Assembly (NCBI RefSeq): GCF_036226745.1
Contig: NZ_CP109013.1
Span: 1,240,001 to 1,304,000, forward strand
Reading direction: 5' to 3'
Length of the DNA stretch: 64,000 nucleotides
DNA from: Streptomyces sp. NBC_00683
Lineage (GTDB): Bacteria; Actinomycetota; Actinomycetes; Streptomycetales; Streptomycetaceae
Shown: in pieces, positions 1-64,000 of the stretch
Layout of the letters: every line of letters starts with the position of its first letter
How positions within the stretch are numbered: position 1 is the first letter of the stretch
Notes under the pieces: model-generated
Told to the model about the DNA's origin: nothing
Databases searched by the model: none
What the model saw: the letters and a program-made list of their open reading frames with translations, nothing else
Position numbers and translations under genes: made by a program

Positions 1-474
1 GGCCGGCTCCTCGGCTCGGTGACCGTCCCGAACACCGGCGGCTGGGGCACGGTCGTGTCGCCGACGACGGCCCTCGCGAACCCGGGCAGCAGCACGAAGC
101 TGTACGCGGTGTTCACCAACCCCGTGTGGAGCAGCGAGAAGGCCGATCTGTTCGCGGTCGACTGGCTGCATTTCAACGGCTCCGGCGTGGAGAGGAAGCC
201 CGGCACGAAGGTCGGTGTGAAGGCGGCCCCGGCCGACGGTGGCGCGCCGCTCGCGGTGTCGCTGAGCAGTGTGGTCGAGCCGGTGAGCGGGCGCACGATC
301 GCCTCGTACCACTGGGACTTCGGCGACAACACGGATCCGGCCGCCCCGGAGGGCGCGACCGCCACGCACACCTATGCCCGCGCGGGTGCGTACACCGCGC
401 ATCTGACGGTGACCGACGACAAGGGCGACACCAGCACCGGATCGGTCCGCATCGACGTGAGTGGAGGCGAGTGA
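1..474 (+). CDS. C-terminal fragment of a secreted CBM6-like / PKD-domain protein (5' partial)
   Basis: The frame is open at the left edge of the window, so only about the last 157 residues are present. The first part (GRLLGSVTVP..TGGW..., then LYAVFTN...ADLFAVDWLHF) reads like the end of a CBM6-type carbohydrate-binding beta-sandwich. It is followed by a PKD domain with the typical YHWDFGD...THTY..AGAYT..LTVTDD pattern, about residues 75-155. In Streptomyces this CBM6-PKD tail is usual on large secreted ThuA/PQQ-dehydrogenase-like glycoside-processing proteins; that parent is an inference because the catalytic part lies outside. The stop is 4 bases before the start of the next gene on the same strand, so the two are probably co-transcribed and may act on the same extracellular sugar. 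Confidence 0.75.
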   Translation, partial: GRLLGSVTVPNTGGWGTVVSPTTALANPGSSTKLYAVFTNPVWSSEKADLFAVDWLHFNGSGVERKPGTKVGVKAAPADGGAPLAVSLSSVVEPVSGRTIASYHWDFGDNTDPAAPEGATATHTYARAGAYTAHLTVTDDKGDTSTGSVRIDVSGGE

Positions 475-478
475 CGGC

Positions 479-1336
479 ATGAACGGCACACGAAGAGCGT
501 TTCTCGGTTCGGCCCTGGGCGTCGCCGCAGCCGCGGCGGTGGGTACGGGGACGGCGTGGGCCGCACCGTCCGGCTGCCGCAGGCGCATCCCCCCGTCCGG
601 CATCGGTATGCACCTGTACACGATGCGTACGCCGCTGGCCTCGGACTTCGGGGGCACCCTGGAGCGGCTCGCCGAGATCGGCTACGCCACGGTCGGGGTG
701 AGCGGGCGGCACGGCAACAGTGCGGCGGACATCCGCCGCATGCTCGACGGGACCGGGCTCGAAGCGGTCCTCGAACACGTCGCGTACGACATCGTGAAGG
801 GTGCGGGGCTGCCGCAGGCCCTGGAGGACATCCACACGCTGGGCGGCCGGTGGATCGTGGTGCCCAGCCTGCCGGGGTCCCTGCACTCACCGGCCGGATA
901 CCGGGAAGTGGCCCGGGAGTTCAACAGGGTGGGTCAGGTCGCGCGCGAGGCCGGGCTGAAACTGCTCTACCACAATCACGGCAGCGATCACGAGGTCGTG
1001 GACGGGGTGAGCCTGTACGACATCCTGCTCGCCGAGACCGATCCCGAACTGGTCGGCTTCGAACTGGACCTGTACTGGGCGGCGAACGGCGGCGCCTCGG
1101 CTCCGGGTGAGCTCTTCGTCCGCCATCCCAGGCGTTTCCCCGCGCTCCATGTGAAGGACATGGCGCCCGACGGGGACTTCGAGGATGTCGGGTCGGGCGT
1201 GCTGGACTTCCCGGCGATGTTCGACACGGCTCGGCGGGGCGGGGTGAAGCAGTGGCTGGTGGAGCACGACGCGCCGGCTGACCCGTTCGCCTCGGCACTC
1301 GCCAGCTATACGTATCTGTCGCGACTGCGGTACTGA
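479..1336 (+). CDS. Tat-exported sugar phosphate isomerase/epimerase-like TIM-barrel protein
   Basis: 285 residues. The N-terminus is a twin-arginine signal (MNGTRRAFLGSALGV, then an Ala-rich stretch ending AWA), so the protein is exported folded. The rest matches the AP-endonuclease-2/xylose-isomerase TIM-barrel family: GIGMHLYTMR at the first strand, YHNHGSDHE with metal-ligand-type His/Glu, ELDLYWAANGG, and HVKDMAPDGDFEDVGSGVLDF near the end. Such proteins are annotated as sugar phosphate isomerases/epimerases, but exported members have no proven substrate. I chose ATG 479 over an in-frame GTG at 461 because it puts the RR motif next to the start and leaves a GGAGG 11 bases upstream. It follows the CBM6/PKD gene by 4 bases. 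A strong hairpin lies just after the stop. Confidence 0.8.
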   Translation: MNGTRRAFLGSALGVAAAAAVGTGTAWAAPSGCRRRIPPSGIGMHLYTMRTPLASDFGGTLERLAEIGYATVGVSGRHGNSAADIRRMLDGTGLEAVLEHVAYDIVKGAGLPQALEDIHTLGGRWIVVPSLPGSLHSPAGYREVAREFNRVGQVAREAGLKLLYHNHGSDHEVVDGVSLYDILLAETDPELVGFELDLYWAANGGASAPGELFVRHPRRFPALHVKDMAPDGDFEDVGSGVLDFPAMFDTARRGGVKQWLVEHDAPADPFASALASYTYLSRLRY

Positions 1337-1341
1337 GGCGG

Positions 1342-1379
1342 GCCCGGTCCGGCCCCGGGAGACCGGGGCCGGACCGGGC
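1342..1379. terminator. Bidirectional hairpin between convergent genes
   Basis: A perfect 17-bp inverted repeat (1342-1358 with 1363-1379, 4-base loop) sits between the ends of the isomerase-like gene (+) and the ABC ATPase gene (-). The arms are almost pure G/C and no U-tract follows, the usual look of Streptomyces terminators between convergent units. Confidence 0.75.
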
Positions 1380-1399
1380 TGCTCCCCCGGCCGTGTCGG

Positions 1400-2233
1400 T
1401 CAGTCGTGCGCCGAGGCCGCGCCCAGCAGATCGCGGATGTGCGTGGCCGCCGCGTGGAACTCCGGGCGCCCGAGGGTCTCGCTGTACTCGCGCTCGGCGG
1501 GCAGACCCACCTCGATGATCTCGGCGACGGTGCCCGGACGCGGACTCATCACCACCACCCGGTCGGCCAGGTAGACCGCCTCGGAGATCGAGTGCGTCAC
1601 CAGGATCACGGTGGTTCCGGTCTCCCGCCAGATCCGGTTGAGCTCCATGTTCATCTGCTCGCGCGTCAGTGCGTCCAGCGCGCCGAACGGTTCGTCCATC
1701 AGCAGCACCGGCGGTTCATGGAGCAGGGCCCGGCACAGGGCCACCCGTTGCTGCATTCCGCCGGACAGCTCGTGGGGGTAGGCGTTCTCGAAGCCGCCGA
1801 GGCCCGTCATCCGGATCAGGGCATCGGCCCGCTCGCGTGCCACCGCCGGAGCCATCTTCCTGATCTCCGCCTGGAGCAGGATGTTGCGGAGCGCGGAGCG
1901 CCATTCGAGGAGAGCGGCGCGCTGGAACACGTAACCGATGTCGTGGCGCGGCCCCTTGACCTGCTCCCCGCCGACCCTGACGTCACCCGCGGACGGGTTC
2001 AGCAGTCCGGCGACCAGCTTGAGCAGCGTCGACTTGCCGCATCCCGAGGGGCCCACGACGGCGACGAATTCGCCCGGCGCCACATCGAGCGACACCCCCT
2101 GGACCGCCGTGACATCACGGTCCCTGCCGCGGAACCTGACCGAGACGTCCGTCAGTCCGACGGCCGGGGTGCCCTTCGCGGCTCCGTCCGCCGTCCGCTG
2201 CCGCGTCCTCGCGTCCTCCTTCGACATCGTCAT
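1400..2233 (-). CDS. ABC importer ATP-binding protein, nitrate/sulfonate/NMT1-type family
   Basis: 277 residues, full length for the SsuB/TauB/ThiZ-type ATPases. Visible motifs in order: Walker A GPSGCGKST, Q-loop in GYVFQRAALLEWRSALRN, signature LSGGMQQRVALCRA, Walker B PVLLMDEPFGALD, and H-loop VILVTHSISEA. It would power import of a small organic substrate through the neighbouring permease. ATG 2233 overlaps the stop of the binding-protein gene as ATGA, indicating translational coupling and fixing the start; the longer open frame upstream only shadows that gene. It is the last gene of a three-gene unit (permease, lipoprotein, ATPase). Confidence 0.9.
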   Translation of the reverse strand: MTMSKEDARTRQRTADGAAKGTPAVGLTDVSVRFRGRDRDVTAVQGVSLDVAPGEFVAVVGPSGCGKSTLLKLVAGLLNPSAGDVRVGGEQVKGPRHDIGYVFQRAALLEWRSALRNILLQAEIRKMAPAVARERADALIRMTGLGGFENAYPHELSGGMQQRVALCRALLHEPPVLLMDEPFGALDALTREQMNMELNRIWRETGTTVILVTHSISEAVYLADRVVVMSPRPGTVAEIIEVGLPAEREYSETLGRPEFHAAATHIRDLLGAASAHD

Positions 2234-3249
2234 CCCTTCAGCGCCGACTTCTGGTCCCAGTAGTCCGACACGGCCTTGGGCTTGCTGACCATTCCCGCCT
2301 CGGCGAAGACGTCGACGGTCTGCTGCCAGTCGGCGTCGGTGTTGACTCCGGGTGCCTTGCCCTGGGTCGAAGCGGTGTGCAGCAGGGTGAGCGTCGTGGC
2401 GAACTGCTCCGCCAGGACGGTCTTCGGCGGCAGTTGCTCCGAGGCGCCCTCCATCGAGCTGACGGCGGGCTCCGGGGCCTTCTCCGCCGCCGCCCACGAC
2501 TCGCTGACCGCCTGCACCATGCGCTTGGCGAGATCGGGCTGGGACGCGAGGATCTTCTGACCGGCGAGCAGGCCGTTGGAGTAGAAGTTCAGCCCGTGCT
2601 CGGAGAAGCGCAGATACGACACGGGCTTGTCGGCCTTGTGCTGCATGGTGGGTCCCTGGTCGCTCGCATAGCCGAGCAGACCGTCGGTCTTCCCCGAGAT
2701 CACCGCGGCGATCTTGCCCGCCGGGTCGGTGTTCTGGACCTTGACGTCCGAATCACTCAACCCGTTCTTCTTCAGGAAGATCGGGAAGGTCTTCGACAGC
2801 GCGTCACCCGCGGTGCCGGCGATGGTTGTGCCCTTGAGATCCGCGGGCGTCTTGATGCCCTTGGCGTCGAAGGACTGCACCGAGGCGGGGGTCGTCTGGA
2901 GGAAGACACCGAGACTCTTCACCTTGACGCCGCTGTCGACCCCGGCGAGCAGCGCGGGGGTGTCGGCCCAGCCGAAGTCGGTCTGCCCGGCGGCGGTCGC
3001 CTGCACCGTCTTCTGCGAACCCTGGCCGGCCTGGATCTTCAGGTCGATGCCGTGCTTCTCGAAGATCTTCTGCTGCTTGCCGTAGTAGAACGGCGCGTGC
3101 TCGCCGTACGGATACCAGTTGAGTGTCAGCGTGACCTGGTCGAGCTTCTTGCCGGAGTCGCTGGTGGTGGTCGCCGGATCGTTCCCGCCGCAGGCGGTGA
3201 CCATCAGGGCAAGGGGGACGACACCGATCAGGAGTCTGCGCGCATGCAT
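2230..3249 (-). CDS. ABC importer substrate-binding lipoprotein, NMT1/THI5-like
   Basis: 339 residues. A lipoprotein signal peptide (MHARRLLIGVVPLALMVTAC) ends at a lipobox-type VTAC, so the mature protein is anchored outside the membrane. The mature part starts with LTLNWYPYGEHAPFYYGKQ and continues with GQTDFGWADTPALLAG, the pattern of the NMT1/THI5-like binding proteins (relatives of ThiY and SsuA). These bind pyrimidine precursors, sulfonates or other small aromatics; the ligand cannot be read from sequence. ATG 3249 is chosen over GTG 3267 because AGAAGG lies 9 bases upstream of it and the GTG has no ribosome-binding site. The stop overlaps the ATPase start. Confidence 0.88.
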   Translation of the reverse strand: MHARRLLIGVVPLALMVTACGGNDPATTTSDSGKKLDQVTLTLNWYPYGEHAPFYYGKQQKIFEKHGIDLKIQAGQGSQKTVQATAAGQTDFGWADTPALLAGVDSGVKVKSLGVFLQTTPASVQSFDAKGIKTPADLKGTTIAGTAGDALSKTFPIFLKKNGLSDSDVKVQNTDPAGKIAAVISGKTDGLLGYASDQGPTMQHKADKPVSYLRFSEHGLNFYSNGLLAGQKILASQPDLAKRMVQAVSESWAAAEKAPEPAVSSMEGASEQLPPKTVLAEQFATTLTLLHTASTQGKAPGVNTDADWQQTVDVFAEAGMVSKPKAVSDYWDQKSALKG

Positions 3250-3274
3250 GGGCTTGGCCCTTCTCACGACGAGG

Positions 3275-4138
3275 TCAGTACGAGGTGGTGGCAGAGGTTT
3301 CCCTGCGGCTGGCGTGCCACGGGAGCAGGAGTTTCTCGGCGATCTCGACGGCGACGAAGAGCACGACGCCGATCAGGGACATCACGAGCAACCCGGCGAA
3401 GAGCATCGGGGTGTCGAGATTGCCGTTGGCCTGGAGGATGACGTAGCCGAGTCCTTCGTTGGCGCCGACGAACTCGCCGACGACCGCGCCGGTAACGGCG
3501 AGCGTGACCGCGACCTTGAGCCCCGAGAAGAGATGCGGCAGCGAGGCCGGGAAGCGGATCTTCACGAAGGTCTGCCAGGGTTTGGCGCCCATCGTCGCCG
3601 ACAGCTGGAGCATCTCCGGGTCGACCGCCTTGAGCCCGGTGACCATGGAGATCACCACCGGGAAGAAGGCGATGAGGACAGCGATGAGGATCTTCGGCGC
3701 GATACCGAATCCCAGCCAGACGACGAACAGCGGGGCGATCGCGATCTTGGGGACGACCTGTGCGAAGAGCAGGATCGGATAGAGCGTCCGCTCGACGGTC
3801 GACGAGTAGACCATGATCACGGCCGCCAGTACGCCGACGGCCACAGCGATGAGGAAGCCGAGCAGCGTTTCGTAGGTGGTCACCCAGGTGTGCTGCCACA
3901 GATAACTCGTCTTGCCGGTCAGCACGTCGAGCGTCGCGCCGGGTGACGGTACGAGATACGGCTCCACGAGCTCGGCCGCCGCGATCACCCACCAGACCGC
4001 GAAGCAGGCCAGCAGCAGCGCGACTGGACGCCAGCTCTGCTCGGCCGCTCGGGCGAGCCGCTCCCCCACGGAGGGCCCCGCGCGCCGGGTGACTCCCGCG
4101 ATCTCTGCGGGGCTCTTGGCCAAAGCGCTCTGGCTCAC
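3275..4138 (-). CDS. ABC importer permease (binding-protein-dependent, SsuC/ThiX type)
   Basis: 287 residues with about six hydrophobic segments. The cytoplasmic EAA-type loop reads LQLSATMGAKPWQTFVKIRFPASLPHLFSGLKV, which docks the ATPase. Family: BPD_transp_1, the SsuC/TauC/ThiX branch. GTG 4138 has AGGGAG six bases upstream. It is the first gene of the importer operon, 25 bases ahead of the lipoprotein gene. Its promoter region, shared with the divergent LacI gene, holds a 16-bp palindrome, so LacI control is likely. Confidence 0.9.
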   Translation of the reverse strand: MSQSALAKSPAEIAGVTRRAGPSVGERLARAAEQSWRPVALLLACFAVWWVIAAAELVEPYLVPSPGATLDVLTGKTSYLWQHTWVTTYETLLGFLIAVAVGVLAAVIMVYSSTVERTLYPILLFAQVVPKIAIAPLFVVWLGFGIAPKILIAVLIAFFPVVISMVTGLKAVDPEMLQLSATMGAKPWQTFVKIRFPASLPHLFSGLKVAVTLAVTGAVVGEFVGANEGLGYVILQANGNLDTPMLFAGLLVMSLIGVVLFVAVEIAEKLLLPWHASRRETSATTSY

Positions 4139-4209
4139 TGCAAACTCCCTGCATTCGTAGGCGAGTTGTTGATTGCCGGGTAATTTTCAGGTGCCTGAGA
4201 AGGCGCTTT

Positions 4210-4225
4210 CAGAAAGCGCTTTCTG
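4210..4225. promoter_or_regulatory. LacI-family operator palindrome
   Basis: CAGAAAGCGCTTTCTG is a perfect 16-bp palindrome with the central CG typical of LacI/GalR operators. It lies between the divergent importer operon and lacI-type gene. A further half-site, GCGCTTTC, abuts it at 4203-4210. The natural reader is the LacI protein encoded at 4322. Binding is inferred from position and symmetry. Confidence 0.75.
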
Positions 4226-4321
4226 GTAAGGTCTGGCCACGCTAATGACTCATGGCGCGCAGGGTCAATAGGTCGTCCCGAAGTTCGGGGCTCTGCCACC
4301 ACCGCACCCTCGGGGGTCGAG

Positions 4322-5407
4322 TTGAGTGAACAGGAAGCACCGGACCGGCCGGTTCCGCCGGACCGCGTACGGACGACGCATGTGACCCTCGACGCCGTGG
4401 CCCGCGAGGCCGGGGTCTCGCTCGCCACCGCGTCGCGTGCGCTCAACGGCACCACCCGGGTCCGCGACGACCTGCGGGAGCGGGTGCGCACCGCGGCCGG
4501 CCGGCTCGGCTACATCCCGAACGCCCACGCCCAGGTTCTGGCCGGCGCCGGCAGCAACCGTACGGTGGGCGTCATCTGTCACGACGTCAGTGACCCGTAC
4601 TTCGCGGGGGTGGCCAGCGGCGTGATGCGGGCGGCGGCCGAGCAGGGCCTGCTGGTGATGCTGGCCTCGACCTTCCGTGAGCCGTCGCGGGAGATCGCGT
4701 ACGTGTCCATGCTGCGGGCCCAGCGAGCCCGGGCGATCCTGCTGATCGGCTCCGGCTTCCAGGACCGGGAGTGGGAGCGCGCCATGGACGCCGAGCTGGC
4801 ACCGTACGTACGCGTCGGCGGCCGGGTCGCCGTGGTCAGCCGGCACCGCAGTCTGCGGGTGGACACCGTACAACCGGAGAACCGTTCGGGTGCGGCCGCG
4901 CTCGCACGGTCGCTGGTGGCGCTCGGGCACCGGAGGTTCGCGGTGCTCACCGGACCTCCGTCGCTGACGACGGTCTCCGACCGGCTCGCGGGATTCCGGG
5001 AAGGGCTCGCGGAGGCGGGTATCGCTCTCGAGGTGGTCGTGGAGGGCGCGTTCACCCGGGAGGGCGGCCATGAGGCCGCGCGCCGGCTGCTCGCCCGCGA
5101 AGGCCCCCGGCCGACGTGTGTGTTCGCGGTGACCGATGTGATGGCTGTCGGCGCGCTGGCCGCGCTCCGGGAGGAGGGGCTGGAGGTGCCGGGGGACATG
5201 TCGCTGGCAGGGTTCGACGACATCCCCCTCGTACGGGAACTGTCGCCGCCGCTCACGACCGTGGCCCTGCCGCTCACCGCGATGGGCGAGAGCGTGATCG
5301 CGCTGGCTCTGCGCGAACCGGGGGGCGGGCAGCACCGTTCGCGGGTGGTCCGCATCGAGGGCGAGGTCGTCCTGCGTGCCAGTACGGGCCGGCCGCCGGC
5401 GGGGTGA
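4322..5407 (+). CDS. LacI-family transcriptional regulator
   Basis: 361 residues. The N-terminal helix-turn-helix is canonical (VTLDAVAREAGVSLATASRALNG, then a hinge ending GYIPNAHAQVLAG). A periplasmic-binding-protein-like sensor domain follows (TVGVICHDVSDPYFAGVASGV ... VFAVTDVMAVGALAALREEGLEVPGDMSLAGFDDIP). It should repress the divergent ABC importer through the palindrome at 4210. The open frame begins at a TTG (4322) with only a weak G-rich element upstream; a GTG 19 codons in, just before the HTH, is an alternative. LacI proteins usually sense sugars or nucleosides, while NMT1-type importers usually carry pyrimidines or sulfonates, so the pairing is uncommon. Confidence 0.9.
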   Translation: MSEQEAPDRPVPPDRVRTTHVTLDAVAREAGVSLATASRALNGTTRVRDDLRERVRTAAGRLGYIPNAHAQVLAGAGSNRTVGVICHDVSDPYFAGVASGVMRAAAEQGLLVMLASTFREPSREIAYVSMLRAQRARAILLIGSGFQDREWERAMDAELAPYVRVGGRVAVVSRHRSLRVDTVQPENRSGAAALARSLVALGHRRFAVLTGPPSLTTVSDRLAGFREGLAEAGIALEVVVEGAFTREGGHEAARRLLAREGPRPTCVFAVTDVMAVGALAALREEGLEVPGDMSLAGFDDIPLVRELSPPLTTVALPLTAMGESVIALALREPGGGQHRSRVVRIEGEVVLRASTGRPPAG

Positions 5408-5416
5408 CCGGCGGGT

Positions 5417-5998
5417 TCAGCCGCGGGCCCCCTCCCTGCGGTCGATCTGCCCGACGAGTTCGCGCGCCAGCAGCTTGATGGTGTCCAGCCCCGCCCGGCC
5501 CCAGGGGCGCGGCACGGTGTCGACGGCGCAGACCGTACCGAGCGCGATGCCCGTGCGGTCGATCAGCGGAGCTCCGAGGTAGGAGCGGATTCCCATGTCG
5601 TCGACGACCGGATTGCCGGCGAAGCGCGGGTAGTCGCAGACGTCCTCCAGCACAAGGGCCTTGCGCCGTACGAGGACATGCGGGCAGTAGCCGTGGTCCC
5701 TGGCGAGATGGCGGATCCTGCGGCCGCTGCCCGCTGCGGCCGCACCGAGGCCGGACCCCTTGCGGGTGCCGGCCGGGGTGTGCAGCCCGGCGAAGAACTG
5801 CCGGTTCTCATCGATGAAGTTGACCATCGAGAACGGCGTCGCGGTCACTTCGGCCACCCTGTCGGCGAAGGCGTCGAAGCTGTCGAACGTCGTGTCGGTG
5901 CGCTCCCCCAGCCCGAGTCCGCGCAGCCGTGCGCCCCTGGCAGGCCCGTCCCGGTCGACCGGTGTGAGCAGGGGCCGTTCGGTCCCGTAAGGGATCAC
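5417..5998 (-). CDS. GAF-domain protein, last gene of a conservon
   Basis: 193 residues: a single GAF domain of the soluble sensor type. It shows FSMVNFIDENRQFFAGLHTPAG, then GYCPHVLVRRKALVLEDVCDYPRFAGNP, IRSYLGAPLIDRTGIALGTVCAVDTVPRPW. GAF domains bind small molecules or other proteins; there is no output domain here. GTG 5998 overlaps the cvnD stop as GTGA, which fixes the start and makes this the fifth coupled gene of the conservon. Conservons are often followed by a cytochrome P450 instead. It ends 9 bases from the convergent lacI-type gene. Confidence 0.85.
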   Translation of the reverse strand: MIPYGTERPLLTPVDRDGPARGARLRGLGLGERTDTTFDSFDAFADRVAEVTATPFSMVNFIDENRQFFAGLHTPAGTRKGSGLGAAAAGSGRRIRHLARDHGYCPHVLVRRKALVLEDVCDYPRFAGNPVVDDMGIRSYLGAPLIDRTGIALGTVCAVDTVPRPWGRAGLDTIKLLARELVGQIDRREGARG

Positions 5999-6615
5999 GA
6001 ACGGGCCCCGAAGCCGGAGAGCGGCGCCGGGGCGGTGGCGTTGATGAGGTGCTGGACCAGGGTGACGAGCGCCCCGGTGCCCGAGCTGGCGATCCTGGCG
6101 TCGCAGAGCACGACCGGCACCTCGGGTCCGAGGTCGAGTGCGGCCCGCACCTCGTCGGGTTCGTAGCGGTAGGCGCCGTCGAACTCGTTGACCGCGACGA
6201 CGAATCCGATGCCCCGCCGCTCGAAGAAGTCGACTGCGGCGAAGCACTCGGCGAGCCGGCGTGTGTCGGCCAGCACGACAGCTCCCAGCGCGCCCTTGGA
6301 GAGTTCGTCCCACATGAACCAGAACCGCTCCTGGCCGGGCGTGCCGAAGAGGTAGAGCACATGCTGGTCGGAAAGGGTGATCCGGCCGAAGTCCATGGCC
6401 ACGGTGGTGGCCGTCTTGGACTCGATGCCCTCGAGGTTGTCGGTCCCCACGCTGACCTGGGTCAGTAACTCCTCGGTGCTCAGCGGCGCGATCTCGCTGA
6501 CGGCGCCCACGAACGTCGTCTTGCCGACGCCGAATCCCCCCGCGACCAGGACCTTGAGGGCCACGGGAAAGTATTCGGAGCCTCGGGTGCTGTCAGAGCT
6601 GTCGTCGTAGACCAT
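5995..6615 (-). CDS. cvnD: Conservon GTP-binding protein CvnD
   Basis: 206 residues. A Ras/MglA-like small GTPase: P-loop GGFGVGKTTFVG, switch region FGRITLSDQHVLYLFGTPGQERFWFMW, and NEFDG at the guanine-specificity NKxD position. In conservons CvnD is thought to act with the CvnA sensor-like kinase, roadblock protein CvnB and DUF742 protein CvnC as a membrane-associated complex resembling eukaryotic G-protein signalling. ATG 6615 (MVYDDSSDSTRGSEY) is preferred over the 14-codon upstream extension, which only overlaps cvnC. The gene overlaps cvnC by 23 bases and the GAF gene by 4. Confidence 0.92.
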   Translation of the reverse strand: MVYDDSSDSTRGSEYFPVALKVLVAGGFGVGKTTFVGAVSEIAPLSTEELLTQVSVGTDNLEGIESKTATTVAMDFGRITLSDQHVLYLFGTPGQERFWFMWDELSKGALGAVVLADTRRLAECFAAVDFFERRGIGFVVAVNEFDGAYRYEPDEVRAALDLGPEVPVVLCDARIASSGTGALVTLVQHLINATAPAPLSGFGARS

Positions 6616-6970
6616 CGAGCACTGCCTCCAGCAGAGATCGGTCGGTGGGCATGTCATGGAATGCGGGGGCGTGCGCGGTGACCGCGCCGCAGTCGACCAG
6701 GTCGGACAGGAGGACCTTGGTGATGACGGCGGGCAGCCGGAGATGGGCGGCGATCTCGGCCACGGAGGTCGGGCCGCCGCACAGCTCCAGCGCCACGGTG
6801 TGCTCGGGGCCGAGGTGTACCTGCGGGTCGCTCCCCGTCGCCATCACCAGGGACAGCAGATCGAGCACGGTGGTCGGCCGCGTGCGGCCGTTGCTCACGG
6901 TGTACGGGCGGATGAGCCGGCCGGCCGCGTCGTCGAGCAACGGCCCGTCCTGCGGGGCCGGCACTCTCAC
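6593..6970 (-). CDS. cvnC: Conservon DUF742 protein CvnC
   Basis: 125 residues, the usual DUF742 length. The opening RLIRPYTVSNGRTRP and the winged-helix-like GGPTSVAEIAAHLRLPAVITKVLLSDLVDCGAV are diagnostic. Its role is believed to be a partner in the CvnA-D complex; no enzymatic motif is visible. GTG 6970 overlaps the cvnB stop (GTGA). Confidence 0.92.
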   Translation of the reverse strand: MRVPAPQDGPLLDDAAGRLIRPYTVSNGRTRPTTVLDLLSLVMATGSDPQVHLGPEHTVALELCGGPTSVAEIAAHLRLPAVITKVLLSDLVDCGAVTAHAPAFHDMPTDRSLLEAVLDGLRRQL

Positions 6971-7401
6971 AGCCCCGGGGTGAACGGTGCCCCGGCGGTT
7001 TGCCGGAGCGGGGTCGCCAGGTACGGGCGGACGCTCTTGACCAGCATGGCCATCTCGTAGCCGAGCACGGCGGCATCCGCCTCACGGCCGGAGAGGACGG
7101 CGAGACAGGTTCCGGATCCGGCGGTCGAGACGAACAGGAGCGTCGAGTCGAGCTCGACCACGACCTGCCGCACATCGCCGTTGTCACCGAACCGGGCGCC
7201 GGCGCTGCGGCCGAGGGAGTAGAGACCCGCGGCCAGGGCGGCCATGTGGTCGGCGCTGTCGGCGTCCATGCCGTGGACGGATTTCACCAGGCCGTCGGCC
7301 GACAGCAGGACCGCGCTGCGCGTGTAGGGAACGCGCTGGACCAGCCCGCTCAGCAGCCAGTCGAGGTCCGAGACCTGACCGGACGGCATGTCGCTCGTCA
7401 T
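6967..7401 (-). CDS. cvnB: Conservon roadblock/LC7-domain protein CvnB
   Basis: 144 residues forming a single roadblock/LC7 domain (DLDWLLSGLVQRVPYTRSAVLLSADGLVKSVHGMD ... LLFVSTAGSGTCLAVLSGREADAAVLGYEMAMLVKSV). This family includes the GTPase-activating partner of MglA-like GTPases, so it is the natural partner of CvnD. ATG 7401 overlaps the cvnA stop as ATGA; the long open frame upstream of it is a shadow of cvnA. Confidence 0.92.
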   Translation of the reverse strand: MTSDMPSGQVSDLDWLLSGLVQRVPYTRSAVLLSADGLVKSVHGMDADSADHMAALAAGLYSLGRSAGARFGDNGDVRQVVVELDSTLLFVSTAGSGTCLAVLSGREADAAVLGYEMAMLVKSVRPYLATPLRQTAGAPFTPGL

Positions 7402-9434
7402 GGTGACTCCTTGAAGGTGTTCTCGGTTCGTGGATCCGATTCGGGCAGCCGGAGGCCCGGGAAGTCCTCCCCGGGCGGCTCGGCACCGGCCTGCGTGGCC
7501 GTGAGGCCGCGGACCGGCAGCGGGGCCGGGGCGTGGGTCCGCTGCGCACCGACGGACGGGAAGTGACCTGGCGTCGTCACGGGCCGGGTGTCCGGCGTCG
7601 CGCGCAGCGGGGAGCCGTCGGCGGGGTCGTAGGAGGGTGCGGGCTCCGGGTCCTCGGCCGACTGGGCCTCGGCGAGGTCGACCCCGCGCCGGAAGGCGGC
7701 CATCAGGCCCGGGTCGTGCAGGGCGTCCTCGTCCTCGGTACGGGGGACGGGGGCCTCCCTCAGTTGCGGTACCAGGTGCTCCTGGTTGCTGCGCCTGGGG
7801 AGTTGGGGACGGCCCGGAGCGTCTGCGACGGCACCGGGCGCACTCGTGGCCGCCCCCGCACCGTCCTGGGGCGGGGCCGCCGTTCCGGTACGGGCAACGT
7901 TGTCCGGGAAGAAGCTCGCTCCGGGCGGGGACGCGGCAGGGTTCGGGCCGTCGACCCGCTCGGCACGGAGCGGCAGCGGGGGCCCCTCTCCCGTGCGCCG
8001 TGTCTGCCGGGGCGGCTGGTCCAACCGGGGTGGCGCCTGAGCCGCCTGCGGCAGAGGGGCCGGGGCGGCCTGCGGCAGTGGGGGCTGGGCCGCAGCCGGG
8101 GGCAGCGGGGCGGCGTCCTGGGCGGGGGGCCGGTGTACGGCTCCGAGCGGCGGAACCGGCGCTGCGCCTTCCCGCGCCGCGGTCTCGTCGTCGATGCCCA
8201 GGAGTACCTGCGGCAGCACGAGTACCGCCTGCGTGCCGCCGTAGATGTTGCTCTGCAGGCGTACGGCGATGCCGTGTCTGCGGGCCAGGGACGCGACGAC
8301 GAACAGCCCGATCCGGCCGTCCTGGAGCAGATGGGCGACATTGACCTGGTCGGGGTCGGCGAGCAGTGCGTTCATCCGCTTCTGCTCGGGGCCCGGCATG
8401 CCCAGCCCGCGGTCCTCGACCTCCAGGGCGAGCCCCGCGGTGACACGCTGGGCGCGGAGCAGGACTTGGGTGTGCGGGGCGGAGAACACGGTGGCGTTCT
8501 CCACGAGTTCGGCCAGCAGGTGGATCACGTCGGCGACAGCGTGCCCGCGCAGGGTGCCGTCGATGGGCGGCACCAGTTTGACCCGCGGGTACTGCTCGAC
8601 CTCCGCGATCGCCGAGCGCAGCACCTCGGTCATGGTCACCGGATTGCTCCACTGACGCCGCGAAACGGCGCCGCCGAGAACCGCGAGGTTCTCGGCGTGC
8701 CTGCGGATACGGGTGGCGAGGTGGTCGACGTGGAAGAGGCCCTTGAGCAGATCCGGGTCCTCGACCTCGTGTTCCAGCTCGTCGAGGATCTGGATCTCCC
8801 GGTGCACGAGGGACTGCAGTCGTCTGGCCAGGTTGACGAAGACCTCGACCTTCTGTTCGTTCCCCGTGCTGTTGAAGAGCTGCGAAGCCTGGACGACGGC
8901 CGCGACGGCCCCGTCCTGCGAGCGGCCGAGTTCCTGGGCGAGCAGGTCGAAGGCGTCGGCGTCGGGCGCGGCGGGCGTCGGGGTCCGCCGGGCGGGCACG
9001 GGTTCGCCGTTGCGGAGCTGCTCCACGAGCCGCTGCAGATCGGCGTCGCTCTGCGCGCTGGCGCGCCGGAGTGCGAGGCAGCGGTCGAGGACCCCGGTGA
9101 CGACTCGGTTCGCACCGAGGAAGGCCGCCGCCACGGCGGCGACGGCCAGCGCCCCGGATCCGCCGAGCGCCGCCAGGAGACTGCCGGACGGGCGCACGCC
9201 GGATGACCGGATGGTGAAGATGACGGCCGCGGCCCCGCTCAGCACGGCGGCGACGGCAGGCAGCACGGCCGTCCGCAGCAGCTGTGGTCGCATTCGGGCG
9301 TCGGGGGCGGGCTGCGCGGCGCGCGGCCTGCTCGCGGCCGAGTGCGATCGGCTACCCGAACGGCCACCCGGACGGCCGTGCCGTCCACCCTCGCGGCGTT
9401 CCGGTCGCGCGGTGGGTGCGCGAAGTTGAGACAT
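7398..9434 (-). CDS. cvnA: Conservon sensor-like histidine kinase CvnA
   Basis: About 678 residues. Two hydrophobic segments near the N-terminus (LLRTAVLPAVAAVLSGAAAVIF and LLAALGGSGALAVAAVAAAFLGA) anchor it in the membrane. A helical dimerisation part follows (RRLQSLVHREIQILDELEHEVEDPDLLKGLFHVDHLATRIRRHAENLAVL), then an ATPase domain with N-box LAELVENATVFS, GLGMPGPEQ and GRIGLFVVASLARRHGI. The His-containing motif is the conservon type (FHVDHLATR). The last 250 residues are Pro/Ala-rich and probably disordered. Two adjacent ATGs (9437, 9434) are possible; GAGG upstream is better spaced for 9434. First gene of the conservon. Confidence 0.9.
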   Translation of the reverse strand: MSQLRAPTARPERREGGRHGRPGGRSGSRSHSAASRPRAAQPAPDARMRPQLLRTAVLPAVAAVLSGAAAVIFTIRSSGVRPSGSLLAALGGSGALAVAAVAAAFLGANRVVTGVLDRCLALRRASAQSDADLQRLVEQLRNGEPVPARRTPTPAAPDADAFDLLAQELGRSQDGAVAAVVQASQLFNSTGNEQKVEVFVNLARRLQSLVHREIQILDELEHEVEDPDLLKGLFHVDHLATRIRRHAENLAVLGGAVSRRQWSNPVTMTEVLRSAIAEVEQYPRVKLVPPIDGTLRGHAVADVIHLLAELVENATVFSAPHTQVLLRAQRVTAGLALEVEDRGLGMPGPEQKRMNALLADPDQVNVAHLLQDGRIGLFVVASLARRHGIAVRLQSNIYGGTQAVLVLPQVLLGIDDETAAREGAAPVPPLGAVHRPPAQDAAPLPPAAAQPPLPQAAPAPLPQAAQAPPRLDQPPRQTRRTGEGPPLPLRAERVDGPNPAASPPGASFFPDNVARTGTAAPPQDGAGAATSAPGAVADAPGRPQLPRRSNQEHLVPQLREAPVPRTEDEDALHDPGLMAAFRRGVDLAEAQSAEDPEPAPSYDPADGSPLRATPDTRPVTTPGHFPSVGAQRTHAPAPLPVRGLTATQAGAEPPGEDFPGLRLPESDPRTENTFKESP

Positions 9435-9838
9435 CATCGTCCTCGGTACGTGGGGCACCAGGAATCGGCATTCGTGTGGTGACACCTACGGTGGTCGGTC
9501 AGGCCAGGGTCAACGGCTGGACAGGCCCGACCGATATGAGCCCACCGTTGATCACCGGCAACACACGGTAGTCGCGTATCGCCCGTGTCCGCCGTGCAGT
9601 TGTCGAACTTGCCCACCATGCGTCCCGCTCTGGTATGAGGGGTCGCATGGGTGGCCGAATATGTCGGGCGCCGCACCCGACCGGTTATGCCGCAGTCGAA
9701 CTGACACACCACGGCGGGGCGCCGCCAGAACCGTGCGCCTGCCACTCCTTGAATTCCGAGGCCCGCAGGGGACGATACGGCCGAGAGCCCGCCTCTTCGG
9801 CGTCCGAGGCGTCGATGTGTGACGGCGGGAAAACCGAA
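9435..9838. other. Intergenic region upstream of the conservon
   Basis: About 400 bases between cvnA (reading away to the left) and the terminator of the toxin/immunity operon. I see no convincing gene: open frames crossing it lack ribosome-binding sites and family features. It presumably carries the cvnA promoter. Confidence 0.5.
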
Positions 9839-9866
9839 GAGGACCGCCTCGTGAAAGGCGGTCCTC
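9839..9866 (-). terminator. Intrinsic terminator of the toxin/immunity operon
   Basis: GAGGACCGCCT pairs perfectly with AGGCGGTCCTC across a 6-base loop. On the minus strand the stem is followed by CTTCGGTTTTCCC, a short T-run, giving a classical Rho-independent terminator 23 bases past the immunity gene stop. Confidence 0.85.
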
Positions 9867-9889
9867 CGCGTCGTGTTCGCTGGATCAGG

Positions 9890-10309
9890 TCAGTCCGGTC
9901 TCCTCGCCCGCGCGGCGAAGTGCACCGGTTCGAGGGAGAATCCGGCTTTCCCGTCGACGAAGTCGGACACCCCGACCGCCACCTTCGAGCAGACGACCCA
10001 GCTCACGGCGTCCTCACTGCGCAGCGCGAGCGCCAGCAGCGGATTCGGTCGCGGCCGGAGGTAGCCCGTGGCCGCGATCTCCTCCAGAAGGGCGTCGTCG
10101 GCCGACTCCAGACTGAGACCACGAAACGTGCGGCCGATGTTCATCCGCTCCACCGCCTCGAACCGGATACCGATCGGCTCCGCGTCCTGGCCCTGGCCCG
10201 ACAGGCTACGGATGAGCAGTTGGGAGTGCCCGATGCCGTAGAGCCACAGCTGGAAGGTCAGCGGACTCGACCAGAGGACCTTCTTCCCGGAGTTCTGTGC
10301 CTCACTCAA
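9890..10309 (-). CDS. Candidate immunity protein for the RHS toxin
   Basis: 139 residues, no signal peptide or membrane segment, so cytoplasmic. I do not recognise a characterised family. Visible blocks are FQLWLYGIGHSQLLIRSL, RFEAVERMNIGRTFRGLSLESA and SEDAVSWVVCSKVAVG. Position is the main evidence: it begins inside the last codons of the 2,308-residue RHS/HINT toxin gene (TTG 10309 overlaps the toxin stop by 8 bases) and is followed at once by a terminator, the standard placement of an immunity gene after a polymorphic toxin. TTG is an uncommon start, but AGGTGG lies about 11 bases upstream and no later ATG/GTG keeps the conserved-looking N-terminus. No enzymatic motif is seen. Confidence 0.7.
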   Translation of the reverse strand: MSEAQNSGKKVLWSSPLTFQLWLYGIGHSQLLIRSLSGQGQDAEPIGIRFEAVERMNIGRTFRGLSLESADDALLEEIAATGYLRPRPNPLLALALRSEDAVSWVVCSKVAVGVSDFVDGKAGFSLEPVHFAARARRPD

Positions 10310-13300
10310 ACGGGTTCCCCACCTTTTTCCCCTTGCGGTACCAGGTCACCCTGCTCCATGCGCCGGACGACTTACTGAGCCGATACATCTCCCACCGTGT
10401 CGCCCCCTGCATCTCGGGCTCCGGCGTGAGCGAACTGCCCAGTTTGGCATACGCGACGGGATCATCGATTCCGTCGAGGTTGACGTGGATGTTCGTCTTG
10501 CCGTCCTTGAGGAAATTGTTCACGTGCTGGTACCACCAGGCGCTGTCGTCCCATTCCTTGTAGGTGGTGGCCCCCCGCTCCATGGCAAAAATGTCCAGGG
10601 CACTGTCGTCACCGTCGACTGTCTGCTTGCCCAGCGCGATGTCGTCGCAGTTGTGCACGAGGACGGGAGTCGTACCCGCGGCCACGTAGTAGGCGTGCAC
10701 ACCGGCGATGGTGAGGTCGTGGGTGCGCTGCCGCTCGTCGAAGAAGCGCTGCCCCGTCAGCTGGACCCTGTCGCCGGCGGGAGTGAGCAGCTCCATGCCG
10801 GCCCGCATGTCACCTGCATCGACCCACCGCTGCTCGGAATCGACCCAGAAGGGATGGGTCACCGTCGTGGTGAGGCTGGACGGCCCGTCGGTGGTGGCGA
10901 CCGTCAGCTGCACGAAGTGCTTGTCGTCCTCCGTGACGATGGTGCGGACGACTTCGCGTGCCGAGTTCTTCCTGGTGCCCGGATCGGTGACGGTGACCTT
11001 GTCCCCGAGGGCGACTTCCTTGATCTCCTTCGTGGATCCATCGGCCATCAGGACTTTCGCGCCGGGCAGGAAGCTGTGGTTCTCACACGAGTCCCTGTCC
11101 TTCCTTTTCTTTTTCTCCCTCGCCTTCGCCTTCTTGGATTTCTCCAGCGCGTCCTTGGCCTTGTCCAACCTCTTCTCGGCCTTGCGCATGCGGTTGATCG
11201 AGTCGTAGAGGTCGTCGATCAGCGTGAGAGCCTTGTAGATTCTCTTGCTCTTGAACAGCGCCTTCAGCGCTGATCCGACGAAGAGGGATCCGACTTCCAC
11301 CGCGGCCTTCAGGCACGTGCCCACCGATGGATTCGACGCGCAGTCCTGAAGCGCGTTGATTCCTACGATGTCCTTGACCTCTTCGATGATCTTCTCGGTC
11401 ACCTGGGTGACCACCCGATCGACGGAGGCACTGTTGCTCTGTGCCGCCTGAACCTCCTGCTCCTCCTCCGAGGGCGGGGGCTTGGCGTCGCCGAACTCCC
11501 ATCCGTTGGGCCCCATATGGCAGGTGATGAGCCCTTCCCAGCATTCGGCGGGAATGGCCCCGGTCGGGTCGGAGAACGTGACAGGTGAATTGTTGGCGTA
11601 GGCGTAGCCGTTCATCTGCTGGGCGTTGCCGAAGTCGATCAGCGGATCGACGGAGATGAACTTGCCCAGCACCGGGTCGTATTCCCGTGCCCCCATATGG
11701 GTGAGCCCGGTGCTCTCGTCGATGGTCCCGCCGACGAATCCCTTGCTGCCGGGCCACGATGCGGGTTCGGCTCCCCGGGCGTTGCCGTAGGGGTCGAAGC
11801 GCCGCTGTGTGACGGCACCGGTCGCCGCGTCGACGGCCACGTCACCCGTGTTGTGGTGATCCGCGGAGAGGAACGTGACCTTGTTGTCGTCGGTGCGCAC
11901 AGCCACGTCCTGACCCGCGTGCGCATAGGTGCGTGTGGCCTCGACCTTGGACGTGCCCGTCTTCAGGTAGAGCTCGGTCCCCGGCAGGTACACCGTGGTG
12001 CCGTCGGTGTCCTTGCGCTTGATCCGGTCCCCGCTGGGACCGTAGAGGTAGGTGGTCTCCGACGCCTCGTTCTGCGGTGTCGTGGCGTCGTCCGGGTGGG
12101 AGACCTTGTCCAGCTTGCCTCCCACGTCCCAGGAGAGGGTCTCGGTGTTTCCGCCGAGGGTCCGCTCGTCCATGTTGCCCGCGGCGTCGTAGCCGTAGAG
12201 CGACTGCTGTTCCCCGGTCGGGGACTTCTCCACGACCTTGGTGACGGCGTGCGGTCCGGCCGGGCCCTCACCGTAGGTGAAGGTGCGGGTGACGTCCTTG
12301 CTCGCGTCCAGGCCGATGTCGTGCGTGACGTCCTGGGTCCGGTTTCCGATCTCGTCGTTCGTGTACGACTTCCAGTAAGCGGCCGGGCCGCCCAGTTCCT
12401 GGGCACCGGGGGCGGCGGAGCAGGCCGCGGGAGTGGAACCGTCCACGGGTGCCGTGGTACCGACCGTTCCCGTCCCCTGAGCTGCCTCGGCGCTCGACTC
12501 GGGAGTCCACGCCTCGGACAGACGCCTGTTCTGGTCGTACTGGAAGCACTGGACGTCCGGTGTGACCGCACCCGACCCCGTGTCAGCGATGGACAGGATG
12601 TTCCCGGCCTTGTCGTAGCTGTATCCGCTGACCTTGGCCGGTCCGCTCGCCGATCCCGCGATGTCCAGCGTCGACCGCGACACGCGCTTGGTGCCGCGCT
12701 CGTAGTCGAAGCTCTGCCAGACCTTCTTCCCTCCGGCGTTCTGCTCCAACTGCAGCAGTTCGGTGGTGGCCGACCAGACGGTGTCCGTGACATAGGTGGA
12801 CAGGCCCGTCATCGTGACGGGCCGCTGGAGTTCGTCGTAGCCGAAGGTGACAGCCTCGGCGGACAGTCCGCCCGCGGCGGGAAGACCCGCGGACTGCACC
12901 GTGCCGTCCCTGTTGTAGGCGTTCGTGTACGTGTACGTGCCTGCCAGCGCCCCCTCGGAGGCCGGCACGACATAGGCGGTCGTCAGTGGACGGTACTGGT
13001 CGTCGAAGGACTGGACGGAGGTCGCGTAGTACTCGGTCGCGCTGGTGTAACGCAGCGACGCGTACTGCTTGCCGAGCGCACCGGAACGGTCGTACCGGTT
13101 CTCGGTGAGCTTCTTGCCACCGCTGATCGGGCCGTCGTAGGTCGCCAGAACCCGGCCGAGGCCGTCGTAGGCGGTGGTGACCGTCGTGTCGCGGCCCTCG
13201 TGCTTCACCGATACGGTCCGGTCGGCCTCGTCATAGCCGGTGATGATCGTCCCGGCATCGGGGTCGACCGTCTTCGTCCTGCGCCCACGCTGGTCGTAGT

Positions 13301-16300
13301 CGAAGGACCAGACGTTCTGCTTGGCGTCGGTCACGGTCTTCAGCTGACCGGCCGGGCTGTACGTGTACTTCGTCGACGTGTACGACGAGGGACCCGACGA
13401 CGCGGGACTGCCGGTCTGGTACTGCCGGAGTTCGGTCACCTGGCCCGAGGCATCGGTCAGGGACGTGGTGGGGACCCCTCCCTGCGGCGGGACCACATGG
13501 GTGCGGTCGCCCTCGTGCAGGGTGGTGGTACGCCACTGCTCGACGCCCGCGACGGCGAAGATCGTAGCCGTCAGGCGTCCCATGTCGTCGTACTCGTGAC
13601 GCGTCTGGGACTCGACCTCACCGTTGTGCACGATCAGCAGCTCGTCGGACGGTGCGCCGGCGGCGTTGTAGGTGTCGTACGCGGTCTTGAGCTTGCCTCG
13701 GCTGTCGTAGAAGGTGTCGGCCACCAGACGGGTGCCGCCCGGCCCTTGGGCCTGGCGCTGGCGGGCACGCATCATGCTGTCGTACAGGGTGTACTCGGTG
13801 GAGTACGTTCCGCCTTCCTCGACGATCTCGGTCTTGATCGCCAGCGGTGCGTCCTTGCGAACCAGGTAGCTGTACTTGGTGTTCGGTGTCTGGTTGTCAG
13901 CCTTCTTGCGGTCCTCCAGCCACACACCGGAGACTCTGCCGAGACCGTCGAAGGCCACATCGGTGCGCTTGCCGTTCGCGTCCCGTTTGCCCTTGGCCTG
14001 GCCCCAGGCGGGCTCGTAGTCCGTGGTGTAGGCGTGGCCCGCACTGTTGGTCGCCTTGGTCTGCGTCGTCAGACCGTTGACCATGGTGTAGGTGGTTGTG
14101 GTCGTTCCCGTCCCGGGTGTGGTGGACGAGGTGGGTCGCCCGTAGGTGTCGTAGACGTTCTTGAACGTCTGCTGGTAGGTGGCGGTCGTTCCGTTGTGCG
14201 AGGCCAGCCGCTCGGCGGATGTCTCCAGGCCGCGGACCGGTGCCGCACCGTGCGCGAGGTTGTCGTAGTAGGACCTGCTGTCGGACAGCACCTGGCTCTT
14301 GCGGTCCGGCGTTGCGGAGCAACCGACCGCCACCGTCTCCACCCGGGCCACACGGTCCAGGAAGTTCTGGGTACCGTCGGTGTTGTCCGTGTACCAGGTA
14401 CGCGTGCAGGTGTCGTCCTCGGCCGCGGCGTCCTTCTGCGCCTGCGTGGCGGTGGCGGGGACCACCAGGCCGAGGTCCTCGACCTTCGTGACGCGCCCGG
14501 TGCCGTTCGTCGTGTCGTACTCGGTCTCCGAACGGCTCTCGCGCCAGCCGCCCGCCTTCAACGCGGTGAAGCCTCGGGTGACCAGGGGCTTGACCAGGGT
14601 CGCGTTGACCGTTCCCCAGTCCTTGGTCTGGGTCGCGGCATGGTGCTTCCACGGCTTCTTGACGACCTTGGTGGTGACCGCACCCTCGTTGTACACCTGG
14701 GTCTCGAGCTCGAAACCGGTGAAGTCCTCGTCGTCGGTGTACTCCGCGCCCGTGGAGTCGGTGACGCTCGCGGAGCGCGTGCCGCCGCCCGGCTTCTTGT
14801 CGCCGTTCAGGCCCTGGAAATAGGTGTAGTCGATGCGGGACCGCTGCTGGTCCTCGGCACCGCTGGTGACCTTGACCTTCCCGTAGCCCTGCCACTCGCC
14901 CCAGGTCAGGAACTTCTCCGGGGTGATGCCGTCGGCCTTGGAATGCCGCCAGCCGGCCGGCCCCTGGTAGTCGTAGCGCGTGACCATCTTGTCGCCGCCG
15001 CCGGTGCGGTCCGTCTCGACGATCTCCGCGACGACGTACTTGTGGAACCAGTCGTCGATCGGTTCGATGTGTCCGGGCGCGGCCCACTTGACCGGGTAAC
15101 AGCGCTTGGTCGACAGGCCCGGCTCGGGCAGGGTCGGCACGGTGCACTCCGCCGGAGCGTAGTTGACGTCCAACTGCGCGCCCGTCTCACTCAGCACCGC
15201 GGAGAGCCGGAGCCGTTTGAAGGGCGCGATGTTGTCGCCGACCGCATCGACACGGTTGTCCATCTGCTCGCCGAAGAGTTCCAGCGAAGGCACCTTGACC
15301 GCGGTACCCACCCGGCCCTCGTGGTCGATCTTCGACAGCCACAGGGTCTTGGAGTCGTCACCGTTGTCCAGGAACTGGTGGGTGAAGGACCAGGCGTCGA
15401 CGTCCTGGTAGTTCGTCGCGTCCTTCCGTATCTGGGTGATGACGGCCTTGAGCCGCTTGGTGGTGAAGAAGGTGGCCGACGTCTGGTCGGGGCCGCACTT
15501 CGTCGATGCCTTGCACTCCCGGTCGACGGGCACATCCGGCCACCGGGAGGCATTGGCCGTGGTGCGCTTGCTCTCCGCGCAGTCGAATCCGCTGTCCGGC
15601 AGGCATCGTTCGCCGACGTCGAATGTCACGCGGGCCGGGGCCTTCGCCGCGTACACCTGGGTGTCCCGCTGGCCGTAGTCGATCCGCTTCAGGTATCCGC
15701 CGCGGTCGTAGGCGGTGCCGTTGACGTCCGTCTTGCCGTTCAGGGCGTAGTGGTTGACCTCCTTCGCGTAGAAGTGGGACACCACGTTGTCGTGCGGGTC
15801 CTTGATGTAGTCGAGGTTCCAGCGCCAGGCCTGCTTGCAGTGGGCGTCGGCGAAGGTCGATTTGTAGCAGGGGTCACCGGAGTCGTCACCGAAGACCGGG
15901 ACGGTCCAGGTGGAAGCGGTCTCCTCCTGGCCGGTGGTCCAGCCCGGAAGGCGGTTGAGACCGAAGTAGTACTCCTTGCTGTCCGGTGTGGTGATCCGCC
16001 AGTGCTCACCGTTGTCGTCGCCGTTGGTGGCACCGGTCAGCTTCTCGACCTTCGAACCGTCGGAGTTGGCGAGCTTCCAGTCGCCGGTCTTGTCGTCCTT
16101 GATGATCTGGGACGCACTGCCGTTGAGCATGATCGTGGCGTTGTCGAAGGCCCAGCACTGCTCGGCCGACCCGTCGTGGCCGTCCTCGGTGCAGGGCTTG
16201 TACTGGCGCTCGATGTAGCCGGATTCGTAGCTGAATCCTTCTCCCACCCAGGAGCCCTGGTTGTTGGTCGCCGATGTACGCCCGTCGGTCGACTGCGACT

Positions 16301-17228
16301 GGTAGGAGAGCCCGACCGTGGGAGCCAGACCTCCGGCCACCGGCACGGTACGCATGGGGTAGGACCAGGAGAAGCCGCCCGTCGACTGTGCGACGTTCCA
16401 ACTGGCCGACGGAGTCAGGGAGGTTGCTCCGTAGGTGCCCTGTGAGGAGGAGCTCGCAGCGGCCAGGGCAACGAGCGACATACCCTTCGCCGACGTGGCG
16501 GAGGAGGTGCCGGTCTCCCCCGCGGACGCGGTGACCTCTGCGGTGGCCGTGTTCTCGACCGGGTCGTTGACCGTGGGCAGTGGTGTACCGAGGGAGGGAC
16601 AGGCCTTGCTGCCCGGTGTGGCCACCGCCGCGCAGGCGGGAAGCTGGACCAGACGCAATCGAGCGCCGTAGGAACCGCCGTAGGCCTCCTCGAAGGCCGA
16701 GTAGTCCACGGCGATTCGGACCTTGCCGTCGACGTCGGACGCGTCGGCACGCCGGACGCGCAGGACGGCACCGGCCCCGAGGTCGTCTGCCCGCTCGGTG
16801 GGCAGGACGTCGACGGCGACCTTCGCCGGTGGAGTTGTGGTGCCGGCCGTCCTGTTCTTGGCGGCCTTGTTCTTGGCGGCCTTCGAGGGCACGGCCGTGA
16901 CAGTGACGGGAAGCCCGCCGACCTTCACCGCGGGGGACGAGGCGGCACCGACGGATATCTCCGCACTGCCGCCCGCGGGCCAGGTGGCCTTGTCCAGCCG
17001 CTTGATCGAGGCCTTCTTCGCGGGATCCGCGGGCCGTGGCCCGGCCTTGGCGTTCTTCCCCTCCAGGGGGTCGCCCAGGTTCTGCACACCGGGTCTGCCC
17101 CGGCCCTTGTCCTCGGCCGGGACGGCGTACACCGTACTCCCGGCCAAGGTGATGATCATGCCCAGGACGGTCGCTGTGAACAACCGCCCGGCCATGCGCC
17201 GGCGCAGGGGCCGGCCATGAAATCGCAT
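10302..17228 (-). CDS. SpvB/RHS-repeat polymorphic toxin with HINT domain and C-terminal toxin
   Basis: 2,308 residues. A signal peptide (RRRMAGRLFTATVLGMIITLAGSTVYA) targets the Sec route. An SpvB/TcaC-like region follows (SYPMRTVPVAGGLAPTVGLSYQS..., GSWVGEGFSYESGYIERQY), then many YD repeats of the type YDxxGR (YDTYGRP, FDGLGRV, YDDMGRL, YDQRGRR, YDGLGRV), which build the RHS shell. The RHS core signature is STGLTHMGAREYDPVLGKFISVDPL. After it come a Lys/Glu-rich helical linker and a HINT protease from about residue 2050 (CENHSFLPGAKVLMADG ... HAYYVAAGTTPVLVHNC). The last 114 residues are the variable toxin module. ATG 17228 directly precedes the signal peptide. An immunity candidate overlaps its 3' end; LamG and FG-GAP genes lie upstream on the same strand. 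Confidence 0.9.
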   Translation of the reverse strand: MRFHGRPLRRRMAGRLFTATVLGMIITLAGSTVYAVPAEDKGRGRPGVQNLGDPLEGKNAKAGPRPADPAKKASIKRLDKATWPAGGSAEISVGAASSPAVKVGGLPVTVTAVPSKAAKNKAAKNRTAGTTTPPAKVAVDVLPTERADDLGAGAVLRVRRADASDVDGKVRIAVDYSAFEEAYGGSYGARLRLVQLPACAAVATPGSKACPSLGTPLPTVNDPVENTATAEVTASAGETGTSSATSAKGMSLVALAAASSSSQGTYGATSLTPSASWNVAQSTGGFSWSYPMRTVPVAGGLAPTVGLSYQSQSTDGRTSATNNQGSWVGEGFSYESGYIERQYKPCTEDGHDGSAEQCWAFDNATIMLNGSASQIIKDDKTGDWKLANSDGSKVEKLTGATNGDDNGEHWRITTPDSKEYYFGLNRLPGWTTGQEETASTWTVPVFGDDSGDPCYKSTFADAHCKQAWRWNLDYIKDPHDNVVSHFYAKEVNHYALNGKTDVNGTAYDRGGYLKRIDYGQRDTQVYAAKAPARVTFDVGERCLPDSGFDCAESKRTTANASRWPDVPVDRECKASTKCGPDQTSATFFTTKRLKAVITQIRKDATNYQDVDAWSFTHQFLDNGDDSKTLWLSKIDHEGRVGTAVKVPSLELFGEQMDNRVDAVGDNIAPFKRLRLSAVLSETGAQLDVNYAPAECTVPTLPEPGLSTKRCYPVKWAAPGHIEPIDDWFHKYVVAEIVETDRTGGGDKMVTRYDYQGPAGWRHSKADGITPEKFLTWGEWQGYGKVKVTSGAEDQQRSRIDYTYFQGLNGDKKPGGGTRSASVTDSTGAEYTDDEDFTGFELETQVYNEGAVTTKVVKKPWKHHAATQTKDWGTVNATLVKPLVTRGFTALKAGGWRESRSETEYDTTNGTGRVTKVEDLGLVVPATATQAQKDAAAEDDTCTRTWYTDNTDGTQNFLDRVARVETVAVGCSATPDRKSQVLSDSRSYYDNLAHGAAPVRGLETSAERLASHNGTTATYQQTFKNVYDTYGRPTSSTTPGTGTTTTTYTMVNGLTTQTKATNSAGHAYTTDYEPAWGQAKGKRDANGKRTDVAFDGLGRVSGVWLEDRKKADNQTPNTKYSYLVRKDAPLAIKTEIVEEGGTYSTEYTLYDSMMRARQRQAQGPGGTRLVADTFYDSRGKLKTAYDTYNAAGAPSDELLIVHNGEVESQTRHEYDDMGRLTATIFAVAGVEQWRTTTLHEGDRTHVVPPQGGVPTTSLTDASGQVTELRQYQTGSPASSGPSSYTSTKYTYSPAGQLKTVTDAKQNVWSFDYDQRGRRTKTVDPDAGTIITGYDEADRTVSVKHEGRDTTVTTAYDGLGRVLATYDGPISGGKKLTENRYDRSGALGKQYASLRYTSATEYYATSVQSFDDQYRPLTTAYVVPASEGALAGTYTYTNAYNRDGTVQSAGLPAAGGLSAEAVTFGYDELQRPVTMTGLSTYVTDTVWSATTELLQLEQNAGGKKVWQSFDYERGTKRVSRSTLDIAGSASGPAKVSGYSYDKAGNILSIADTGSGAVTPDVQCFQYDQNRRLSEAWTPESSAEAAQGTGTVGTTAPVDGSTPAACSAAPGAQELGGPAAYWKSYTNDEIGNRTQDVTHDIGLDASKDVTRTFTYGEGPAGPHAVTKVVEKSPTGEQQSLYGYDAAGNMDERTLGGNTETLSWDVGGKLDKVSHPDDATTPQNEASETTYLYGPSGDRIKRKDTDGTTVYLPGTELYLKTGTSKVEATRTYAHAGQDVAVRTDDNKVTFLSADHHNTGDVAVDAATGAVTQRRFDPYGNARGAEPASWPGSKGFVGGTIDESTGLTHMGAREYDPVLGKFISVDPLIDFGNAQQMNGYAYANNSPVTFSDPTGAIPAECWEGLITCHMGPNGWEFGDAKPPPSEEEQEVQAAQSNSASVDRVVTQVTEKIIEEVKDIVGINALQDCASNPSVGTCLKAAVEVGSLFVGSALKALFKSKRIYKALTLIDDLYDSINRMRKAEKRLDKAKDALEKSKKAKAREKKKRKDRDSCENHSFLPGAKVLMADGSTKEIKEVALGDKVTVTDPGTRKNSAREVVRTIVTEDDKHFVQLTVATTDGPSSLTTTVTHPFWVDSEQRWVDAGDMRAGMELLTPAGDRVQLTGQRFFDERQRTHDLTIAGVHAYYVAAGTTPVLVHNCDDIALGKQTVDGDDSALDIFAMERGATTYKEWDDSAWWYQHVNNFLKDGKTNIHVNLDGIDDPVAYAKLGSSLTPEPEMQGATRWEMYRLSKSSGAWSRVTWYRKGKKVGNPFE
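10305..10646 (-). other. Variable C-terminal toxin module of the RHS protein
   Basis: About 114 residues after the HINT end motif VLVHNC, where HINT self-cleavage would release the tip. Blocks are DSALDIFAMERGATTYKEWDD, TNIHVNLDGIDDPVAYAKLG, TRWEMYRLSKSSG and WSRVTWYRKGKKVGNPFE. I cannot assign it to a known nuclease, deaminase or ADP-ribosyltransferase family by eye. The basic, aromatic-rich C-terminal strand would suit an RNase-like fold, but that is only a guess. This segment looks less G+C-rich than the RHS repeats, as expected for an exchangeable tip. Confidence 0.65.
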
Positions 17229-17268
17229 CACGTGTCTCCACACGTCGAAGAGGAATGGGTCGGAACGC

Positions 17269-17312
17269 AGGAGGTGTGCCGGCATCCGGCGTGGGATGCC
17301 GGCACACCTCCT
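17269..17312 (-). terminator. Long perfect hairpin between the LamG and RHS genes
   Basis: A 19-bp perfect inverted repeat (17269-17287 with 17294-17312, 6-base loop) begins 8 bases after the LamG stop and ends about 40 bases before the RHS start. There is no T-tract after it. It could be a terminator or attenuator, or an mRNA-stabilising element that sets different expression for the two genes. Confidence 0.6.
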
Positions 17313-17319
17313 ACGGGGA

Positions 17320-20300
17320 TCACATGTCCGGCAGCGCCATCGGGTTGGCCAGCTGCTGGATCGCGGTTCTGTCCGCCGCACCGCTGTAGACACGGACTTC
17401 GTCGATCGCGCCGGCGAAGTACTCGCCGCCGCCGCCGAGTGCCGAACGGCCCACCTGGAGACCACCGCTGGCGCCCCAGAGGGTGTCGTCGGTGCCGTGC
17501 GCTATGTCGGCGAGCTGACCGTTCACATACAGCCGGATCTCGTTCCCGAACGCGTCGTAGACGACGGCCAGGTGCTGGCCTGCCGTATCGGTGTCCGGAA
17601 GCGCCTGATCGTCGGTGAAGGACTTCACCGGTGCCGTGGCGGAGTCCGACTCGGCGACCGCGAGCTCCCACCTGGACGTCGATTCGGCGTCGTCGGCAGG
17701 CCGGTAGCGGACGGCGACGCGGTTGGCCGCCGTGCCGGGAAGGGACAACACCGTCTGGGCCGAGGTCGCGTCCGAGGCGGTGAGCTGGGCACGCGCGGTC
17801 ACGGTGAAGCTCGACGCACCGGTGACCGGTGCCGTCGCTGTCGAAGCGAAGTCACCGTTACCGTCGAGCACCAGGTGGCCCGCACCGACCATCGGGAACG
17901 GATCGGGCGACAGCGGGTCCGTGGGCGCGTTGTAGATCGAGGCGTTGCCCGCGAGGGTCAGCTTCTGGCCTGTGCCCGTGTCCGCGGAGGCGCCTGCGGC
18001 CGCCGCGTCGAGCTGCCAGTAGTTCATCCGGGTCGGCTTGACCGTCATCATCTCCGCCACCTGAGCGGCGGGCAGGACGCGGTCGAACACACGGACCTCG
18101 GCGAGGTCACCGGAGAAGTTGTCCCGGTAGCCGCTCTTGGCCGTGGTCCGGCCGATCTGCAGCGGCCCGTACGACTTCCACAGCGAGCGCCGGGATGCGG
18201 TGCCCTTGGAGTCCTTGTTGATGTAGAGGCGCAGCTCGGACTTGGTCGCGTCGTAGACGCCGGTCAGCAGTACCCACTGGTCGGGGACCACGCTGACGCC
18301 GGTGGCCACTGCCTTCCACTCGCCGAGTGTGTCGACGTCGGTCACCGGGACGGAGAACGCCCAGGTGCCCGCAACCTGGTCGTAGCCGAGGGTGAAGCCG
18401 GGCTCGCCGGTGCCGTCCTGGCTGATGACGGCCATGTCGCGCGTGGGGGTGCCGTTCGGGCGGACCCAGGCGCTGACGCTGAAGCTCTTCGAGGAGTCCA
18501 GCACCGTTTCGTTGACGTCCGCGTACGCGGCGCCGGTGCCGTCGAAGCGGGCGGCCGAGTCGGCCTTGCCGCCGGGGCCCTCCACGCCGAAGGTGACGCC
18601 GGTGCCCGTGTCGGCCGAGAACGCTCCGGTCTCGTCGTGGGCCTCGGTGCTCGACGGCTCGTCGGCGAGGTTCCACTGGCCGGCGACGGGGGTGCCCTCG
18701 GTCACCAGGAACTCGTAGTGCGCCTTGGTGCTCGGGTTCTCCGCCTTGTCGACGGCGATGACGTCGACCCAGTGGCGTCCGGAGCGGGTGGGCATCCAGT
18801 TCACGGTCGCGGGTCCGCCGGGTGTGGCGGCGTTGACCGTGGTGGCCGGGGTCGCGGTGCCGTCGAACGCGTACCGGTACTTCACGACGTCGGTGTCGGG
18901 CACCGAGTCGTTCGGGTTCGGTGCGAAGGTGAAGGAGCCGTAGGTGCCGACACCGTCGTGGTACACGGTGTCGGACGGGTACTGCTTGGACAGCACGTTC
19001 GGCTTGCCCGGCAGCGTCTTGTCGTACATGAACTCGCAGCGCACGGTGTCCCCGTCGTAGCTCCAGGGGCCGTATCCGTCACCGTCGTAGGCGCGCGCGC
19101 TCCAGTAGATGACGGTGTTCTGCGGGATGGACGACTTCACCGTGTGGGTGAACTTGGTGCCGGACGTGGGCGCCAGCCAGGACGGGGTGAGGTAGGAGTA
19201 GGTCTTGGCCTCCTTGGTGACCGGGTCCGTCCAGTCCACCTTGAACTCGACCTTGACCTTGTCGGTCAGGCCGTTGCCGTGGTCGGGGTCGCTCGCCACG
19301 GCCTGCAGCTGCGGCGGTACCTCGGAGAAGGGGCGGCCGGCACCGCTGGTGCAGATGCCGCCCGGGTTCTGCGAGAGCGTCGTGATCTTCCGCGGCAGGT
19401 TGTTGTAGCTGATGGACAGGTAGGCGTTGCCGCAGACCCGCTTCCATTCGGGCAGCCGCGACTCGTCGGCGGCCCGCAGACCCAGCGTCATGGACGACCA
19501 GCCCTCGGCCGCCGCGGTCTTGACCTCCGCGGTCAGCTCGCCGGTCGCACCCGACTCGAAGTGCAGGTTGGCCTGGCTGGAACAGCTCGTGGGCGAGATG
19601 GCCTTGTCGACGGTGCCGATGTGGTCGGTCCAGTCGTCCGAGGTGTTGGACCAGCTGGAGGAGGAGGTGATGCTGTAGTTCTTGCCGCCGATGCGGTAGA
19701 GCCGGATCGGTTCGGCGGTCGGCGAGGCGCTGTAGATGTGCTCGACGCGTGCGGAGAACGTCGCGCCGAGGATCTGCTTGCCCTTGTAGAACGACATGGG
19801 CATCGTGAACAGGGTCCGGCGTACCCCCACACCGTTGCAGGACACCGGGCTGTAGTCGGTGGGGCACTTGCCGACGCCCGCACTGCCCGAGTACTTCCAG
19901 TCCTGCTCGCCCGGCATGCCGGACATCACGCCGGTCCACGCCGTGCGCGAAGTGGTGCGCTGGATCGGGTCGATGACGACCGGGAAGACGGTGTCGTCGC
20001 CCTGGAGCAGCTTCTGGTCGGGGACGAGGGACAGCTTGCCCTTGCCCACCTCGATGCCCAGCGGCGAGGTCCGGCCACCGCCGCCGGGGCCGGCGAGGGC
20101 CGCCTTCGGCGCGACCGCCGGGGCGGGTGCGGCATCGGCGGCCGCGGCGGCGAGCGCCTTCGACACCGCCTTGGGACCCTGGGCCCTGGCCGCGGTTTCC
20201 TTCACCGCGGCGGAGTCCCACATCACCGGCTTGCCGGCTTCGAAGACGGTTCCGCCGACGGCCGCGTCCTCGGCCTTGATGGCGCCGGAGGCGTCCTCCT

Positions 20301-20988
20301 TGACCTTGAGGCCGTCGGTCCTCAGGCCCAGATCGAGCCTGGCCAGCCTCGGGTCGGCTGCGGCTTCGGGGGTCTTGACGACCAGGAGGTGGCCGAAGCC
20401 GTCCGCCTCGGCGCGCACCGTGAGGTCGACGCCGGGCAGTGCGTCCTTGTACGTGGCCGTGTCGCCCTCGAGCGCGGGAGCGGGCAGCTTCCCGTACGGC
20501 CAGGTCAGGGCCATCTCGCGGCCTGCCTGGTTCATGGTGACGAACGGCTTGCCGGCCGTGCCGTCGGAGAAGGACAGGGCGACCGCCGCTGCCTTCGGCG
20601 TGACCGTTCCGTCTGCGTGCCGTACGAGGGTCCGGTCGATGTCGACCCACGTACCGTCCTGGAAGGTACGGACGGGGTCGGTGTACTCACGGGCCGTGAA
20701 GGTGCCGTTCGGTTCGGCGTAGATCTCCCGGCGCGAGGTGCGCATGCCGAGGATCTCGACCTTCTCGCCGCTCTTCTTGGCAACGGTCAGCGCTTCGGCC
20801 TCGGTCCGAACCGGCTTGCCGGCAGCGGCGATGGACGGCTCGGGGGCTTCGCCGGGGGCGGGGCCCTCCGACTGGGCGCTGAGGACGCCGGTCATCACAG
20901 CACCCGCCACCACTGCGGCGAGCGCGCCGCGCAGCACCGGGCCGCGTCGTATGCGTCTGGACATGCGTGTGTTCTCCAGGTCGTTCAT
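17320..20988 (-). CDS. Secreted DNRLRE / double LamG-like jellyroll protein
   Basis: 1,222 residues. The N-terminus is basic then hydrophobic (RRIRRGPVLRGALAAVVAGAVMTGVLSAQ), a signal peptide. A DNRLRE-like beta-sandwich region follows (RRTLFTMPMSFYKGKQILGATFSARVEHIYSASP ...). A fibronectin-like stretch comes next (PDTDVVKYRYAFDG ... GRHWVDVIAVDKAENPS). Two LamG/concanavalin-type jellyrolls end the protein: about residues 770-985 (FSVSAWVRPNG ... LAEVRVFDRVLPAAQVAEM) and 990-1222 (SFTVTARAQL ... YFAGAIDEVRVYSGAADRTAI). No catalytic motif is visible; such proteins are presumed surface binding or delivery partners of the RHS protein encoded downstream. ATG 20988 overlaps the upstream FG-GAP stop by one base (TGATG), fixing the start. 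Confidence 0.85.
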   Translation of the reverse strand: MNDLENTRMSRRIRRGPVLRGALAAVVAGAVMTGVLSAQSEGPAPGEAPEPSIAAAGKPVRTEAEALTVAKKSGEKVEILGMRTSRREIYAEPNGTFTAREYTDPVRTFQDGTWVDIDRTLVRHADGTVTPKAAAVALSFSDGTAGKPFVTMNQAGREMALTWPYGKLPAPALEGDTATYKDALPGVDLTVRAEADGFGHLLVVKTPEAAADPRLARLDLGLRTDGLKVKEDASGAIKAEDAAVGGTVFEAGKPVMWDSAAVKETAARAQGPKAVSKALAAAAADAAPAPAVAPKAALAGPGGGGRTSPLGIEVGKGKLSLVPDQKLLQGDDTVFPVVIDPIQRTTSRTAWTGVMSGMPGEQDWKYSGSAGVGKCPTDYSPVSCNGVGVRRTLFTMPMSFYKGKQILGATFSARVEHIYSASPTAEPIRLYRIGGKNYSITSSSSWSNTSDDWTDHIGTVDKAISPTSCSSQANLHFESGATGELTAEVKTAAAEGWSSMTLGLRAADESRLPEWKRVCGNAYLSISYNNLPRKITTLSQNPGGICTSGAGRPFSEVPPQLQAVASDPDHGNGLTDKVKVEFKVDWTDPVTKEAKTYSYLTPSWLAPTSGTKFTHTVKSSIPQNTVIYWSARAYDGDGYGPWSYDGDTVRCEFMYDKTLPGKPNVLSKQYPSDTVYHDGVGTYGSFTFAPNPNDSVPDTDVVKYRYAFDGTATPATTVNAATPGGPATVNWMPTRSGRHWVDVIAVDKAENPSTKAHYEFLVTEGTPVAGQWNLADEPSSTEAHDETGAFSADTGTGVTFGVEGPGGKADSAARFDGTGAAYADVNETVLDSSKSFSVSAWVRPNGTPTRDMAVISQDGTGEPGFTLGYDQVAGTWAFSVPVTDVDTLGEWKAVATGVSVVPDQWVLLTGVYDATKSELRLYINKDSKGTASRRSLWKSYGPLQIGRTTAKSGYRDNFSGDLAEVRVFDRVLPAAQVAEMMTVKPTRMNYWQLDAAAAGASADTGTGQKLTLAGNASIYNAPTDPLSPDPFPMVGAGHLVLDGNGDFASTATAPVTGASSFTVTARAQLTASDATSAQTVLSLPGTAANRVAVRYRPADDAESTSRWELAVAESDSATAPVKSFTDDQALPDTDTAGQHLAVVYDAFGNEIRLYVNGQLADIAHGTDDTLWGASGGLQVGRSALGGGGEYFAGAIDEVRVYSGAADRTAIQQLANPMALPDM

Positions 20989-22571
20989 CAACGTGCCACG
21001 GCTCCGAACGCGACGTCACCCGTGGGGATGCCGCCCTCACCGGGCTTGAAGGTGTGGGTGGGTGCGCCGCCCGATGCCGTGTTCCAGCTGAAGGAGTGGA
21101 CGGCGTGGCCTGCGGCGGGCCCGTAGGGCATGCCCACGTACAGGGCGGAGGGGGTGGAGCCCAGGCTCATTCCGGCGAGTTGGCGGGAAGCGGGTTCCAC
21201 CGGGATGCCCGAGCCGGGGTCGAGCCAGGCGTCGGAGGCGCCGGGCGCACCGACGAGCGGGAAGATCTGCACTCCGCCCTTCTCCATGTGTTCTTCGTCG
21301 GACTCCTCGCCCGGCACGCCGACTGCCAGCCGGGTGGTGGTGGCTGAAGCCGTGCTGTTCGGGGCGGTGTTGACCGCGGCGAGCCGCTGTCCGAAGAAGT
21401 CGCCGGCCTCGGTCTGTTCCTCGGCGTCCGCGGTGTTCTGGTCGAGCCAGTAGACCTGCGTGAAGGTCCCTGAGGCCGTGACCCGGAAGACCTGAACGGC
21501 TCCCGCGTCGACCGTCGTGGACAGGTCCTCGCCCGGGACGCCGACGGCGAGGAGGACCTCGGTCGTCGAGGTGGCGCCCGAGGGCCGGTACGGGACCATG
21601 GCGAGGGCGGTGCCGAAAGCGTCACCCGCCTCCTCGGCGCCCTGGATGATGTCCTGATCCTGCGCCAGGCCCACCAGCGGCTTGGGAAGCCCGGAGACGA
21701 GGGTGTGGCTGAAGACCGCGACACCTCCGGCGAACGGCACGGTGCCTATCGCCTCCCCCGGCGTTCCGACGGCGAAGTGCGTCGGGGTGGTTGCGAACGA
21801 CGAGCCGAACCGGTCGTCCACCTCCATCTCTCCCGGCACCGGCCCGGCGGTGGTCGTGTCCTGGTTGACGCCGACGGCGGTCGCCGCGTCGGCGGAGAGG
21901 TAGAAGAAGACGCCGGCGTCCTCGACCGTCCCCAGCGCTTCGCCGGGGGCGCCGATCAGCAGGTACGAGGTTCCGGCCGCGGTCTTGCCGCCGGCCAGGG
22001 CGTATCCGACCCAGTCACCGGTCTCCCTGCCCCCGCCGAGCGACGAGGTCGAGCCCTGGGCGTGCTCCTTGACAGCCTTCCCGCCGGCGGGTCCGGCCGC
22101 CGAACCGTAGACGATCTGGACCAGGCCCGCGTCGCGGATCGTGGCGTCGTCCACGGCGAGGTCCTCGTACGGGATGCCGACGGCGATGTCGCTGCAGCCG
22201 TCGGCGTCCGCGTCGTAGACGGCGAACGAGAAGCCGAACCGGTCGTCGGGCTCGGCGCCCCCCGGAACGTTTGCCGTCTCCTGGGACAGTTGCATGCTGC
22301 CCTTGCCACCGCCGTAGACGATGTGGAGCAGACCGGCCCCCGGGACACTGTTGACCGTCCCTTCGGGGTCGGCGATCACCGTGTCCCTGATGCCGTCCCC
22401 GTTGAAGTCGGAGTCCACGCCCGAGCATCCGGCGGCGAGGGCGGTGGCGGGTGCGGTGAAAGGCGCTCCCGGACCGAACCCCAGCGCGAATGCGGTCAGG
22501 ACGACTGCGCTTGCGGCGAGCGCTGTTCTTCTTCTGGCCGTGCGCCGCGGCGGGCGCATCGGACTGGTCAC
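20988..22571 (-). CDS. Secreted FG-GAP (integrin-like beta-propeller) protein, copy 2
   Basis: About 527 residues. A signal peptide (RRTARRRTALAASAVVLTAFALGFG) leads into SDFNGDGIRDTVIADPEG. Five or more FG-GAP-type blades follow, each with a FG...A..D...DL.VG.P.E pattern, for example DRFGFSFAVYDADADGCSDIAVGIPYEDL and DAFGTALAMV. Asp-rich loops would bind calcium. Integrin-like propellers of this kind are extracellular adhesion or scaffold modules. GTG 22571 has GGGGAGG 10 bases upstream; ATG 22559 is the alternative. It is clearly paralogous to the next gene upstream (22828-24396) and is coupled to the LamG gene. Confidence 0.85.
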   Translation of the reverse strand: MTSPMRPPRRTARRRTALAASAVVLTAFALGFGPGAPFTAPATALAAGCSGVDSDFNGDGIRDTVIADPEGTVNSVPGAGLLHIVYGGGKGSMQLSQETANVPGGAEPDDRFGFSFAVYDADADGCSDIAVGIPYEDLAVDDATIRDAGLVQIVYGSAAGPAGGKAVKEHAQGSTSSLGGGRETGDWVGYALAGGKTAAGTSYLLIGAPGEALGTVEDAGVFFYLSADAATAVGVNQDTTTAGPVPGEMEVDDRFGSSFATTPTHFAVGTPGEAIGTVPFAGGVAVFSHTLVSGLPKPLVGLAQDQDIIQGAEEAGDAFGTALAMVPYRPSGATSTTEVLLAVGVPGEDLSTTVDAGAVQVFRVTASGTFTQVYWLDQNTADAEEQTEAGDFFGQRLAAVNTAPNSTASATTTRLAVGVPGEESDEEHMEKGGVQIFPLVGAPGASDAWLDPGSGIPVEPASRQLAGMSLGSTPSALYVGMPYGPAAGHAVHSFSWNTASGGAPTHTFKPGEGGIPTGDVAFGAVAR

Positions 22572-22827
22572 GGAAATGGTTCCTCCCCTGATCGTTCCGG
22601 CTCGTCGGCCGGAGGTCCCCGAAACGTCTTCGGGCATGCTTGTGACGGCGTCGGCCGGCATTCATGGATGTGGCGGGGCTCGCAGGTGCGGACGGCGCGC
22701 GAGGGCACGCCGGTACCTGGACGGGCGGGGCGGCGCCCGGGTCGCACGGGAGTCACCGCCTGATGGGTCCTGCTGGTACGCCGGCCACCGCGGCATCGTG
22801 CGCACGGCATGCGTGCGCCCGTCCGGG

Positions 22828-24396
22828 TCAGCTCAGATACGCGCCGAAGGCAACACTGCCGGCCGGGATGCCACCTTCACCGGGGCGCCAACTCTGCGTG
22901 GGTGCGCCGCCGTTCGGGGTGTTCCAGGGGAAGGCGTGGACGGCTCTGCTCCCGTCGGGACCGTAGGGTACGCCGACGTACAGCGACGTCGGGCTCGAAC
23001 CCAGGCCCATGCCGGTGAGCATGCGGGGCGCGCGCACGGCGGGAATGCCGTCGCCGGGTGCGATCCAGCTGTCACCGGCGCCCGGCTCACCGAGCAGCGG
23101 AAGAACGTGCACGCCGCCCTCTTCCGGATACTCCTCGGTCGACTCCTCACCGGGTGCTGCCACCGCGAGGCGCATCGTCGCCGCGGTGCCCGTGGCTGAC
23201 GGGGAGGTGTTGGCCGCGGCGAGTCGCTGTCCGAAGAAGTCCCCGGCCTCGGCCGCCCCCTCGACATCGGGGTGGTTCTGGTCGATCCACTTCAGATGCT
23301 GGAGGGTTCCGTCCGCCCGGATGTCGTAGGTGTGCACGGCTCCGGCGTCGACAGTGGCCGCCAGGTCCTCACCGGGGACGCCGACCGCGAGGAGCGAGTC
23401 GTTGTTCGTGGTCGAGCCGGCGGGGCGGTAGGGGGCCATCGCCAGCGAGGTTCCGTACTGGTCTCCGGCCTGCGCGGTGGTGTCGGCGCTGCCGCTGCGG
23501 CCCTGGCCCATGCCGAAGAGGGGGTCGGGGATGCCGTCGGTGTTGATCGAGGGCCGGAAGACGACGACCGCGCCGGCGAACCCCACGTTCTGGGACGTCG
23601 TGGCGATGGACTCGCCGGGCGCACCGACGACGAAGTGACGGTCCGTCGCGGCGATCGACGCGCCGAAACGGTCATGGGGCTCGGGATCCTCCCAGACGCC
23701 CGCCGAGTCCTGCGAGACGTGGGCCACGTTGTAGCCGGTGCCGTAGACATGGTGGAACATCCCCGTGTCCACGCCCTCGTCGCTGTCCGCGCCGGGCACT
23801 CCGATCACGAGGAAGGGAATGCCGGTGGCCGATGTGCCCGCGGCGACGGCGTGTCCGGCCCAGTCCTCCGCTTCGTAGGTGCCGCCCAGCCTGCCGTCGG
23901 CTCCCTGCCGGAAACCGATGGTGGCGACTCCTGTGGGCGCGATGCCCGTCGGTGAGCCGTAGATGAGGTGGACGAGTCCCGCGTCCTCGACCGGCCCGTC
24001 CGCCGCGTTGATGTCCTCGAACGGGATGCCCACGGCGATGTCGCTGCAGCCGTCGAGGTTGGCGTCGTAGACGGCCGACGAGAAGCCGAACCGGTCGTCG
24101 GTCTCGGCGCTGTCCGAGACGTTCGGGGAGTCCTGCGACAGCGCGAACGTCCCCTTGCCGCCCCCGTAGACCACGTGGATCTGCCCGGCACGTTCCTTGC
24201 CCGAGACGGTGGCCTCGGGGTCGGCGATGAGCGAATCGCGAATGCCGTCCCCGTTGAAGTCGTGCTGCGCTCCGGCGCAGCCCGCGGCGGCGGCCGCCTG
24301 CGGAACCGACAGCGCCGGGGGGCCCAGCAGTGTTAATGCCGCCACCAGCGTCATCCCGCCGACCATTCGGCCGCTCCGTCTGCCTGCAAGAACCAT
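22828..24396 (-). CDS. Secreted FG-GAP (integrin-like beta-propeller) protein, copy 1
   Basis: About 522 residues. A signal peptide (RRSGRMVGGMTLVAALTLLGPPALS ... AAAAAG) precedes HDFNGDGIRDSLIADPEATV and a run of FG-GAP blades (DRFGFSSAVYDANLDGCSDIAVGIPFEDI, DQYGTSLAMAPYRPAGS, GEAGDFFGQRLAAANTSPSA-like). The order of blades and the C-terminus (GLGSSPTSLYVGVPYGPDGSRAVHAFPWNTPNGGAPTQ) match the neighbouring copy almost block for block, so the pair is a tandem duplication. The start is ATG 24396 or GTG 24411. It is the first gene of the same-strand run leading to the RHS toxin. Confidence 0.85.
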   Translation of the reverse strand: MVLAGRRSGRMVGGMTLVAALTLLGPPALSVPQAAAAAGCAGAQHDFNGDGIRDSLIADPEATVSGKERAGQIHVVYGGGKGTFALSQDSPNVSDSAETDDRFGFSSAVYDANLDGCSDIAVGIPFEDINAADGPVEDAGLVHLIYGSPTGIAPTGVATIGFRQGADGRLGGTYEAEDWAGHAVAAGTSATGIPFLVIGVPGADSDEGVDTGMFHHVYGTGYNVAHVSQDSAGVWEDPEPHDRFGASIAATDRHFVVGAPGESIATTSQNVGFAGAVVVFRPSINTDGIPDPLFGMGQGRSGSADTTAQAGDQYGTSLAMAPYRPAGSTTNNDSLLAVGVPGEDLAATVDAGAVHTYDIRADGTLQHLKWIDQNHPDVEGAAEAGDFFGQRLAAANTSPSATGTAATMRLAVAAPGEESTEEYPEEGGVHVLPLLGEPGAGDSWIAPGDGIPAVRAPRMLTGMGLGSSPTSLYVGVPYGPDGSRAVHAFPWNTPNGGAPTQSWRPGEGGIPAGSVAFGAYLS

Positions 24397-24754
24397 CGAT
24401 CCAGCCCCCACCCCTGCGGCACGACGCTCATCGAGCGTTCGCGACCCCTGACTGATACCCCCGCTCTGGCCGGCCGCGTTGCACGCCGCGACGAAGCTCC
24501 CCGCTTCATCGCCCCCGGTCCTGGGACCGGGTGCAATTCACATGATCGACAGAGGTGGGACGGGACTTTGCCACGTGTTCCGAGCGCTGCGCAAGAACAC
24601 ATGTCCGACATTTACTTATCAGTAACAATCATGGTTCGGTCACAGCTCGTTCACAAGTAGCTCATGGCTTGGCCACACATCGCGGCGGGCACGGACAGCG
24701 CGCTCTGCAGGAAGGTCCCGACGCTCCAGGCGAGTTCCATCCCCCGGCCTTCCG
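24397..24754. other. Intergenic region upstream of the FG-GAP/LamG/RHS run
   Basis: About 358 bases with a distinctly A/T-richer stretch near 24600-24660, the likely promoter for the leftward run. It includes TTACTTATCAGTAA (24611-24624), a 5-bp inverted repeat with a 4-base spacer that might be an operator but is too short to trust. No gene is supported here. Confidence 0.4.
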
Positions 24755-25954
24755 TCAGCGCTCGCCCGCAAGGTCGAGTTCGCCCTGGGGCGCCGCCGAC
24801 GCGCCGTCCGCCCCCGCCGAGGCACGCCACGGGCGCGCGGCGAGCCCGGACACCGAGCGCCACCAGCGCTCCGCGGGGAGCTTCCCCGCCGGCTCGAAGG
24901 GCTCGCCGGGCCGCGGGAAGGCCACCGCCTGCCCCAGTTCCTCCGCGGCGTCCTTCGTCCACTCCGCCGGCTCGGACCACGGGTGCGGGGCGAGATTGAA
25001 GGTGGCCCAGTGGATCGGCAGCAGGGTGCCGGCCGGCCCGCCGCCCTGCAGGTCCAGATGCGCCTGCACGGCCTCGGCGGGTGTCATGTGGATGTCCGGC
25101 CAGTACTCCGAGTAGGCACCGAGCTGGATCATCGTCGCGTCGAACGGTCCGTGCTCGGCGCCGATGTCCCGGAAGCCGGAGAAGTAGCCGGTGTCACCGC
25201 TGTGGTAGATCCGGTGCTCCGGCCCCGCGACGACCCAGGACGCCCACAGCGTGTGCTGCTGGTTGCGCAGCCCGCGCCCGCAGAAGTGCCGCGCGGGTGT
25301 CGCGGTCAGGCTGATCCCGGCGATCCGTACGGTCTCGTTCCAGTCGAGCTCGTGGATCCGGTCGAGGGGCACGCCCCAGCGCTCCAGATGGGCGCCGACG
25401 CCGAGGGGGACCGCGAAGACCGTGTCGGTGCCGGCCAGGGTACGGATGGTGGGCAGGTCGAGGTGGTCGTAGTGGTCGTGGGAGATCACGACGACGTCGA
25501 CGGGGCCGAGCGCGGCGAGCGGGAGGGGCACGGGGTGCAGCCGCTTCGGCCCGGCGAAGGCGAACGGCGAACAGCGCTCACCCCAGACCGGGTCGAAGAG
25601 CACCCGCCGCCCGTCGATCTCGGCGAGCACGCTGGAGTGGCCCATCCAGGTCAGCCGGAGCCCCGTGGCCGGCGGCGCGGCCAGATCGGCGAGCGTGGTC
25701 GCGTGGAGGGGGACGGTACCGGTCGGCGACCTGCGGGCCCGCTCCTCCTTGCGGAAGTAGACCTTGGCGAATTCGAGCATGGAACCCGACGGCCGCGTCC
25801 GCGCCCCCTCGGGGTTCTGGAAGACCCCGTCGGCGAAATTGGGTGAGCGCGTGATGCGCTCCATCCTGGCTCCGGCCGGGTCCGCTCCGAAGGCGTCGGG
25901 CCGCAGCGAGCGGAGTCTCATGCGGAGCGAAGGCTGATTGTCGGCGCCGGTCAC
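24755..25954 (-). CDS. MBL-fold metal-dependent hydrolase (UlaG / NAPE-PLD-like)
   Basis: 399 residues. The metallo-beta-lactamase signature SHDHYDHLD is intact, with further ligands in TPARHFCGRG, YHSGDTGYFSG and LLPIHWATFNLAPHPWSEP. The overall layout (PVWGERCSPFAFAGPKRLHPVPLPL, then HDHYDHLD) is that of the UlaG/NAPE-hydrolysing phospholipase D group; members cleave phosphodiesters or lactones. The substrate is unknown. GTG 25954 has AGGAG five bases upstream; the long open frame beyond it has no family similarity. No signal peptide, so cytoplasmic. It stands alone; its neighbours are unrelated. Confidence 0.85.
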   Translation of the reverse strand: MTGADNQPSLRMRLRSLRPDAFGADPAGARMERITRSPNFADGVFQNPEGARTRPSGSMLEFAKVYFRKEERARRSPTGTVPLHATTLADLAAPPATGLRLTWMGHSSVLAEIDGRRVLFDPVWGERCSPFAFAGPKRLHPVPLPLAALGPVDVVVISHDHYDHLDLPTIRTLAGTDTVFAVPLGVGAHLERWGVPLDRIHELDWNETVRIAGISLTATPARHFCGRGLRNQQHTLWASWVVAGPEHRIYHSGDTGYFSGFRDIGAEHGPFDATMIQLGAYSEYWPDIHMTPAEAVQAHLDLQGGGPAGTLLPIHWATFNLAPHPWSEPAEWTKDAAEELGQAVAFPRPGEPFEPAGKLPAERWWRSVSGLAARPWRASAGADGASAAPQGELDLAGER

Positions 25955-26067
25955 AACATCTCCTGAGGGAGTCGGTGTCGTCCCATTATGGTCGGGGGGT
26001 ACGACGGGGCAAGAAAATGGCGGTGAACGGAGCAATACCGGCGACACCGCCGGCGGAGCGTGCGGCG

Positions 26068-26610
<543 letters not shown>

Positions 26611-26647
26611 TCAGATCATCTTTGACAGGGGTGCCACCCGCTCCCAA

Positions 26648-26667
26648 TACTGAATGACCATTCAGTA
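26648..26667. promoter_or_regulatory. TetR-type operator palindrome upstream of the dehydrogenase
   Basis: TACTGAATG-AC-CATTCAGTA is a perfect 9-2-9 inverted repeat, 22 bases upstream of the ATG of the Glu/Leu/Phe/Val dehydrogenase and 140 bases upstream of the divergent oxidoreductase. The sequence and spacing are those of TetR-family operators. No regulator gene adjoins it; the nearest TetR gene is at 31918. Confidence 0.7.
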
Positions 26668-26689
26668 CGACCGACCGAGGAGCCGCCGG

Positions 26690-27892
26690 ATGACACCCCA
26701 CTCCCCCGCCCCGCTCATCTCCCTGACCTGGACGGATCACGTCACGGGCCGCGAGGGTCACCTGGTCGTCGACCGGCTGGTGCGCGGAGTTTCCAGCGGC
26801 GGGCTGCGCATGCGGAAGGGGTGCACCCTCGACGAGGTGACGGGCCTCGCCCGTGGCATGACCATGAAGGAAGCACTGCACTACGACGCCGACGACGGAC
26901 AAGCGCGCTACATCCCCCTGGGCGGCGCCAAGGGCGGCATCGACTGCGATCCGCGGGACCCCGAGGCGTACGGGGTGCTGGTCCGCTATCTGCGGGCGGT
27001 GCGCCCCTACGTCGAGAGCGTCTGGACGACCGGCGAGGATCTCGGCCTCACCCAGGACCTCGTCGACCGGGCCGCGGCGGAGGCCGGGCTCGTCTCCTCT
27101 GTCCAGGCGGTCTTCCCGCTGCTCGACGACGAGGCGGCGGCCCGCGGGCGGCTGGCGGACGCCTTCGCCGTCACGGTGGACGGGATCGGGCTGGACGAGC
27201 TGGTGGGCGGGTGCGGGGTGGCCGAGTCCGTGCTCGCCGCACTGGACCGTGCGGGCGTCGCCCACAGCGGTGCCCGGGTGTCCGTGCAAGGGCTCGGCAC
27301 CATGGGCGGAGCGACGGCGCGCTTCCTCTCCCGGGCCGGACTCAGGGTCGTGGCGGTCGCCGACGTCAGGGGCACGATCGCCAATCCGGCGGGACTGGAC
27401 GTGGAAGGCCTGCTGGCCGCCCGGGACGCGTACGGGACGGTCGACCGGAGCGCCCTGCGGGAGGGGGACCACGAGCTGCCTGCCGACGCCTGGCTGACCA
27501 CCGACGCGGAGGTACTGGTTCCGGCGGCCGTCTCGTACACCGTCGACGAGGTGAACCAGGCCTGGATCAGGGCCCGTTGGGTGGTCGAGGCGGCGAACAT
27601 GCCGGTGCTGCCGGAAGCGGAGAAGCTGCTCGCCGCGCGCGGGATCACGGTCCTGCCCGATGTGGTCGTCAACTCCGGTACGAACGCCTGGTGGTGGTGG
27701 ACCCTGTTCGGCGACATCGGGGCCGACGCGGAGGAGGCGTTCGGGCACACCCGCCGCTCGATGCGCGCCCTGATCGACCTGATGCTGGCCCGCGCCGAGG
27801 CCGACGGCTGCACCCCTCGGGAGGCGGCCCACGCGATCGTCGCGGACCGGCTCCCGGTCATGGCGGAGCGGTTCGGCTGGTACGCGCGGTAG
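26690..27892 (+). CDS. Glu/Leu/Phe/Val dehydrogenase family protein
   Basis: 400 residues. The dimerisation/catalytic domain carries the glycine-rich lysine loop PLGGAKGGIDCDP and KEALHYDADDGQARYIP. The Rossmann domain has VSVQGLGTMGGATARFL and VVAVADVRGTIANPAGLDV; NSGTNAWWWWTLFGDI closes the active site. Family members oxidatively deaminate amino acids with NAD(P)+; the substrate is not decided here, and the four-Trp stretch is unusual. ATG 26690 has GAGGAG seven bases upstream. A strong terminator follows the gene at 27904. The TetR-type palindrome at 26648 suggests repression. Confidence 0.85.
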   Translation: MTPHSPAPLISLTWTDHVTGREGHLVVDRLVRGVSSGGLRMRKGCTLDEVTGLARGMTMKEALHYDADDGQARYIPLGGAKGGIDCDPRDPEAYGVLVRYLRAVRPYVESVWTTGEDLGLTQDLVDRAAAEAGLVSSVQAVFPLLDDEAAARGRLADAFAVTVDGIGLDELVGGCGVAESVLAALDRAGVAHSGARVSVQGLGTMGGATARFLSRAGLRVVAVADVRGTIANPAGLDVEGLLAARDAYGTVDRSALREGDHELPADAWLTTDAEVLVPAAVSYTVDEVNQAWIRARWVVEAANMPVLPEAEKLLAARGITVLPDVVVNSGTNAWWWWTLFGDIGADAEEAFGHTRRSMRALIDLMLARAEADGCTPREAAHAIVADRLPVMAERFGWYAR

Positions 27893-27903
27893 CTGTGTGA
27901 GGC

Positions 27904-27939
27904 GCACCCCCTCCGGGGCTTCGGCGCCGGAGGGGGTGC
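27904..27939 (+). terminator. Rho-independent-type hairpin after the dehydrogenase
   Basis: GCACCCCCTCCGG (27904-27916) pairs perfectly with CCGGAGGGGGTGC (27927-27939) around a loop containing TTCGG. It begins 11 bases after the dehydrogenase stop. Confidence 0.8.
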
Positions 27940-28068
27940 CTGCGTCGGCGGTCGAGGCGATTTGACGCCATGGCAGCTTCCCGCCACCTCCAATCGCCAC
28001 CACTCCGCCATGACCCTGTCACTCTCGGCTCACCACCCCCTGGGAACACACGAGTTCACGAGGTGAGA

Positions 28069-31000
28069 ATGAGACGGACCAGATGGGCGGCGGCCTGCGC
28101 CACAGCGCTCGCCGCCGCACTTGCCGGCGGGAGTCTTCCCGCAGCGGCCACAGGCGCACCCCCGTTCACGTCCCCTTCCGTGTCCCCTTCCACGGATGGC
28201 CGGGGCCGCACCGTCACCCTGCTGACCGGCGATGTGGTGACGTACTCGGGTGACGGCGAATCGGTACAGATCACCGCGATCACACCGGGTCCCGGCCGGG
28301 AAGGCATGGGCTTCAGCCGGTTCCGGTCCGACGGTCATGAGTACGCGGTACCGATCGACGCCGCCGGCCAGGTCTCTCAGGGCCGCGTCGACCAACGGCT
28401 GTTCGACGTCACGGAACTGGTCGCTTCGGGCTACGCCGACGGAGCGGCCGACACCCTGCGCGTCCTGGTCGCTGGAGCGGCTTCCGCATCGGGCAGCCCC
28501 GGCGCACCGCGGGGCGCCCGCGTCGCCGGCACCTTCCCGACGGCCGGAACCACCGCGCTGAGTGTGCCGAAGAAGTCGGCGAACGCCGTGTGGAAGCAGC
28601 TCGGTACGGCATCGGCGGCCCGCTCCGAAGGCATCGGGAAGGTCTGGCTGGACGGCAGGGTCCAGGCATCGCTCGACACCTCGGTGCCTCAGATCGGGGC
28701 GGACGAGGCGCATCGGGCCGGGCTCACCGGCAAGGGGACCAAGGTCGCCGTCCTGGACACCGGGTACGACCGGGACCATCCCGACCTGAAGAAGGCTGTC
28801 ACCGCCTCGCAGGACTTCACGGATGACGGTGACGTCCAGGATCTGCAGGGACACGGCACCCATGTCTCGTCGATCATCGCCGGATCCGGTGCAGCATCCG
28901 GCGGCCGGTACGCGGGAGTCGCGCCCGGCGCGGAGCTGATCGAGGGCAAGGTCCTCGCCAACGACGGTTACGGCTACGACTCCTGGATCCTCGCCGGGAT
29001 GGAATGGGCGGTCGCGCAGGACGCCCGCGTCGTCAACATGAGCCTGGGATCCAGTCGCGCCTCGGACGGCACCGATCCGCTGTCCTCCGCCGTCGACCGG
29101 CTGTCCGAGGAGCACGGAACGCTGTTCGTCATCGCTGCGGGCAACAGCGGTGACCGCACGATCAGCGCGCCCGGTGCCGCCGATGCGGCACTGACGGTCG
29201 GCTCGGTCACCAAGTCGGGTGAGATGTCGGAGTTCTCCTCGCGCGGCCCCCGCCAGGGCAGGCCTGCCGTGAAACCGGAGATCTCCGCGCCCGGCAGCTC
29301 GATCGTGGCGGCACGCGCCGCCGGCACCCTGGACGACTCGGCCGTGACCGAGCGGTACGCCTCCCTGTCGGGTACGTCCATGGCGAGCCCGCACGTCGCA
29401 GGGGCCGCCGCACTGCTCGCCGAGAAGCACCCGGACTGGTCCGGTGCGCGGCTCAAGTCCGCCCTGATCGGCAGCGCCGCCCCGGTCGACGGCACGACGA
29501 CCGATGACACGGGATCCGGCCTCACCGATGTGCCGGGTGCGCTCGGCACAGCCGTTCTCGCCGAACCGGCCACGCTGGCCGCCCACTCCACGTATCCGAA
29601 CAGCGCCGCCGCTCCCCAGACGCACCGGATCACCTGGACCAACACCACCGCGAAACCCGTGAGACTGCGGCTGTCCACGGGCCGGGGCGGCGCGGTCAGG
29701 ACCGGTACGGACTCCGTGACGGTGCCCGCCCGCTCCACCGCGCGGACCGACGTCGTTCTCGACGCCTCGCGCGTCGAGGCCGGCACGACGTACAGCGGCG
29801 CGGTCACCGCCACCTGGCCGGGCCGCGGCCGGGCAACCGTGCCCGTGTCGATCGAGGCCGACCCCGAGACGTACACCCTCACCCTGACCGGCCCCGCACC
29901 GCGCGAGGGAGCGGAGCGCACGTGGACGGCCGCCGTGCTCCAGGACGAGAGGACGGGTGCCTCGTACACGGTCTCGCTCACCGGGAACACCCCTGAGAAG
30001 GTGACGCTGCCACGAGGCAGCTACCGGCTCATGGGGCACATCTGGGAGTACGACAACGTGGGCACGACCACGGTCGGTACGGCCGCGATCCACTTCGCCC
30101 AGCGGGTGACGGTCAGCGGCGACCGTGCCGTCGCGCTCAGCACGGAGTCGGCCCGAGAGGTGAGGATCGGCGTCGACGACGGCCGTGCCCGGATCGCGTA
30201 CCAGTCGGCAACGGGCATCGCCTCACGGATCGGTGCGGCGGACACCGGATTGATCGCGCCGAGCTCCGCGGGCCAGTACCGCGTCGAGGCGGTTCCGACG
30301 ACGGGCGGCACCATGGAGGGGCTCACGTTCTTCGGCGGTCTGAGCTGGCAGCAGCGGGAGGTCGACGCCTCGGAACCGGGCTCGTCGCCGCAGGAGTTGA
30401 AGCTGCTGCTGTCCCAGTACAGCATCTTCCGCTGGGTGGGTACGGCCACGGGTCAGGTCGTCGACATCGGTACCGGGCAGGACACCGATCCCGCCGCGAT
30501 GGACCTCGAGGGAAAGATCGTGCTGTGGTCCCCGGCCAACAGCCCGACGGAGGCCAACAACGCGCTCTACCAGAAGCTGTCGGACGCCGGGACCGCCGCC
30601 ATCGTCTACGCCGGGTACGGGCTCTCCGTCTACCGGCCCACGCCCGTTCTCTCCCTGGACCGCTCCAGCCTTCCGCTGCTGCGCGAGCGGCTCGCCCAGG
30701 GGCCGCTCACGCTGAAGCTGGACGCCGTGAACTCCTCGGCCGACGCGTACTTCCTCCACCACTCCGTCGACGGCAAGGTGCCCGCCGGAGCGGAGTGGTT
30801 CGACCGCCGCGAGAATCTCGCCAAGGTCACCACGAAGCACCGCACCCACGGGTATCCCGACGACCCCAAGGGCATGTACGCCTGGACCAGCTGGAACGGG
30901 CTCACGCTGTTCCAGCAGTCCGTCGGCTACCGCCCGCCGATGGACCAGACGCTCTACTACACACCGGATGTGGCCTGGACCAGCGCCACCTTCCACTACC

Positions 31001-31791
31001 AGTACGACGTCTCCGACTCCGTCTACCCGCTGGGGACCCTGAGCGGCCCGCCCACCGTCTACCGCAAGGGCCGTACCTACGGGGAGGACTGGATGTCCGC
31101 TCCCTTCAACCCCGCCCTCGGGGAGAGGGCCGGCTCCCCACAGATCACCAGGGCCGGCGACAAGCTGAATGTGGGCCTGCCCATGTTCTCCGACGCCGCA
31201 GGCCACCGCGGGGAGACAGCGCCCGGCGCGGACAGCGGCAGCACCGTGCTCGCCGCCGACGACGGCACCGTACTGGCGAGCAACGCGGCGCCCGGCCGGG
31301 CCGTCTTCGATCTGGACCGGCGCGACCGCTGGTACCGGCTCACCGTCGACGCCACCCGTACCTCCCCGGATCCGGTGACCTGGATGCTCGGTTCGCGGGT
31401 CACCAGCGAGTGGCGGTTCCGTTCCGGCCACGAGTCCGGGAGGACCGCGGCAGCCGCCCGGCTGCTCGATCTGGACTACCGGCTGCCGCTGACCGGGGTC
31501 AACGCCACCGAGGCCGACAAGCCCCTCGGCTATACGGTCGGTCTCACCGCGCAGGGCAGCCGGAGCGCGGTTCCGGTCGCCTCGCTCAAGGTCTGGTACG
31601 CCACCGACGGCACGGACTGGAAGCCGGCTGCGGCGTCCCGTGGAGCGGATGGCCGGTGGAAGGTGACCGTACCGGCTGTCGGCACCGCCAAGGTCGACCT
31701 CCGGACGACGGTGACGGACCCGTGGGGCGCGTCCCTGACGGAGACGCTGACCGACGCGTACAGCTCGGGCTGCGCCGACATCTGGTGCTGA
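28069..31791 (+). CDS. Secreted S8 family serine peptidase (subtilase) with long C-terminal region
   Basis: 1,240 residues. A signal peptide (MRRTRWAAACATALAAALAGG) and a propeptide precede the subtilisin domain. The catalytic triad is intact: Asp230 in VAVLDTGYDRDHPDL, His262 in GHGTHVSSIIAG and Ser437 in SLSGTSMASPHVAGAAALL, with the oxyanion Asn in FVIAAGNSGD. The roughly 750 residues after it are beta-rich, as in other large Streptomyces subtilases, and probably help folding or cell-wall association. ATG 28069 follows GAGGTGA; the frame upstream of it has no signal peptide. Terminators flank it on both sides, so it is a monocistronic gene for extracellular protein degradation. Confidence 0.92.
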   Translation: MRRTRWAAACATALAAALAGGSLPAAATGAPPFTSPSVSPSTDGRGRTVTLLTGDVVTYSGDGESVQITAITPGPGREGMGFSRFRSDGHEYAVPIDAAGQVSQGRVDQRLFDVTELVASGYADGAADTLRVLVAGAASASGSPGAPRGARVAGTFPTAGTTALSVPKKSANAVWKQLGTASAARSEGIGKVWLDGRVQASLDTSVPQIGADEAHRAGLTGKGTKVAVLDTGYDRDHPDLKKAVTASQDFTDDGDVQDLQGHGTHVSSIIAGSGAASGGRYAGVAPGAELIEGKVLANDGYGYDSWILAGMEWAVAQDARVVNMSLGSSRASDGTDPLSSAVDRLSEEHGTLFVIAAGNSGDRTISAPGAADAALTVGSVTKSGEMSEFSSRGPRQGRPAVKPEISAPGSSIVAARAAGTLDDSAVTERYASLSGTSMASPHVAGAAALLAEKHPDWSGARLKSALIGSAAPVDGTTTDDTGSGLTDVPGALGTAVLAEPATLAAHSTYPNSAAAPQTHRITWTNTTAKPVRLRLSTGRGGAVRTGTDSVTVPARSTARTDVVLDASRVEAGTTYSGAVTATWPGRGRATVPVSIEADPETYTLTLTGPAPREGAERTWTAAVLQDERTGASYTVSLTGNTPEKVTLPRGSYRLMGHIWEYDNVGTTTVGTAAIHFAQRVTVSGDRAVALSTESAREVRIGVDDGRARIAYQSATGIASRIGAADTGLIAPSSAGQYRVEAVPTTGGTMEGLTFFGGLSWQQREVDASEPGSSPQELKLLLSQYSIFRWVGTATGQVVDIGTGQDTDPAAMDLEGKIVLWSPANSPTEANNALYQKLSDAGTAAIVYAGYGLSVYRPTPVLSLDRSSLPLLRERLAQGPLTLKLDAVNSSADAYFLHHSVDGKVPAGAEWFDRRENLAKVTTKHRTHGYPDDPKGMYAWTSWNGLTLFQQSVGYRPPMDQTLYYTPDVAWTSATFHYQYDVSDSVYPLGTLSGPPTVYRKGRTYGEDWMSAPFNPALGERAGSPQITRAGDKLNVGLPMFSDAAGHRGETAPGADSGSTVLAADDGTVLASNAAPGRAVFDLDRRDRWYRLTVDATRTSPDPVTWMLGSRVTSEWRFRSGHESGRTAAAARLLDLDYRLPLTGVNATEADKPLGYTVGLTAQGSRSAVPVASLKVWYATDGTDWKPAAASRGADGRWKVTVPAVGTAKVDLRTTVTDPWGASLTETLTDAYSSGCADIWC

Positions 31792-31850
31792 CCGGCGCCG
31801 GCTGACCGCGCCACGGCCGGTCCGCTGCCCGACTACGGACCGAGATCAGC

Positions 31851-31882
31851 AAGGGGACGGGCCCGCGCGGGCCCGTCCCCTT
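31851..31882 (+). terminator. Hairpin terminator after the subtilase
   Basis: AAGGGGACGGGCCCGC and its exact reverse complement abut to make a 32-bp perfect palindrome 59 bases after the subtilase stop. In RNA the centre would open to form a loop. It separates the subtilase from the TetR gene. Confidence 0.75.
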
Positions 31883-31917
31883 CCCGCCATGATCAGGGCG
31901 TTGGTTAGGGTGACGGT

Positions 31918-32529
31918 GTGGCAAGAGTGCGGCTGAGCGTGTCGGAGCGACGTGAGGACCTCCTGCGCGCTGCCGTGGAGCAGATCGAGGTCCGGGGCGT
32001 GTCCGCTGTGCGGATCGCCGATGTGGCATCGGTCCTCGGAGTGAGCAACGCACTCGTGCTGTACCACTTCTCGTCCAAGGAGAAGTTGGTGGCGGCAGCG
32101 TTCGCGTACGCGGCAGAGGCCGATCTCGCCCATCTGCGCGGGCTGATGTCACGCCGCACGACCGCGGTCCGGCGTCTTCGGTCCGCGGTTCGCTGGTACG
32201 CGCCGACCGGCCAGGCCAAGGGCTGGCGGCTGTGGATCGAGGGCTGGGCGGCCTCCTTGCGCGATCCGGTGCTGCGCGAGGTCGCCGGCGATCTCGACCA
32301 GCAGTGGAAGGCGGAGCTGGCCGAGGTCATCGAGGAGGGCGCCGCAGCCGGTGAGTTCGACTGCGACGATCCGATGTCGGTGGCCTGGCGGCTGACCGCT
32401 CTCCTGGACGGACTGGCCGTCCAGATGACGTCGTACGCGGGTCCGCTCTCCCGGACCACCATGCTGCGGTGGACCGAGGAGGCGCTCGCCCGCGAACTCG
32501 GCATCGAGCACGAGGCCCTGACGGCCTGA
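31918..32529 (+). CDS. TetR/AcrR-family transcriptional regulator (BetI-like C-terminus)
   Basis: 203 residues. The N-terminal HTH is canonical (RREDLLRAAVEQIEVRGVSAVRIADVASVLGVSNALVLYHFSSKEKLVAAAF). The C-terminal ligand domain (WRLWIEGWAASLRDPVLREV ... VIEEGAAAGEFDCDDPMSVAWRLTALLDGLAVQ) is of the BetI-type class often seen in Streptomyces. Ligand and targets are unknown. GTG 31918 has a weak AGGG upstream. It is the nearest TetR gene to the operator-like palindrome at 26648, 5 kb away, but a link is speculative. It ends 24 bases from the convergent DUF6745 gene. Confidence 0.88.
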   Translation: MARVRLSVSERREDLLRAAVEQIEVRGVSAVRIADVASVLGVSNALVLYHFSSKEKLVAAAFAYAAEADLAHLRGLMSRRTTAVRRLRSAVRWYAPTGQAKGWRLWIEGWAASLRDPVLREVAGDLDQQWKAELAEVIEEGAAAGEFDCDDPMSVAWRLTALLDGLAVQMTSYAGPLSRTTMLRWTEEALARELGIEHEALTA

Positions 32530-32552
32530 CCGGGGTCCGCCTCCCGGGCGGG

Positions 32553-33554
32553 TCAGGTCTGGCGCAACGGGGCGTAGTCCTCGCCGTCGAGCCCGAACGT
32601 CCAGGCGACGCCCTCCTTCGCGGTCCTGGTCCGGGGCGGCACGCGCAGCCAGTACGTGCGGTGGCTCCCGTCCGGTTCGGGAGTGGAGTTGACGACTTCG
32701 ACCATCACGACGTCCTCGTCGCCCTCCAGCGCGATCTGCCAGAGGATGCCGGTCTCGTCGCGGTGCACGGGCTCGGCTCCCGACTCGGTGAGGTACCTGT
32801 CGTAGCCGTAGTACTCCAGCATCACGCGGCGCAGCTCCGCGTTCTCCTCGTTCCGGATCCGATCGGGGGTCAGGGTCGCCAGTCCGTCCAGGAATTCGGC
32901 GGGCACCGGCATGCCTCGCCAGGCATGGAGTGCGAAGCCGTCGCGATAGGCGAGCGCCGGGCCGTCGCCGCGGTCGAGCCGGCCCGCCTCGTCGCGGTGG
33001 AGCGCCACCGGCCGCTCGCTGATCACCACGGCACGCTCGTAGGGCCACCACCAGCCCGCGTTCCTCGCGACCTCCGCCAGTCCCGTCAGCCGCTCGCCCC
33101 GGCCGTCGAAGGCGGCGAGCCAGGCCGCGTCGTGCTGGCCGAGCACCGCGTCGAGCAGTACCAGACGTACGGCGGACTCGTCCTCGGGCCGCGTGGCAAG
33201 GTCCGTGACGATGCCGGTCCGTATCCGCTCGGCCAGCGCGGCCGTGGTCTCCCAGAGCTGAGCCCCGGTGGCGGACCACAGGGCGGACCAGCCGGCCGGG
33301 CCCAGCTCGTCGTACATCCGCCGCCGTTCGTCCGCCCAGGGGCGGGTGCGGACCTCTTCACGCACCGAGCGCCCCGCGTCCACGAGCTTCTCGACCGCCT
33401 CGACGGCCGCCCTGGGCGACTGTGCCCAGATGATGTGCTCGGGTTCGGCAAGTCCTGCGCTGCGGTAGGCACGCCGCACACCGTCCTCGGCGGCGCCCCG
33501 GTCCGCCTCGCCCGTCGCCGCCGCAACGGCCCGCCAAGAATTCACGTAACTCAT
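32553..33554 (-). CDS. DUF6745-like protein of unknown function
   Basis: 333 residues, no signal peptide or membrane segment. I recognise the actinobacterial DUF6745 pattern: WWWPYERAVVISERPVALHRDEAGRLDRGDGPALAYRDGFALHAWRGMPVP in the middle, and DRYLTESGAEPVHRDETGILWQI plus VMVEVVNSTPEPDGSHRTYWLRVPP towards the end. There is no known activity for the family. The C-terminal part is Trp/Tyr-rich and charged, and no catalytic motif stands out. It lies 88 bases downstream of a 108-residue gene on the same strand, and the two look co-transcribed. They are divergent from the STM4015-like operon at 34150. Confidence 0.75.
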   Translation of the reverse strand: MSYVNSWRAVAAATGEADRGAAEDGVRRAYRSAGLAEPEHIIWAQSPRAAVEAVEKLVDAGRSVREEVRTRPWADERRRMYDELGPAGWSALWSATGAQLWETTAALAERIRTGIVTDLATRPEDESAVRLVLLDAVLGQHDAAWLAAFDGRGERLTGLAEVARNAGWWWPYERAVVISERPVALHRDEAGRLDRGDGPALAYRDGFALHAWRGMPVPAEFLDGLATLTPDRIRNEENAELRRVMLEYYGYDRYLTESGAEPVHRDETGILWQIALEGDEDVVMVEVVNSTPEPDGSHRTYWLRVPPRTRTAKEGVAWTFGLDGEDYAPLRQT

Positions 33555-33642
33555 CGGTCTTCCCCGTCCCCTGTCCCTGTTTCCCGCTGTCCCACGTCAC
33601 CCGTCACCCGACACCCGTCACCGCAGTGCGGCGCCGCGCGCC

Positions 33643-33969
33643 TCAGTCCGCGACGACACGGACGGCCCCCGGTGCGTACTCACGCTGACGCACGACGCGG
33701 AACCAGCCCTTCGGCAGCGCGATCACGGCGTGCTCCTCGTGCACCACGCGTCCCCCGTCGGGGAGATGGAGCAGCATCGGGCCGAAGGGTCCCGCCTCCC
33801 GGATGAGCCGGCCGGGACCCTGCACCGCGTGCGCGTGACCGGTGACTTCACCCAGCGCTAGGACCAGCCGCCCCCGCCCGTCGCGCAGTTCACCCGGTGC
33901 GTCGACGAAGCGTGCGGGCACCGCGGACTCGTCCAGTGCCACGATCAGTACATCGCCCTGCCGGTACAC
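33643..33969 (-). CDS. Small conserved hypothetical protein (108 aa), partner of the DUF6745 gene
   Basis: 108 residues, soluble. The sequence starts YRQGDVLIVALDESAVP and has LVLALGEVTGHAHAV in the middle and VVHEEHAVIALPKGWFRVVRQREYAPGAVRVVAD at the end. The two His clusters (GHAHAV, HEEHAVI) and the small beta-rich layout are characteristic of a family repeatedly seen next to DUF6745 genes. No function is known to me. ATG 33969 begins the unit; the next gene on the same strand is the DUF6745 gene. The gap of 180 bases to the divergent LRR gene should hold promoters for both. Confidence 0.7.
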   Translation of the reverse strand: MYRQGDVLIVALDESAVPARFVDAPGELRDGRGRLVLALGEVTGHAHAVQGPGRLIREAGPFGPMLLHLPDGGRVVHEEHAVIALPKGWFRVVRQREYAPGAVRVVAD

Positions 33970-34149
33970 AGAAGTCTCCCCTCCGTGACGGCACCCGCTG
34001 TGCCGGCCACGGTGAAAACGCTACGGCGCGGGTCTGACAGTCGGCCGCCGCCCGGTGGTGCGGCGGGCCCGCTCACGCGGCTGTCAGTGGGGCTTGATAC
34101 ACCTTGGCGGACATCAACCGTCCGTCCTCAGTTTCAGGAGCTCAGCACC

Positions 34150-35106
34150 ATGTCCCAGGTGAGCTATCTGCCCGAACTGCTCGGCCTACCGGCCGTCGAT
34201 TTCCAGCACGAGACCGACGCCGCCGTGCTGCCGGCAGCTGATGAGGCGGCCTGGCGCATCAGCGTCAACCCGTTCGATCCGGACGAGACCCACACCTGGG
34301 AGCAGGAGTTCACGGCCTTCCTCGACGCCGTCGATCCGGCCGGGGTGAAGGCACTGATCATCGGGCAGTGGGGCGAGACGTACGAGGAGGACTCCTCCTA
34401 CCCCGTCGGACTCGTCGTCGCGGCGGCCGACCGGCTGACGTCACTCGAAGCCGTCTTCGTCGGTGACCTGGAGATGGAGGACGCCGAGATCTCCTGGATC
34501 GAGCAGTCGGACGTCACCGCTCTCCTCACGGCCTTTCCCGCCCTGACCGAGCTGGGTGTGCGTGGTGGCACCGGTCTGCTGTTCCCGCCTGCCAAGCACG
34601 GGTGTCTGCGGGCGCTCACCATCGAGACGGGCGGCCTGCCCGCGGATGCGCTGCGCGGCGTGCTGGACAGCGAACTGCCCGCGCTGGAGCGCCTCGACCT
34701 CTGGCTGGGGGTCTCCGCGTACGGGGGCGACGCGGATGTGGCGGATCTGGCGCCGCTGCTCACCGGCACCCGCTTCCCCTTGATGCACCACCTCGGCCTG
34801 CGCAACAGCGAACTGCAGAACGAGATCGCGGCCGCAGTCGCCTCGGCCCCGGTCGTGGCACGGCTGCGCACGCTCGACCTGTCCTGCGGCACGCTCGGGG
34901 ACGAGGGCGCGGCCGCGCTGCTCGAAGGCCAGCCCCTCACCCATCTCACCACTCTCGATCTGCACCATCACTTCCTGACGGAGCCGATGGAGCGCCGCGT
35001 CGCCGAAGCCCTCGAACCGCACGGTGTGCGGGTCGATCTGACGGGGCGCAACGAGCCGTGGGGCGACCGGGGCGTCGAAGGCCGCTACACCGCGGTCGCG
35101 GAGTGA
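34150..35106 (+). CDS. STM4015-family leucine-rich-repeat protein, copy 1
   Basis: 318 residues, no signal peptide. The C-terminal half is a set of irregular leucine-rich repeats (LTELGVRGG, LRALTIETGGLP, LERLDLWLG, MHHLGLRNSELQNEIAAAV, LRTLDLSCGTLGDEGAAALL, LTTLDLHHHFLTEPM), which would form a curved protein-binding surface. The N-terminal 120 residues hold the family-specific AWRISVNPFDPDETHTWEQEFTAFLDAVDPAGVKALIIGQWG. This is the layout of the STM4015 family, whose role is not established. ATG 34150 has AGGAG nine bases upstream. It is the first of six tightly packed genes; the next starts 7 bases after its stop. Confidence 0.85.
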   Translation: MSQVSYLPELLGLPAVDFQHETDAAVLPAADEAAWRISVNPFDPDETHTWEQEFTAFLDAVDPAGVKALIIGQWGETYEEDSSYPVGLVVAAADRLTSLEAVFVGDLEMEDAEISWIEQSDVTALLTAFPALTELGVRGGTGLLFPPAKHGCLRALTIETGGLPADALRGVLDSELPALERLDLWLGVSAYGGDADVADLAPLLTGTRFPLMHHLGLRNSELQNEIAAAVASAPVVARLRTLDLSCGTLGDEGAAALLEGQPLTHLTTLDLHHHFLTEPMERRVAEALEPHGVRVDLTGRNEPWGDRGVEGRYTAVAE

Positions 35107-35113
35107 TGGCGCG

Positions 35114-36085
35114 ATGAGCGATATCGAGCACCCCGACACCTTCCACGGCCTTCCCGTCCTCACCCTGCCCCGTCCCGACGAGTCGCGTGCTGAGGTACTG
35201 CCCCCGGCGGACTCCGTGGCCTGGCGGCTGGACTGCGGCTGGGAGGGACTGACCTTTCCGGAACTCTGGCAGCACTTCCTCGACACGGTGGACACGTCCC
35301 GGATCCGGGCGCTGGTCATCGGCCCCTGGTGGCCGGACGACTACACCTCCCTCGCACCGGTGGTGGAGCGGATCGCCGCGGACGCGGGTCGCTTCACGGC
35401 CCTGCGCGCGTTGTTCTTCGCCGATGTCGTCGGCGAGGAGTGCGAGGTCTCCTGGCTGGAGATGTCCGACATCACGCCGCTGATCGATGCCTTCCCCCTC
35501 CTGGAGGAGCTGACCGTCCGCGGCGGCGGCGATTCCGTCCCGGAGCAGGAGAAGCTGCGGCTGCGGCCGGTGCGGCACCAGGCACTCAAGTCGCTGAGGT
35601 TCGAGTCGGGCGGCCTGCCCGGCCACGTCGTACGAGCGGTCGGCGCCTCCGAACTGCCCGCCCTGGAGCGGCTGGAGTTCTGGTTCGGCGCCGATTGGTA
35701 CGGCGGCGACGCCACGGTCGAGGACATGCGGCCCGTGCTGTCGGGCGGCGCGTTCCCCCGGCTGCGCCATCTGGGACTGCAGAACAGCGAGATCCAGGAC
35801 GAGATCGCCGCTGCGGTCGCCTCCGCTCCGGTCGTCGCCCAGCTGGAGTCACTCTCGCTCTCGATGGGCACCCTCAGTGACGCGGGAGCGCAGGCCCTCC
35901 TCGACGGTCAGCCGCTGACCCATCTGTCCTCGATCGACCTGCACCACCACTACCTCACCGAGCCGATGGCCTCCCGTGTCCGCGAACTGTGCGCCCGCTC
36001 CGGCGTACAGGTCGATCTCGACGAGGCGGAGGAATGGGATCCGGAGGACGAGGACGAGCCCCGCTATGTCGCGGTCAGTGAATAG
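35114..36085 (+). CDS. STM4015-family leucine-rich-repeat protein, copy 2
   Basis: 323 residues, paralogous to the preceding gene through its whole length: AWRLDCGWEGLTFPELWQHFLDTVDTSRIRALVIGPW, SWLEMSDITPLIDAFPLLEELTVRGG, LERLEFWFGADWYGGDATVEDM, HLGLQNSEIQDEIAAAVASAPVVAQLESLSLSMGTLSDAGAQALL, SIDLHHHYLTEPM. The C-terminus is acidic (EEWDPEDEDEPRY). The duplicates differ in the exposed variable positions, so they may recognise two partners. Its 3' end overlaps the next gene by 20 bases. Cytoplasmic; probably a recognition or scaffold subunit for the two radical-SAM enzymes of the operon, which is inference. Confidence 0.85.
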   Translation: MSDIEHPDTFHGLPVLTLPRPDESRAEVLPPADSVAWRLDCGWEGLTFPELWQHFLDTVDTSRIRALVIGPWWPDDYTSLAPVVERIAADAGRFTALRALFFADVVGEECEVSWLEMSDITPLIDAFPLLEELTVRGGGDSVPEQEKLRLRPVRHQALKSLRFESGGLPGHVVRAVGASELPALERLEFWFGADWYGGDATVEDMRPVLSGGAFPRLRHLGLQNSEIQDEIAAAVASAPVVAQLESLSLSMGTLSDAGAQALLDGQPLTHLSSIDLHHHYLTEPMASRVRELCARSGVQVDLDEAEEWDPEDEDEPRYVAVSE

Positions 36086-37211
36086 CGCGCCGCCGCGCCT
36101 CGCGGTCGTCGGCAATCCCGGCAACCGCAGGGTCAGCCTCTTCCACGACGCCGTTCGTGCTGCCGGACTGCCCAGGGCGCGCACCGTGTCCTGGCTGGAG
36201 GTGCTGGGCAAGGACGCGGTCTTCCTTCCCGGCGAGACCGTGCGCATCGACTCGCCCGGTGAGGACGCCGAGGTCGAGCGGTTGCTGCGCGGGGTCGACG
36301 ACCCGACGAGGGTGGAGGGGTCGGCCCGCTGGTACGCCGGGTTCACCTCCGCCGTTCGGGACGTGGCCCGCGCGGCGACAGCGGCGGGCGCTGTTCTGCT
36401 GGACGACCCCGAGGACATCGCGGTCATGTTCGACAAGCGCCTCTGCCACGGCGTGATGGAGGCTGCCGGGGTACCCGTGCCGGCTTCGCCGACGTCCGGG
36501 CCGATGGCACCTGCCGTGCGCGGCTGGGCGGATGTGCGTGACCTGATGGCCGGGCACCGTATGCCGCGCGTCTTCCTGAAGCCCGCGCACGGATCCTCCG
36601 CCTCCGGGGTACTGGCCCTGGAGACGGCGGGCCGCGGCCGGGTGCGGGCGACGACCTCCGTCGAGCGGGACGAGGAGGGACGGCTCTTCAACTCGCTGCG
36701 GGTGCGGCGCTGCACGACGGAGCGCGAGGTGGCGGCGATCGTCGACACGCTCGCGCCCGACGGGCTGCACATCGAGCGCTGGCTGCCCAAGGCGTCCTTG
36801 CGGGGACGGGTGGCCGACCTCCGGGTCGTGGTCGTCGCGGGCCGTGCGACGCACGCCGTCGTGCGGACCAGCCGCTCCCCCATGACCAATCTGCATCTGG
36901 GCGGGGCACGCGGCGATCTCGACGAGGCGCGGGCCGCGGTCGAAGCGGCCGGCGCCGACTGGAGCGAGGCCCTCGCGGTGTGCGAACGCGCCGCCGCCTG
37001 CTTCCCGGACACGCTGTGCGTGGGCGTCGATCTGCTGCCCGCCACCGGCTGGCGGCGCTTCTCCGTCGGCGAGGTCAACGCCTTCGGGGATCTCCTGCCA
37101 CGCCTCACCGGGCTGCCGGGAAGCGGCGCCGAAGGCCTGGACACCTATGCGGCGCAGGTCGCCGCCGTACTGGACCGAGCAAGGAACGACCGTGCCGTCA
37201 CTGCCCCCTGA
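36066..37211 (+). CDS. STM4014-family ATP-grasp-like protein
   Basis: 381 residues. A Rossmann-like start (RLAVVGNPGNRRVSLFHDAVRAAGL) leads into an ATP-grasp-like core: DKRLCHGVMEAAGVPVPASP, PRVFLKPAHGSSASGVLALE with the nucleotide-binding Lys, and VGVDLLP...VGEVNAFGDLLP with metal-ligand-type acidic/Asn residues. RimK/glutathione-synthetase relatives join a carboxylate to an amine using ATP, so it may ligate an amino acid or peptide; the substrate is unknown. ATG 36066 lies inside the end of the LRR gene; GTG 36078 is an alternative. The C-terminus overlaps the start of the sulfatase-fold gene. This matches the order of the STM4011-STM4015 system. Confidence 0.82.
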   Translation: MSRSVNSAPPRLAVVGNPGNRRVSLFHDAVRAAGLPRARTVSWLEVLGKDAVFLPGETVRIDSPGEDAEVERLLRGVDDPTRVEGSARWYAGFTSAVRDVARAATAAGAVLLDDPEDIAVMFDKRLCHGVMEAAGVPVPASPTSGPMAPAVRGWADVRDLMAGHRMPRVFLKPAHGSSASGVLALETAGRGRVRATTSVERDEEGRLFNSLRVRRCTTEREVAAIVDTLAPDGLHIERWLPKASLRGRVADLRVVVVAGRATHAVVRTSRSPMTNLHLGGARGDLDEARAAVEAAGADWSEALAVCERAAACFPDTLCVGVDLLPATGWRRFSVGEVNAFGDLLPRLTGLPGSGAEGLDTYAAQVAAVLDRARNDRAVTAP

Positions 37212-38043
37212 ACCCACGTCCGCCGTCGACATGAACGAGATCGTGGGCAGCCACGATCTGTTGCTCGTCACCCTGGACACGCTGAGGTACGACGTCGCCG
37301 AGGAGCTCGCCGCCGCCGGCCGCATCCCGAACCTGGTCCGGCACCTGCCCGGGGGCACGTGGGAGAAGAGGCATGCACCGGGCAGCTTCACCTACGCCTC
37401 GCACCAGGCGATCTTCGCCGGTTTCCTGCCGACGCCCGCTTCGCCGGGCCCGCACCCCCGGTTGTTCGCGGCGCGTTTCGCCGGCAGCGAGTCCACGGCG
37501 GACGGCACGTTCGTCCACGACACCCCCGACCTGCTCTCCGGTCTCGCCGCCGTCGGCTACCGCACCGTGTGCATCGGCGGAGTCGGCTTCTTCAACCGCC
37601 GCCCGCCCCTCGGTTCGGTGCTGCCCGGGATGTTCCAGGAGAGCCACTGGGAGCCGGAGTTCGGTGTCGCCTCACCCACCTCCTTCGAGGCCCAGGTGGC
37701 ACGCACCGAACAGGTCGTCGCCGAACTCCCCGAGGACCAGCGGCTGTTTCTTTTCGTCAATGTGTCGGCACTGCACCAGCCGAACTGGTTCCACCTCCCC
37801 GGGGCCACCGCCGATGCCGGTGACTCCCGGGCCACCCATGCCGCGGCCCTGGAGCACGTGGACCGGCACATCGGGCGTCTCTTCGCCGCCGCGAGCAGCC
37901 GCCGCCGGTGCTTCGCGATCGTCTGCTCCGACCACGGCACGGCCTACGGTGACGACGGGTACACCGGTCACCGGCTCGGTCACGAAGCGGTCTGGACCGT
38001 GCCGTACGCCCATTTCCTCCTCGATCCGGGGGCATCTCGATGA
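37192..38043 (+). CDS. STM4013-family sulfatase / alkaline-phosphatase-fold hydrolase
   Basis: 283 residues. The start of the domain (MNEIVGSHDLLLVTLDTLRYDVAEELA) shows the first metal-binding Asp pair of the alkaline phosphatase superfamily, HAPGSFTYASHQAIFAGFLP gives the Thr/Ser nucleophile region, and AIVCSDHGTAYGDDGYTGHRLGHEAVWTVPYAHF carries the DHG...H ligands. Such enzymes hydrolyse phosphate or sulfate esters or transfer phospho-groups; the substrate is not known. GTG 37192 is preferred because AAGGA precedes it by about 7 bases; ATG 37231 is an alternative 13 codons in. The stop overlaps the next ATG (ATGA). Confidence 0.82.
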   Translation: MPSLPPEPTSAVDMNEIVGSHDLLLVTLDTLRYDVAEELAAAGRIPNLVRHLPGGTWEKRHAPGSFTYASHQAIFAGFLPTPASPGPHPRLFAARFAGSESTADGTFVHDTPDLLSGLAAVGYRTVCIGGVGFFNRRPPLGSVLPGMFQESHWEPEFGVASPTSFEAQVARTEQVVAELPEDQRLFLFVNVSALHQPNWFHLPGATADAGDSRATHAAALEHVDRHIGRLFAAASSRRRCFAIVCSDHGTAYGDDGYTGHRLGHEAVWTVPYAHFLLDPGASR

Positions 38044-39404
38044 CCTTCACCAACAGCACCGGGCCCTACCGGAGTTACGTCTACGCCTATCCGCACAAGA
38101 CGGCCTACCGCCCGCTCGCCGGTCACCCGGCCGGGCGGCCCCTGCTGCGCGAGCTGTGGGCGGCCGAGCCGAAGGACGCGCTCTCCCTCTATCTCCACAT
38201 ACCGTTCTGCGAGATCCGCTGCGGCTTCTGCAACCTGTTCACCCGGATCGGCGCCCCCGATGAGCTGACGACGCGCTACCTCGACGCACTGGACCGGCAG
38301 GCCACCGCGGTCCGGGACGCCCTGGGCGACGAGGAGCAAGTACGTTTCGCCGCCGCCGCGTTCGGCGGTGGCACTCCCACGTTCCTCACCGCCGGCGAGC
38401 TGGAGCGGCTCTGCGACATCGCGGAGAAGCGGATGGGCGCCGACCTGCGGTCCGTACCGCTGTCGGTCGAGACCTCGCCGGCGACGGCGACGGCGGACCG
38501 GCTGGCCGTTCTCGCCGATCGCGGGACCACCCGGATCAGCATCGGTGTGCAGAGCTTCGTCGACGCGGAGGCCCGCGCCGCGGTCCGCCCGCAGCACCGG
38601 TCCGACGTGGAGGCCGCCCTCGGCCGGATCCGCGACGCCGGCATCCCGGTCCTCAACATCGATCTCATCTACGGCATCGAAGGACAGACCGAGGAGAGCT
38701 GGCGCACCTCACTGGACGCCGCCCTGGCCTGGCGTCCCGAGGAGCTCTACCTCTACCCGCTGTACGTGCGCGCCCTCACCGGTCTCGGGCGGCAGGGAGC
38801 GGCGGCCGGGGCAGCGGACGGGGCGGACCCCGCCTGGGACGAGCAGCGGCTGCGCCTCTACCGCGCGGGCCGCGACCACCTCCTGGCCCACGGCTACGAG
38901 CAGGTGTCGATGAGGATGTTCCGCCGCACGGGCGCGCACCCGGCGGGCCCGGACGACTACGCCTGCCAGACCGACGGCATGATCGGGCTCGGCTGCGGCG
39001 CCCGCTCGTACACCTCCTCGCTGCACTACTCCTTCGACTACGCGGTGGAGATGCGCGAGATCCGGGGCATCATCGACGGCTTCACGGCCACCGAGGACTT
39101 CTCGCGCGCCGAGGTCGGACGGTACGTCGACGGCGACGAGGCGCGCAGGCGCCACCTCCTGCAGTCGTTGCTCCAGGCCGAGGGCATGCACCACGACGGA
39201 TACCGCGAGCGCTTCGGCACCGACCCCTTCGGGGACTTCCCGGGGGAACTCGGCGCCTTCGAGGAGCGCGGCTGGCTGGACGGGGCCGCGGGCCCCGGCC
39301 TGCTGCGGCTCTCCCCCGAGGGCCTCGCCCACTCCGACGCGCTGGGCCCCGAGCTGTTCTCCCCCGCCGTACGGGCCGCGATGGCCGCGTACGAAGTGAA
39401 ATGA
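38040..39404 (+). CDS. STM4012-family radical SAM protein (HemN-like)
   Basis: 454 residues. The [4Fe-4S]-binding cysteines are in YLHIPFCEIRCGFCNLFTR (Cys57, 61, 64). The HemN-like barrel follows: AAFGGGTPTFLTAGELERL, SVETSPATATADRLAVLADRGTTRISIGVQSF, VLNIDLIYGIEGQTEESW. The C-terminal part resembles the HemW/HemN accessory region. Despite the likeness to coproporphyrinogen oxidase/HemW, STM4012 proteins form their own family of unknown reaction. It would cleave SAM to start radical chemistry, perhaps on a product of the other operon enzymes. ATGA overlaps at both ends couple it to its neighbours. Confidence 0.88.
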   Translation: MTFTNSTGPYRSYVYAYPHKTAYRPLAGHPAGRPLLRELWAAEPKDALSLYLHIPFCEIRCGFCNLFTRIGAPDELTTRYLDALDRQATAVRDALGDEEQVRFAAAAFGGGTPTFLTAGELERLCDIAEKRMGADLRSVPLSVETSPATATADRLAVLADRGTTRISIGVQSFVDAEARAAVRPQHRSDVEAALGRIRDAGIPVLNIDLIYGIEGQTEESWRTSLDAALAWRPEELYLYPLYVRALTGLGRQGAAAGAADGADPAWDEQRLRLYRAGRDHLLAHGYEQVSMRMFRRTGAHPAGPDDYACQTDGMIGLGCGARSYTSSLHYSFDYAVEMREIRGIIDGFTATEDFSRAEVGRYVDGDEARRRHLLQSLLQAEGMHHDGYRERFGTDPFGDFPGELGAFEERGWLDGAAGPGLLRLSPEGLAHSDALGPELFSPAVRAAMAAYEVK

Positions 39405-40339
39405 GCCCTGTGACGCCGACGCCTGCGGACCTGACGATCCTGTACCGGGGCCCGCTGGCGTCGTGCGACTACGACTGCCCCTACTGCCCGTTCGCCAAGC
39501 GGCGGGACAGCGGGGAGCAACTGCGCGCCGACCGTGCGGCTCTGGAACGGTTCACGGCGTGGGCCGCCGCTCAGACCGGCGAGCGGTTGTCGGTGCTCTT
39601 CACGCCGTGGGGCGAGGGGCTGGTCCGGTCCTGGTACCGGCACGCTCTCGTCGAGCTGTCCCGGCTCCCGCACATCGGCCGGGTCGCCATCCAGACCAAT
39701 CTCGGCGGCCGCACCGGCTGGCTGGCCGATGCCGCACGGGACAAGGTCGCCCTGTGGTGCACGTACCACCCGGGCCAGACGCCGTACGAGCGGTTCCTCG
39801 GCAGGTGCCGGGAGCTGACCGCCCTCGGGGTCCGTTACAGCGTCGGTGTCGTGGGGCTGGACGCCCATCTCGACGAGGCCCGGCGACTGCGCGAGACGCT
39901 GCCCCCTGAGGTGTACCTCTGGGTCAACGCCGCCGAGGGGCACACGTACACGGACGAGGAGGCGGACCGCTGGACGGCCCTGGACCCCCTGTTCCCGTAC
40001 AGCCGGCATCCGCACCGCTCGGCCGGGATGCCCTGCCGGACGGGTGAGTCGGTCGTCTCGGTGGACGGCGACGGCACGGTGCGCCGCTGCCACTTCGTCC
40101 GCGCCGAGCTCGGCAACCTCTACGACGGCAGCTTCCGGCGCTCGTTGGGTCCGCGTGGCTGTCCGCTCGATGTGTGCGACTGCCACATCGGCTATGTGCA
40201 CCTGGAGACGCTGCCGTTGTACGACGTCTTCGCGGGCGGAGTGCTGGAGCGGATACCCGCGGGCCCGGTACGGGTACCTACCGCGGACACGCTCCGTGGA
40301 GCGGTACCGCGGCGCTCGCTGCCCGTCGTCACTCGCTGA
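39401..40339 (+). CDS. STM4011-family radical SAM protein with extra C-terminal cysteines
   Basis: 312 residues. The SAM cluster motif is CDYDCPYCPFAKR (Cys22, 26, 29). The partial TIM barrel continues (FTPWGEGLVRSWYRHALVELSRLPHIGRVAIQTNLGG, KVALWCTYHPGQT). A second cysteine-rich segment near the end (MPCRTGESVVSVDGDGTVRRCHFVRAELGNLYDG, then GCPLDVCDCHIGYVH) looks like a SPASM/twitch-type auxiliary cluster site, as in peptide-modifying radical SAM enzymes. Last gene of the operon, coupled by ATGA and followed by a strong terminator. Its substrate is unknown; peptide or protein modification is a reasonable inference. Confidence 0.85.
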   Translation: MSPVTPTPADLTILYRGPLASCDYDCPYCPFAKRRDSGEQLRADRAALERFTAWAAAQTGERLSVLFTPWGEGLVRSWYRHALVELSRLPHIGRVAIQTNLGGRTGWLADAARDKVALWCTYHPGQTPYERFLGRCRELTALGVRYSVGVVGLDAHLDEARRLRETLPPEVYLWVNAAEGHTYTDEEADRWTALDPLFPYSRHPHRSAGMPCRTGESVVSVDGDGTVRRCHFVRAELGNLYDGSFRRSLGPRGCPLDVCDCHIGYVHLETLPLYDVFAGGVLERIPAGPVRVPTADTLRGAVPRRSLPVVTR

Positions 40340-40355
40340 GCGAACCGAGTGCGCT

Positions 40356-40402
40356 GAGCGCACTGATCACAGGCGTCGGAAACGCGTGTGATCAGTGCGC
40401 TC
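40356..40402. terminator. Bidirectional terminator between STM4011-like and SGNH genes
   Basis: A perfect 16-bp inverted repeat, GAGCGCACTGATCACA (40356-40371) with TGTGATCAGTGCGCTC (40387-40402), flanks a 15-base loop in which CGT/ACG can extend pairing. It sits between two convergent genes. Confidence 0.8.
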
Positions 40403-40410
40403 GGAGGTGC

Positions 40411-41238
40411 TCAGAGCGGGAGCAGGTCGGGGCGCTTGGCCTCGACGTGGTCACCGGAGGACTCACCGCGTAGGCGCCGGCCGATCCACGGTACGAGGTA
40501 CTCGCGGGCCCAGGCCATGTCGTCGCGGCGCACCTCGAGTGCCCCGCGGTGTACCTGCGGTGGCCACAGCTGGTCGGGGTCGGCCGGCACATCGAGGCCG
40601 AGGACCTGGGCGGCGCGCAAGGCGACCCGGGTGTGTCCCTCCGCCGAGAGGTGCAGCCGGTCGTTGTCCCAGGCACGCCTGTCCTGCACGGACCGGAGCG
40701 ACCACAGGTCCAGGACCGGGCAGTCGTAGCGGTCGGCGATGGACCGTACATGGGCGGTGTACGTGGCGATCTTGCCCCGCAGGTGCCGGAGCACCGGAAC
40801 GCCGCGGGTGTCGAAGCCGGTGGTGATCATGACGGTGCCGACCGAACGGGTCAGGTCGGCGACCGCGCGCTCGAAGCGCTCGGCCACGTCGTCCGGATCG
40901 CTACCGGGCCGGATGATGTCGTTGCCGCCCGCGCAGAAGCTCACCAGATCCGGTGCGAGTTCCTTGGCGCGGGGGACCTGCTCCTCGACTATCTGGTCGA
41001 GGAGGCGTCCGCGTACGGCGAGATTGGCGTACCGGAAGTTCCCGTGCGGGCCGTCCGCGGGGCCGGCCGCTGCATCGGGGAGGGGGAGCTGGTCCGCCAG
41101 AATGACCGCGAAGCGGTCCGCCCAGCCGACGAGCGTCCCGTCGGGGCCGGGGTCTCCGACGCCCTCGGTGAAGCTGTCGCCAATCGCTGCGTACGACCCG
41201 ATGGTGCCTCGTTGTTTGTTTCTCGAATCGTCTGCCAC
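40411..41238 (-). CDS. SGNH/GDSL hydrolase family protein
   Basis: 275 residues. All four SGNH blocks are visible: block I YAAIGDSFTEGVGDPGPDG with the nucleophile Ser, block II Gly in NLAVRGRLLDQIV, block III SFCAGGNDII with Asn, and block V WDNDRLHLSAEGHTRVA with the Asp/His pair. These enzymes hydrolyse ester bonds of lipids or acetylated carbohydrates. There is no signal peptide, so it acts in the cytoplasm, as many Streptomyces paralogues do. GTG 41238 is the natural start (MADDSRNKQRGTIGSY). Monocistronic. Confidence 0.88.
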   Translation of the reverse strand: MADDSRNKQRGTIGSYAAIGDSFTEGVGDPGPDGTLVGWADRFAVILADQLPLPDAAAGPADGPHGNFRYANLAVRGRLLDQIVEEQVPRAKELAPDLVSFCAGGNDIIRPGSDPDDVAERFERAVADLTRSVGTVMITTGFDTRGVPVLRHLRGKIATYTAHVRSIADRYDCPVLDLWSLRSVQDRRAWDNDRLHLSAEGHTRVALRAAQVLGLDVPADPDQLWPPQVHRGALEVRRDDMAWAREYLVPWIGRRLRGESSGDHVEAKRPDLLPL

Positions 41239-41404
41239 AAGCGCATATCCTGCACCTTCGAATGTGACCTACGCGACCGTAATAAGGGGTTGACGGGTGG
41301 TGAGATAGACCACCCGGTCAGGTTTTGGTAAAGCCGGAATAAGCAGAGGGGCGGTGCGCCGCCGCGCACCGCCCCTCTTGAGCTCACCGAGCCGCCCGAT
41401 TGCG

Positions 41405-42343
41405 TCAGATGGAGACGCCGTGCGAGCGCAGGTAGGCGATCGGGTCGACGTCCGAGCCGTAGCTCGGGCCGGTGCGGACCTCGAAGTGGAGGTGCGGGCC
41501 GGTGGAGTTGCCGGTGGACCCGGAGAGGCCGATCTGCTGGCCGCCGGTGACGGTCTGGCCGGCCGAGACGCCGAGGGACGACAGGTGGGCGTACTGGGAG
41601 TACATGCCGTCCTCGTGCTGGATGACGACCTCGTTGCCGTACGCACCGCTCCAGCCCGCGGAGACCACGGTGCCCGGGCCGATGGACCGGACGCTGGTGC
41701 CGGAGGCGGCCTGGAAGTCGGAGCCGGTGTGGTAACCGCTGGACCAGCTGGCACCGGCGACGCGGTACTGGGTGGAGACGCTGGCGTTGGCCACCGGGGT
41801 GGTGTAGCCGGAGCTGTTGCTCTCCGAAGCACCGGTGGTGTCGGCGGCGTTGGTGGCCGTCGACGCCTTCTCGGCCGGAGCGGCGGCCTTCGGGGCCGAC
41901 TCCGCCTTCGAGGGGGCGGCCTTGGAGGGAGCGGCCTTGGGCGCGGACTCCGTGGTGGAGCCGGATGCCTTGACGCCGAGGGTCAGCTTCATGCCCGGGA
42001 AGATCAGGCTCGGGTTGTCGCCGACGACCTCACGGTTGTCCTTGTACAGCTTCTCCCAGCCGCCCTTGACCTTCTTCTCGGCCGCGATCTTCGCCAGATA
42101 GTCACCGGCCACCACGGAGTAGGTCTTGGATGCGCTCTGCTTCTTCGCCACGGAGGCGGCCGGCGCGTGGTGCGCCGCACTGGCCGCCGCGGGCTTGGCG
42201 GCGGGCGCGGACTGCTCCGCGGCGAAGGCGCCGGTGGCGCCGATCAGCGGAAGGGCGAGGACGGCGCCGCCGGTCCCTGCGGCGAGGACGCCGCGGGAGA
42301 TCGGGCTGGCCTTCGTACGACGGTGCTTACCCTTTGCGGGCAT
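41405..42343 (-). CDS. LysM-M23 peptidoglycan endopeptidase
   Basis: 312 residues. A basic, hydrophobic signal peptide (KHRRTKASPISRGVLAAGTGGAVLALPLIGATGAFAA) is followed by an Ala-rich linker. A LysM domain comes next (KTYSVVAGDYLAKIAAEKKVKGGWEKLYKDNREVVG ... FPGMKLTLG), then an Ala/Lys/Ser-rich spacer. The C-terminal M23 domain has zinc ligands in GYHTGSDFQ and GPHLHFEVRTG. It would cut peptidoglycan cross-links outside the membrane during growth or germination. ATG 42343 follows AGAGGAA. The 5' leader carries a ydaO-type c-di-AMP riboswitch, the usual control for such hydrolases in Streptomyces. Confidence 0.93.
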   Translation of the reverse strand: MPAKGKHRRTKASPISRGVLAAGTGGAVLALPLIGATGAFAAEQSAPAAKPAAASAAHHAPAASVAKKQSASKTYSVVAGDYLAKIAAEKKVKGGWEKLYKDNREVVGDNPSLIFPGMKLTLGVKASGSTTESAPKAAPSKAAPSKAESAPKAAAPAEKASTATNAADTTGASESNSSGYTTPVANASVSTQYRVAGASWSSGYHTGSDFQAASGTSVRSIGPGTVVSAGWSGAYGNEVVIQHEDGMYSQYAHLSSLGVSAGQTVTGGQQIGLSGSTGNSTGPHLHFEVRTGPSYGSDVDPIAYLRSHGVSI

Positions 42344-42360
42344 GGGGAATTCCTCTCCGG

Positions 42361-42525
42361 CGCCTGCGAGGTGAGCTGTCGGGTTCGGACTGGAGATGCC
42401 CGGCCGCGCTGAGCGCGTCTTGACCCCAAGCCGTTCCGGATCACTCCGGTCGGCGGCTTACCTGGTTCCCCCGCTCCTGCCACACGTGAGTCGGTGCGGA
42501 TTCCGGGCGGCGGCAGGATTAGGCG
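42361..42525 (-). promoter_or_regulatory. ydaO/yuaA c-di-AMP riboswitch
   Basis: On the minus strand the leader holds conserved ydaO blocks in order: CGCCTAATCC at the 5' end, GGAGCGGGGGAACCAGG, TGGGGTCAAGACGCGC, and CCGAACCCGACAGCTCACCTCGCAGGCG at the 3' end. CGCCT (42521-42525) pairs with AGGCG (42361-42365) as helix P1. It ends 17 bases before the start of the LysM-M23 gene. The class binds cyclic di-AMP and normally switches expression off, linking wall lysis to c-di-AMP and osmotic state. Confidence 0.9.
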
Positions 42526-42926
42526 TTCCGTCCGGATTGACGGTGACCGTAAGCGAGTCAGGACGCCGGGAACAAGCCACCGGTTGCGTACCGGAATGGG
42601 CGGTTCAATTCCGCTTCCGAATTCCGGTCACACTCCGTGGATTACGGATCTTGGCTTTCCGCGCGGCGTATGGATTACCTCTCGGCAGATTCGCCACACA
42701 CCGTCACGGATATGATCCCGCTCACCTGTCGCATCCCATCTCCCGTATAAGCGGGGCATGTTCTGCTAAATACACCAATACGGACATGTCATGGCCGCCA
42801 CCCCCGGCCACCGCGACCGGGAAGGCACCGGAGGGCGAAACGATTGCCCGATGAATCCATGTCGTATCGTCGCGGGCGTGCCCCTGTCGGCGAGCGGCGC
42901 CGACGCCAGACACTCCAGGAGTCCTT
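42526..42926. other. Intergenic region between riboswitch and tyrosine phosphatase
   Basis: About 400 bases carrying the divergent promoters for the riboswitch leader (left) and the phosphatase (right). A relatively A/T-rich patch lies at 42745-42790. No open frame with a ribosome-binding site and plausible composition is supported. Confidence 0.45.
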
Positions 42927-43739
42927 GTGACGCAGCAGCTGCCAGAGGTTCCGTCGACAGACGCCGAGCTGACCGGTGTCCGCAACTTCCGCGACGTGGG
43001 CGGCCTGCCGACCACGGACGGCGGCAGGGTGCGCTACGGGCGCCTCTACCGCAGCGGCCACCTGGCGCACGCCACCGAGACGGACGCGGCATTCCTGGCC
43101 GGACTCGGCCTGCACACGGTCTTCGACTTCCGCAATGCCGCCGACCACAAGCTCGACGGCCTTGACGTGGAACTCCCCGGTGTCCGGAATGTCAGCATTC
43201 CTCTCTCCGACCCGGCCGACGGCGCCGAGTTCTGGCGACTGGTGCGCGACGGCGACATCCAGCAGCTGCGCTCGATCCTCGCCGACGGCAAGGGGACGGC
43301 CCGCATGATCGCGTCCTACCGGTCGATCATCACGGACCGCACCGCGGAGCACAGCAGGGTCCTGCACGCGCTGGCCGAGGACAGCGTGCCGGCGCTGATG
43401 CACTGCGCGGCGGGCAAGGACCGGGCCGGTCTGTCGATCGCGATCTCGCTGCTGGCCGTCGGCGTCGAGAAGGAGGCCGTCGAGGCCGACTACCTCAAGT
43501 CCAACGACGCCCACCGCCGCTACAAGGTGCGGCGCAGCGACACGTCGTCGGCGGGGATGTCGGACGAGGTGATGGAGCTCCTCAACCCGCTCTTCGGTGC
43601 GCACTCCGACTACCTCGCCGCCGCCTTCGCCGCGATCGAGGAGACCTGGGGCGGTACGGACCGCTACCTCAGCGAGGGGCTGAAGCTGGCGCCCGAAACC
43701 CGCGAGAGGCTGCGCGAGCGCCTCGTCGAGGAGGCGTAG
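42927..43739 (+). CDS. Tyrosine-protein phosphatase (Y_phosphatase3 type)
   Basis: 270 residues. The P-loop HCAAGKDRAG fits HCX5R with nucleophile Cys160 and Arg166. The N-terminal GVRNFRDVGGLPTTDGGRVRYGRLYRSGHL is the family hallmark, and VFDFRNAADHKLDG follows. Members dephosphorylate tyrosine or phosphoinositides (MptpB-like group); there is no signal peptide. GTG 42927 has AGGAG five bases upstream. It ends 9 bases from the convergent DUF6126-like gene. Confidence 0.92.
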   Translation: MTQQLPEVPSTDAELTGVRNFRDVGGLPTTDGGRVRYGRLYRSGHLAHATETDAAFLAGLGLHTVFDFRNAADHKLDGLDVELPGVRNVSIPLSDPADGAEFWRLVRDGDIQQLRSILADGKGTARMIASYRSIITDRTAEHSRVLHALAEDSVPALMHCAAGKDRAGLSIAISLLAVGVEKEAVEADYLKSNDAHRRYKVRRSDTSSAGMSDEVMELLNPLFGAHSDYLAAAFAAIEETWGGTDRYLSEGLKLAPETRERLRERLVEEA

Positions 43740-43748
43740 CGCAGGCGG

Positions 43749-43922
43749 TCAGCCTTTGCCCGCCACGGTGAACAGGAGAAAGAGGAAGGCCGCGACGACG
43801 TGGCCGGCCACCAGATAGGCGACGAGCCGGATGACGACACCACGGGGCATCTTCCGCTCGTGCGTGTCCTTGTTCTCCCGCAGGCGCGGGGTGAGCGGGT
43901 CGTAGTGCTCCGAATCGGACAT
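43749..43922 (-). CDS. DUF6126-like single-span membrane micro-protein
   Basis: 57 residues. A polar N-terminus (MSDSEHYDPLTPRLRENKDTHERKMPRG) is followed by one transmembrane segment (VVIRLVAYLVAGHVVAAFLFLLFTVAG). The pattern and its place next to an XRE/cupin regulator fit the DUF6126 family of Streptomyces small membrane proteins. ATG 43922 to TGA 43749 was read directly from the sequence. It lies 69 bases downstream of the regulator gene on the same strand, so the two are probably co-transcribed. Function is unknown; the pairing hints at membrane sequestration or sensing. Confidence 0.8.
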   Translation of the reverse strand: MSDSEHYDPLTPRLRENKDTHERKMPRGVVIRLVAYLVAGHVVAAFLFLLFTVAGKG

Positions 43923-43991
43923 GGCAGTCCTCTCTTTCGGCCCTCGGGCCGAGGTGGCCGGTGTGCGGCAGGTGCGGTGGGGCGTGGGAGG

Positions 43992-44672
43992 TCAGCGAAG
44001 GCGCGTCCCACTGCCGAGGCACAGCTCCGCCGAGGGGCTCTGCAGCAGGGTGTGGACGAAGAGCAGCTCGGCGCCACCGCGGTCGAGTGCCGCGATCCGG
44101 TGCGGGGTGAGCGAGTCGAAGTGCGCGCTGTCCCCCGGGTCGAGGTCGTGCACGGTCTCCCCCAGGCTCAGTCGCAGCCGCCCGTCGAGGACGTACAGCC
44201 ACTCCTCGCCGGGATGGACGCGTACAAGATCACCCTGTGCCCCGTGGGGAACCAGGACACGCAACGCCTGCATCGCCCGGCCTGAGCCACCGGCCTGCTG
44301 GTACACCCAGCCGTCGGCCTCGGCGCCACCGGAGGCACTGCCGGAAGCGCCACCCGAGGCACCACCCGGTGTCCCGCCGAATGCGCCGACCGGAGCGCCC
44401 GCGAACGGGCCGCCGCGGATGATCGCGTCACGCTCGGGCGGCATCTCTCCGAGCAGCTCGGAAACCGTCGTACCGTAGATGCGGGCGAGCCCGAGCAGCA
44501 TCGGCAGCGAGGGCTGTCTGCGGCCCGTCTCGAGCCGGGAGAGGTGGGCCGGGGAGAGATCGGCCCGCCGAGCGGCGGCCTCCAGGGTCAGACCCCGGTC
44601 GCGGCGCAGTTCACGCAGGCGCGGCGCGACTCCGGGCAGTTCGTCGGCCGCCCCTCCGTCAGGAGGATTCAT
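43992..44672 (-). CDS. XRE-family regulator with C-terminal cupin
   Basis: 226 residues. The N-terminal HTH (LRELRRDRGLTLEAAARRADLSPAHLSRLETGRRQPSLPMLLGLARIYG) is of the XRE/SinR type. A Gly/Ala/Ser-rich linker follows (GGTPGGASGGASGSASGG region). The C-terminal cupin (VHPGEEWLYVLDGRLRLSLGETVHDLDPGDSAHFDSLTPHRI) probably senses a small molecule; PuuR-like members of this class respond to polyamines or related compounds. ATG 44672 follows AGGA-type purines. Two tandem palindromes directly upstream (44693-44727) look like its own operators. The DUF6126-like gene follows on the same strand. Confidence 0.9.
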   Translation of the reverse strand: MNPPDGGAADELPGVAPRLRELRRDRGLTLEAAARRADLSPAHLSRLETGRRQPSLPMLLGLARIYGTTVSELLGEMPPERDAIIRGGPFAGAPVGAFGGTPGGASGGASGSASGGAEADGWVYQQAGGSGRAMQALRVLVPHGAQGDLVRVHPGEEWLYVLDGRLRLSLGETVHDLDPGDSAHFDSLTPHRIAALDRGGAELLFVHTLLQSPSAELCLGSGTRLR

Positions 44673-44692
44673 GACTCCATTGGGCCAGGAAC

Positions 44693-44727
44693 TTTCCTCG
44701 GAGGCAACTTTCTTGCCTCCGAGGCAA
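44693..44727 (-). promoter_or_regulatory. Tandem palindromic operators upstream of the XRE/cupin gene
   Basis: Read on the minus strand, TTGCCTCGGAGGCAA (44727-44713) and TTGCCTCCGAGGAAA (44707-44693) lie in tandem 20 bases apart; the first is a perfect palindrome around its centre, the second has a degenerate right arm. Together the 44696-44707 and 44713-44724 arms also make a perfect 12-bp hairpin. The likely use is autoregulation by the XRE protein starting 21 bases on; termination of the hpnO transcript is possible too. Confidence 0.65.
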
Positions 44728-44731
44728 AGAG

Positions 44732-46129
44732 TCAGCGGTTGGCGACGGCCTGCTTGACCAGCGTCCTGCCGAAGTCCCACATCAGCCCGCCACCGCTGTG
44801 AGCGTCGTCCATGACGGCCGTGAAGGCGGACACGAAGCGGTCCACCTCGGGCTCACCGATGACCAGCGGCGGGATCAGCTTGATCACTTCCAGGTGGTCG
44901 CCGGAGACCTGCGTGAGGATCCGGTGCTTCTGCAGCAGCGGCACGACCACCATCTGGGCGAAGAGCCCCTTCCTGGCCGCCTGCAGCATGGTCCAGCGGC
45001 TGCGGAGCTTCAACGAGGACGGCCGGCCGAACTCGATCCCGATCATCAGCCCCCGCCCGCGCACCTCGTGCAGCAGCTCGTAGCGGCCGACGAGCGCGGC
45101 GAGCCGCTCGCGCAGCAGGTCACCCGTGCGGCGGGCGTTCGCGACCGTCTCCTCGTCCTCCATCACCGCGAGGACCGCGAGCCCGGCTGCCATGGCCTGG
45201 GCGTTGGAGCCGAAGCTCGCCGAGTGCACGAGCACCCGGTCCATGGAGGAGTAGACGCGTTTGAAGATCCAGTCCTTGCCGAGCGTCGCGCCGACCGGCA
45301 CGTAGCCGCCGGAGAGCGCCTTGGCCACGCAGACGAGATCGGGTTCGACGCCCTCCTCGTGCTGATACGCGTAGAAGTCGCCGGTCCTGCCCAGACCGGT
45401 CTGCACCTCGTCGACGATGAGCACCGCCTTGTGCCGGTGCAGCAGCTCCTGCGCGGACCGCAGGAAGCCCGGTGGCGAGGCGTGCACCCCCTTGCCCTGG
45501 ATCGGCTCGACCACCAGGCCCGCCACGTCTCCGCGCTTGAGCTCGCGCCGCAGGGCATCCAGATCACCGAGGGCGATCGCCGTGTCGGGAAGCAGGGGTG
45601 CGAAGCCGTCCCGGAACCCCGCTTCACCGTTGACCGAGAGCGAGCCGGTCGTCAGGCCGTGGAAGGCATGGGTGCAGTAGAGGATCCGGGGCTTGCCGGT
45701 GGCGTACCGGGCGAATTTCAGCGCGGTCTCGACGGCCTCGGTGCCGCTGTTGCCGAAGAACACCCGGTCCAGATGGGGGCTGTGCGCCAGCAGCCGCTCG
45801 GCCAGGAGTCCGGGCAGCGGCTGGCAGTCGAAGCGGGTCAGGTCGGCGAGCGAGGCGTCGAGGACGTCGTGCAGGGCCTTGCGTACGACCGGGTGGTGCC
45901 GGCCGAGCCCCATCACGCCGAAGCCGGCCAGCATGTCGAGGTAGTCGTTGCCTTCCGCGTCCCAGAAGTACGCACCCTCGGCCCGCTCGTAGACCTTGTC
46001 GAACCCGATGGTGCGGAGCATGCGCGGAAGCTGGTGGTTCAGGTGTCTGGCGTGCAGCTCGTAGCGCTCGGCGCCACGTTCCGCGAGGAGCTGCGCCAGA
46101 TCGAAGCCCTTGGGCCCGTCGTCCTTCAC
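44732..46129 (-). CDS. hpnO: Class III aminotransferase of the hopanoid cluster (HpnO-type)
   Basis: 465 residues, PLP-dependent ornithine/acetylornithine-type fold. Motifs: [22 protein letters not shown] for phosphate binding, [27 protein letters not shown] with the PLP Asp, and [15 protein letters not shown] with the Schiff-base Lys. In hopanoid clusters this enzyme converts ribosylhopane-derived aldehyde to aminobacteriohopanetriol (HpnO), the main bacteriohopanepolyol of Streptomyces. GTG 46129 overlaps the dxs stop as GTGA, and GAGGGAG precedes it. Last gene of the operon. Confidence 0.85.
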
Positions 46130-48036
46130 GGCCTGTTCTCCCTCGGCACCACGTGCTCCGTTTCTGGCTTGCGGCCGGCGAGCGCCGCACCGATCCGTCC
46201 GGCGATCTCCACGGGAGTCAGCCCGATATCGGCCAGCACCTCACCGCGCTTGGCGTGCGCCAGGAACTGCTCGGGGATGCCGAACGTCCGCAGCGGTACG
46301 TCGGTTCCCGCGTCCCGCAGTGCCTGCCCGACGGCCGAACCGACGCCGCCCGCCCGGCTGTTGTCCTCGACGACGGCCACCAGCCGGTGCTGCGCGGCCA
46401 GCGCGGGCAGCTGGTCGTCGACCGGTTTGACCCAGCGCGGATCGACGACCGTGCAGCGGATTCCGGCTCCCGCGAGCAGGTCGGCCGCGTGCAGACAGAC
46501 CTGGGCGAGCACACCTACCGCGACCAGCAGTACGTCGGGGTTCTCGGCCCGGTGCAGGACGTCCATACCGCCGATCCGGCCGATGGCCGCGACCGGCTCC
46601 CCCACCGACTCCTTCGGGAAGCGGATCACGGTCGGCGCGTCGTCCACGTCGAGGGCCTCGCGCAGTTCCTCGCGAAGCCGGTCGGCATCGCGCGGTGCCG
46701 CGATCCGCAGGCCGGGAACGACCTGCAGCAGGGACATGTCCCACATGCCGTTGTGCGAGGGTCCGTCGACGCCGGTCACACCCGCCCGGTCGAGCACGAA
46801 GGTGACCCCGCACCTGTGCAGGGCGACATCCATCAGCAACTGGTCGAAGGCTCTGTTGAGGAAGGTGGCGTAGACGGCCACGACCGGGTGCAGACCGCCG
46901 GTGGCCAGTCCCGCGGCGGAAACGGCCGCGTGCTGTTCGGCGATCCCCACGTCCCAGACCCGGTCGGGGAACTCCTCGGCGAAGCGGGTCAGACCGACTG
47001 GGTGCAGCATCGCCGCGGTGATCGCGACGACGTCCGGGCGTTCGGCCCCGATCCGTGCGATCTCGTCACCGAACACCGAGGTCCAGGAAGGCGCCGCGGG
47101 CACCACGAGCGGCTCGCAGGTCAGCGGGTCCATCGCGCCGACCGTATGGAAGCGGTCGGCGTCGTCGGCCAGCGCCGGCGGGTAGCCGCGGCCCTTCTCG
47201 GTGATGCAGTGCACCAGCACCGGACCGTGGAAGCGCTTCGCCCGGTTCAGCGCGGACTCGACCGCCGCGGTGTCGTGTCCGTCGACCGGGCCCACGTACT
47301 TGAGCCCCAGGTCCTCGAACATGCCCTGCGGGGCGAAGGTGTCCTTGAACCCCTTCTTCGCACCGTGCAGCGACCCGTACAGCGGCTGCCCGATGACCGG
47401 TGTCTGCTGGAGCACTCCCTTGCCCCAGCTCAGGAAGCGCTCGTACCCGTCGGTCGTACGGAGGATGGCGAGGTGGTTGGCGAGGCCGCCGATGGTCGGG
47501 GCGTACGAGCGTTCGTTGTCGTTCACCACGATGATCAGCGGACGGTCCTTGGCCGCGGCGATGTTGTTGAGCGCCTCCCAGGCCATGCCGCCGGTGAGTG
47601 CCCCGTCGCCGATGACCGCGACGACGTGGCCGTGGCTGCCGCGTACCTCGTTGGCCTTGGCCAGTCCGTCGGCCCAGCCCAGCACGGTGGAGGCGTGGGA
47701 GTTCTCGATGACATCGTGCTCGGACTCCTCCCGGGAGGGGTAGCCGGACAGACCGCCCTTGCTCCGCAGCTTGGAGAAATCCTGACGTCCCGTCAGGAGC
47801 TTGTGCACATAACTCTGGTGCCCGGTGTCCCACAGGATGCGGTCGACGGGTGAGTCGAAGGCCCGGTGCAGGGCGATGGTGAGCTCGACCACCCCCAGGT
47901 TGGGCCCCAGATGGCCTCCCGTCCTCGTGACGGCCCGGATCAGGAACGCCCTGATGTCACCGGCGAGTTCGTCGAGTTCCGGTCCGCTCAAGCCCTTGAG
48001 ATCCTGCGGCCCCTTGATGGATTCCAGCATCGTCAC
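46126..48036 (-). CDS. dxs: 1-deoxy-D-xylulose-5-phosphate synthase, hopanoid-cluster copy
   Basis: 636 residues, complete. The thiamine-diphosphate domain shows [34 protein letters not shown] and the [16 protein letters not shown]...NDN metal/TPP motif; the transketolase domain has [20 protein letters not shown] with the catalytic Glu, and [15 protein letters not shown]. It makes the first committed intermediate of the MEP isoprenoid pathway from pyruvate and glyceraldehyde-3-phosphate. Streptomyces have a second, housekeeping dxs elsewhere, so this copy probably boosts precursor flow for hopanoids. GTG 48036 follows AGAGGGGG; ATG 48030 is possible. It overlaps hpnO. Confidence 0.93.
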
Positions 48037-48062
48037 GCTCGGGCCCCCTCTCTGGTCCTGTT

Positions 48063-49229
48063 TCAGCTCACGGTCACGGCCGGAGCCCCTGAGGGGACTC
48101 CCGCCTCCTCCATACCGTCGGCGATCTTCATGGCTTCCTCGATGAGGGTCTCCACGATCTTCGACTCCGGGACGGTCTTGATGACCTCGCCCTTCACGAA
48201 GATCTGGCCCTTGCCGTTGCCGGACGCCACACCCAGGTCCGCCTCACGGGCCTCGCCGGGACCGTTCACGACGCAGCCCATCACGGCGACCCGCAGCGGG
48301 ACCTCCATGCCCTCCAGCCCCGCACTGACCTGGTCGGCCAGCTTGTACACATCCACCTGCGCACGCCCGCACGACGGGCACGACACGATCTCCAGACGCC
48401 GCTGCTTCAGATTCAGGGCCTCGAGGATCTGCAGACCGACCTTGACCTCCTCCGCCGGCGGAGCCGACAGCGAGACGCGGATCGTGTCCCCGATCCCCTC
48501 GGAGAGCAGCGCGCCGAACGCCACCGCGGACTTGATCGTCCCCTGGAACGCGGGGCCGGCCTCGGTCACACCCAGGTGCAGCGGGTAGTCGGACTGCGCC
48601 GCCAGCAGACGGTAGGCGTTCACCATCACGACCGGGTCGTTGTGCTTCACCGAGATCTTGATGTCCCGGAAGCCGTGCTCCTCGAACAGCGACGCCTCCC
48701 ACAGCGCCGACTCCACCAGAGCCTCCGGCGTCGCCTTGCCGTACTTCTTCAGCAGCCGCGCGTCCAGGGAGCCCGCGTTCACGCCGATCCGGATCGGCGT
48801 ACCGGCGTCACCGGCCGCCTTCGCGATCTCCTTGACCTTGTCGTCGAACTGCTTGATGTTGCCCGGGTTCACCCGCACCGCCGCACAGCCCGCGTCGATC
48901 GCCGCGAACACGTACTTCGGCTGGAAATGAATATCCGCGATCACCGGGATCTGCGACTTCCGGGCGATCGTCGACAGCGCATCCGCGTCATCCTGCGTCG
49001 GACACGCCACCCGCACGATCTGACAACCCGACGCAGTCAGCTCCGCGATCTGCTGCAACGTCGCACCGATGTCCGACGTACGCGTCGTCGTCATAGACTG
49101 CACCGACACCGGTGCGTCCCCACCGACCGCCACCGACCCGACCTGGATGCGCCGCGAAGGGCGGCGCACCGCGAGCGGCCGGGCCGGCAGCTCGGGGAGA
49201 CCCAGTGCGACTGGCTCTCCAGTGGTCAT
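48063..49229 (-). CDS. ispG: 4-hydroxy-3-methylbut-2-enyl diphosphate synthase, hopanoid-cluster copy
   Basis: 388 residues, full length for bacterial GcpE/IspG. The [4Fe-4S] ligands are in [12 protein letters not shown] and [15 protein letters not shown]. Other hallmarks are [47 protein letters not shown] and [14 protein letters not shown]. It catalyses the reductive ring opening of MEcPP to HMBPP in the MEP pathway. It is 26 bases upstream of dxs and 4 bases downstream of hpnH, so it belongs to the hopanoid transcription unit. Confidence 0.95.
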
Positions 49230-49233
49230 GACG

Positions 49234-50253
49234 TCACCGGTTCCCGCCGACGGTCTCCCGCATCGCTCGCAGGGATTCCTTCAGGGACCCCATCGTGGCG
49301 AGTACGGCGGTGGGCTCGTAGCCGCAGTGCGCCATGCAGTTGGCGCAGCGCGGGTCCTTGCCCCGGCCGTACTTGTCCCAGTCGGTGTCCTCGATGAGCT
49401 CACGGTACGTCGGCACGTACCCGTCGCTCATCAGGTAGCAGGGCCGCTGCCACCCGAAGAGCGAGTAGTTGGGAATGGCCCAGGCCGTGCACGGGAAGTC
49501 CGCCTTGCCCTCCAGGAAGTCGAGGAAGAGCGGCGAGTGGTTCAGCCTCCAGCGGTTCCGGTTGCCGCCGGCGAAGGACTTCTTGAAGAGCTGGCGGGTC
49601 TGTTCGACGCCCAGGAAGTGCTCCTGGTCGGGTGCCTTCTCATAGGCGTAGGCGGGCGAGATCATCATCTCGTCGACCTTCAGTTCGTCATTGAGGTAGT
49701 TGAGGACCTCGATGACGGTCTGCGGGGTGTCGGTGTTGAAGAAGGTGGAGTTGGTGGTGACCCGGAAGCCGAGCCGCTTGGCCTCCTTCATCGCCTCCAC
49801 CGCCTCGTCGAACACGCCTTCCTTGGCGACCGACTCGTCGTGCCGCTCGCGCAGTCCGTCGATGTGCACGGCGAAGGCGAAGTACGGCGACGGCGTGAAC
49901 TTCTCGAGCTTCTTGCGCATCAGCATGGCGTTGGTGCAGAGGAACACGTACTTCTTCTTCGCGACCAACTGGCGCACGATCTCGTCGATCTGAGGGTGCA
50001 TCAGCGGCTCGCCGCCGGCGATGGACACCATCGGGGCACCTGATTCGAGCACTGCCCCGACCGCCTGGGCGACGGGCATGCGCTGCTTGAGCACCCCGGC
50101 GGGGTGCTGGATCTTGCCACATCCCTCGCATGCCAGATTGCAGGCGAACAAGGGTTCCAGCTCGACAATCAGCGGAAATTTGTCCCGCTTGCGGATCTTC
50201 TGTTCGATGAGATACGTCGCAACCTTGATGGACTGACGGAGCGGCATGGCCAT
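49234..50253 (-). CDS. hpnH: Adenosyl-hopene transferase HpnH (radical SAM)
   Basis: 339 residues. The radical-SAM cysteines are in [16 protein letters not shown] (Cys38, 42, 45), followed by [29 protein letters not shown], and a C-terminal set of cysteines in [17 protein letters not shown]. HpnH joins the 5'-deoxyadenosyl radical to diploptene to give adenosylhopane, the first step of side-chain extension. The ribosome-binding site AGGAGGTGA lies six bases before ATG 50253. Its substrate diploptene comes from Shc, and its product goes to HpnG, encoded just upstream. Confidence 0.95.
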
Positions 50254-50259
50254 CTGGGC

Positions 50260-50913
50260 TCACCTCCTGGGGAGCAGCAAAGATCGGTGCCATTCATGGA
50301 AAGCCGGAAGGACAGCACGAAGAACGCGGAAAGCTGATATTCCACCGCGCACTGTGCCAATGCGGACGAGCTCATGCTCCGGAGCATCCACGACCACCCG
50401 TACGGCCGCAACCGGGCGTGGTCCGCTCCGTACAGCGGTACGGAGTGTGGCGGCGGATTCCATGTCCACCGCGATGGCGCCGGTGGCCCGCAGCGCGGCG
50501 CGCTCCGGCCCCCGGACCACATGGTCGGAGCCGGTCAGCGGGCCCGTGTGGACCTTGCGTCCCGGCACGGCCCTGGCCAGGGCATCGACCAGCAGACCGG
50601 CGCCCGTGCAGGCAGTGGTGCCGCCGGGGTCCCGGGTCTCCTCCGCCACCACGAGGTCCCCGGGGTGCATTCCGGGGGCCAGACCGGCACAGAAGCCGGA
50701 GGCGATGACCGCCGCGCCCCCGGCTCCGTCCCGGCCCAACGCACGCATGACGGCGCTCTCGGCGGCCTTGGGCCCCATGCCCGTCCTGATGACGGTCACG
50801 GGGCCGGCGCCGCCGCCGGCCCTGCCGCTGCGCAGGGCCAGGTGCTCGATGCCCAGTGCGCAGGCGATCAGCAGCGGCGTGACGGGGCCGGGAGGCCCCT
50901 GGGCCTCGCCCAT
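50260..50913 (-). CDS. hpnG: Hopanoid nucleoside phosphorylase-family hydrolase HpnG
   Basis: 217 residues of the purine nucleoside phosphorylase/MTAN fold: ALGIEHLALRSG, VIRTGMGPKAAESAV, GFCAGLAPGMHPGDLVVAEETRDPGG, and AIAVDMESAATLRTAVRSG with the substrate-binding Glu. HpnG removes adenine from adenosylhopane to give ribosylhopane. The start is ATG 50913, which overlaps the shc stop by one base (TGATG). It lies 6 bases ahead of hpnH. Confidence 0.9.
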   Translation of the reverse strand: MGEAQGPPGPVTPLLIACALGIEHLALRSGRAGGGAGPVTVIRTGMGPKAAESAVMRALGRDGAGGAAVIASGFCAGLAPGMHPGDLVVAEETRDPGGTTACTGAGLLVDALARAVPGRKVHTGPLTGSDHVVRGPERAALRATGAIAVDMESAATLRTAVRSGPRPVAAVRVVVDAPEHELVRIGTVRGGISAFRVLRAVLPAFHEWHRSLLLPRR

Positions 50914-52925
50914 CAGGCCCCCTTGCCCGTGGCGGCGCCGGTGGTCGTGCCGTTCGCGAACGGGTCTCCGTAGACGTACCGCCCGAGTGCGGTGAGGGGG
51001 AAGACCTGACGGTAGAGGTGGTAGTTGATGGAGAAGTCCCAGGGGAAACCGGTCCCGGTGAAGTACGGCTCGTCCCACGAGCCGTCCGCCTGCTGGGTCT
51101 CGGCCAGCCAGGCGATGCCGCGCTCCACGGACCTGCTCTCACGCTCCCCGGCGGCGAGGAGCGCGAGGAGCGCCCAGGCCGTCTGGGAGGCGGTCGACGT
51201 GCCGTGGCCGATCCACTTCTCCTCCTGGTAGGAGCGCAGGTCCTCGCCCCAGCCGCCGTCGTCGTTCTGGACCGACTCCAGCCACCCGACGGCCCGGCGG
51301 ACCGAAGGATGGGCGGCCGGCAGCCCCGCCGCCACGAGGGCGGGCACCACGGAGCCGGTGCCGTAGATGTAGTTGACACCCCACCGGCCGAACCATGCGC
51401 CGCACGCCTCCTGTTCGGCGAGCAGCCACTCGATGCCGCGCCGGGTACGGGGGTGGTCGGAGCGGCCCTCGATGGCGAGCATCTCCACGACATGCCCGGT
51501 GACATCGGCGGACGGCGGGTCGATGACCTCACCGAAGTCGCAGAACGGCAGCCGGTTCGGGAAGGGGCTGGTGTTGTCCGCGTCGAAGGCGCCCCAGGCC
51601 CCGTTGCGCGACTGCATGCCGAGGTTCCAGCGCACCCCGCGTTCGATGGCGGCCTCGAGCCTGGCAGGGTCCGGGTGCCGGACCCGGCGCAGCGCCAACA
51701 CGACCTCGGCGGTGTCGTCGATGTCGGGGTAGTTGTCGTTGTGGAACTCGAACGCCCAGCCGCCTGGGGCGAGTTCGGGCTTGCGGACGGACCAGTCGCC
51801 GGGTCGTACGATCTCCTCGCCGAGCATCCAGTCGGCTGCCCTCACGAGCGCCGGATGGTCGGCGGGCAAACCGGCGTCGGCGAGCGCGATGGTGGCGAGG
51901 CAGGTGTCCCAGACCGGCGACTGGCAGGCCTCGATCATGCGGGCGCCGTCCTCGCGCCACACGGTGAACCGGTCGAGCGAGGCCAGCCCTGCCTTCATCA
52001 CCGGGTGGTCGAGGTCGTAGCCCAGCAGGTGCAGGGCGATGACGGAGTACACGGCGGGTGGCTGGATGCCGCCCCAGCAGCCGTCGTTCTCCTGGCGCTC
52101 GATGATCCAGCGGGCCGCGGCGTTCTTGGCGATGCGGCGCAGCCGGCGCGGGGCGACCCGGTGATAGGCGTGCAGGGCCTTGTCGAGCCGTTGGAAGACA
52201 CCGTCCCAGCTGGCCACCGGCGCCATGCGCCCCGGCGGGTTCGGGTGCTCCGGGTCGGTGTGGAGCTCGTCGAGGGCGAACGGAGCGGGACGTACCGGCC
52301 GTTCGGCGGAGACGATGGTGAGCGGGACGATGGTCTGGCGGGCCCAGCAGCCGAAGTCGTAGATGTTGAGCGGGACCCACTTCGGGAAGAACATCAGCTC
52401 GGGCGGAAGCTCGGGCAGGTCGTCCCACTTCCACCAGCCGAAGAGGGCCAGCCAGATCCGGGTGAAGACCCGGGCCGCCGCGATGCCGCCCTGTTCCCGG
52501 ACGAAGCGTGCCGCCCGGATCATGTGCGGGTCGTCGGTCCGGTCTCCGGCCAGCCTGAGGGCGACGTACCCCTCGATGGTGGCGGAGAGGTCGCCGGGGC
52601 CGCCGTGGAAGGTGGCCCAGGTGCCGTCGCCGAGCTGTTCGCCGCGGATGAAACGGGCTGCCGCCTGCACCGTGGCCGGGTCCTGGATCCCCAGGAACTG
52701 ACGGAGCAGCAGGTCCTCGGCGTCCATCGTGACGTTGGTGGCGAGGTCCCCCTTCCACCAGCCCTGCTCGTCCTGTCTGCCGAGGAGGTGCTCCACCGAG
52801 CGTTCCGCGGCCCGCCGCGCGGCGGCCAGACCGTCGTCCGCGGCAGTGGTTGTGTCGGTCGGATCGCTGGCCGAGGCTGCGCGGAGGTTCGCGGCCCCGG
52901 TGCTTCCGTCGGTCGTCGCTGTCAT
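50913..52925 (-). CDS. shc: Squalene-hopene cyclase
   Basis: 670 residues, family-typical length. The catalytic acid motif DIDD is at 401-404 (NDNYPDIDDTAEVVLAL). Several QW repeats are visible (DGTWATFHGG, NDGCWGGIQPP, NGAWGAFDADN, DGGWGEDLRSY, DGSWDEPYFTG). The enzyme is a monotopic membrane protein that cyclises squalene to hopene and hopanol. The N-terminal 30 residues are a low-complexity Thr/Ala/Asp stretch common in Streptomyces homologues. Start ATG 52925 follows GAAGGGG. A 104-base gap separates it from the prenyl synthase, the largest gap in the operon. Confidence 0.96.
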   Translation of the reverse strand: MTATTDGSTGAANLRAASASDPTDTTTAADDGLAAARRAAERSVEHLLGRQDEQGWWKGDLATNVTMDAEDLLLRQFLGIQDPATVQAAARFIRGEQLGDGTWATFHGGPGDLSATIEGYVALRLAGDRTDDPHMIRAARFVREQGGIAAARVFTRIWLALFGWWKWDDLPELPPELMFFPKWVPLNIYDFGCWARQTIVPLTIVSAERPVRPAPFALDELHTDPEHPNPPGRMAPVASWDGVFQRLDKALHAYHRVAPRRLRRIAKNAAARWIIERQENDGCWGGIQPPAVYSVIALHLLGYDLDHPVMKAGLASLDRFTVWREDGARMIEACQSPVWDTCLATIALADAGLPADHPALVRAADWMLGEEIVRPGDWSVRKPELAPGGWAFEFHNDNYPDIDDTAEVVLALRRVRHPDPARLEAAIERGVRWNLGMQSRNGAWGAFDADNTSPFPNRLPFCDFGEVIDPPSADVTGHVVEMLAIEGRSDHPRTRRGIEWLLAEQEACGAWFGRWGVNYIYGTGSVVPALVAAGLPAAHPSVRRAVGWLESVQNDDGGWGEDLRSYQEEKWIGHGTSTASQTAWALLALLAAGERESRSVERGIAWLAETQQADGSWDEPYFTGTGFPWDFSINYHLYRQVFPLTALGRYVYGDPFANGTTTGAATGKGA

Positions 52926-53029
52926 GGCTTCCCCTTCGTGCAGTTGGTCCTCTGCTGTGCTGGGGTCTCCGTCGGCGGGCGTCCTGTTCGGGCGCCCGCC
53001 GGCGACTGCGATTCATATGAGGATGGTGA

Positions 53030-54133
53030 TCATCTCTTTCGGACGACAACGAAGTCGGCGAGCGCGGTGAGCTGCGCCCGCACACGTTCCGGCATGTCGA
53101 CACCATGCAGCGCCTCGATGGCTACCGCATGCTGACGGCGGGCTTCCTGAGCGGTCCATTCGCGACCGCCCGCCTCCTCGATGAGTGCCGCTCGCGCGGC
53201 GAACTCCTCTTCGGAGAAGCTGTCGAAGTCGCTGCTCTTGGCGTCGGCGGCGAGGAGGTCGCCCAGCCGGGCGGACGCGGGTCCGCCCGCGGCGAGCGCG
53301 GCGACGACGGGCAGGGACTTCTTGCGCTGGCGCAGATCGCTCCACGTCTGCTTTCCGGTGGCCTCCGGGTCGCCCCAGATCCCGAGCAGGTCGTCGACCG
53401 CCTGGAAGGCGAGGCCGAGGTGGTAGCCGTACGCCTCCAGGATGTCGGCGGTGCGGTCGTCCGCGCCGCCGAGCACGGCACCGATGGAGACGGCGCAGGC
53501 GAGCAGGGCGCCCGTCTTGTTGCCCTCCATCTCCAGGCACTCCTCGACGGTGACCCGTTCGCGGTGCTCGTAGGAGATGTCCTGGGCCTGCCCGTCGATG
53601 AGCTTGCGGGAGGCGGTGGTCAGGCGGCGGGCCGCTCGGCCCGCCTCGACGGTACCGAGCTCCAGCAGGACCTCGTTGGCCAGCGCGAAGAGCGCGTCGC
53701 CGACGAGGATCGCCTGGGCCGGGCCGTACACCTTCCACACGGTGTCCCGGTGGCGGCGCTGTTCGTCGCCGTCCATCAGGTCGTCGTGCAGCAGCGAGAA
53801 GTTGTGCACGAGTTCGACGGCGACCGCGCCGGGGATCCCGGCTTCGGCCGGGGCGCCCGCCGCTTCGGCGGACAGCAGGGCGAGCGCGGGGCGCACGGCC
53901 TTGCCGCCGTCGCCGTCGGCGGGCAGTCCCTGGGCGTCGATCCAGCCGAAGTGATAGGCCGCGACGGTGTCCATGGGCGGCGCCAGCCGGTCCACGGCAG
54001 CTCGCAGCACCGGCGCTGACAGGGCCCTTCCGCGCTCCAGAAGCGCGGTGACGTCCGTGGTTTCCGCCACGGTGTCGTAAGCCGGATTCGCCGGGGTCAC
54101 AGACTCTCCTCTTGTTCCGGTGGTACTGCTCAT
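53030..54133 (-). CDS. Polyprenyl (farnesyl-type) diphosphate synthase of the hopanoid operon
   Basis: 367 residues. The first aspartate-rich motif is LLHDDLMDGDEQRRHRDTVWK (DDLMD) and the second FQAVDDLLGIWGDPEATGK (DDLLG); GGKAVRPALALLSAEAAG is the substrate-binding start. The position in the cluster indicates farnesyl diphosphate supply for HpnD; chain length cannot be read with certainty, though Phe and Leu upstream of the first motif fit a short product. ATG 54133 overlaps the hpnE stop (ATGA); the long frame upstream is a shadow of hpnE. Confidence 0.9.
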   Translation of the reverse strand: MSSTTGTRGESVTPANPAYDTVAETTDVTALLERGRALSAPVLRAAVDRLAPPMDTVAAYHFGWIDAQGLPADGDGGKAVRPALALLSAEAAGAPAEAGIPGAVAVELVHNFSLLHDDLMDGDEQRRHRDTVWKVYGPAQAILVGDALFALANEVLLELGTVEAGRAARRLTTASRKLIDGQAQDISYEHRERVTVEECLEMEGNKTGALLACAVSIGAVLGGADDRTADILEAYGYHLGLAFQAVDDLLGIWGDPEATGKQTWSDLRQRKKSLPVVAALAAGGPASARLGDLLAADAKSSDFDSFSEEEFAARAALIEEAGGREWTAQEARRQHAVAIEALHGVDMPERVRAQLTALADFVVVRKR

Positions 54134-55518
54134 GCCGCCTCCTGCAGCGGATGTTCGTGGGGCCGCCCGAGAGCCTGGAGTGCGCCGTCCGCGGCGCTGA
54201 AGCCACTGCGGACAGCGCCCTCCATCGTGGCGGGCCAGCCGGTGGCGGTCCATGCCCCCGCCAGGTGGAGGCCGGGGGCGCGGGTGCCCGCTCCCGGCCT
54301 CAGGCGTCCCACTCCCGGGGCGGGCGCGAAGGTCGCGGTGCGCTCCCGGGTGACGAAGAAGTCGCGGATCCCGGCACCGCGTGCGGCCGGGAGGAGCCGT
54401 TCGAGCTCGGGCAGGTAGCGCTTGCGCAGTTCGGCGACGGGCAGGTCGATCTCGTCCTGGGCCGCGGACTGGGAGAGGGCGAGGTACTGCCCCTCGCCCT
54501 GGAGTCCCGACTGCTCGGTGCGGTCGAAGACCCATTGCACGGGCGATCCGATGGCTGCGAAGAACGGCCTGCGCAGCACCTTGCGGTCGTAGACGACGTG
54601 AACGTTGAGGATCGGCGCGTCGGCGATGTCCAGGAGACGTCCGGGAGAGTCGATCGCCCCGTCGGGCAGCAGCCCGTGTGCCTCGCCCTGCGGTACGGCG
54701 AGCACGACGGTCTCCGCCTCGATCAGCTCGCTGTCCGTCCCGACGGCCCAGCGGCCGTCGTCGGTCCGGGTGAGCGAGCCGACCCGGGTGCGCAGCTGGG
54801 TCCTGACACCGGCCGAGTCGAGCGCCTTGCGGGCGAGGGTGTCGTGCAGGTCGCCGAGCGGGACCGCGGCCCAGCCGATGTCCGCGGCGCCCGGCTCGGA
54901 GAGCAGTCCCGTCTTGAAGACCATGGCGGCCAGTGCCATGGAGGCGTTGGGCGCGGTCGCGTTGAGGGTGGCGACACCGACGAGGTCCCAGAGCGCCTCG
55001 ATGGTGCGCCCGGACTGGCCGTGCCGTCGCAGCCAGGTCGCGAAGTCGATGCCGTCGAGCGCGGGGTCGGCCGGGTCGAGGCGGCCGAGTGCCAGTGCCG
55101 CCCGCGCGACGCCCGCCTTCTCCGCGAGCGAGAGGTGCGGGTACGCGGCGAGTCCGGCGGCGAGGTGCAGGGGTACGGGAAGTCCGGTGCGGCGCAGCCG
55201 TCCGAGCCGCGGCCCTGCCTGCCTTCCGACGTCGAGTACGGGCACGTCGAGGCGGTCCTGGAGCGGGGCGAGGTGGGCGCCGTCGATCCGGTCCAGGAAC
55301 CAGCGGTAGGCGGTGCAGCAGCGCAGGTAGACGTGCTGGCCGTTGTCGACGGACAGCTCGCCGCGGCGGAAGGAGAAGGCCAGCCCGCCGAGCCTGGGCC
55401 GGCCTTCGAGCAGGGTCACGTCAAGCCCGGCGTCGGCGAGGCGGAGGGCCGAGGTGACTCCGGCCAGGCCGCCGCCGACGACGACCGCGCGTGAGCGGTC
55501 CAGGTTCCGGCCACTCAT
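54130..55518 (-). CDS. hpnE: Hydroxysqualene dehydroxylase HpnE
   Basis: 462 residues, FAD-dependent amine-oxidase/phytoene-desaturase fold. The dinucleotide-binding motif VVVGGGLAGVTSALRLADAG-type is at the N-terminus and HLAGAWTATGWPATMEGAVRSG at the C-terminus. HpnE reduces hydroxysqualene, the HpnC product, to squalene. ATG 55518 is preceded by AAGGGGG and overlaps the stop of the 44-residue ORF between hpnD and hpnE. Its own stop overlaps the prenyl synthase start. Confidence 0.92.
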   Translation of the reverse strand: MSGRNLDRSRAVVVGGGLAGVTSALRLADAGLDVTLLEGRPRLGGLAFSFRRGELSVDNGQHVYLRCCTAYRWFLDRIDGAHLAPLQDRLDVPVLDVGRQAGPRLGRLRRTGLPVPLHLAAGLAAYPHLSLAEKAGVARAALALGRLDPADPALDGIDFATWLRRHGQSGRTIEALWDLVGVATLNATAPNASMALAAMVFKTGLLSEPGAADIGWAAVPLGDLHDTLARKALDSAGVRTQLRTRVGSLTRTDDGRWAVGTDSELIEAETVVLAVPQGEAHGLLPDGAIDSPGRLLDIADAPILNVHVVYDRKVLRRPFFAAIGSPVQWVFDRTEQSGLQGEGQYLALSQSAAQDEIDLPVAELRKRYLPELERLLPAARGAGIRDFFVTRERTATFAPAPGVGRLRPGAGTRAPGLHLAGAWTATGWPATMEGAVRSGFSAADGALQALGRPHEHPLQEAA

Positions 55519-55649
55519 GCGTCCCCCTTTCGCCGGGCGGGAGTCCGGGCCGTACGGGCCCGGGTCACGGAGATCGGAAACATCGCAGTCAGGGACGCAG
55601 CAGGCGGGCGGAGGGTTGCCCGCCGCCCGGTACCGCTCATGGGGCACAT
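55515..55649 (-). CDS. DUF6380-like micro-protein between hpnD and hpnE
   Basis: 44 residues: MCPMSGTGRRATLRPPAASLTAMF, then a Arg/Thr/Ala-rich tail ending RRKGDA. The core RRATLR..AASLTA matches my memory of the DUF6380 family of tiny Streptomyces proteins. Its ATG overlaps the hpnD stop by one base (TGATG) and its stop overlaps the hpnE ATG (ATGA), so the reading frame fills the gap exactly and is coupled on both sides. That geometry is the main support. Its job is unknown: a real peptide, or simply a device to carry ribosomes from hpnD to hpnE. Confidence 0.65.
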   Translation of the reverse strand: MCPMSGTGRRATLRPPAASLTAMFPISVTRARTARTPARRKGDA

Positions 55650-56602
55650 CAGACCCGCCCCCTGGCCGTCCGGCGTGAGATGTACCGCGCGTCGAGGCCC
55701 GACAGTCCGCGTACCGCCACGTAGGCCTTCTCGTGCCCGGGCAGGGAGACCCTGCCGCGCAGTACGGCCTCGGGGTCGCGTTCGATCCGGTCGAGGAGCC
55801 GGCGGTAGATGCCCGCCATGGCGGCGACACAGGCACCGCTGCGCCGGTCCAGCATCGGCAGCAGCCGGTAGCCCTCGGCGAACAGGGCACGGGCGCGCCG
55901 GACCTCGAAGTGCACCAGGCCGGCGAAGTCGGAGCCGGCCGGCGGGGTGGCCCGGTGGAATCCGGCGGAGCAGCCGAACTTGGCGAGATCGTCCGCGGGC
56001 AGGTACGTACGCCCGTTGCCCGCGTCCTCGCGGACGTCGCGGAGGATGTTGGTGAGCTGGAGCGCCAGGCCGAGCGTGTCCGCGTACTCCGCGGCACGGT
56101 CGGCACCCGGTGCGCCCGGTTCCGTCCCGAAAACGCCCAGGCTGAGCCGCCCGATGGCACCCGCGACACACCGGCAGTAGGTCCTGAGGTCGTCCCAGGT
56201 CTCGTAGCTCGCGCCGCGCACGTCCATCAGCACGCCGTCGATGAGTTCGTCGAGCCCGCCGAGGGGCAGCGGGAACCGGCGCGCCGCGTCGGCGAGCGCT
56301 ACGGCCACCGGGTCGGTGTCGTCCTCGTCGACCGCGCCGCTCCTGACCCGGTCGAGCAGCTCGCGGGTGCTCTCCAGCCGGGACCGCTTGGTCTCCGGGG
56401 CCAGCTCTCCGTCGCCGATGTCGTCGACCCGACGGGAGAAGGCGTACAGCGCCGACATGGCCTGCCGCTTGTCGTACGGCAGCAGCCTGATGCCGTACGC
56501 GAAGTTACGGGCCTGCTGTCCGGTGACGGCCTCGCAGTAGCTGTATGCGGCCTGTACCGGTGCCGACATGTACGTCGTCTGTCCCTCCACGGTCCGGCTC
56601 AC
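55649..56602 (-). CDS. hpnD: Presqualene diphosphate synthase HpnD
   Basis: 317 residues of the squalene/phytoene synthase family. Both aspartate motifs are present: AFSRRVDDIGDGE (DDIGD) and LTNILRDVREDAGNGRTYLP (RDVRED). HpnD condenses two farnesyl diphosphates to presqualene diphosphate. GTG 56602 overlaps the hpnC stop (GTGA). C-terminal signature: VAVRGLSGLDARYISRR. Sister gene of hpnC. Confidence 0.93.
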   Translation of the reverse strand: MSRTVEGQTTYMSAPVQAAYSYCEAVTGQQARNFAYGIRLLPYDKRQAMSALYAFSRRVDDIGDGELAPETKRSRLESTRELLDRVRSGAVDEDDTDPVAVALADAARRFPLPLGGLDELIDGVLMDVRGASYETWDDLRTYCRCVAGAIGRLSLGVFGTEPGAPGADRAAEYADTLGLALQLTNILRDVREDAGNGRTYLPADDLAKFGCSAGFHRATPPAGSDFAGLVHFEVRRARALFAEGYRLLPMLDRRSGACVAAMAGIYRRLLDRIERDPEAVLRGRVSLPGHEKAYVAVRGLSGLDARYISRRTARGRV

Positions 56603-57519
56603 CCCTCTCTGTGCGCTCTTCGCAGGACAACTCCCACTTCGCGCAGCAGTCTGGGCGCGGTGGGCCTGGGCGGTCCGGGCAGTACGTCGAACCCGGCGGC
56701 CGAGATCGCGGTGAGGGCGGCTCGCCCTCCGGCGACGAATCCGGCGAGCAGCAGCTTGAGCCTGCCGTTGACACTACCCACCAGGGGAATGCCTTCGTCC
56801 AGCAGGGCATGAGCGCGTTCCGCTTCGAACGCGACCAGGGCGCGCAGCGATGCGCCCCCGGACGGTACGGCCAGGTCTGATTCACGGACATGGAAACGGG
56901 CCATGTCGTCGGCGGGGAGATAGATCCGGTCGCGGCCGAGGTCCTCGGCGACGTCCTGGAGGTGCTCGGCGATCTGCAGCGCGGTGCAGACGGCGTCGGA
57001 GCGCCGGATCCGCTCCGGGCTCGCGGTGCCGGTGATCTGCAGGACCAGCCGGCCGACGGGGTTGGCGGAGAGCTCGCAGTAGGACCGGAGCTCCGCGTAC
57101 GTCCCGTAGCGGCGGATCTTCTGGTCCTGCCGGTTGGCCTCGATGAGTGCGAGGAAGGGTTCGGGGGTGAGCGCGCAGGCTCGCACGGTGGGGCGCAGGG
57201 CACGCAGCAGGGGGTGGCGCGGCATTTCGGCCGAGCCGGCGAAGACCCGGTGCAGATCGGTTTCGAGTGCGTCGAGCATGGCGACCCGGTCCTCGGTCTG
57301 CCCCGGCTCGAGGCCGAGGTGGCGCGCGTCGGCGCCGCCGGGGGCGAGGTCGCCGTCACCGATGTCGTCGACGAGGCGGGCGAAGCCGTAGACCGCCATC
57401 AGGTCGTCGCGCCAGGCGCGGGGCAGGAAGAAGGGGGCCACGGGGAAGTTCTCGTCCGCGGCCTTGTCGAGCGTGCCGGTTGCGGCGGCGTCGGTACGCG
57501 CCTGCTGGGTACGGATCAC
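56599..57519 (-). CDS. hpnC: Hydroxysqualene synthase HpnC
   Basis: 306 residues, squalene/phytoene synthase fold. The motifs are AFFxP-type ENFPVAPFFLPRAWRDDLMAVYGFARLVDDIGDGD (DDIGD) and EHLQDVAEDLGRDRIYLP (QDVAED in place of RDVxED, as usual in HpnC). It converts presqualene diphosphate to hydroxysqualene for HpnE. GTG 57519 overlaps a 23-codon leader ORF stop as GTGA. It is the first biosynthetic gene of the operon and overlaps hpnD. Confidence 0.93.
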   Translation of the reverse strand: MIRTQQARTDAAATGTLDKAADENFPVAPFFLPRAWRDDLMAVYGFARLVDDIGDGDLAPGGADARHLGLEPGQTEDRVAMLDALETDLHRVFAGSAEMPRHPLLRALRPTVRACALTPEPFLALIEANRQDQKIRRYGTYAELRSYCELSANPVGRLVLQITGTASPERIRRSDAVCTALQIAEHLQDVAEDLGRDRIYLPADDMARFHVRESDLAVPSGGASLRALVAFEAERAHALLDEGIPLVGSVNGRLKLLLAGFVAGGRAALTAISAAGFDVLPGPPRPTAPRLLREVGVVLRRAHREG

Positions 57520-57587
57520 TGCGTACCGCCCGACGCGGGGACGGCGAAACCACGTCGGAGCTGGAGATTTTCCATCATTGCCGTCAT
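57516..57587 (-). CDS. Possible 23-codon leader ORF coupled to hpnC
   Basis: ATG 57587 opens MTAMMENLQLRRGFAVPASGGTQ and stops at TGA 57516-57518, whose bases overlap the hpnC GTG (GTGA). GGGAG lies just upstream, best spaced for the later ATGs at 57578 or 57575. I do not recognise the peptide. It may be a translational leader that loads ribosomes onto hpnC, whose GTG otherwise has no good binding site; it could also be chance. Confidence 0.4.
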   Translation of the reverse strand: MTAMMENLQLRRGFAVPASGGTQ

Positions 57588-57892
57588 ATCTCCCGTTCTA
57601 CACTGCTGACCCAAAACATCCCTTTTCGGACACGCCGCTCATTCTCCCGAGTGCGACGGGCTCACCAGGGGCGATGCGCGGGGGGCGTATCCCCCCACAT
57701 TGCCGCGAATCAGCACCGGTACAGCTTACGTTGTACAGCGCACAAGCCCGCGCAGGGGTGCGACGCACCCCGGTACAACACTTCGATCTCCGCCAACCTT
57801 CCCCGGATTCAGGGCAATTGACGTCATCCGACGGGAGGAGATGCCCCCGGGACCCGTCGTACGTCCCCGCTGCCCGGGAGCCGGACGCCGCA
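57588..57892. promoter_or_regulatory. Promoter/leader region of the hopanoid operon
   Basis: About 300 bases between the wall-polymer terminator and the hpnC leader. Two items stand out: a small hairpin GGGGGG-CGTAT-CCCCCC at 57680-57696, and a direct repeat GTACAGC at 57719-57725 and 57733-57739, 14 bases apart, that could bind a regulator. No gene is supported. Confidence 0.45.
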
Positions 57893-57926
57893 GTGGCCCC
57901 CGCCGCTGCGCTCCGGCGGGGGCCAC
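57893..57926 (-). terminator. Terminator of the wall-polymer export genes
   Basis: GTGGCCCCCGCCG (57893-57905) pairs perfectly with CGGCGGGGGCCAC (57914-57926) around an 8-base loop, 14 bases after the stop of the ABC ATPase gene on the minus strand. Confidence 0.8.
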
Positions 57927-57940
57927 TCGGTCGTACGGGA

Positions 57941-58726
57941 CTACTTGCCGGTCTCCCGCTCGTAGGCCTTGAGGACCTCGTCGGTGGAGCCGTCCATCAG
58001 GAGCTCGCCCTTCTCCAGCCACAGCACCCGGTCACAGGTCTCCCGGATGGTGGTGTTGTTGTGGCTGACCAGGAAGACGGTGCCCGCTTCCTTGCGCAGC
58101 TCACGGATCCGCTCCTCCGAGCGGACCCGGAACTTGCGGTCACCGGTGGCGAGAGCCTCGTCGATCATGAGGACGTCGTGGTTCTTGGCCGCGGCGATCG
58201 AGAAACGAAGTCGCGCCGCCATGCCCGAGGAGTACGTCCTCATCGGCAGCGTGATGAAGTCGCCCTTCTCGTTGATCCCGGAGAACTCCACGATGTCGTT
58301 GTACCGATCGCGGATCTCCTCACGGCTCATGCCCATCGCGAGACCGCCGAGCACGACGTTGCGCTCACCGGTGAGATCGCTCATGAGCGCGGCGTTGACC
58401 CCGAGCAGGGACGGCTGGCCGTCCGTGTACACCTTGCCGTGCTCCGTGGGCAGGAGTCCGGCGATGGCCCGCAGCAGAGTGGACTTGCCCGAGCCGTTGG
58501 TGCCGATGAGGCCGATCGCCTGGCCCCGGTACGCGGTGAAGGAGACACCCCGCACCGCGTGCACCTTGCGGACGCCGCGCGGCTCGCCCTTGCCCCGGCG
58601 CATGATCCGGCTCAGCGCCGCGGTGGCGCTGCCCTTGCCGCCGCCCGTGCCGTTGACCCGGTACACGATGTGCACGTCGTCGGCGATGACGGTGGGGATG
58701 TGCCCCTGGGACGTTTCCTCAGCCAC
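57941..58726 (-). CDS. TagH/Wzt-type ABC exporter ATP-binding protein
   Basis: 261 residues. Walker A GTNGSGKSTLLRAIAG, signature YSSGMAARLRFSIAAA (the degenerate SSGM form of polysaccharide and teichoic-acid exporters), Walker B DVLMIDEALATGD, H-loop FLVSHN. It energises export of a finished wall polymer or its lipid-linked precursor. GTG 58726 overlaps the permease stop by 8 bases; the longer frame upstream is a shadow. Last gene before the terminator. Confidence 0.9.
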   Translation of the reverse strand: MAEETSQGHIPTVIADDVHIVYRVNGTGGGKGSATAALSRIMRRGKGEPRGVRKVHAVRGVSFTAYRGQAIGLIGTNGSGKSTLLRAIAGLLPTEHGKVYTDGQPSLLGVNAALMSDLTGERNVVLGGLAMGMSREEIRDRYNDIVEFSGINEKGDFITLPMRTYSSGMAARLRFSIAAAKNHDVLMIDEALATGDRKFRVRSEERIRELRKEAGTVFLVSHNNTTIRETCDRVLWLEKGELLMDGSTDEVLKAYERETGK

Positions 58727-59648
58727 GGCCGTACCGTTCCTCTGCCTTCCAGAAGTACACAAAGCCCGCGACGCCCACCAGGAGCGACCAGGCGAGCCCG
58801 ACGGCCCAGACGTGCTGCGGCAGGTTCTCGGAGCCGTAGCCGTCGATGAGCGCGAAGCGGACCAGGTCCATGTAGATGGCCGCCGGGTTGTACTGCAGCA
58901 CGTCGGCGATCCACTGCGGCTTGTCCGCCAGCATGACCGGGATGGAGAACATGACGCCCGAGGCGTACATCCAGGTCCGCATGACGAACGGCATCAGCTG
59001 CGCCAGGTCGGGAGTCTTGCTGCCCATGCGCGCCATGACCAGGGCCAGGCCCGTGTTGAACAGGAACTGCATGGCCAGCGCCGGGATCACCAGCAGCCAC
59101 GAGAGCGAGGGATAACTGCCGAATCCCACCGCCACGGCCACCAGCACGATCATCGAGTACATCAGCTGCTGGAGCTGCTGCAGCGAGAAGGAGATGGGCA
59201 GTGAGGCGCGGGGGAAGTGCAGGGCCCGGACGAGGCCGAGGTTGCCGGCGATGGACCGCACCCCCGCCATGACCGAGCTCTGGGTGAAGGTGAAGACGAA
59301 GACCCCCGTCACCAGGAACGGGATGAAGACCTCCTGGCTCATCCCCCTCGCGGTGCCCAGGATGAGCCCGAAGATCAGGAAGTAGACCATCGCGTTCAGC
59401 AGGGGCGTGGCCACCTGCCACAGCTGGCCGAGCTTGGCCTGGCTGTACTGCGCGGTCAGTTTCGCCCTGGAGAAGGCCAGGATGAAGTGGCGGCGGCCCC
59501 AGAGCTGACGAATGTACTCGAACAGCCCGGGCCTGGCGCCGCTCACGGTCAGGCCGTACTTGGCGGCCACCTGGGACGCGCTGAGTCCCTCGTCGGCGGA
59601 CGGTGGGGTGCTCAACGCGACCCCACCGTCGTGGGTTGTCTCACTCAC
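58719..59648 (-). CDS. TagG/Wzm-type ABC exporter permease
   Basis: 309 residues of the ABC-2 family with about six membrane segments after a polar N-terminus. Family traits: FILAFSRAKLTAQYSQAKLGQLWQVATPLLNAMVYFLIFGLILG, NLGLVRALHFPRASLPIS and a C-terminal helix ending YFWKAEERYGRG. It forms the membrane channel for the TagH-like ATPase. A 105-base gap with a short hairpin separates it from the glycosyltransferase gene upstream. Confidence 0.9.
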   Translation of the reverse strand: MSETTHDGGVALSTPPSADEGLSASQVAAKYGLTVSGARPGLFEYIRQLWGRRHFILAFSRAKLTAQYSQAKLGQLWQVATPLLNAMVYFLIFGLILGTARGMSQEVFIPFLVTGVFVFTFTQSSVMAGVRSIAGNLGLVRALHFPRASLPISFSLQQLQQLMYSMIVLVAVAVGFGSYPSLSWLLVIPALAMQFLFNTGLALVMARMGSKTPDLAQLMPFVMRTWMYASGVMFSIPVMLADKPQWIADVLQYNPAAIYMDLVRFALIDGYGSENLPQHVWAVGLAWSLLVGVAGFVYFWKAEERYGRG

Positions 59649-59753
59649 AAGTTGAAACTCTCGTCTTCACAATGCGCAGCCGGTCGCGGGCGCGGCCAAG
59701 GCGGACAGGGTCCCGTACGAAAAATACGCCTCATGGTCTCAGAGAAGAGCTTC

Positions 59754-60638
59754 TCAGATCACCGGTGGTCGGCCCAGTCTGGTCAGCCGCCAGACCGTAC
59801 GCCATTTCATGGGGCGCCGGGGACCGCAGGGCTTCGCCCAGCCTTCCCGGAAACCGCCGAACCACGCCTTGAGCGCGGGCACGGACGGCCTGCGGACCAG
59901 GGTGAGCAGCAGCCAGACACCGACGTACACGGGCACGAGCGGCGCGGGCAGGTTCCGGCGTGCGAGCCAGACCCGGTTCCGGGCCACCATGCGGTGATAC
60001 ACGGCATGCCGCGAGGGAGCGGTGGTGGGGTGGTTGAGCACCATGTCCGCGCGGTAGTCGATCATCCAGCCGGCGTCCAGGGCACGCCAGGCCAGATCGG
60101 TCTCCTCGTGCGCGTAGAAGAACTCGTCCGGCAGTCCGCCGACCTCGGCGATCACCTGGGTGCGTACGGCGTTCGCACCGCCCAGGAACGTCGTCACCCG
60201 GGACGAGCGCATCGGGTCGGAGGCACGCAGCCGCGGCACGTGCCGGCGCTGGGTGGCCCCGGTGTCCGGGTCGGCGATGCGGAAGGTGACGATGCCGAGC
60301 TCGGGATCCGTCCCGAACGCCTGCCGGCAGAGCTCGGCGGTGTCGGTGTTCGGCAGCAGCCCGTCGTCGTCGAGGAAGAGCAGGGCGTCCACGTCGGCGC
60401 CGGAAGGGCCGAACGCCTCGATACCGACGTTGCGGCCTCCGGGGATGCCCAGGTTCTCGGGCAGCTCCACGGTTCGCACGCCCGCGGGGACGTCGGGGAC
60501 CGCGGCGCCGTTGCCGACCACGACGACCTCGATCCGGTCGCCGTCCTGCTTGGCGACCGAGTCGAGGAGGGCGCGCAGCTCGTCCGGACGGTTGCCCATG
60601 GTGATGATGACCGCGCCGAGTTTCATGGGGGAGCTCAC
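59754..60638 (-). CDS. Family 2 glycosyltransferase
   Basis: 294 residues. GT-A fold landmarks: MKLGAVIITMGNRPDELRALLDSV, ENLGIPGGRNVGIEAF, LLFLDDDGLLPNTD with the DxD-type metal site, LGGANAVRTQVIAEVGGLPDEFFYAHEETDLAWRALDAGW. The C-terminus has a hydrophobic, basic stretch (LPAPLVPVYVGVWLLLTLVRR) that would hold it at the inner membrane face. It probably adds a sugar to the polymer or its carrier. GTG 60638 overlaps the preceding stop (GTGA); ATG 60626 is an alternative four codons in. Confidence 0.88.
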   Translation of the reverse strand: MSSPMKLGAVIITMGNRPDELRALLDSVAKQDGDRIEVVVVGNGAAVPDVPAGVRTVELPENLGIPGGRNVGIEAFGPSGADVDALLFLDDDGLLPNTDTAELCRQAFGTDPELGIVTFRIADPDTGATQRRHVPRLRASDPMRSSRVTTFLGGANAVRTQVIAEVGGLPDEFFYAHEETDLAWRALDAGWMIDYRADMVLNHPTTAPSRHAVYHRMVARNRVWLARRNLPAPLVPVYVGVWLLLTLVRRPSVPALKAWFGGFREGWAKPCGPRRPMKWRTVWRLTRLGRPPVI

Positions 60639-61414
60639 TTCAGCCTGCTGGACGCGAGGATCGACACCAGGTGCAGGACGGTCTGGAGAAGGGCGATGCC
60701 GGCCATGACCGCGACGGCGAGACGGCTGAAGAAGAGGTCGTCCCTGACCGTGTCGAGTACGGCCACCACCAGGATGACCAGCGACGCCTCGATGCCGAGG
60801 ATCAGCCGGTGGAACTTGAGCGCACCGGCGGCCCGGCGGGCGAGCGCCATGCCGGAGGAGCGCGGCTCGGACGCGGACTCCTTGACGGGCGGCAGCCCGC
60901 CCTGGTGGCGTGCGACGCCGACGAGGTCGGTCTCGGCCTTGATCAGGATGGCGCCCAGCGCGGCGAGCGTGCCCAGGAAGGCCCACAGCCAGTCGATGCG
61001 TCCCGGGCCCCACAGGTCGGCGGCACGCAGGCCGAAGCCGACCAGCACCGCCGCGTCGCACAGATAGGCGGCCACCCGGTCCAGGTAGACCCCGCCCAGC
61101 GAGAACTGCTTCTTCCAACGGGCCACCTCGCCGTCGACACAGTCGAACAGCAGGTAGAGCTGGACGGCGAGCACGCCGAGCAGGGCCCCGGGAATGCCCG
61201 GGACCAGCAGGGCGGGCGCCGCGAGCACGCCGGCGACCGTCATCACGTAGGTCAGCTGGTTGGGCGTGACCTTGGTGGTCACCAGGCGGCGGGTGATGCG
61301 CAGCGAGATCTCGCGCATGTACAGCCGACCAGCCCAGTGCTCGCCGCTGCGCCGGTCCTTCACACCCGGAGGGTGCACGACCGGACGGAGTTCAGCTATG
61401 GATGGCTTTTGCAT
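60635..61414 (-). CDS. CDP-alcohol phosphatidyltransferase-family protein
   Basis: 259 residues, about six membrane segments. The CDP-alcohol motif DGEVARWKKQFSLGGVYLDRVAAYLCD is intact (D-G-x2-A-R-x8-G-x3-D-x3-D). Such enzymes swap a CDP-linked alcohol or lipid for another alcohol at the membrane, releasing CMP. Next to a nucleotidyltransferase and a polyol-phosphate dehydrogenase, it probably moves a CDP-activated polyol phosphate onto a carrier. ATG 61414 lies within the end of the dehydrogenase gene. Confidence 0.88.
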   Translation of the reverse strand: MQKPSIAELRPVVHPPGVKDRRSGEHWAGRLYMREISLRITRRLVTTKVTPNQLTYVMTVAGVLAAPALLVPGIPGALLGVLAVQLYLLFDCVDGEVARWKKQFSLGGVYLDRVAAYLCDAAVLVGFGLRAADLWGPGRIDWLWAFLGTLAALGAILIKAETDLVGVARHQGGLPPVKESASEPRSSGMALARRAAGALKFHRLILGIEASLVILVVAVLDTVRDDLFFSRLAVAVMAGIALLQTVLHLVSILASSRLK

Positions 61415-62453
61415 AGTCGGCGTACGCGTCCCTGATCTGGTCGGTGGACAGGTTGAGGTGTTCCAGGATCGTGAAGCGTCCCGGGCGCGTCTGCGGGGCG
61501 TACTCGACGGCCCGGACGAACTCTTCGGCGGTGAAGCCGATCTCGTCGGGCAGCACGGGCAGCCCGTGGCGCCGCAGTACGGACGCCATGTGCAGCGACT
61601 CCTCGCGTGCACCCCGCAGGTGCATGGCGAAGCAGGCGCCGAGGCCGACCTGCTCGCCGTGGCTGGCCGCACGCTTCGGGTACAGCAGGTCGAAGGCGTG
61701 GTTGATCTCGTGGCAGCCGCCCGAGGCGGGCCGGGAGTCCCCGGCGACCGACATCGAGATGCCGGTCAGGACGAGTCCCTCGGCCAGCACCTTGAGGAAG
61801 GCGTCGTCGCCGACGGTGCCGGGGTGGCGCAGTACGGCTTCGCCGGCCTGTCGTGCCATGGCCGCCGCGAGTCCGTCGATCTCCTCGCCCTGGATCTCGT
61901 GGGCGAGCTCCCAGTCGGCGACGCAGGAGATGTTGGAGACCGCGTCGCCGATGCCCGAGCGCACGTAGCGTGCGGGGGCCTGGCGGATCACGTCGAGGTC
62001 GATGACCACCGCGATCGGGGTGGGGACCCCGTAGGAGCCGCGCCCGTTGTCGTTGTCAAGGGTCGCGACCGGGGAGCAGAGCCCGTCGTGGGACAGGTTC
62101 GTCGCGACGGCGACCATGGGCATGCCGACCCGCGCCGCGGCGTACTTCGCCACGTCGATGATCTTGCCGCCGCCGAGGCCGACGACGGCGTCGTAGCGGT
62201 TGCCCTTGATGCCGTCGGCGAGCCGCACCGCGGAGTCGATCGTGCCGTCGGTGACCGGGTACCAGTCGGCCCCCGGCAGCACCGGAGCGAGCCGCTCGCG
62301 CAGGGCGCGCCCGGAACCGCCGCTGATCGCGATGGCGAGCTTGCCCGACGCGGAGATCCGCTGGTCGGCAAGGAGACCGGCCAGATCGTCCATGGCGCCG
62401 CGCCGGATGTCGACGACGACCGGGGACGGGATGAGGCGGGTCAGTACCGGCAC
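61392..62453 (-). CDS. Glycerol-1-phosphate-dehydrogenase-like (iron-type alcohol dehydrogenase fold)
   Basis: 353 residues resembling the EgsA/AraM group. Motifs: VVGLGGGKIIDVAKYAA for NAD(P), VAVATNLSHDGLCSPVATL, and metal-ligand-type residues in GIGDAVSNISCVADW, GCHEINHAFDLL and ASHGEQVGLGA. The group reduces dihydroxyacetone phosphate to sn-glycerol-1-phosphate. In this cluster it could supply the polyol phosphate for the nucleotidyltransferase. GTG 62453 overlaps the preceding stop by 13 bases. Confidence 0.85.
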   Translation of the reverse strand: MPVLTRLIPSPVVVDIRRGAMDDLAGLLADQRISASGKLAIAISGGSGRALRERLAPVLPGADWYPVTDGTIDSAVRLADGIKGNRYDAVVGLGGGKIIDVAKYAAARVGMPMVAVATNLSHDGLCSPVATLDNDNGRGSYGVPTPIAVVIDLDVIRQAPARYVRSGIGDAVSNISCVADWELAHEIQGEEIDGLAAAMARQAGEAVLRHPGTVGDDAFLKVLAEGLVLTGISMSVAGDSRPASGGCHEINHAFDLLYPKRAASHGEQVGLGACFAMHLRGAREESLHMASVLRRHGLPVLPDEIGFTAEEFVRAVEYAPQTRPGRFTILEHLNLSTDQIRDAYADYAKAIHS

Positions 62454-63178
62454 GCGATCTCCCTGCCGCGGGCGAGGTCGTCGTGGTTGTCGATCTCGAC
62501 CCAGGTGACCTCACCGATGGGGGCCACGTCGACCGTGAAGCCGCGGTTCACGAGCTCCTGGTAGCCGTCCTCGTAGTAGAGGTCGGGGTCGCGCTCGAAG
62601 GTGACCTTCAGCGCGTCCGCGAGCTCCTCGGCGGCCTCGGGCTCGATCAGCGTGACGCCGATGTACTCGCCGGTCGCGGTGGCCGGGTCCATCAGCTTGG
62701 TGATCCGCTGCACACCCTTCTCGCCGTCCGTGATGACCTTCATCTCCTCGTCGGCGAGGTTCTTCACCGTGTCGAGGGCGAGGATGATCTTCTGGCCCTT
62801 GCCGCGGGCGTCCAGGAGGGTCTTCTCGACGGAGACCGGGTGCACGGTGTCGCCGTTGGCGAGGATGACGCCCTTCTTCAGGACGTCACGGGCGCACCAG
62901 AGGGAGTAGGCGTTGTTCCACTCCTCGGCCTTGTCGTTGTCGATGAGCGTCAGGGTCACGCCGTACGTCGCCTCGAACTCGGCCTTGCGGGCGTAGACGG
63001 CTTCCTTGCGGTAACCGACGACGATCGCGACCTCGGTGAGTCCGACCTCGGCGAAGTTGGCCAGCGTCAGGTCCAGGACCGTCTTCTCGCCGTCCACGGG
63101 CACGAGTGCCTTGGGCAGCGTGTCCGTGTACGGACGCAGACGTCGTCCTGCACCGGCAGCCAGTACGAGGCCGATCAT
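62441..63178 (-). CDS. NTP transferase-family nucleotidyltransferase (LicC-like)
   Basis: 245 residues. The signature MIGLVLAAGAGRRLRPYTDTLPKALVPVDG is followed by NDKAEEWNNAYSLWCARDVLKKGVILANGDTVHP, close to the choline-phosphate cytidylyltransferase-type family. It would activate a phosphorylated polyol or choline-like alcohol as a CDP or NDP derivative for the CDP-alcohol transferase. ATG 63178 overlaps the preceding stop (ATGA). Confidence 0.9.
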   Translation of the reverse strand: MIGLVLAAGAGRRLRPYTDTLPKALVPVDGEKTVLDLTLANFAEVGLTEVAIVVGYRKEAVYARKAEFEATYGVTLTLIDNDKAEEWNNAYSLWCARDVLKKGVILANGDTVHPVSVEKTLLDARGKGQKIILALDTVKNLADEEMKVITDGEKGVQRITKLMDPATATGEYIGVTLIEPEAAEELADALKVTFERDPDLYYEDGYQELVNRGFTVDVAPIGEVTWVEIDNHDDLARGREIACRY

Positions 63179-64000
63179 GCGAGTTCTCCTTCGTCGTGTA
63201 CAGCGGGGGCCGAGGAGGACACCCAGAAGCGGATGGACTCCACGAGCACCACCAGAGCCACGGCTGCCGCGAGCGCGGTGAGAGCCGTGGTAAATCCTGA
63301 ACTCCGGGTCAGTACGGCGGCGAGTACGGCCACGACCAGGGTCCGGCCCTCGTGCCCGCCGATGGCGCGCACCAGCCACCGGGGCGGTGCGCCGGTACCG
63401 CCTCGGATGCGGTACACCGTGTCGTAGTGATGGTAGGCGACGGCCGAAACGAGGCCGAATGCCGCGGGAACGGCGTGCGGCACGTCACTGCGGGCCGCCA
63501 GCACCAGAATCGTGCAGTACTCCGCGGCCCGGAAGACCGGGGGCACGAGCCAGTCGAGCGCGCCCTTGAGCGGCCGCGAGACCGCCAGGCCGGAGACGAC
63601 CGCGTACACCGCTGCCGCGCCGACGGTCAGCCAGCTGCCGTACGTAGCGAACAGGGCGGTGGCGACGATCACCACTGCGCCGACGAGGGCCAGCAGCGGG
63701 GCGGTGAAACCGCCGCCCGGGCGGCGGACCGCGCCGGCCACGGCCTGCGCGAGGGGTCCCGAGTCGGCGAGGTCGGCCAGTGCGACGGCGGCCCGGTCGG
63801 TGCGCTGCGCCTTGCGGGTCAGCGAGCGCAGCAGCCGCCCCGCCGTGGTGTAACTGGCGGCCAGCGCGCATCCGACGAGCAGGGCGTAGAAGACGATCCG
63901 GGGGGTGGTCACCGCGGTGAGAACGGCGATCATGGCCCAGCGTTCACCGATGGGCAGGACTATCATCCGGCGCAGCCAGACGGTCCAGCCGACGCTGTCG
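63175..64000 (-). CDS. DUF5941-like integral membrane protein (5' partial)
   Basis: The frame stays open to the right edge, so the N-terminal part is missing; about 275 C-terminal residues are here. They contain several membrane segments and the stretch VGWTVWLRRMIVLPIGERWAMIAVLTAVTTPRIVFYALL, then VYRIRGGTGAPPRWLVRAIGGHEGRTL. This matches the C-terminal half of actinobacterial DUF5941/CDP-alcohol-type proteins found with this cluster. I do not assign a reaction. It overlaps the nucleotidyltransferase start, so it belongs to the same unit. Confidence 0.75.
   Translation of the reverse strand, partial: DSVGWTVWLRRMIVLPIGERWAMIAVLTAVTTPRIVFYALLVGCALAASYTTAGRLLRSLTRKAQRTDRAAVALADLADSGPLAQAVAGAVRRPGGGFTAPLLALVGAVVIVATALFATYGSWLTVGAAAVYAVVSGLAVSRPLKGALDWLVPPVFRAAEYCTILVLAARSDVPHAVPAAFGLVSAVAYHHYDTVYRIRGGTGAPPRWLVRAIGGHEGRTLVVAVLAAVLTRSSGFTTALTALAAAVALVVLVESIRFWVSSSAPAVHDEGELA

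Follow-up and report, generated by a model that had tools for sequence, protein, structure and literature searches.

A two-LRR STM4011-STM4015 operon of Streptomyces that probably works on the C-terminal tail of its own LRR protein

The chromosome of Streptomyces sp. NBC_00683 carries a complete STM4015(x2)-4014-4013-4012-4011 operon of six co-directional genes on the + strand of the 64,000-nucleotide stretch analyzed here (the window), and the probable target of its enzyme set is the tail of the LRR partner protein encoded with it. Slightly better than even chances are given to a protein-tethered modification pathway, in which the LRR protein would be the substrate or carrier, its terminal Glu would be extended by STM4014, and the other enzymes would act on the attachment. 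The observations behind it are the conserved operon, the invariant Glu, the loss of this Glu in three ligase-less genomes, the fold relationship of STM4014, and the conserved catalytic residues. The LRR protein is likelier to be a substrate or carrier than the presenter of a separate target because the tail with the invariant Glu is its strictest feature and because STM4014 resembles ligases of protein C-termini. No function for the STM4011-STM4015 gene set was found in the open papers searched, and the sections of two ATP-grasp surveys covered here (PMC8939145 and PMC4431377) do not deal with it. Because one terminal residue is invariant and the ligase is of a known acceptor type, this operon is testable; if the reading is true, LRR proteins join the few scaffolds for bacterial building at a C-terminal residue.

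Operon Organization and Family Membership

The first two genes encode STM4015-family proteins, LRR1 (34150..35106, + strand, 318 aa, C-terminus ...GRYTAVAE) and LRR2 (35114..36085, + strand, 323 aa, C-terminus ...PRYVAVSE), which are the upstream and downstream copies (A and B in the tree) of a tandem pair spaced by 7 bases. They are followed by an STM4014-family ATP-grasp protein, a probable ligase (36066..37211, + strand), an STM4013-family alkaline-phosphatase-superfamily hydrolase (37192..38043, + strand), an STM4012-family HemN-like radical SAM protein with C57-x3-C61-x2-C64 (38040..39404, + strand), and an STM4011-family radical SAM protein (39401..40339, + strand). The last contains C22-x3-C26-x2-C29 and, beyond this radical SAM motif, five conserved Cys residues (212, 230, 254, 259, and 261).

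All six proteins exceed the NCBIfam cut-offs of their families: LRR1 and LRR2 score 375 and 383.6 bits against NF038076 (cut-off 275), STM4014 472.6 bits against NF038074 (175), STM4013 423.5 bits against NF038075 (250), STM4012 633.6 bits against NF006067 (380), and STM4011 412.2 bits against NF038073 (200). The match of the operon to the STM4011-STM4015 families is far above chance. The first-pass annotation had proposed this match, along with a duplicated LRR subunit, a HemN-like radical SAM protein, and a second radical SAM protein with extra C-terminal cysteines, and on all these points it was right.

Its statement that the genes overlap or lie within 7 bases holds with one restriction. 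LRR2 and STM4014 overlap by 20 bases if the latter starts at ATG 36066 or by 8 bases if it starts at GTG 36078, and the STM4013/STM4012 and STM4012/STM4011 junctions are both 4-base ATGA overlaps. The STM4014-STM4013 junction conforms only with the start at GTG 37192, which is preceded by AAGGA at 37181-37185; with the start at ATG 37231, which coincides with the beginning of the family model, a 19-base gap separates the genes. Scans for sigma-70 promoters and terminators gave no match, and an Rfam scan gave none inside the operon; a c-di-AMP riboswitch was detected by Rfam downstream of it. The next gene downstream lies on the opposite strand and differs from the HAD gene known from Salmonella.

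Two other origins were considered and rejected. For a defense system, PADLOC gave one weak match (26.5 bits), which falls on the STM4012 radical SAM core; for a phage origin, none of the six operon proteins had a PHROG match at E 0.001.

Distribution of the Gene Set

The five-gene order was found in Actinomycetota, Bacillota, Deinococcota, Pseudomonadota, and Cyanobacteriota, and partly in Bacteroidota. The order 4015-4014-4013-4012-4011 on one strand is held in the window and wherever all five genes were found, and Salmonella, Paenibacillus, Deinococcus, and Methylobacterium records show an order identical to that of the window operon. The comparison of gene order across genomes, suggested with the original annotation, thus found all components sharing clusters, and the outcome named there as a refutation (components never together) did not occur. 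A HAD phosphatase gene accompanies the system in Salmonella and Bacteroides.

About 130 of the 295 sampled Streptomyces genomes carry the gene set. LRR and STM4013 genes are both present in 128 genomes and both missing from 160, with five having only LRR and two only STM4013. For these counts, three sub-cut-off genomes (G444, G526, and G621) of 136 were dropped for LRR and 19 of 149 (second clade or weak) for STM4013; G459 was kept as LRR-positive although below the LRR cut-off, and G476, G501, and G517 were scored STM4013-positive from partial matches.

The rarity with which LRR and enzymes are found apart in Streptomyces bears on the idea that STM4011-4014 make a free small molecule, the LRR protein being a sensor or partner and no substrate. 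Such enzymes do have small-molecule substrates in other systems, one distant clade of STM4013 sits in a different radical-SAM/kinase operon with no LRR gene nearby, and DcsG and glutathione synthetase are near STM4014 in fold. Yet this idea appears improbable in view of the co-occurrence, and the strictest site of the LRR protein is its terminal residue.

The LRR Protein and Its C-Terminal Tail

The model of LRR2 has a pLDDT of 92.5. The first-ranked Foldseek match of the LRR model is 2RA8 (Q64V53_BACFR, Bacteroides fragilis), a solved structure of an STM4015-family relative (E 3.2e-78), whose aligned tail ends in ...YPMITE; it differs by about 75 extra N-terminal residues, which in the relative from B. 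finegoldii are a WGR domain.

The C-terminus of the LRR proteins consists of a variable acidic linker followed by R-[YF]-x-x-[VLI]-[TGSA]-E-stop. In the window, the tail codons of RYTAVAE in LRR1 occupy 35083..35103 (+ strand, stop 35104-35106) and those of RYVAVSE in LRR2 occupy 36062..36082 (+ strand, stop 36083-36085). Within this tail, R(-7) and E(-1) alone are near-invariant; of 129 distinct ends, 23 have Phe as the aromatic residue. The terminal Glu is kept in 142/142 LRR genes of operon loci, a count apart from trans and orphan loci, and also in the four examined LRR genes that are encoded away from the operon in operon-bearing genomes. It is lost in three LRR genes with intact bodies, all in genomes without STM4014/4011. 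In a table of 154 LRR rows, from which G459 was removed by a coverage filter and in which two loci (L014 and L169) list the same two genes twice, 151 end in Glu, and the three exceptions are these orphans. The orphans may be decaying genes, and two of them (G420 and G484) group as sisters, so the independent losses number only two or more. A fourth genome that lacks an intact operon, G459, is generally decayed and little informative.

Of the 78 loci with LRR genes in the STM4011 scan, 77 have a single one; a second LRR match occurs in 58 of 136 Streptomyces genomes. In a tree of 102 rows, in which about one in eight Paenibacillaceae was retained, LRR1 and LRR2 are an inherited Streptomyces pair, and LRR duplications arose several separate times. 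All copies seen in operon loci retain the tail. The proposal that two copies mean two targets or a heterodimer is therefore not required, although either may hold.

Linked Genes S108 and DUF6745

The six-gene set was correctly described and was incomplete, as two linked genes on the - strand upstream had gone unreported. The divergent neighbor of the operon, named S108 here (33643..33969, - strand, 108 aa), has GEVTGHAH and HEEH motifs and the C-terminus QREYAPGAVRVVAD. It adjoins a DUF6745 protein (32553..33554, - strand; PF20530, 392.4 bits; C-terminus DYAPLRQT). S108 and LRR1 are divergent, and the 180-bp intergenic region that separates them (33970..34149), in which no sigma-70-type match was found, is a possible shared promoter region. 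Of 130 Streptomyces genomes with the system-type STM4013, 113 contain S108, against 1 of 165 without it, three weak or broken genomes (G434, G508, and G551) of 117 having been dropped; with them, the latter count is 4 of 165. For both S108 and DUF6745, PHROG contains relatives whose function is unknown.

These genes are relevant to the earlier view that the LRR surface holds a separate protein or peptide target, with the tail as a docking signal only. LRR folds usually bind proteins, a short tail anchored by Arg, an aromatic residue, and Glu is what a docking motif would look like, and S108 and DUF6745 could be the targets. Neither gene, however, was seen in the locus DNA of Paenibacillaceae, Salmonella, Undibacterium, and Acaryochloris, leaving no separate target near all operons. 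Moreover, a docking motif need not stop at an invariant terminal Glu, whereas a LysX/RimK-like ligase would need exactly that. Protein modification is still likely, but a target on the LRR surface is disfavored by the invariant Glu and the C-terminus-ligase-like STM4014, and docking alone is considered unlikely. The groups listed (at most 25) from blastp clustering of flanking ORFs across phyla, from which operon families, S108, and DUF6745 had been excluded beforehand, look generic, wrong-frame, or low-complexity.

The ATP-Grasp Protein STM4014

The fold of STM4014 is closest to LysX/ArgX, tied with RimK, and DcsG and glutathione synthetase follow about 2 Z units behind. Since LysX/ArgX and RimK ligate the C-termini of other proteins, STM4014 is read as extending the LRR protein at its terminal Glu. 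That the fold is also found in free-metabolite ligases counts against this reading. Foldseek places DcsG at rank 4 and PsnB, a graspetide ligase, at rank 6, both above RimK at rank 16. A PDB profile search gave an inositol-phosphate kinase as the best match (E 4.4e-4) and weak RimK/LysX matches among 46; a single-sequence PDB search gave no useful match. The best Pfam matches, below cut-off, are to YheC/D-like and sugar-transfer ATP-grasp families, and the score against the RimK family TIGR00768 (24.8 bits) is far under the cut-off of 143.4. The loop GSxAxG is present in 109 of 112 STM4014 sequences. At this loop, presumably the equivalent of the GSWGR loop of LysX, the GSWGR motif by which LysX/ArgX recognize LysW was not found.

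Radical SAM and Phosphatase-Fold Enzymes

STM4013 has conserved residues D16, T54, H182, D198, D234, H235, and H251 (numbered from ATG 37231), and a PDB search with it gave a single weak match, to a phosphodiesterase (E 0.0035). The auxiliary part of STM4011 matches SkfB. This match, PsnB among the fold matches of STM4014, and the RiPP-like combination of ATP-grasp and SPASM-type radical SAM proteins would suit an LRR protein that is an oversized precursor, whose tail residues are crosslinked or trimmed by the radical SAM enzymes and released as a short peptide. The core would be only about eight residues long, with the variability described above, and neither a releasing peptidase nor a transporter was found among the operon genes, all of which argues against such a precursor. 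Among the NCBIfam matches listed for STM4014 at E 0.01 or better, none is to the graspetide or grasp-with-SPASM families. A RiPP-like route is given a small chance.

Proposed Carrier Pathway

In the tethered pathway preferred here, the LRR body would act in recognition and present the tail to all enzymes, and a flexible acidic linker would lead to the short tail R-[YF]-x-x-[VLI]-[TGSA]-Glu-COOH. With ATP, the LysX/RimK-like STM4014 would activate a carboxylate of the terminal Glu and attach an amine, such as an amino acid. STM4011, with its SPASM/twitch-like auxiliary domain, and the HemN-like STM4012 would then modify either the residue so attached or the tail itself; a phosphorylated group might be handled by STM4013, with its phosphatase/phosphodiesterase fold, plus the HAD phosphatase in Salmonella and Bacteroides. 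The Glu would thus be the acceptor, the steps would run in this order, a small molecule would be the partner, and the product might be released. Two LRR genes would mean two carriers served by one enzyme set. A more tentative extension, possible but rather doubtful, is a new class of carrier-protein biosynthesis, in which a LysX-like ligase would attach a small amine through the C-terminal Glu of an LRR amino-group carrier. Two radical SAM enzymes and a phosphatase-fold enzyme would remodel it there, and it would afterwards leave the carrier or stay on it as a protein-bound cofactor.

Comparison with Known Systems

Compared with other STM4011-STM4015 systems, the window operon differs in its two LRR genes, also seen in two of three Deinococcus records, and in the linked DUF6745-S108 pair. 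LysW/LysX and ArgW/ArgX resemble it in having the closest-fold ATP-grasp ligase (tied with RimK) and a partner protein with a C-terminal Glu. Sections of PMC10433800 describe LysW as a small carrier with zinc-binding cysteines and an EDWGE end; as far as these go, that end and the zinc site are absent from the LRR proteins, which end in RYTAVAE and RYVAVSE. The partner here is an LRR protein of about 320 aa instead of a small zinc protein, its two copies containing two and three Cys residues in scattered positions; the GSWGR motif was not seen in STM4014, radical SAM and phosphatase-fold enzymes replace the lysine/arginine enzymes, and the releasing peptidase was not seen.

The C-terminal glutamylation of RpsF by RimK likewise involves an ATP-grasp ligase of near-equal fold score that acts on a protein C-terminus. 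The present system differs in that its partner is a dedicated LRR protein and that it includes two radical SAM enzymes; STM4014 also falls short of the RimK family cut-off. In the biosynthesis of the pearlins 3-thiaglutamate and 3-thiahomoleucine, as outlined in parts of PMC9303977, a residue is added at the C-terminus of a carrier and remodeled there, once by a radical SAM enzyme. On this account, the idea of C-terminal addition and on-carrier remodeling is shared. The pearlin pathway described there relies on a PEARL ligase that depends on tRNA, and its carrier is a peptide, whereas the operon encodes an ATP-grasp and an LRR protein, and no NCBIfam/Pfam match to a PEARL (LanB-like) ligase at E 0.01 or better was found in its six proteins.

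Organization and distribution of the operon

Six overlapping or near-touching genes (34150–40339) form the operon in the window, which covers 1,240,001–1,304,000 of an 8.52-Mb chromosome assembled as a single contig. They encode two STM4015-family LRR proteins, STM4014 with its ATP-grasp ligase fold, the hydrolase STM4013, STM4012, which is HemN-like, and STM4011, a radical SAM protein. Each of the six exceeds its NCBIfam cut-off, and a genome-wide search found no STM4015 genes other than these two. Elsewhere in the window, a c-di-AMP riboswitch (RF00379, 60.4 bits; 42348–42506, minus strand) precedes a LysM/M23-like peptidase gene, named by eye (41405–42343), and the sole tRNA found is a tRNA-Ser (gct) at 27573–27665 on the plus strand.

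Genome contigs were scanned with an STM4011 alignment, in a sample ranked by similarity to a Paenibacillus protein. At least 80 loci were recovered: 57 from Paenibacillaceae, 20 actinobacterial (Streptomyces, Nocardia) and, among the matches listed, one each from Armatimonadetes, Undibacterium, and Acaryochloris. An LRR gene is present at 78 of 80 loci among these matches; the two contigs showing none, L132 and L136, each measure about 8 kb. The same gene order occurs in plasmid-collection records of Salmonella (two), Paenibacillus, Deinococcus (three), Methylobacterium, and Nonomuraea, while STM4014 was not seen in one of two Embleya records. In Salmonella, a HAD gene follows the operon. Bacteroides finegoldii carries STM4015, STM4014, an STM4013 fragment, and STM4011 fused to a HAD domain (L064:6965–8530; HAD-like part named by eye); its STM4015 protein (L064:4513–5586) has an N-terminal WGR domain (PF05406). 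Of 295 genomes of Streptomyces, 128 carry both an LRR gene and a system-type STM4013 gene, 5 have the LRR gene without STM4013, 2 have STM4013 without an LRR gene, and 160 have neither. In a phylum-wide sample, only 6/396 genomes gave an LRR match; five of the six belong to Streptomyces.

S108 and DUF6745 as neighbors

The first-pass annotation recognized the six operon genes but overlooked two divergent neighbors on the minus strand, encoding the 108-residue protein S108 (33643–33969) and a DUF6745 protein (32553–33554). This pair also adjoins the operon downstream and convergently in Deinococcus and Nonomuraea, and upstream on the same strand in Methylobacterium. Among the matches listed, it accompanies 17 of the 20 actinobacterial scan loci (of the three exceptions, one is a short contig) and was found in the available flanking DNA of none of the 57 Paenibacillaceae loci. 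Leaving out three weak or broken matches, S108 occurs in 113/130 Streptomyces genomes with system-type STM4013 versus 1/165 without; the lone exception, G422, has its operon split across contigs. Both C-termini are conserved as well: Asp is last in 45/47 S108 proteins, and DUF6745 proteins end in [QE][TA] in 42/45. In a Deinococcus DUF6745 protein (L066:7893–8894), an LRR-like segment with weak matches to LRR effector families replaces the actinobacterial N-terminus.

The C-terminal tail of the LRR protein

The LRR protein ends in an acidic linker of variable sequence followed by a conserved tail, R-[YF]-x-x-[VLI]-[TGSA]-E. The terminal Glu is invariant in 142 LRR ORFs from operon loci, namely 79/79 from the STM4011 scan (matches listed), 15/15 from 11 plasmid-collection records, 46/46 from 23 further genome loci, and 2/2 in the window. 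The pattern R[YF]xx[VLIAYM][TGSA]E fits 123 of 129 distinct ends, and the other six (two from Salmonella, one each from Bacteroides, Methylobacterium, and Paenibacillus, and one Nonomuraea copy) all keep the last Glu, the strictest position of the tail. Since Phe replaces Tyr at position −6 in 23/129 ends, this Tyr is unlikely to be the site of chemistry. The last residues of STM4014, STM4013, STM4012, and STM4011 differ among the loci compared. In 2RA8, a solved Bacteroides fragilis relative, the same tail ending lies eight residues short of the chain end, and these eight residues are presumably a purification tag.

In five Streptomyces genomes, an LRR gene is present without a system-type STM4013 match. 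In G422, a fragmented assembly, intact STM4011 lies on a separate contig and the LRR tail is intact. The operon of G459 has decayed: STM4011 is split in two frames, STM4014 is broken, and the partial LRR match has a stop codon inside the linker, so this genome is uninformative on tail loss. In the remaining three, G420, G460, and G484, the search for STM4014 and STM4011 gave only weak or broken matches. Their LRR matches run from position 1 to 277, 288, and 286 of 290, respectively, and all three proteins have lost the terminal Glu. Because the LRR tree places G420 and G484 as sisters, this small sample represents at least two independent losses rather than three. LRR genes lying away from the operon in operon-bearing genomes (G161, G446, and two in G496) keep the Glu in 4/4 cases.

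Duplication of the LRR gene

In the LRR tree, the two window copies fall into separate groups, one of 12 upstream copies only (support 100/100) and one of 12 downstream copies only (100/97); the wider groups of this tree hold 20 upstream (90/88) and 21 downstream (99/91) copies. Because upstream and downstream copies group separately, Streptomyces has inherited the two genes as a pair. A small number of tandem copies (loci L195, L014, and L199) cluster with single copies instead, and the pairs of Deinococcus, genome G204, and Nonomuraea have separate origins. G542 has four copies. The tail is retained by all LRR copies at operon loci. The multiple copies read as extra carriers; alternatively, the two copies may reflect two specificities.

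The other enzymes

Seven STM4013 residues (D16, T54, H182, D198, D234, H235, and H251), the full alkaline phosphatase superfamily set, are kept in at least 98% of 113 sequences, and Thr54 is the probable nucleophile. STM4012, which is HemN-like, also matched the radical SAM methyltransferase NocN. Five additional cysteines are conserved in STM4011, whose C-terminal part matched SkfB.

A second STM4013-like clade (44–48% identity where matched) belongs to another recurrent Streptomyces operon (L052:9461–12842 and L053–L061), and nearly all of 16 sequences taken from it have the same seven residues. At L052, this operon encodes a MoaA-like radical SAM protein, a dTMP-kinase-like protein, an unknown protein of ~160 residues, and the STM4013-like protein, with a NUDIX gene adjoining; no LRR gene was seen at L052–L061. 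Further STM4013-like hydrolases, at two places in G479 and also in G535 and G653 (L047–L050), lie near a gene that, by eye, is sugar-nucleotide nucleotidyltransferase-like. Ten Agrobacterium plasmid records (hits H29–H38) encode a distant sulfatase-like relative of STM4013 with 26–27% identity.

Proposed role and comparison with known systems

A full-text search of openly licensed PMC papers found no functional study of STM4011–STM4015; in the portions retrieved, PMC3844500 and PMC2784778 have the gene or family names in one table entry each. The analysis shows that the gene set is conserved, that the terminal Glu of the LRR protein is invariant at operon loci and has been lost in three genomes lacking the ligase, what fold the ligase has, and which residues are conserved. 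That this Glu serves as the acceptor is an inference, as are the order of steps, the nature of the added group, and release. Comparable ideas in the literature are LysW-type carriers, RimK, and pearlins. In the last, according to PMC9303977, a carrier peptide receives an amino acid at its C-terminus, and this residue is then remodelled, in one case by a radical SAM enzyme.
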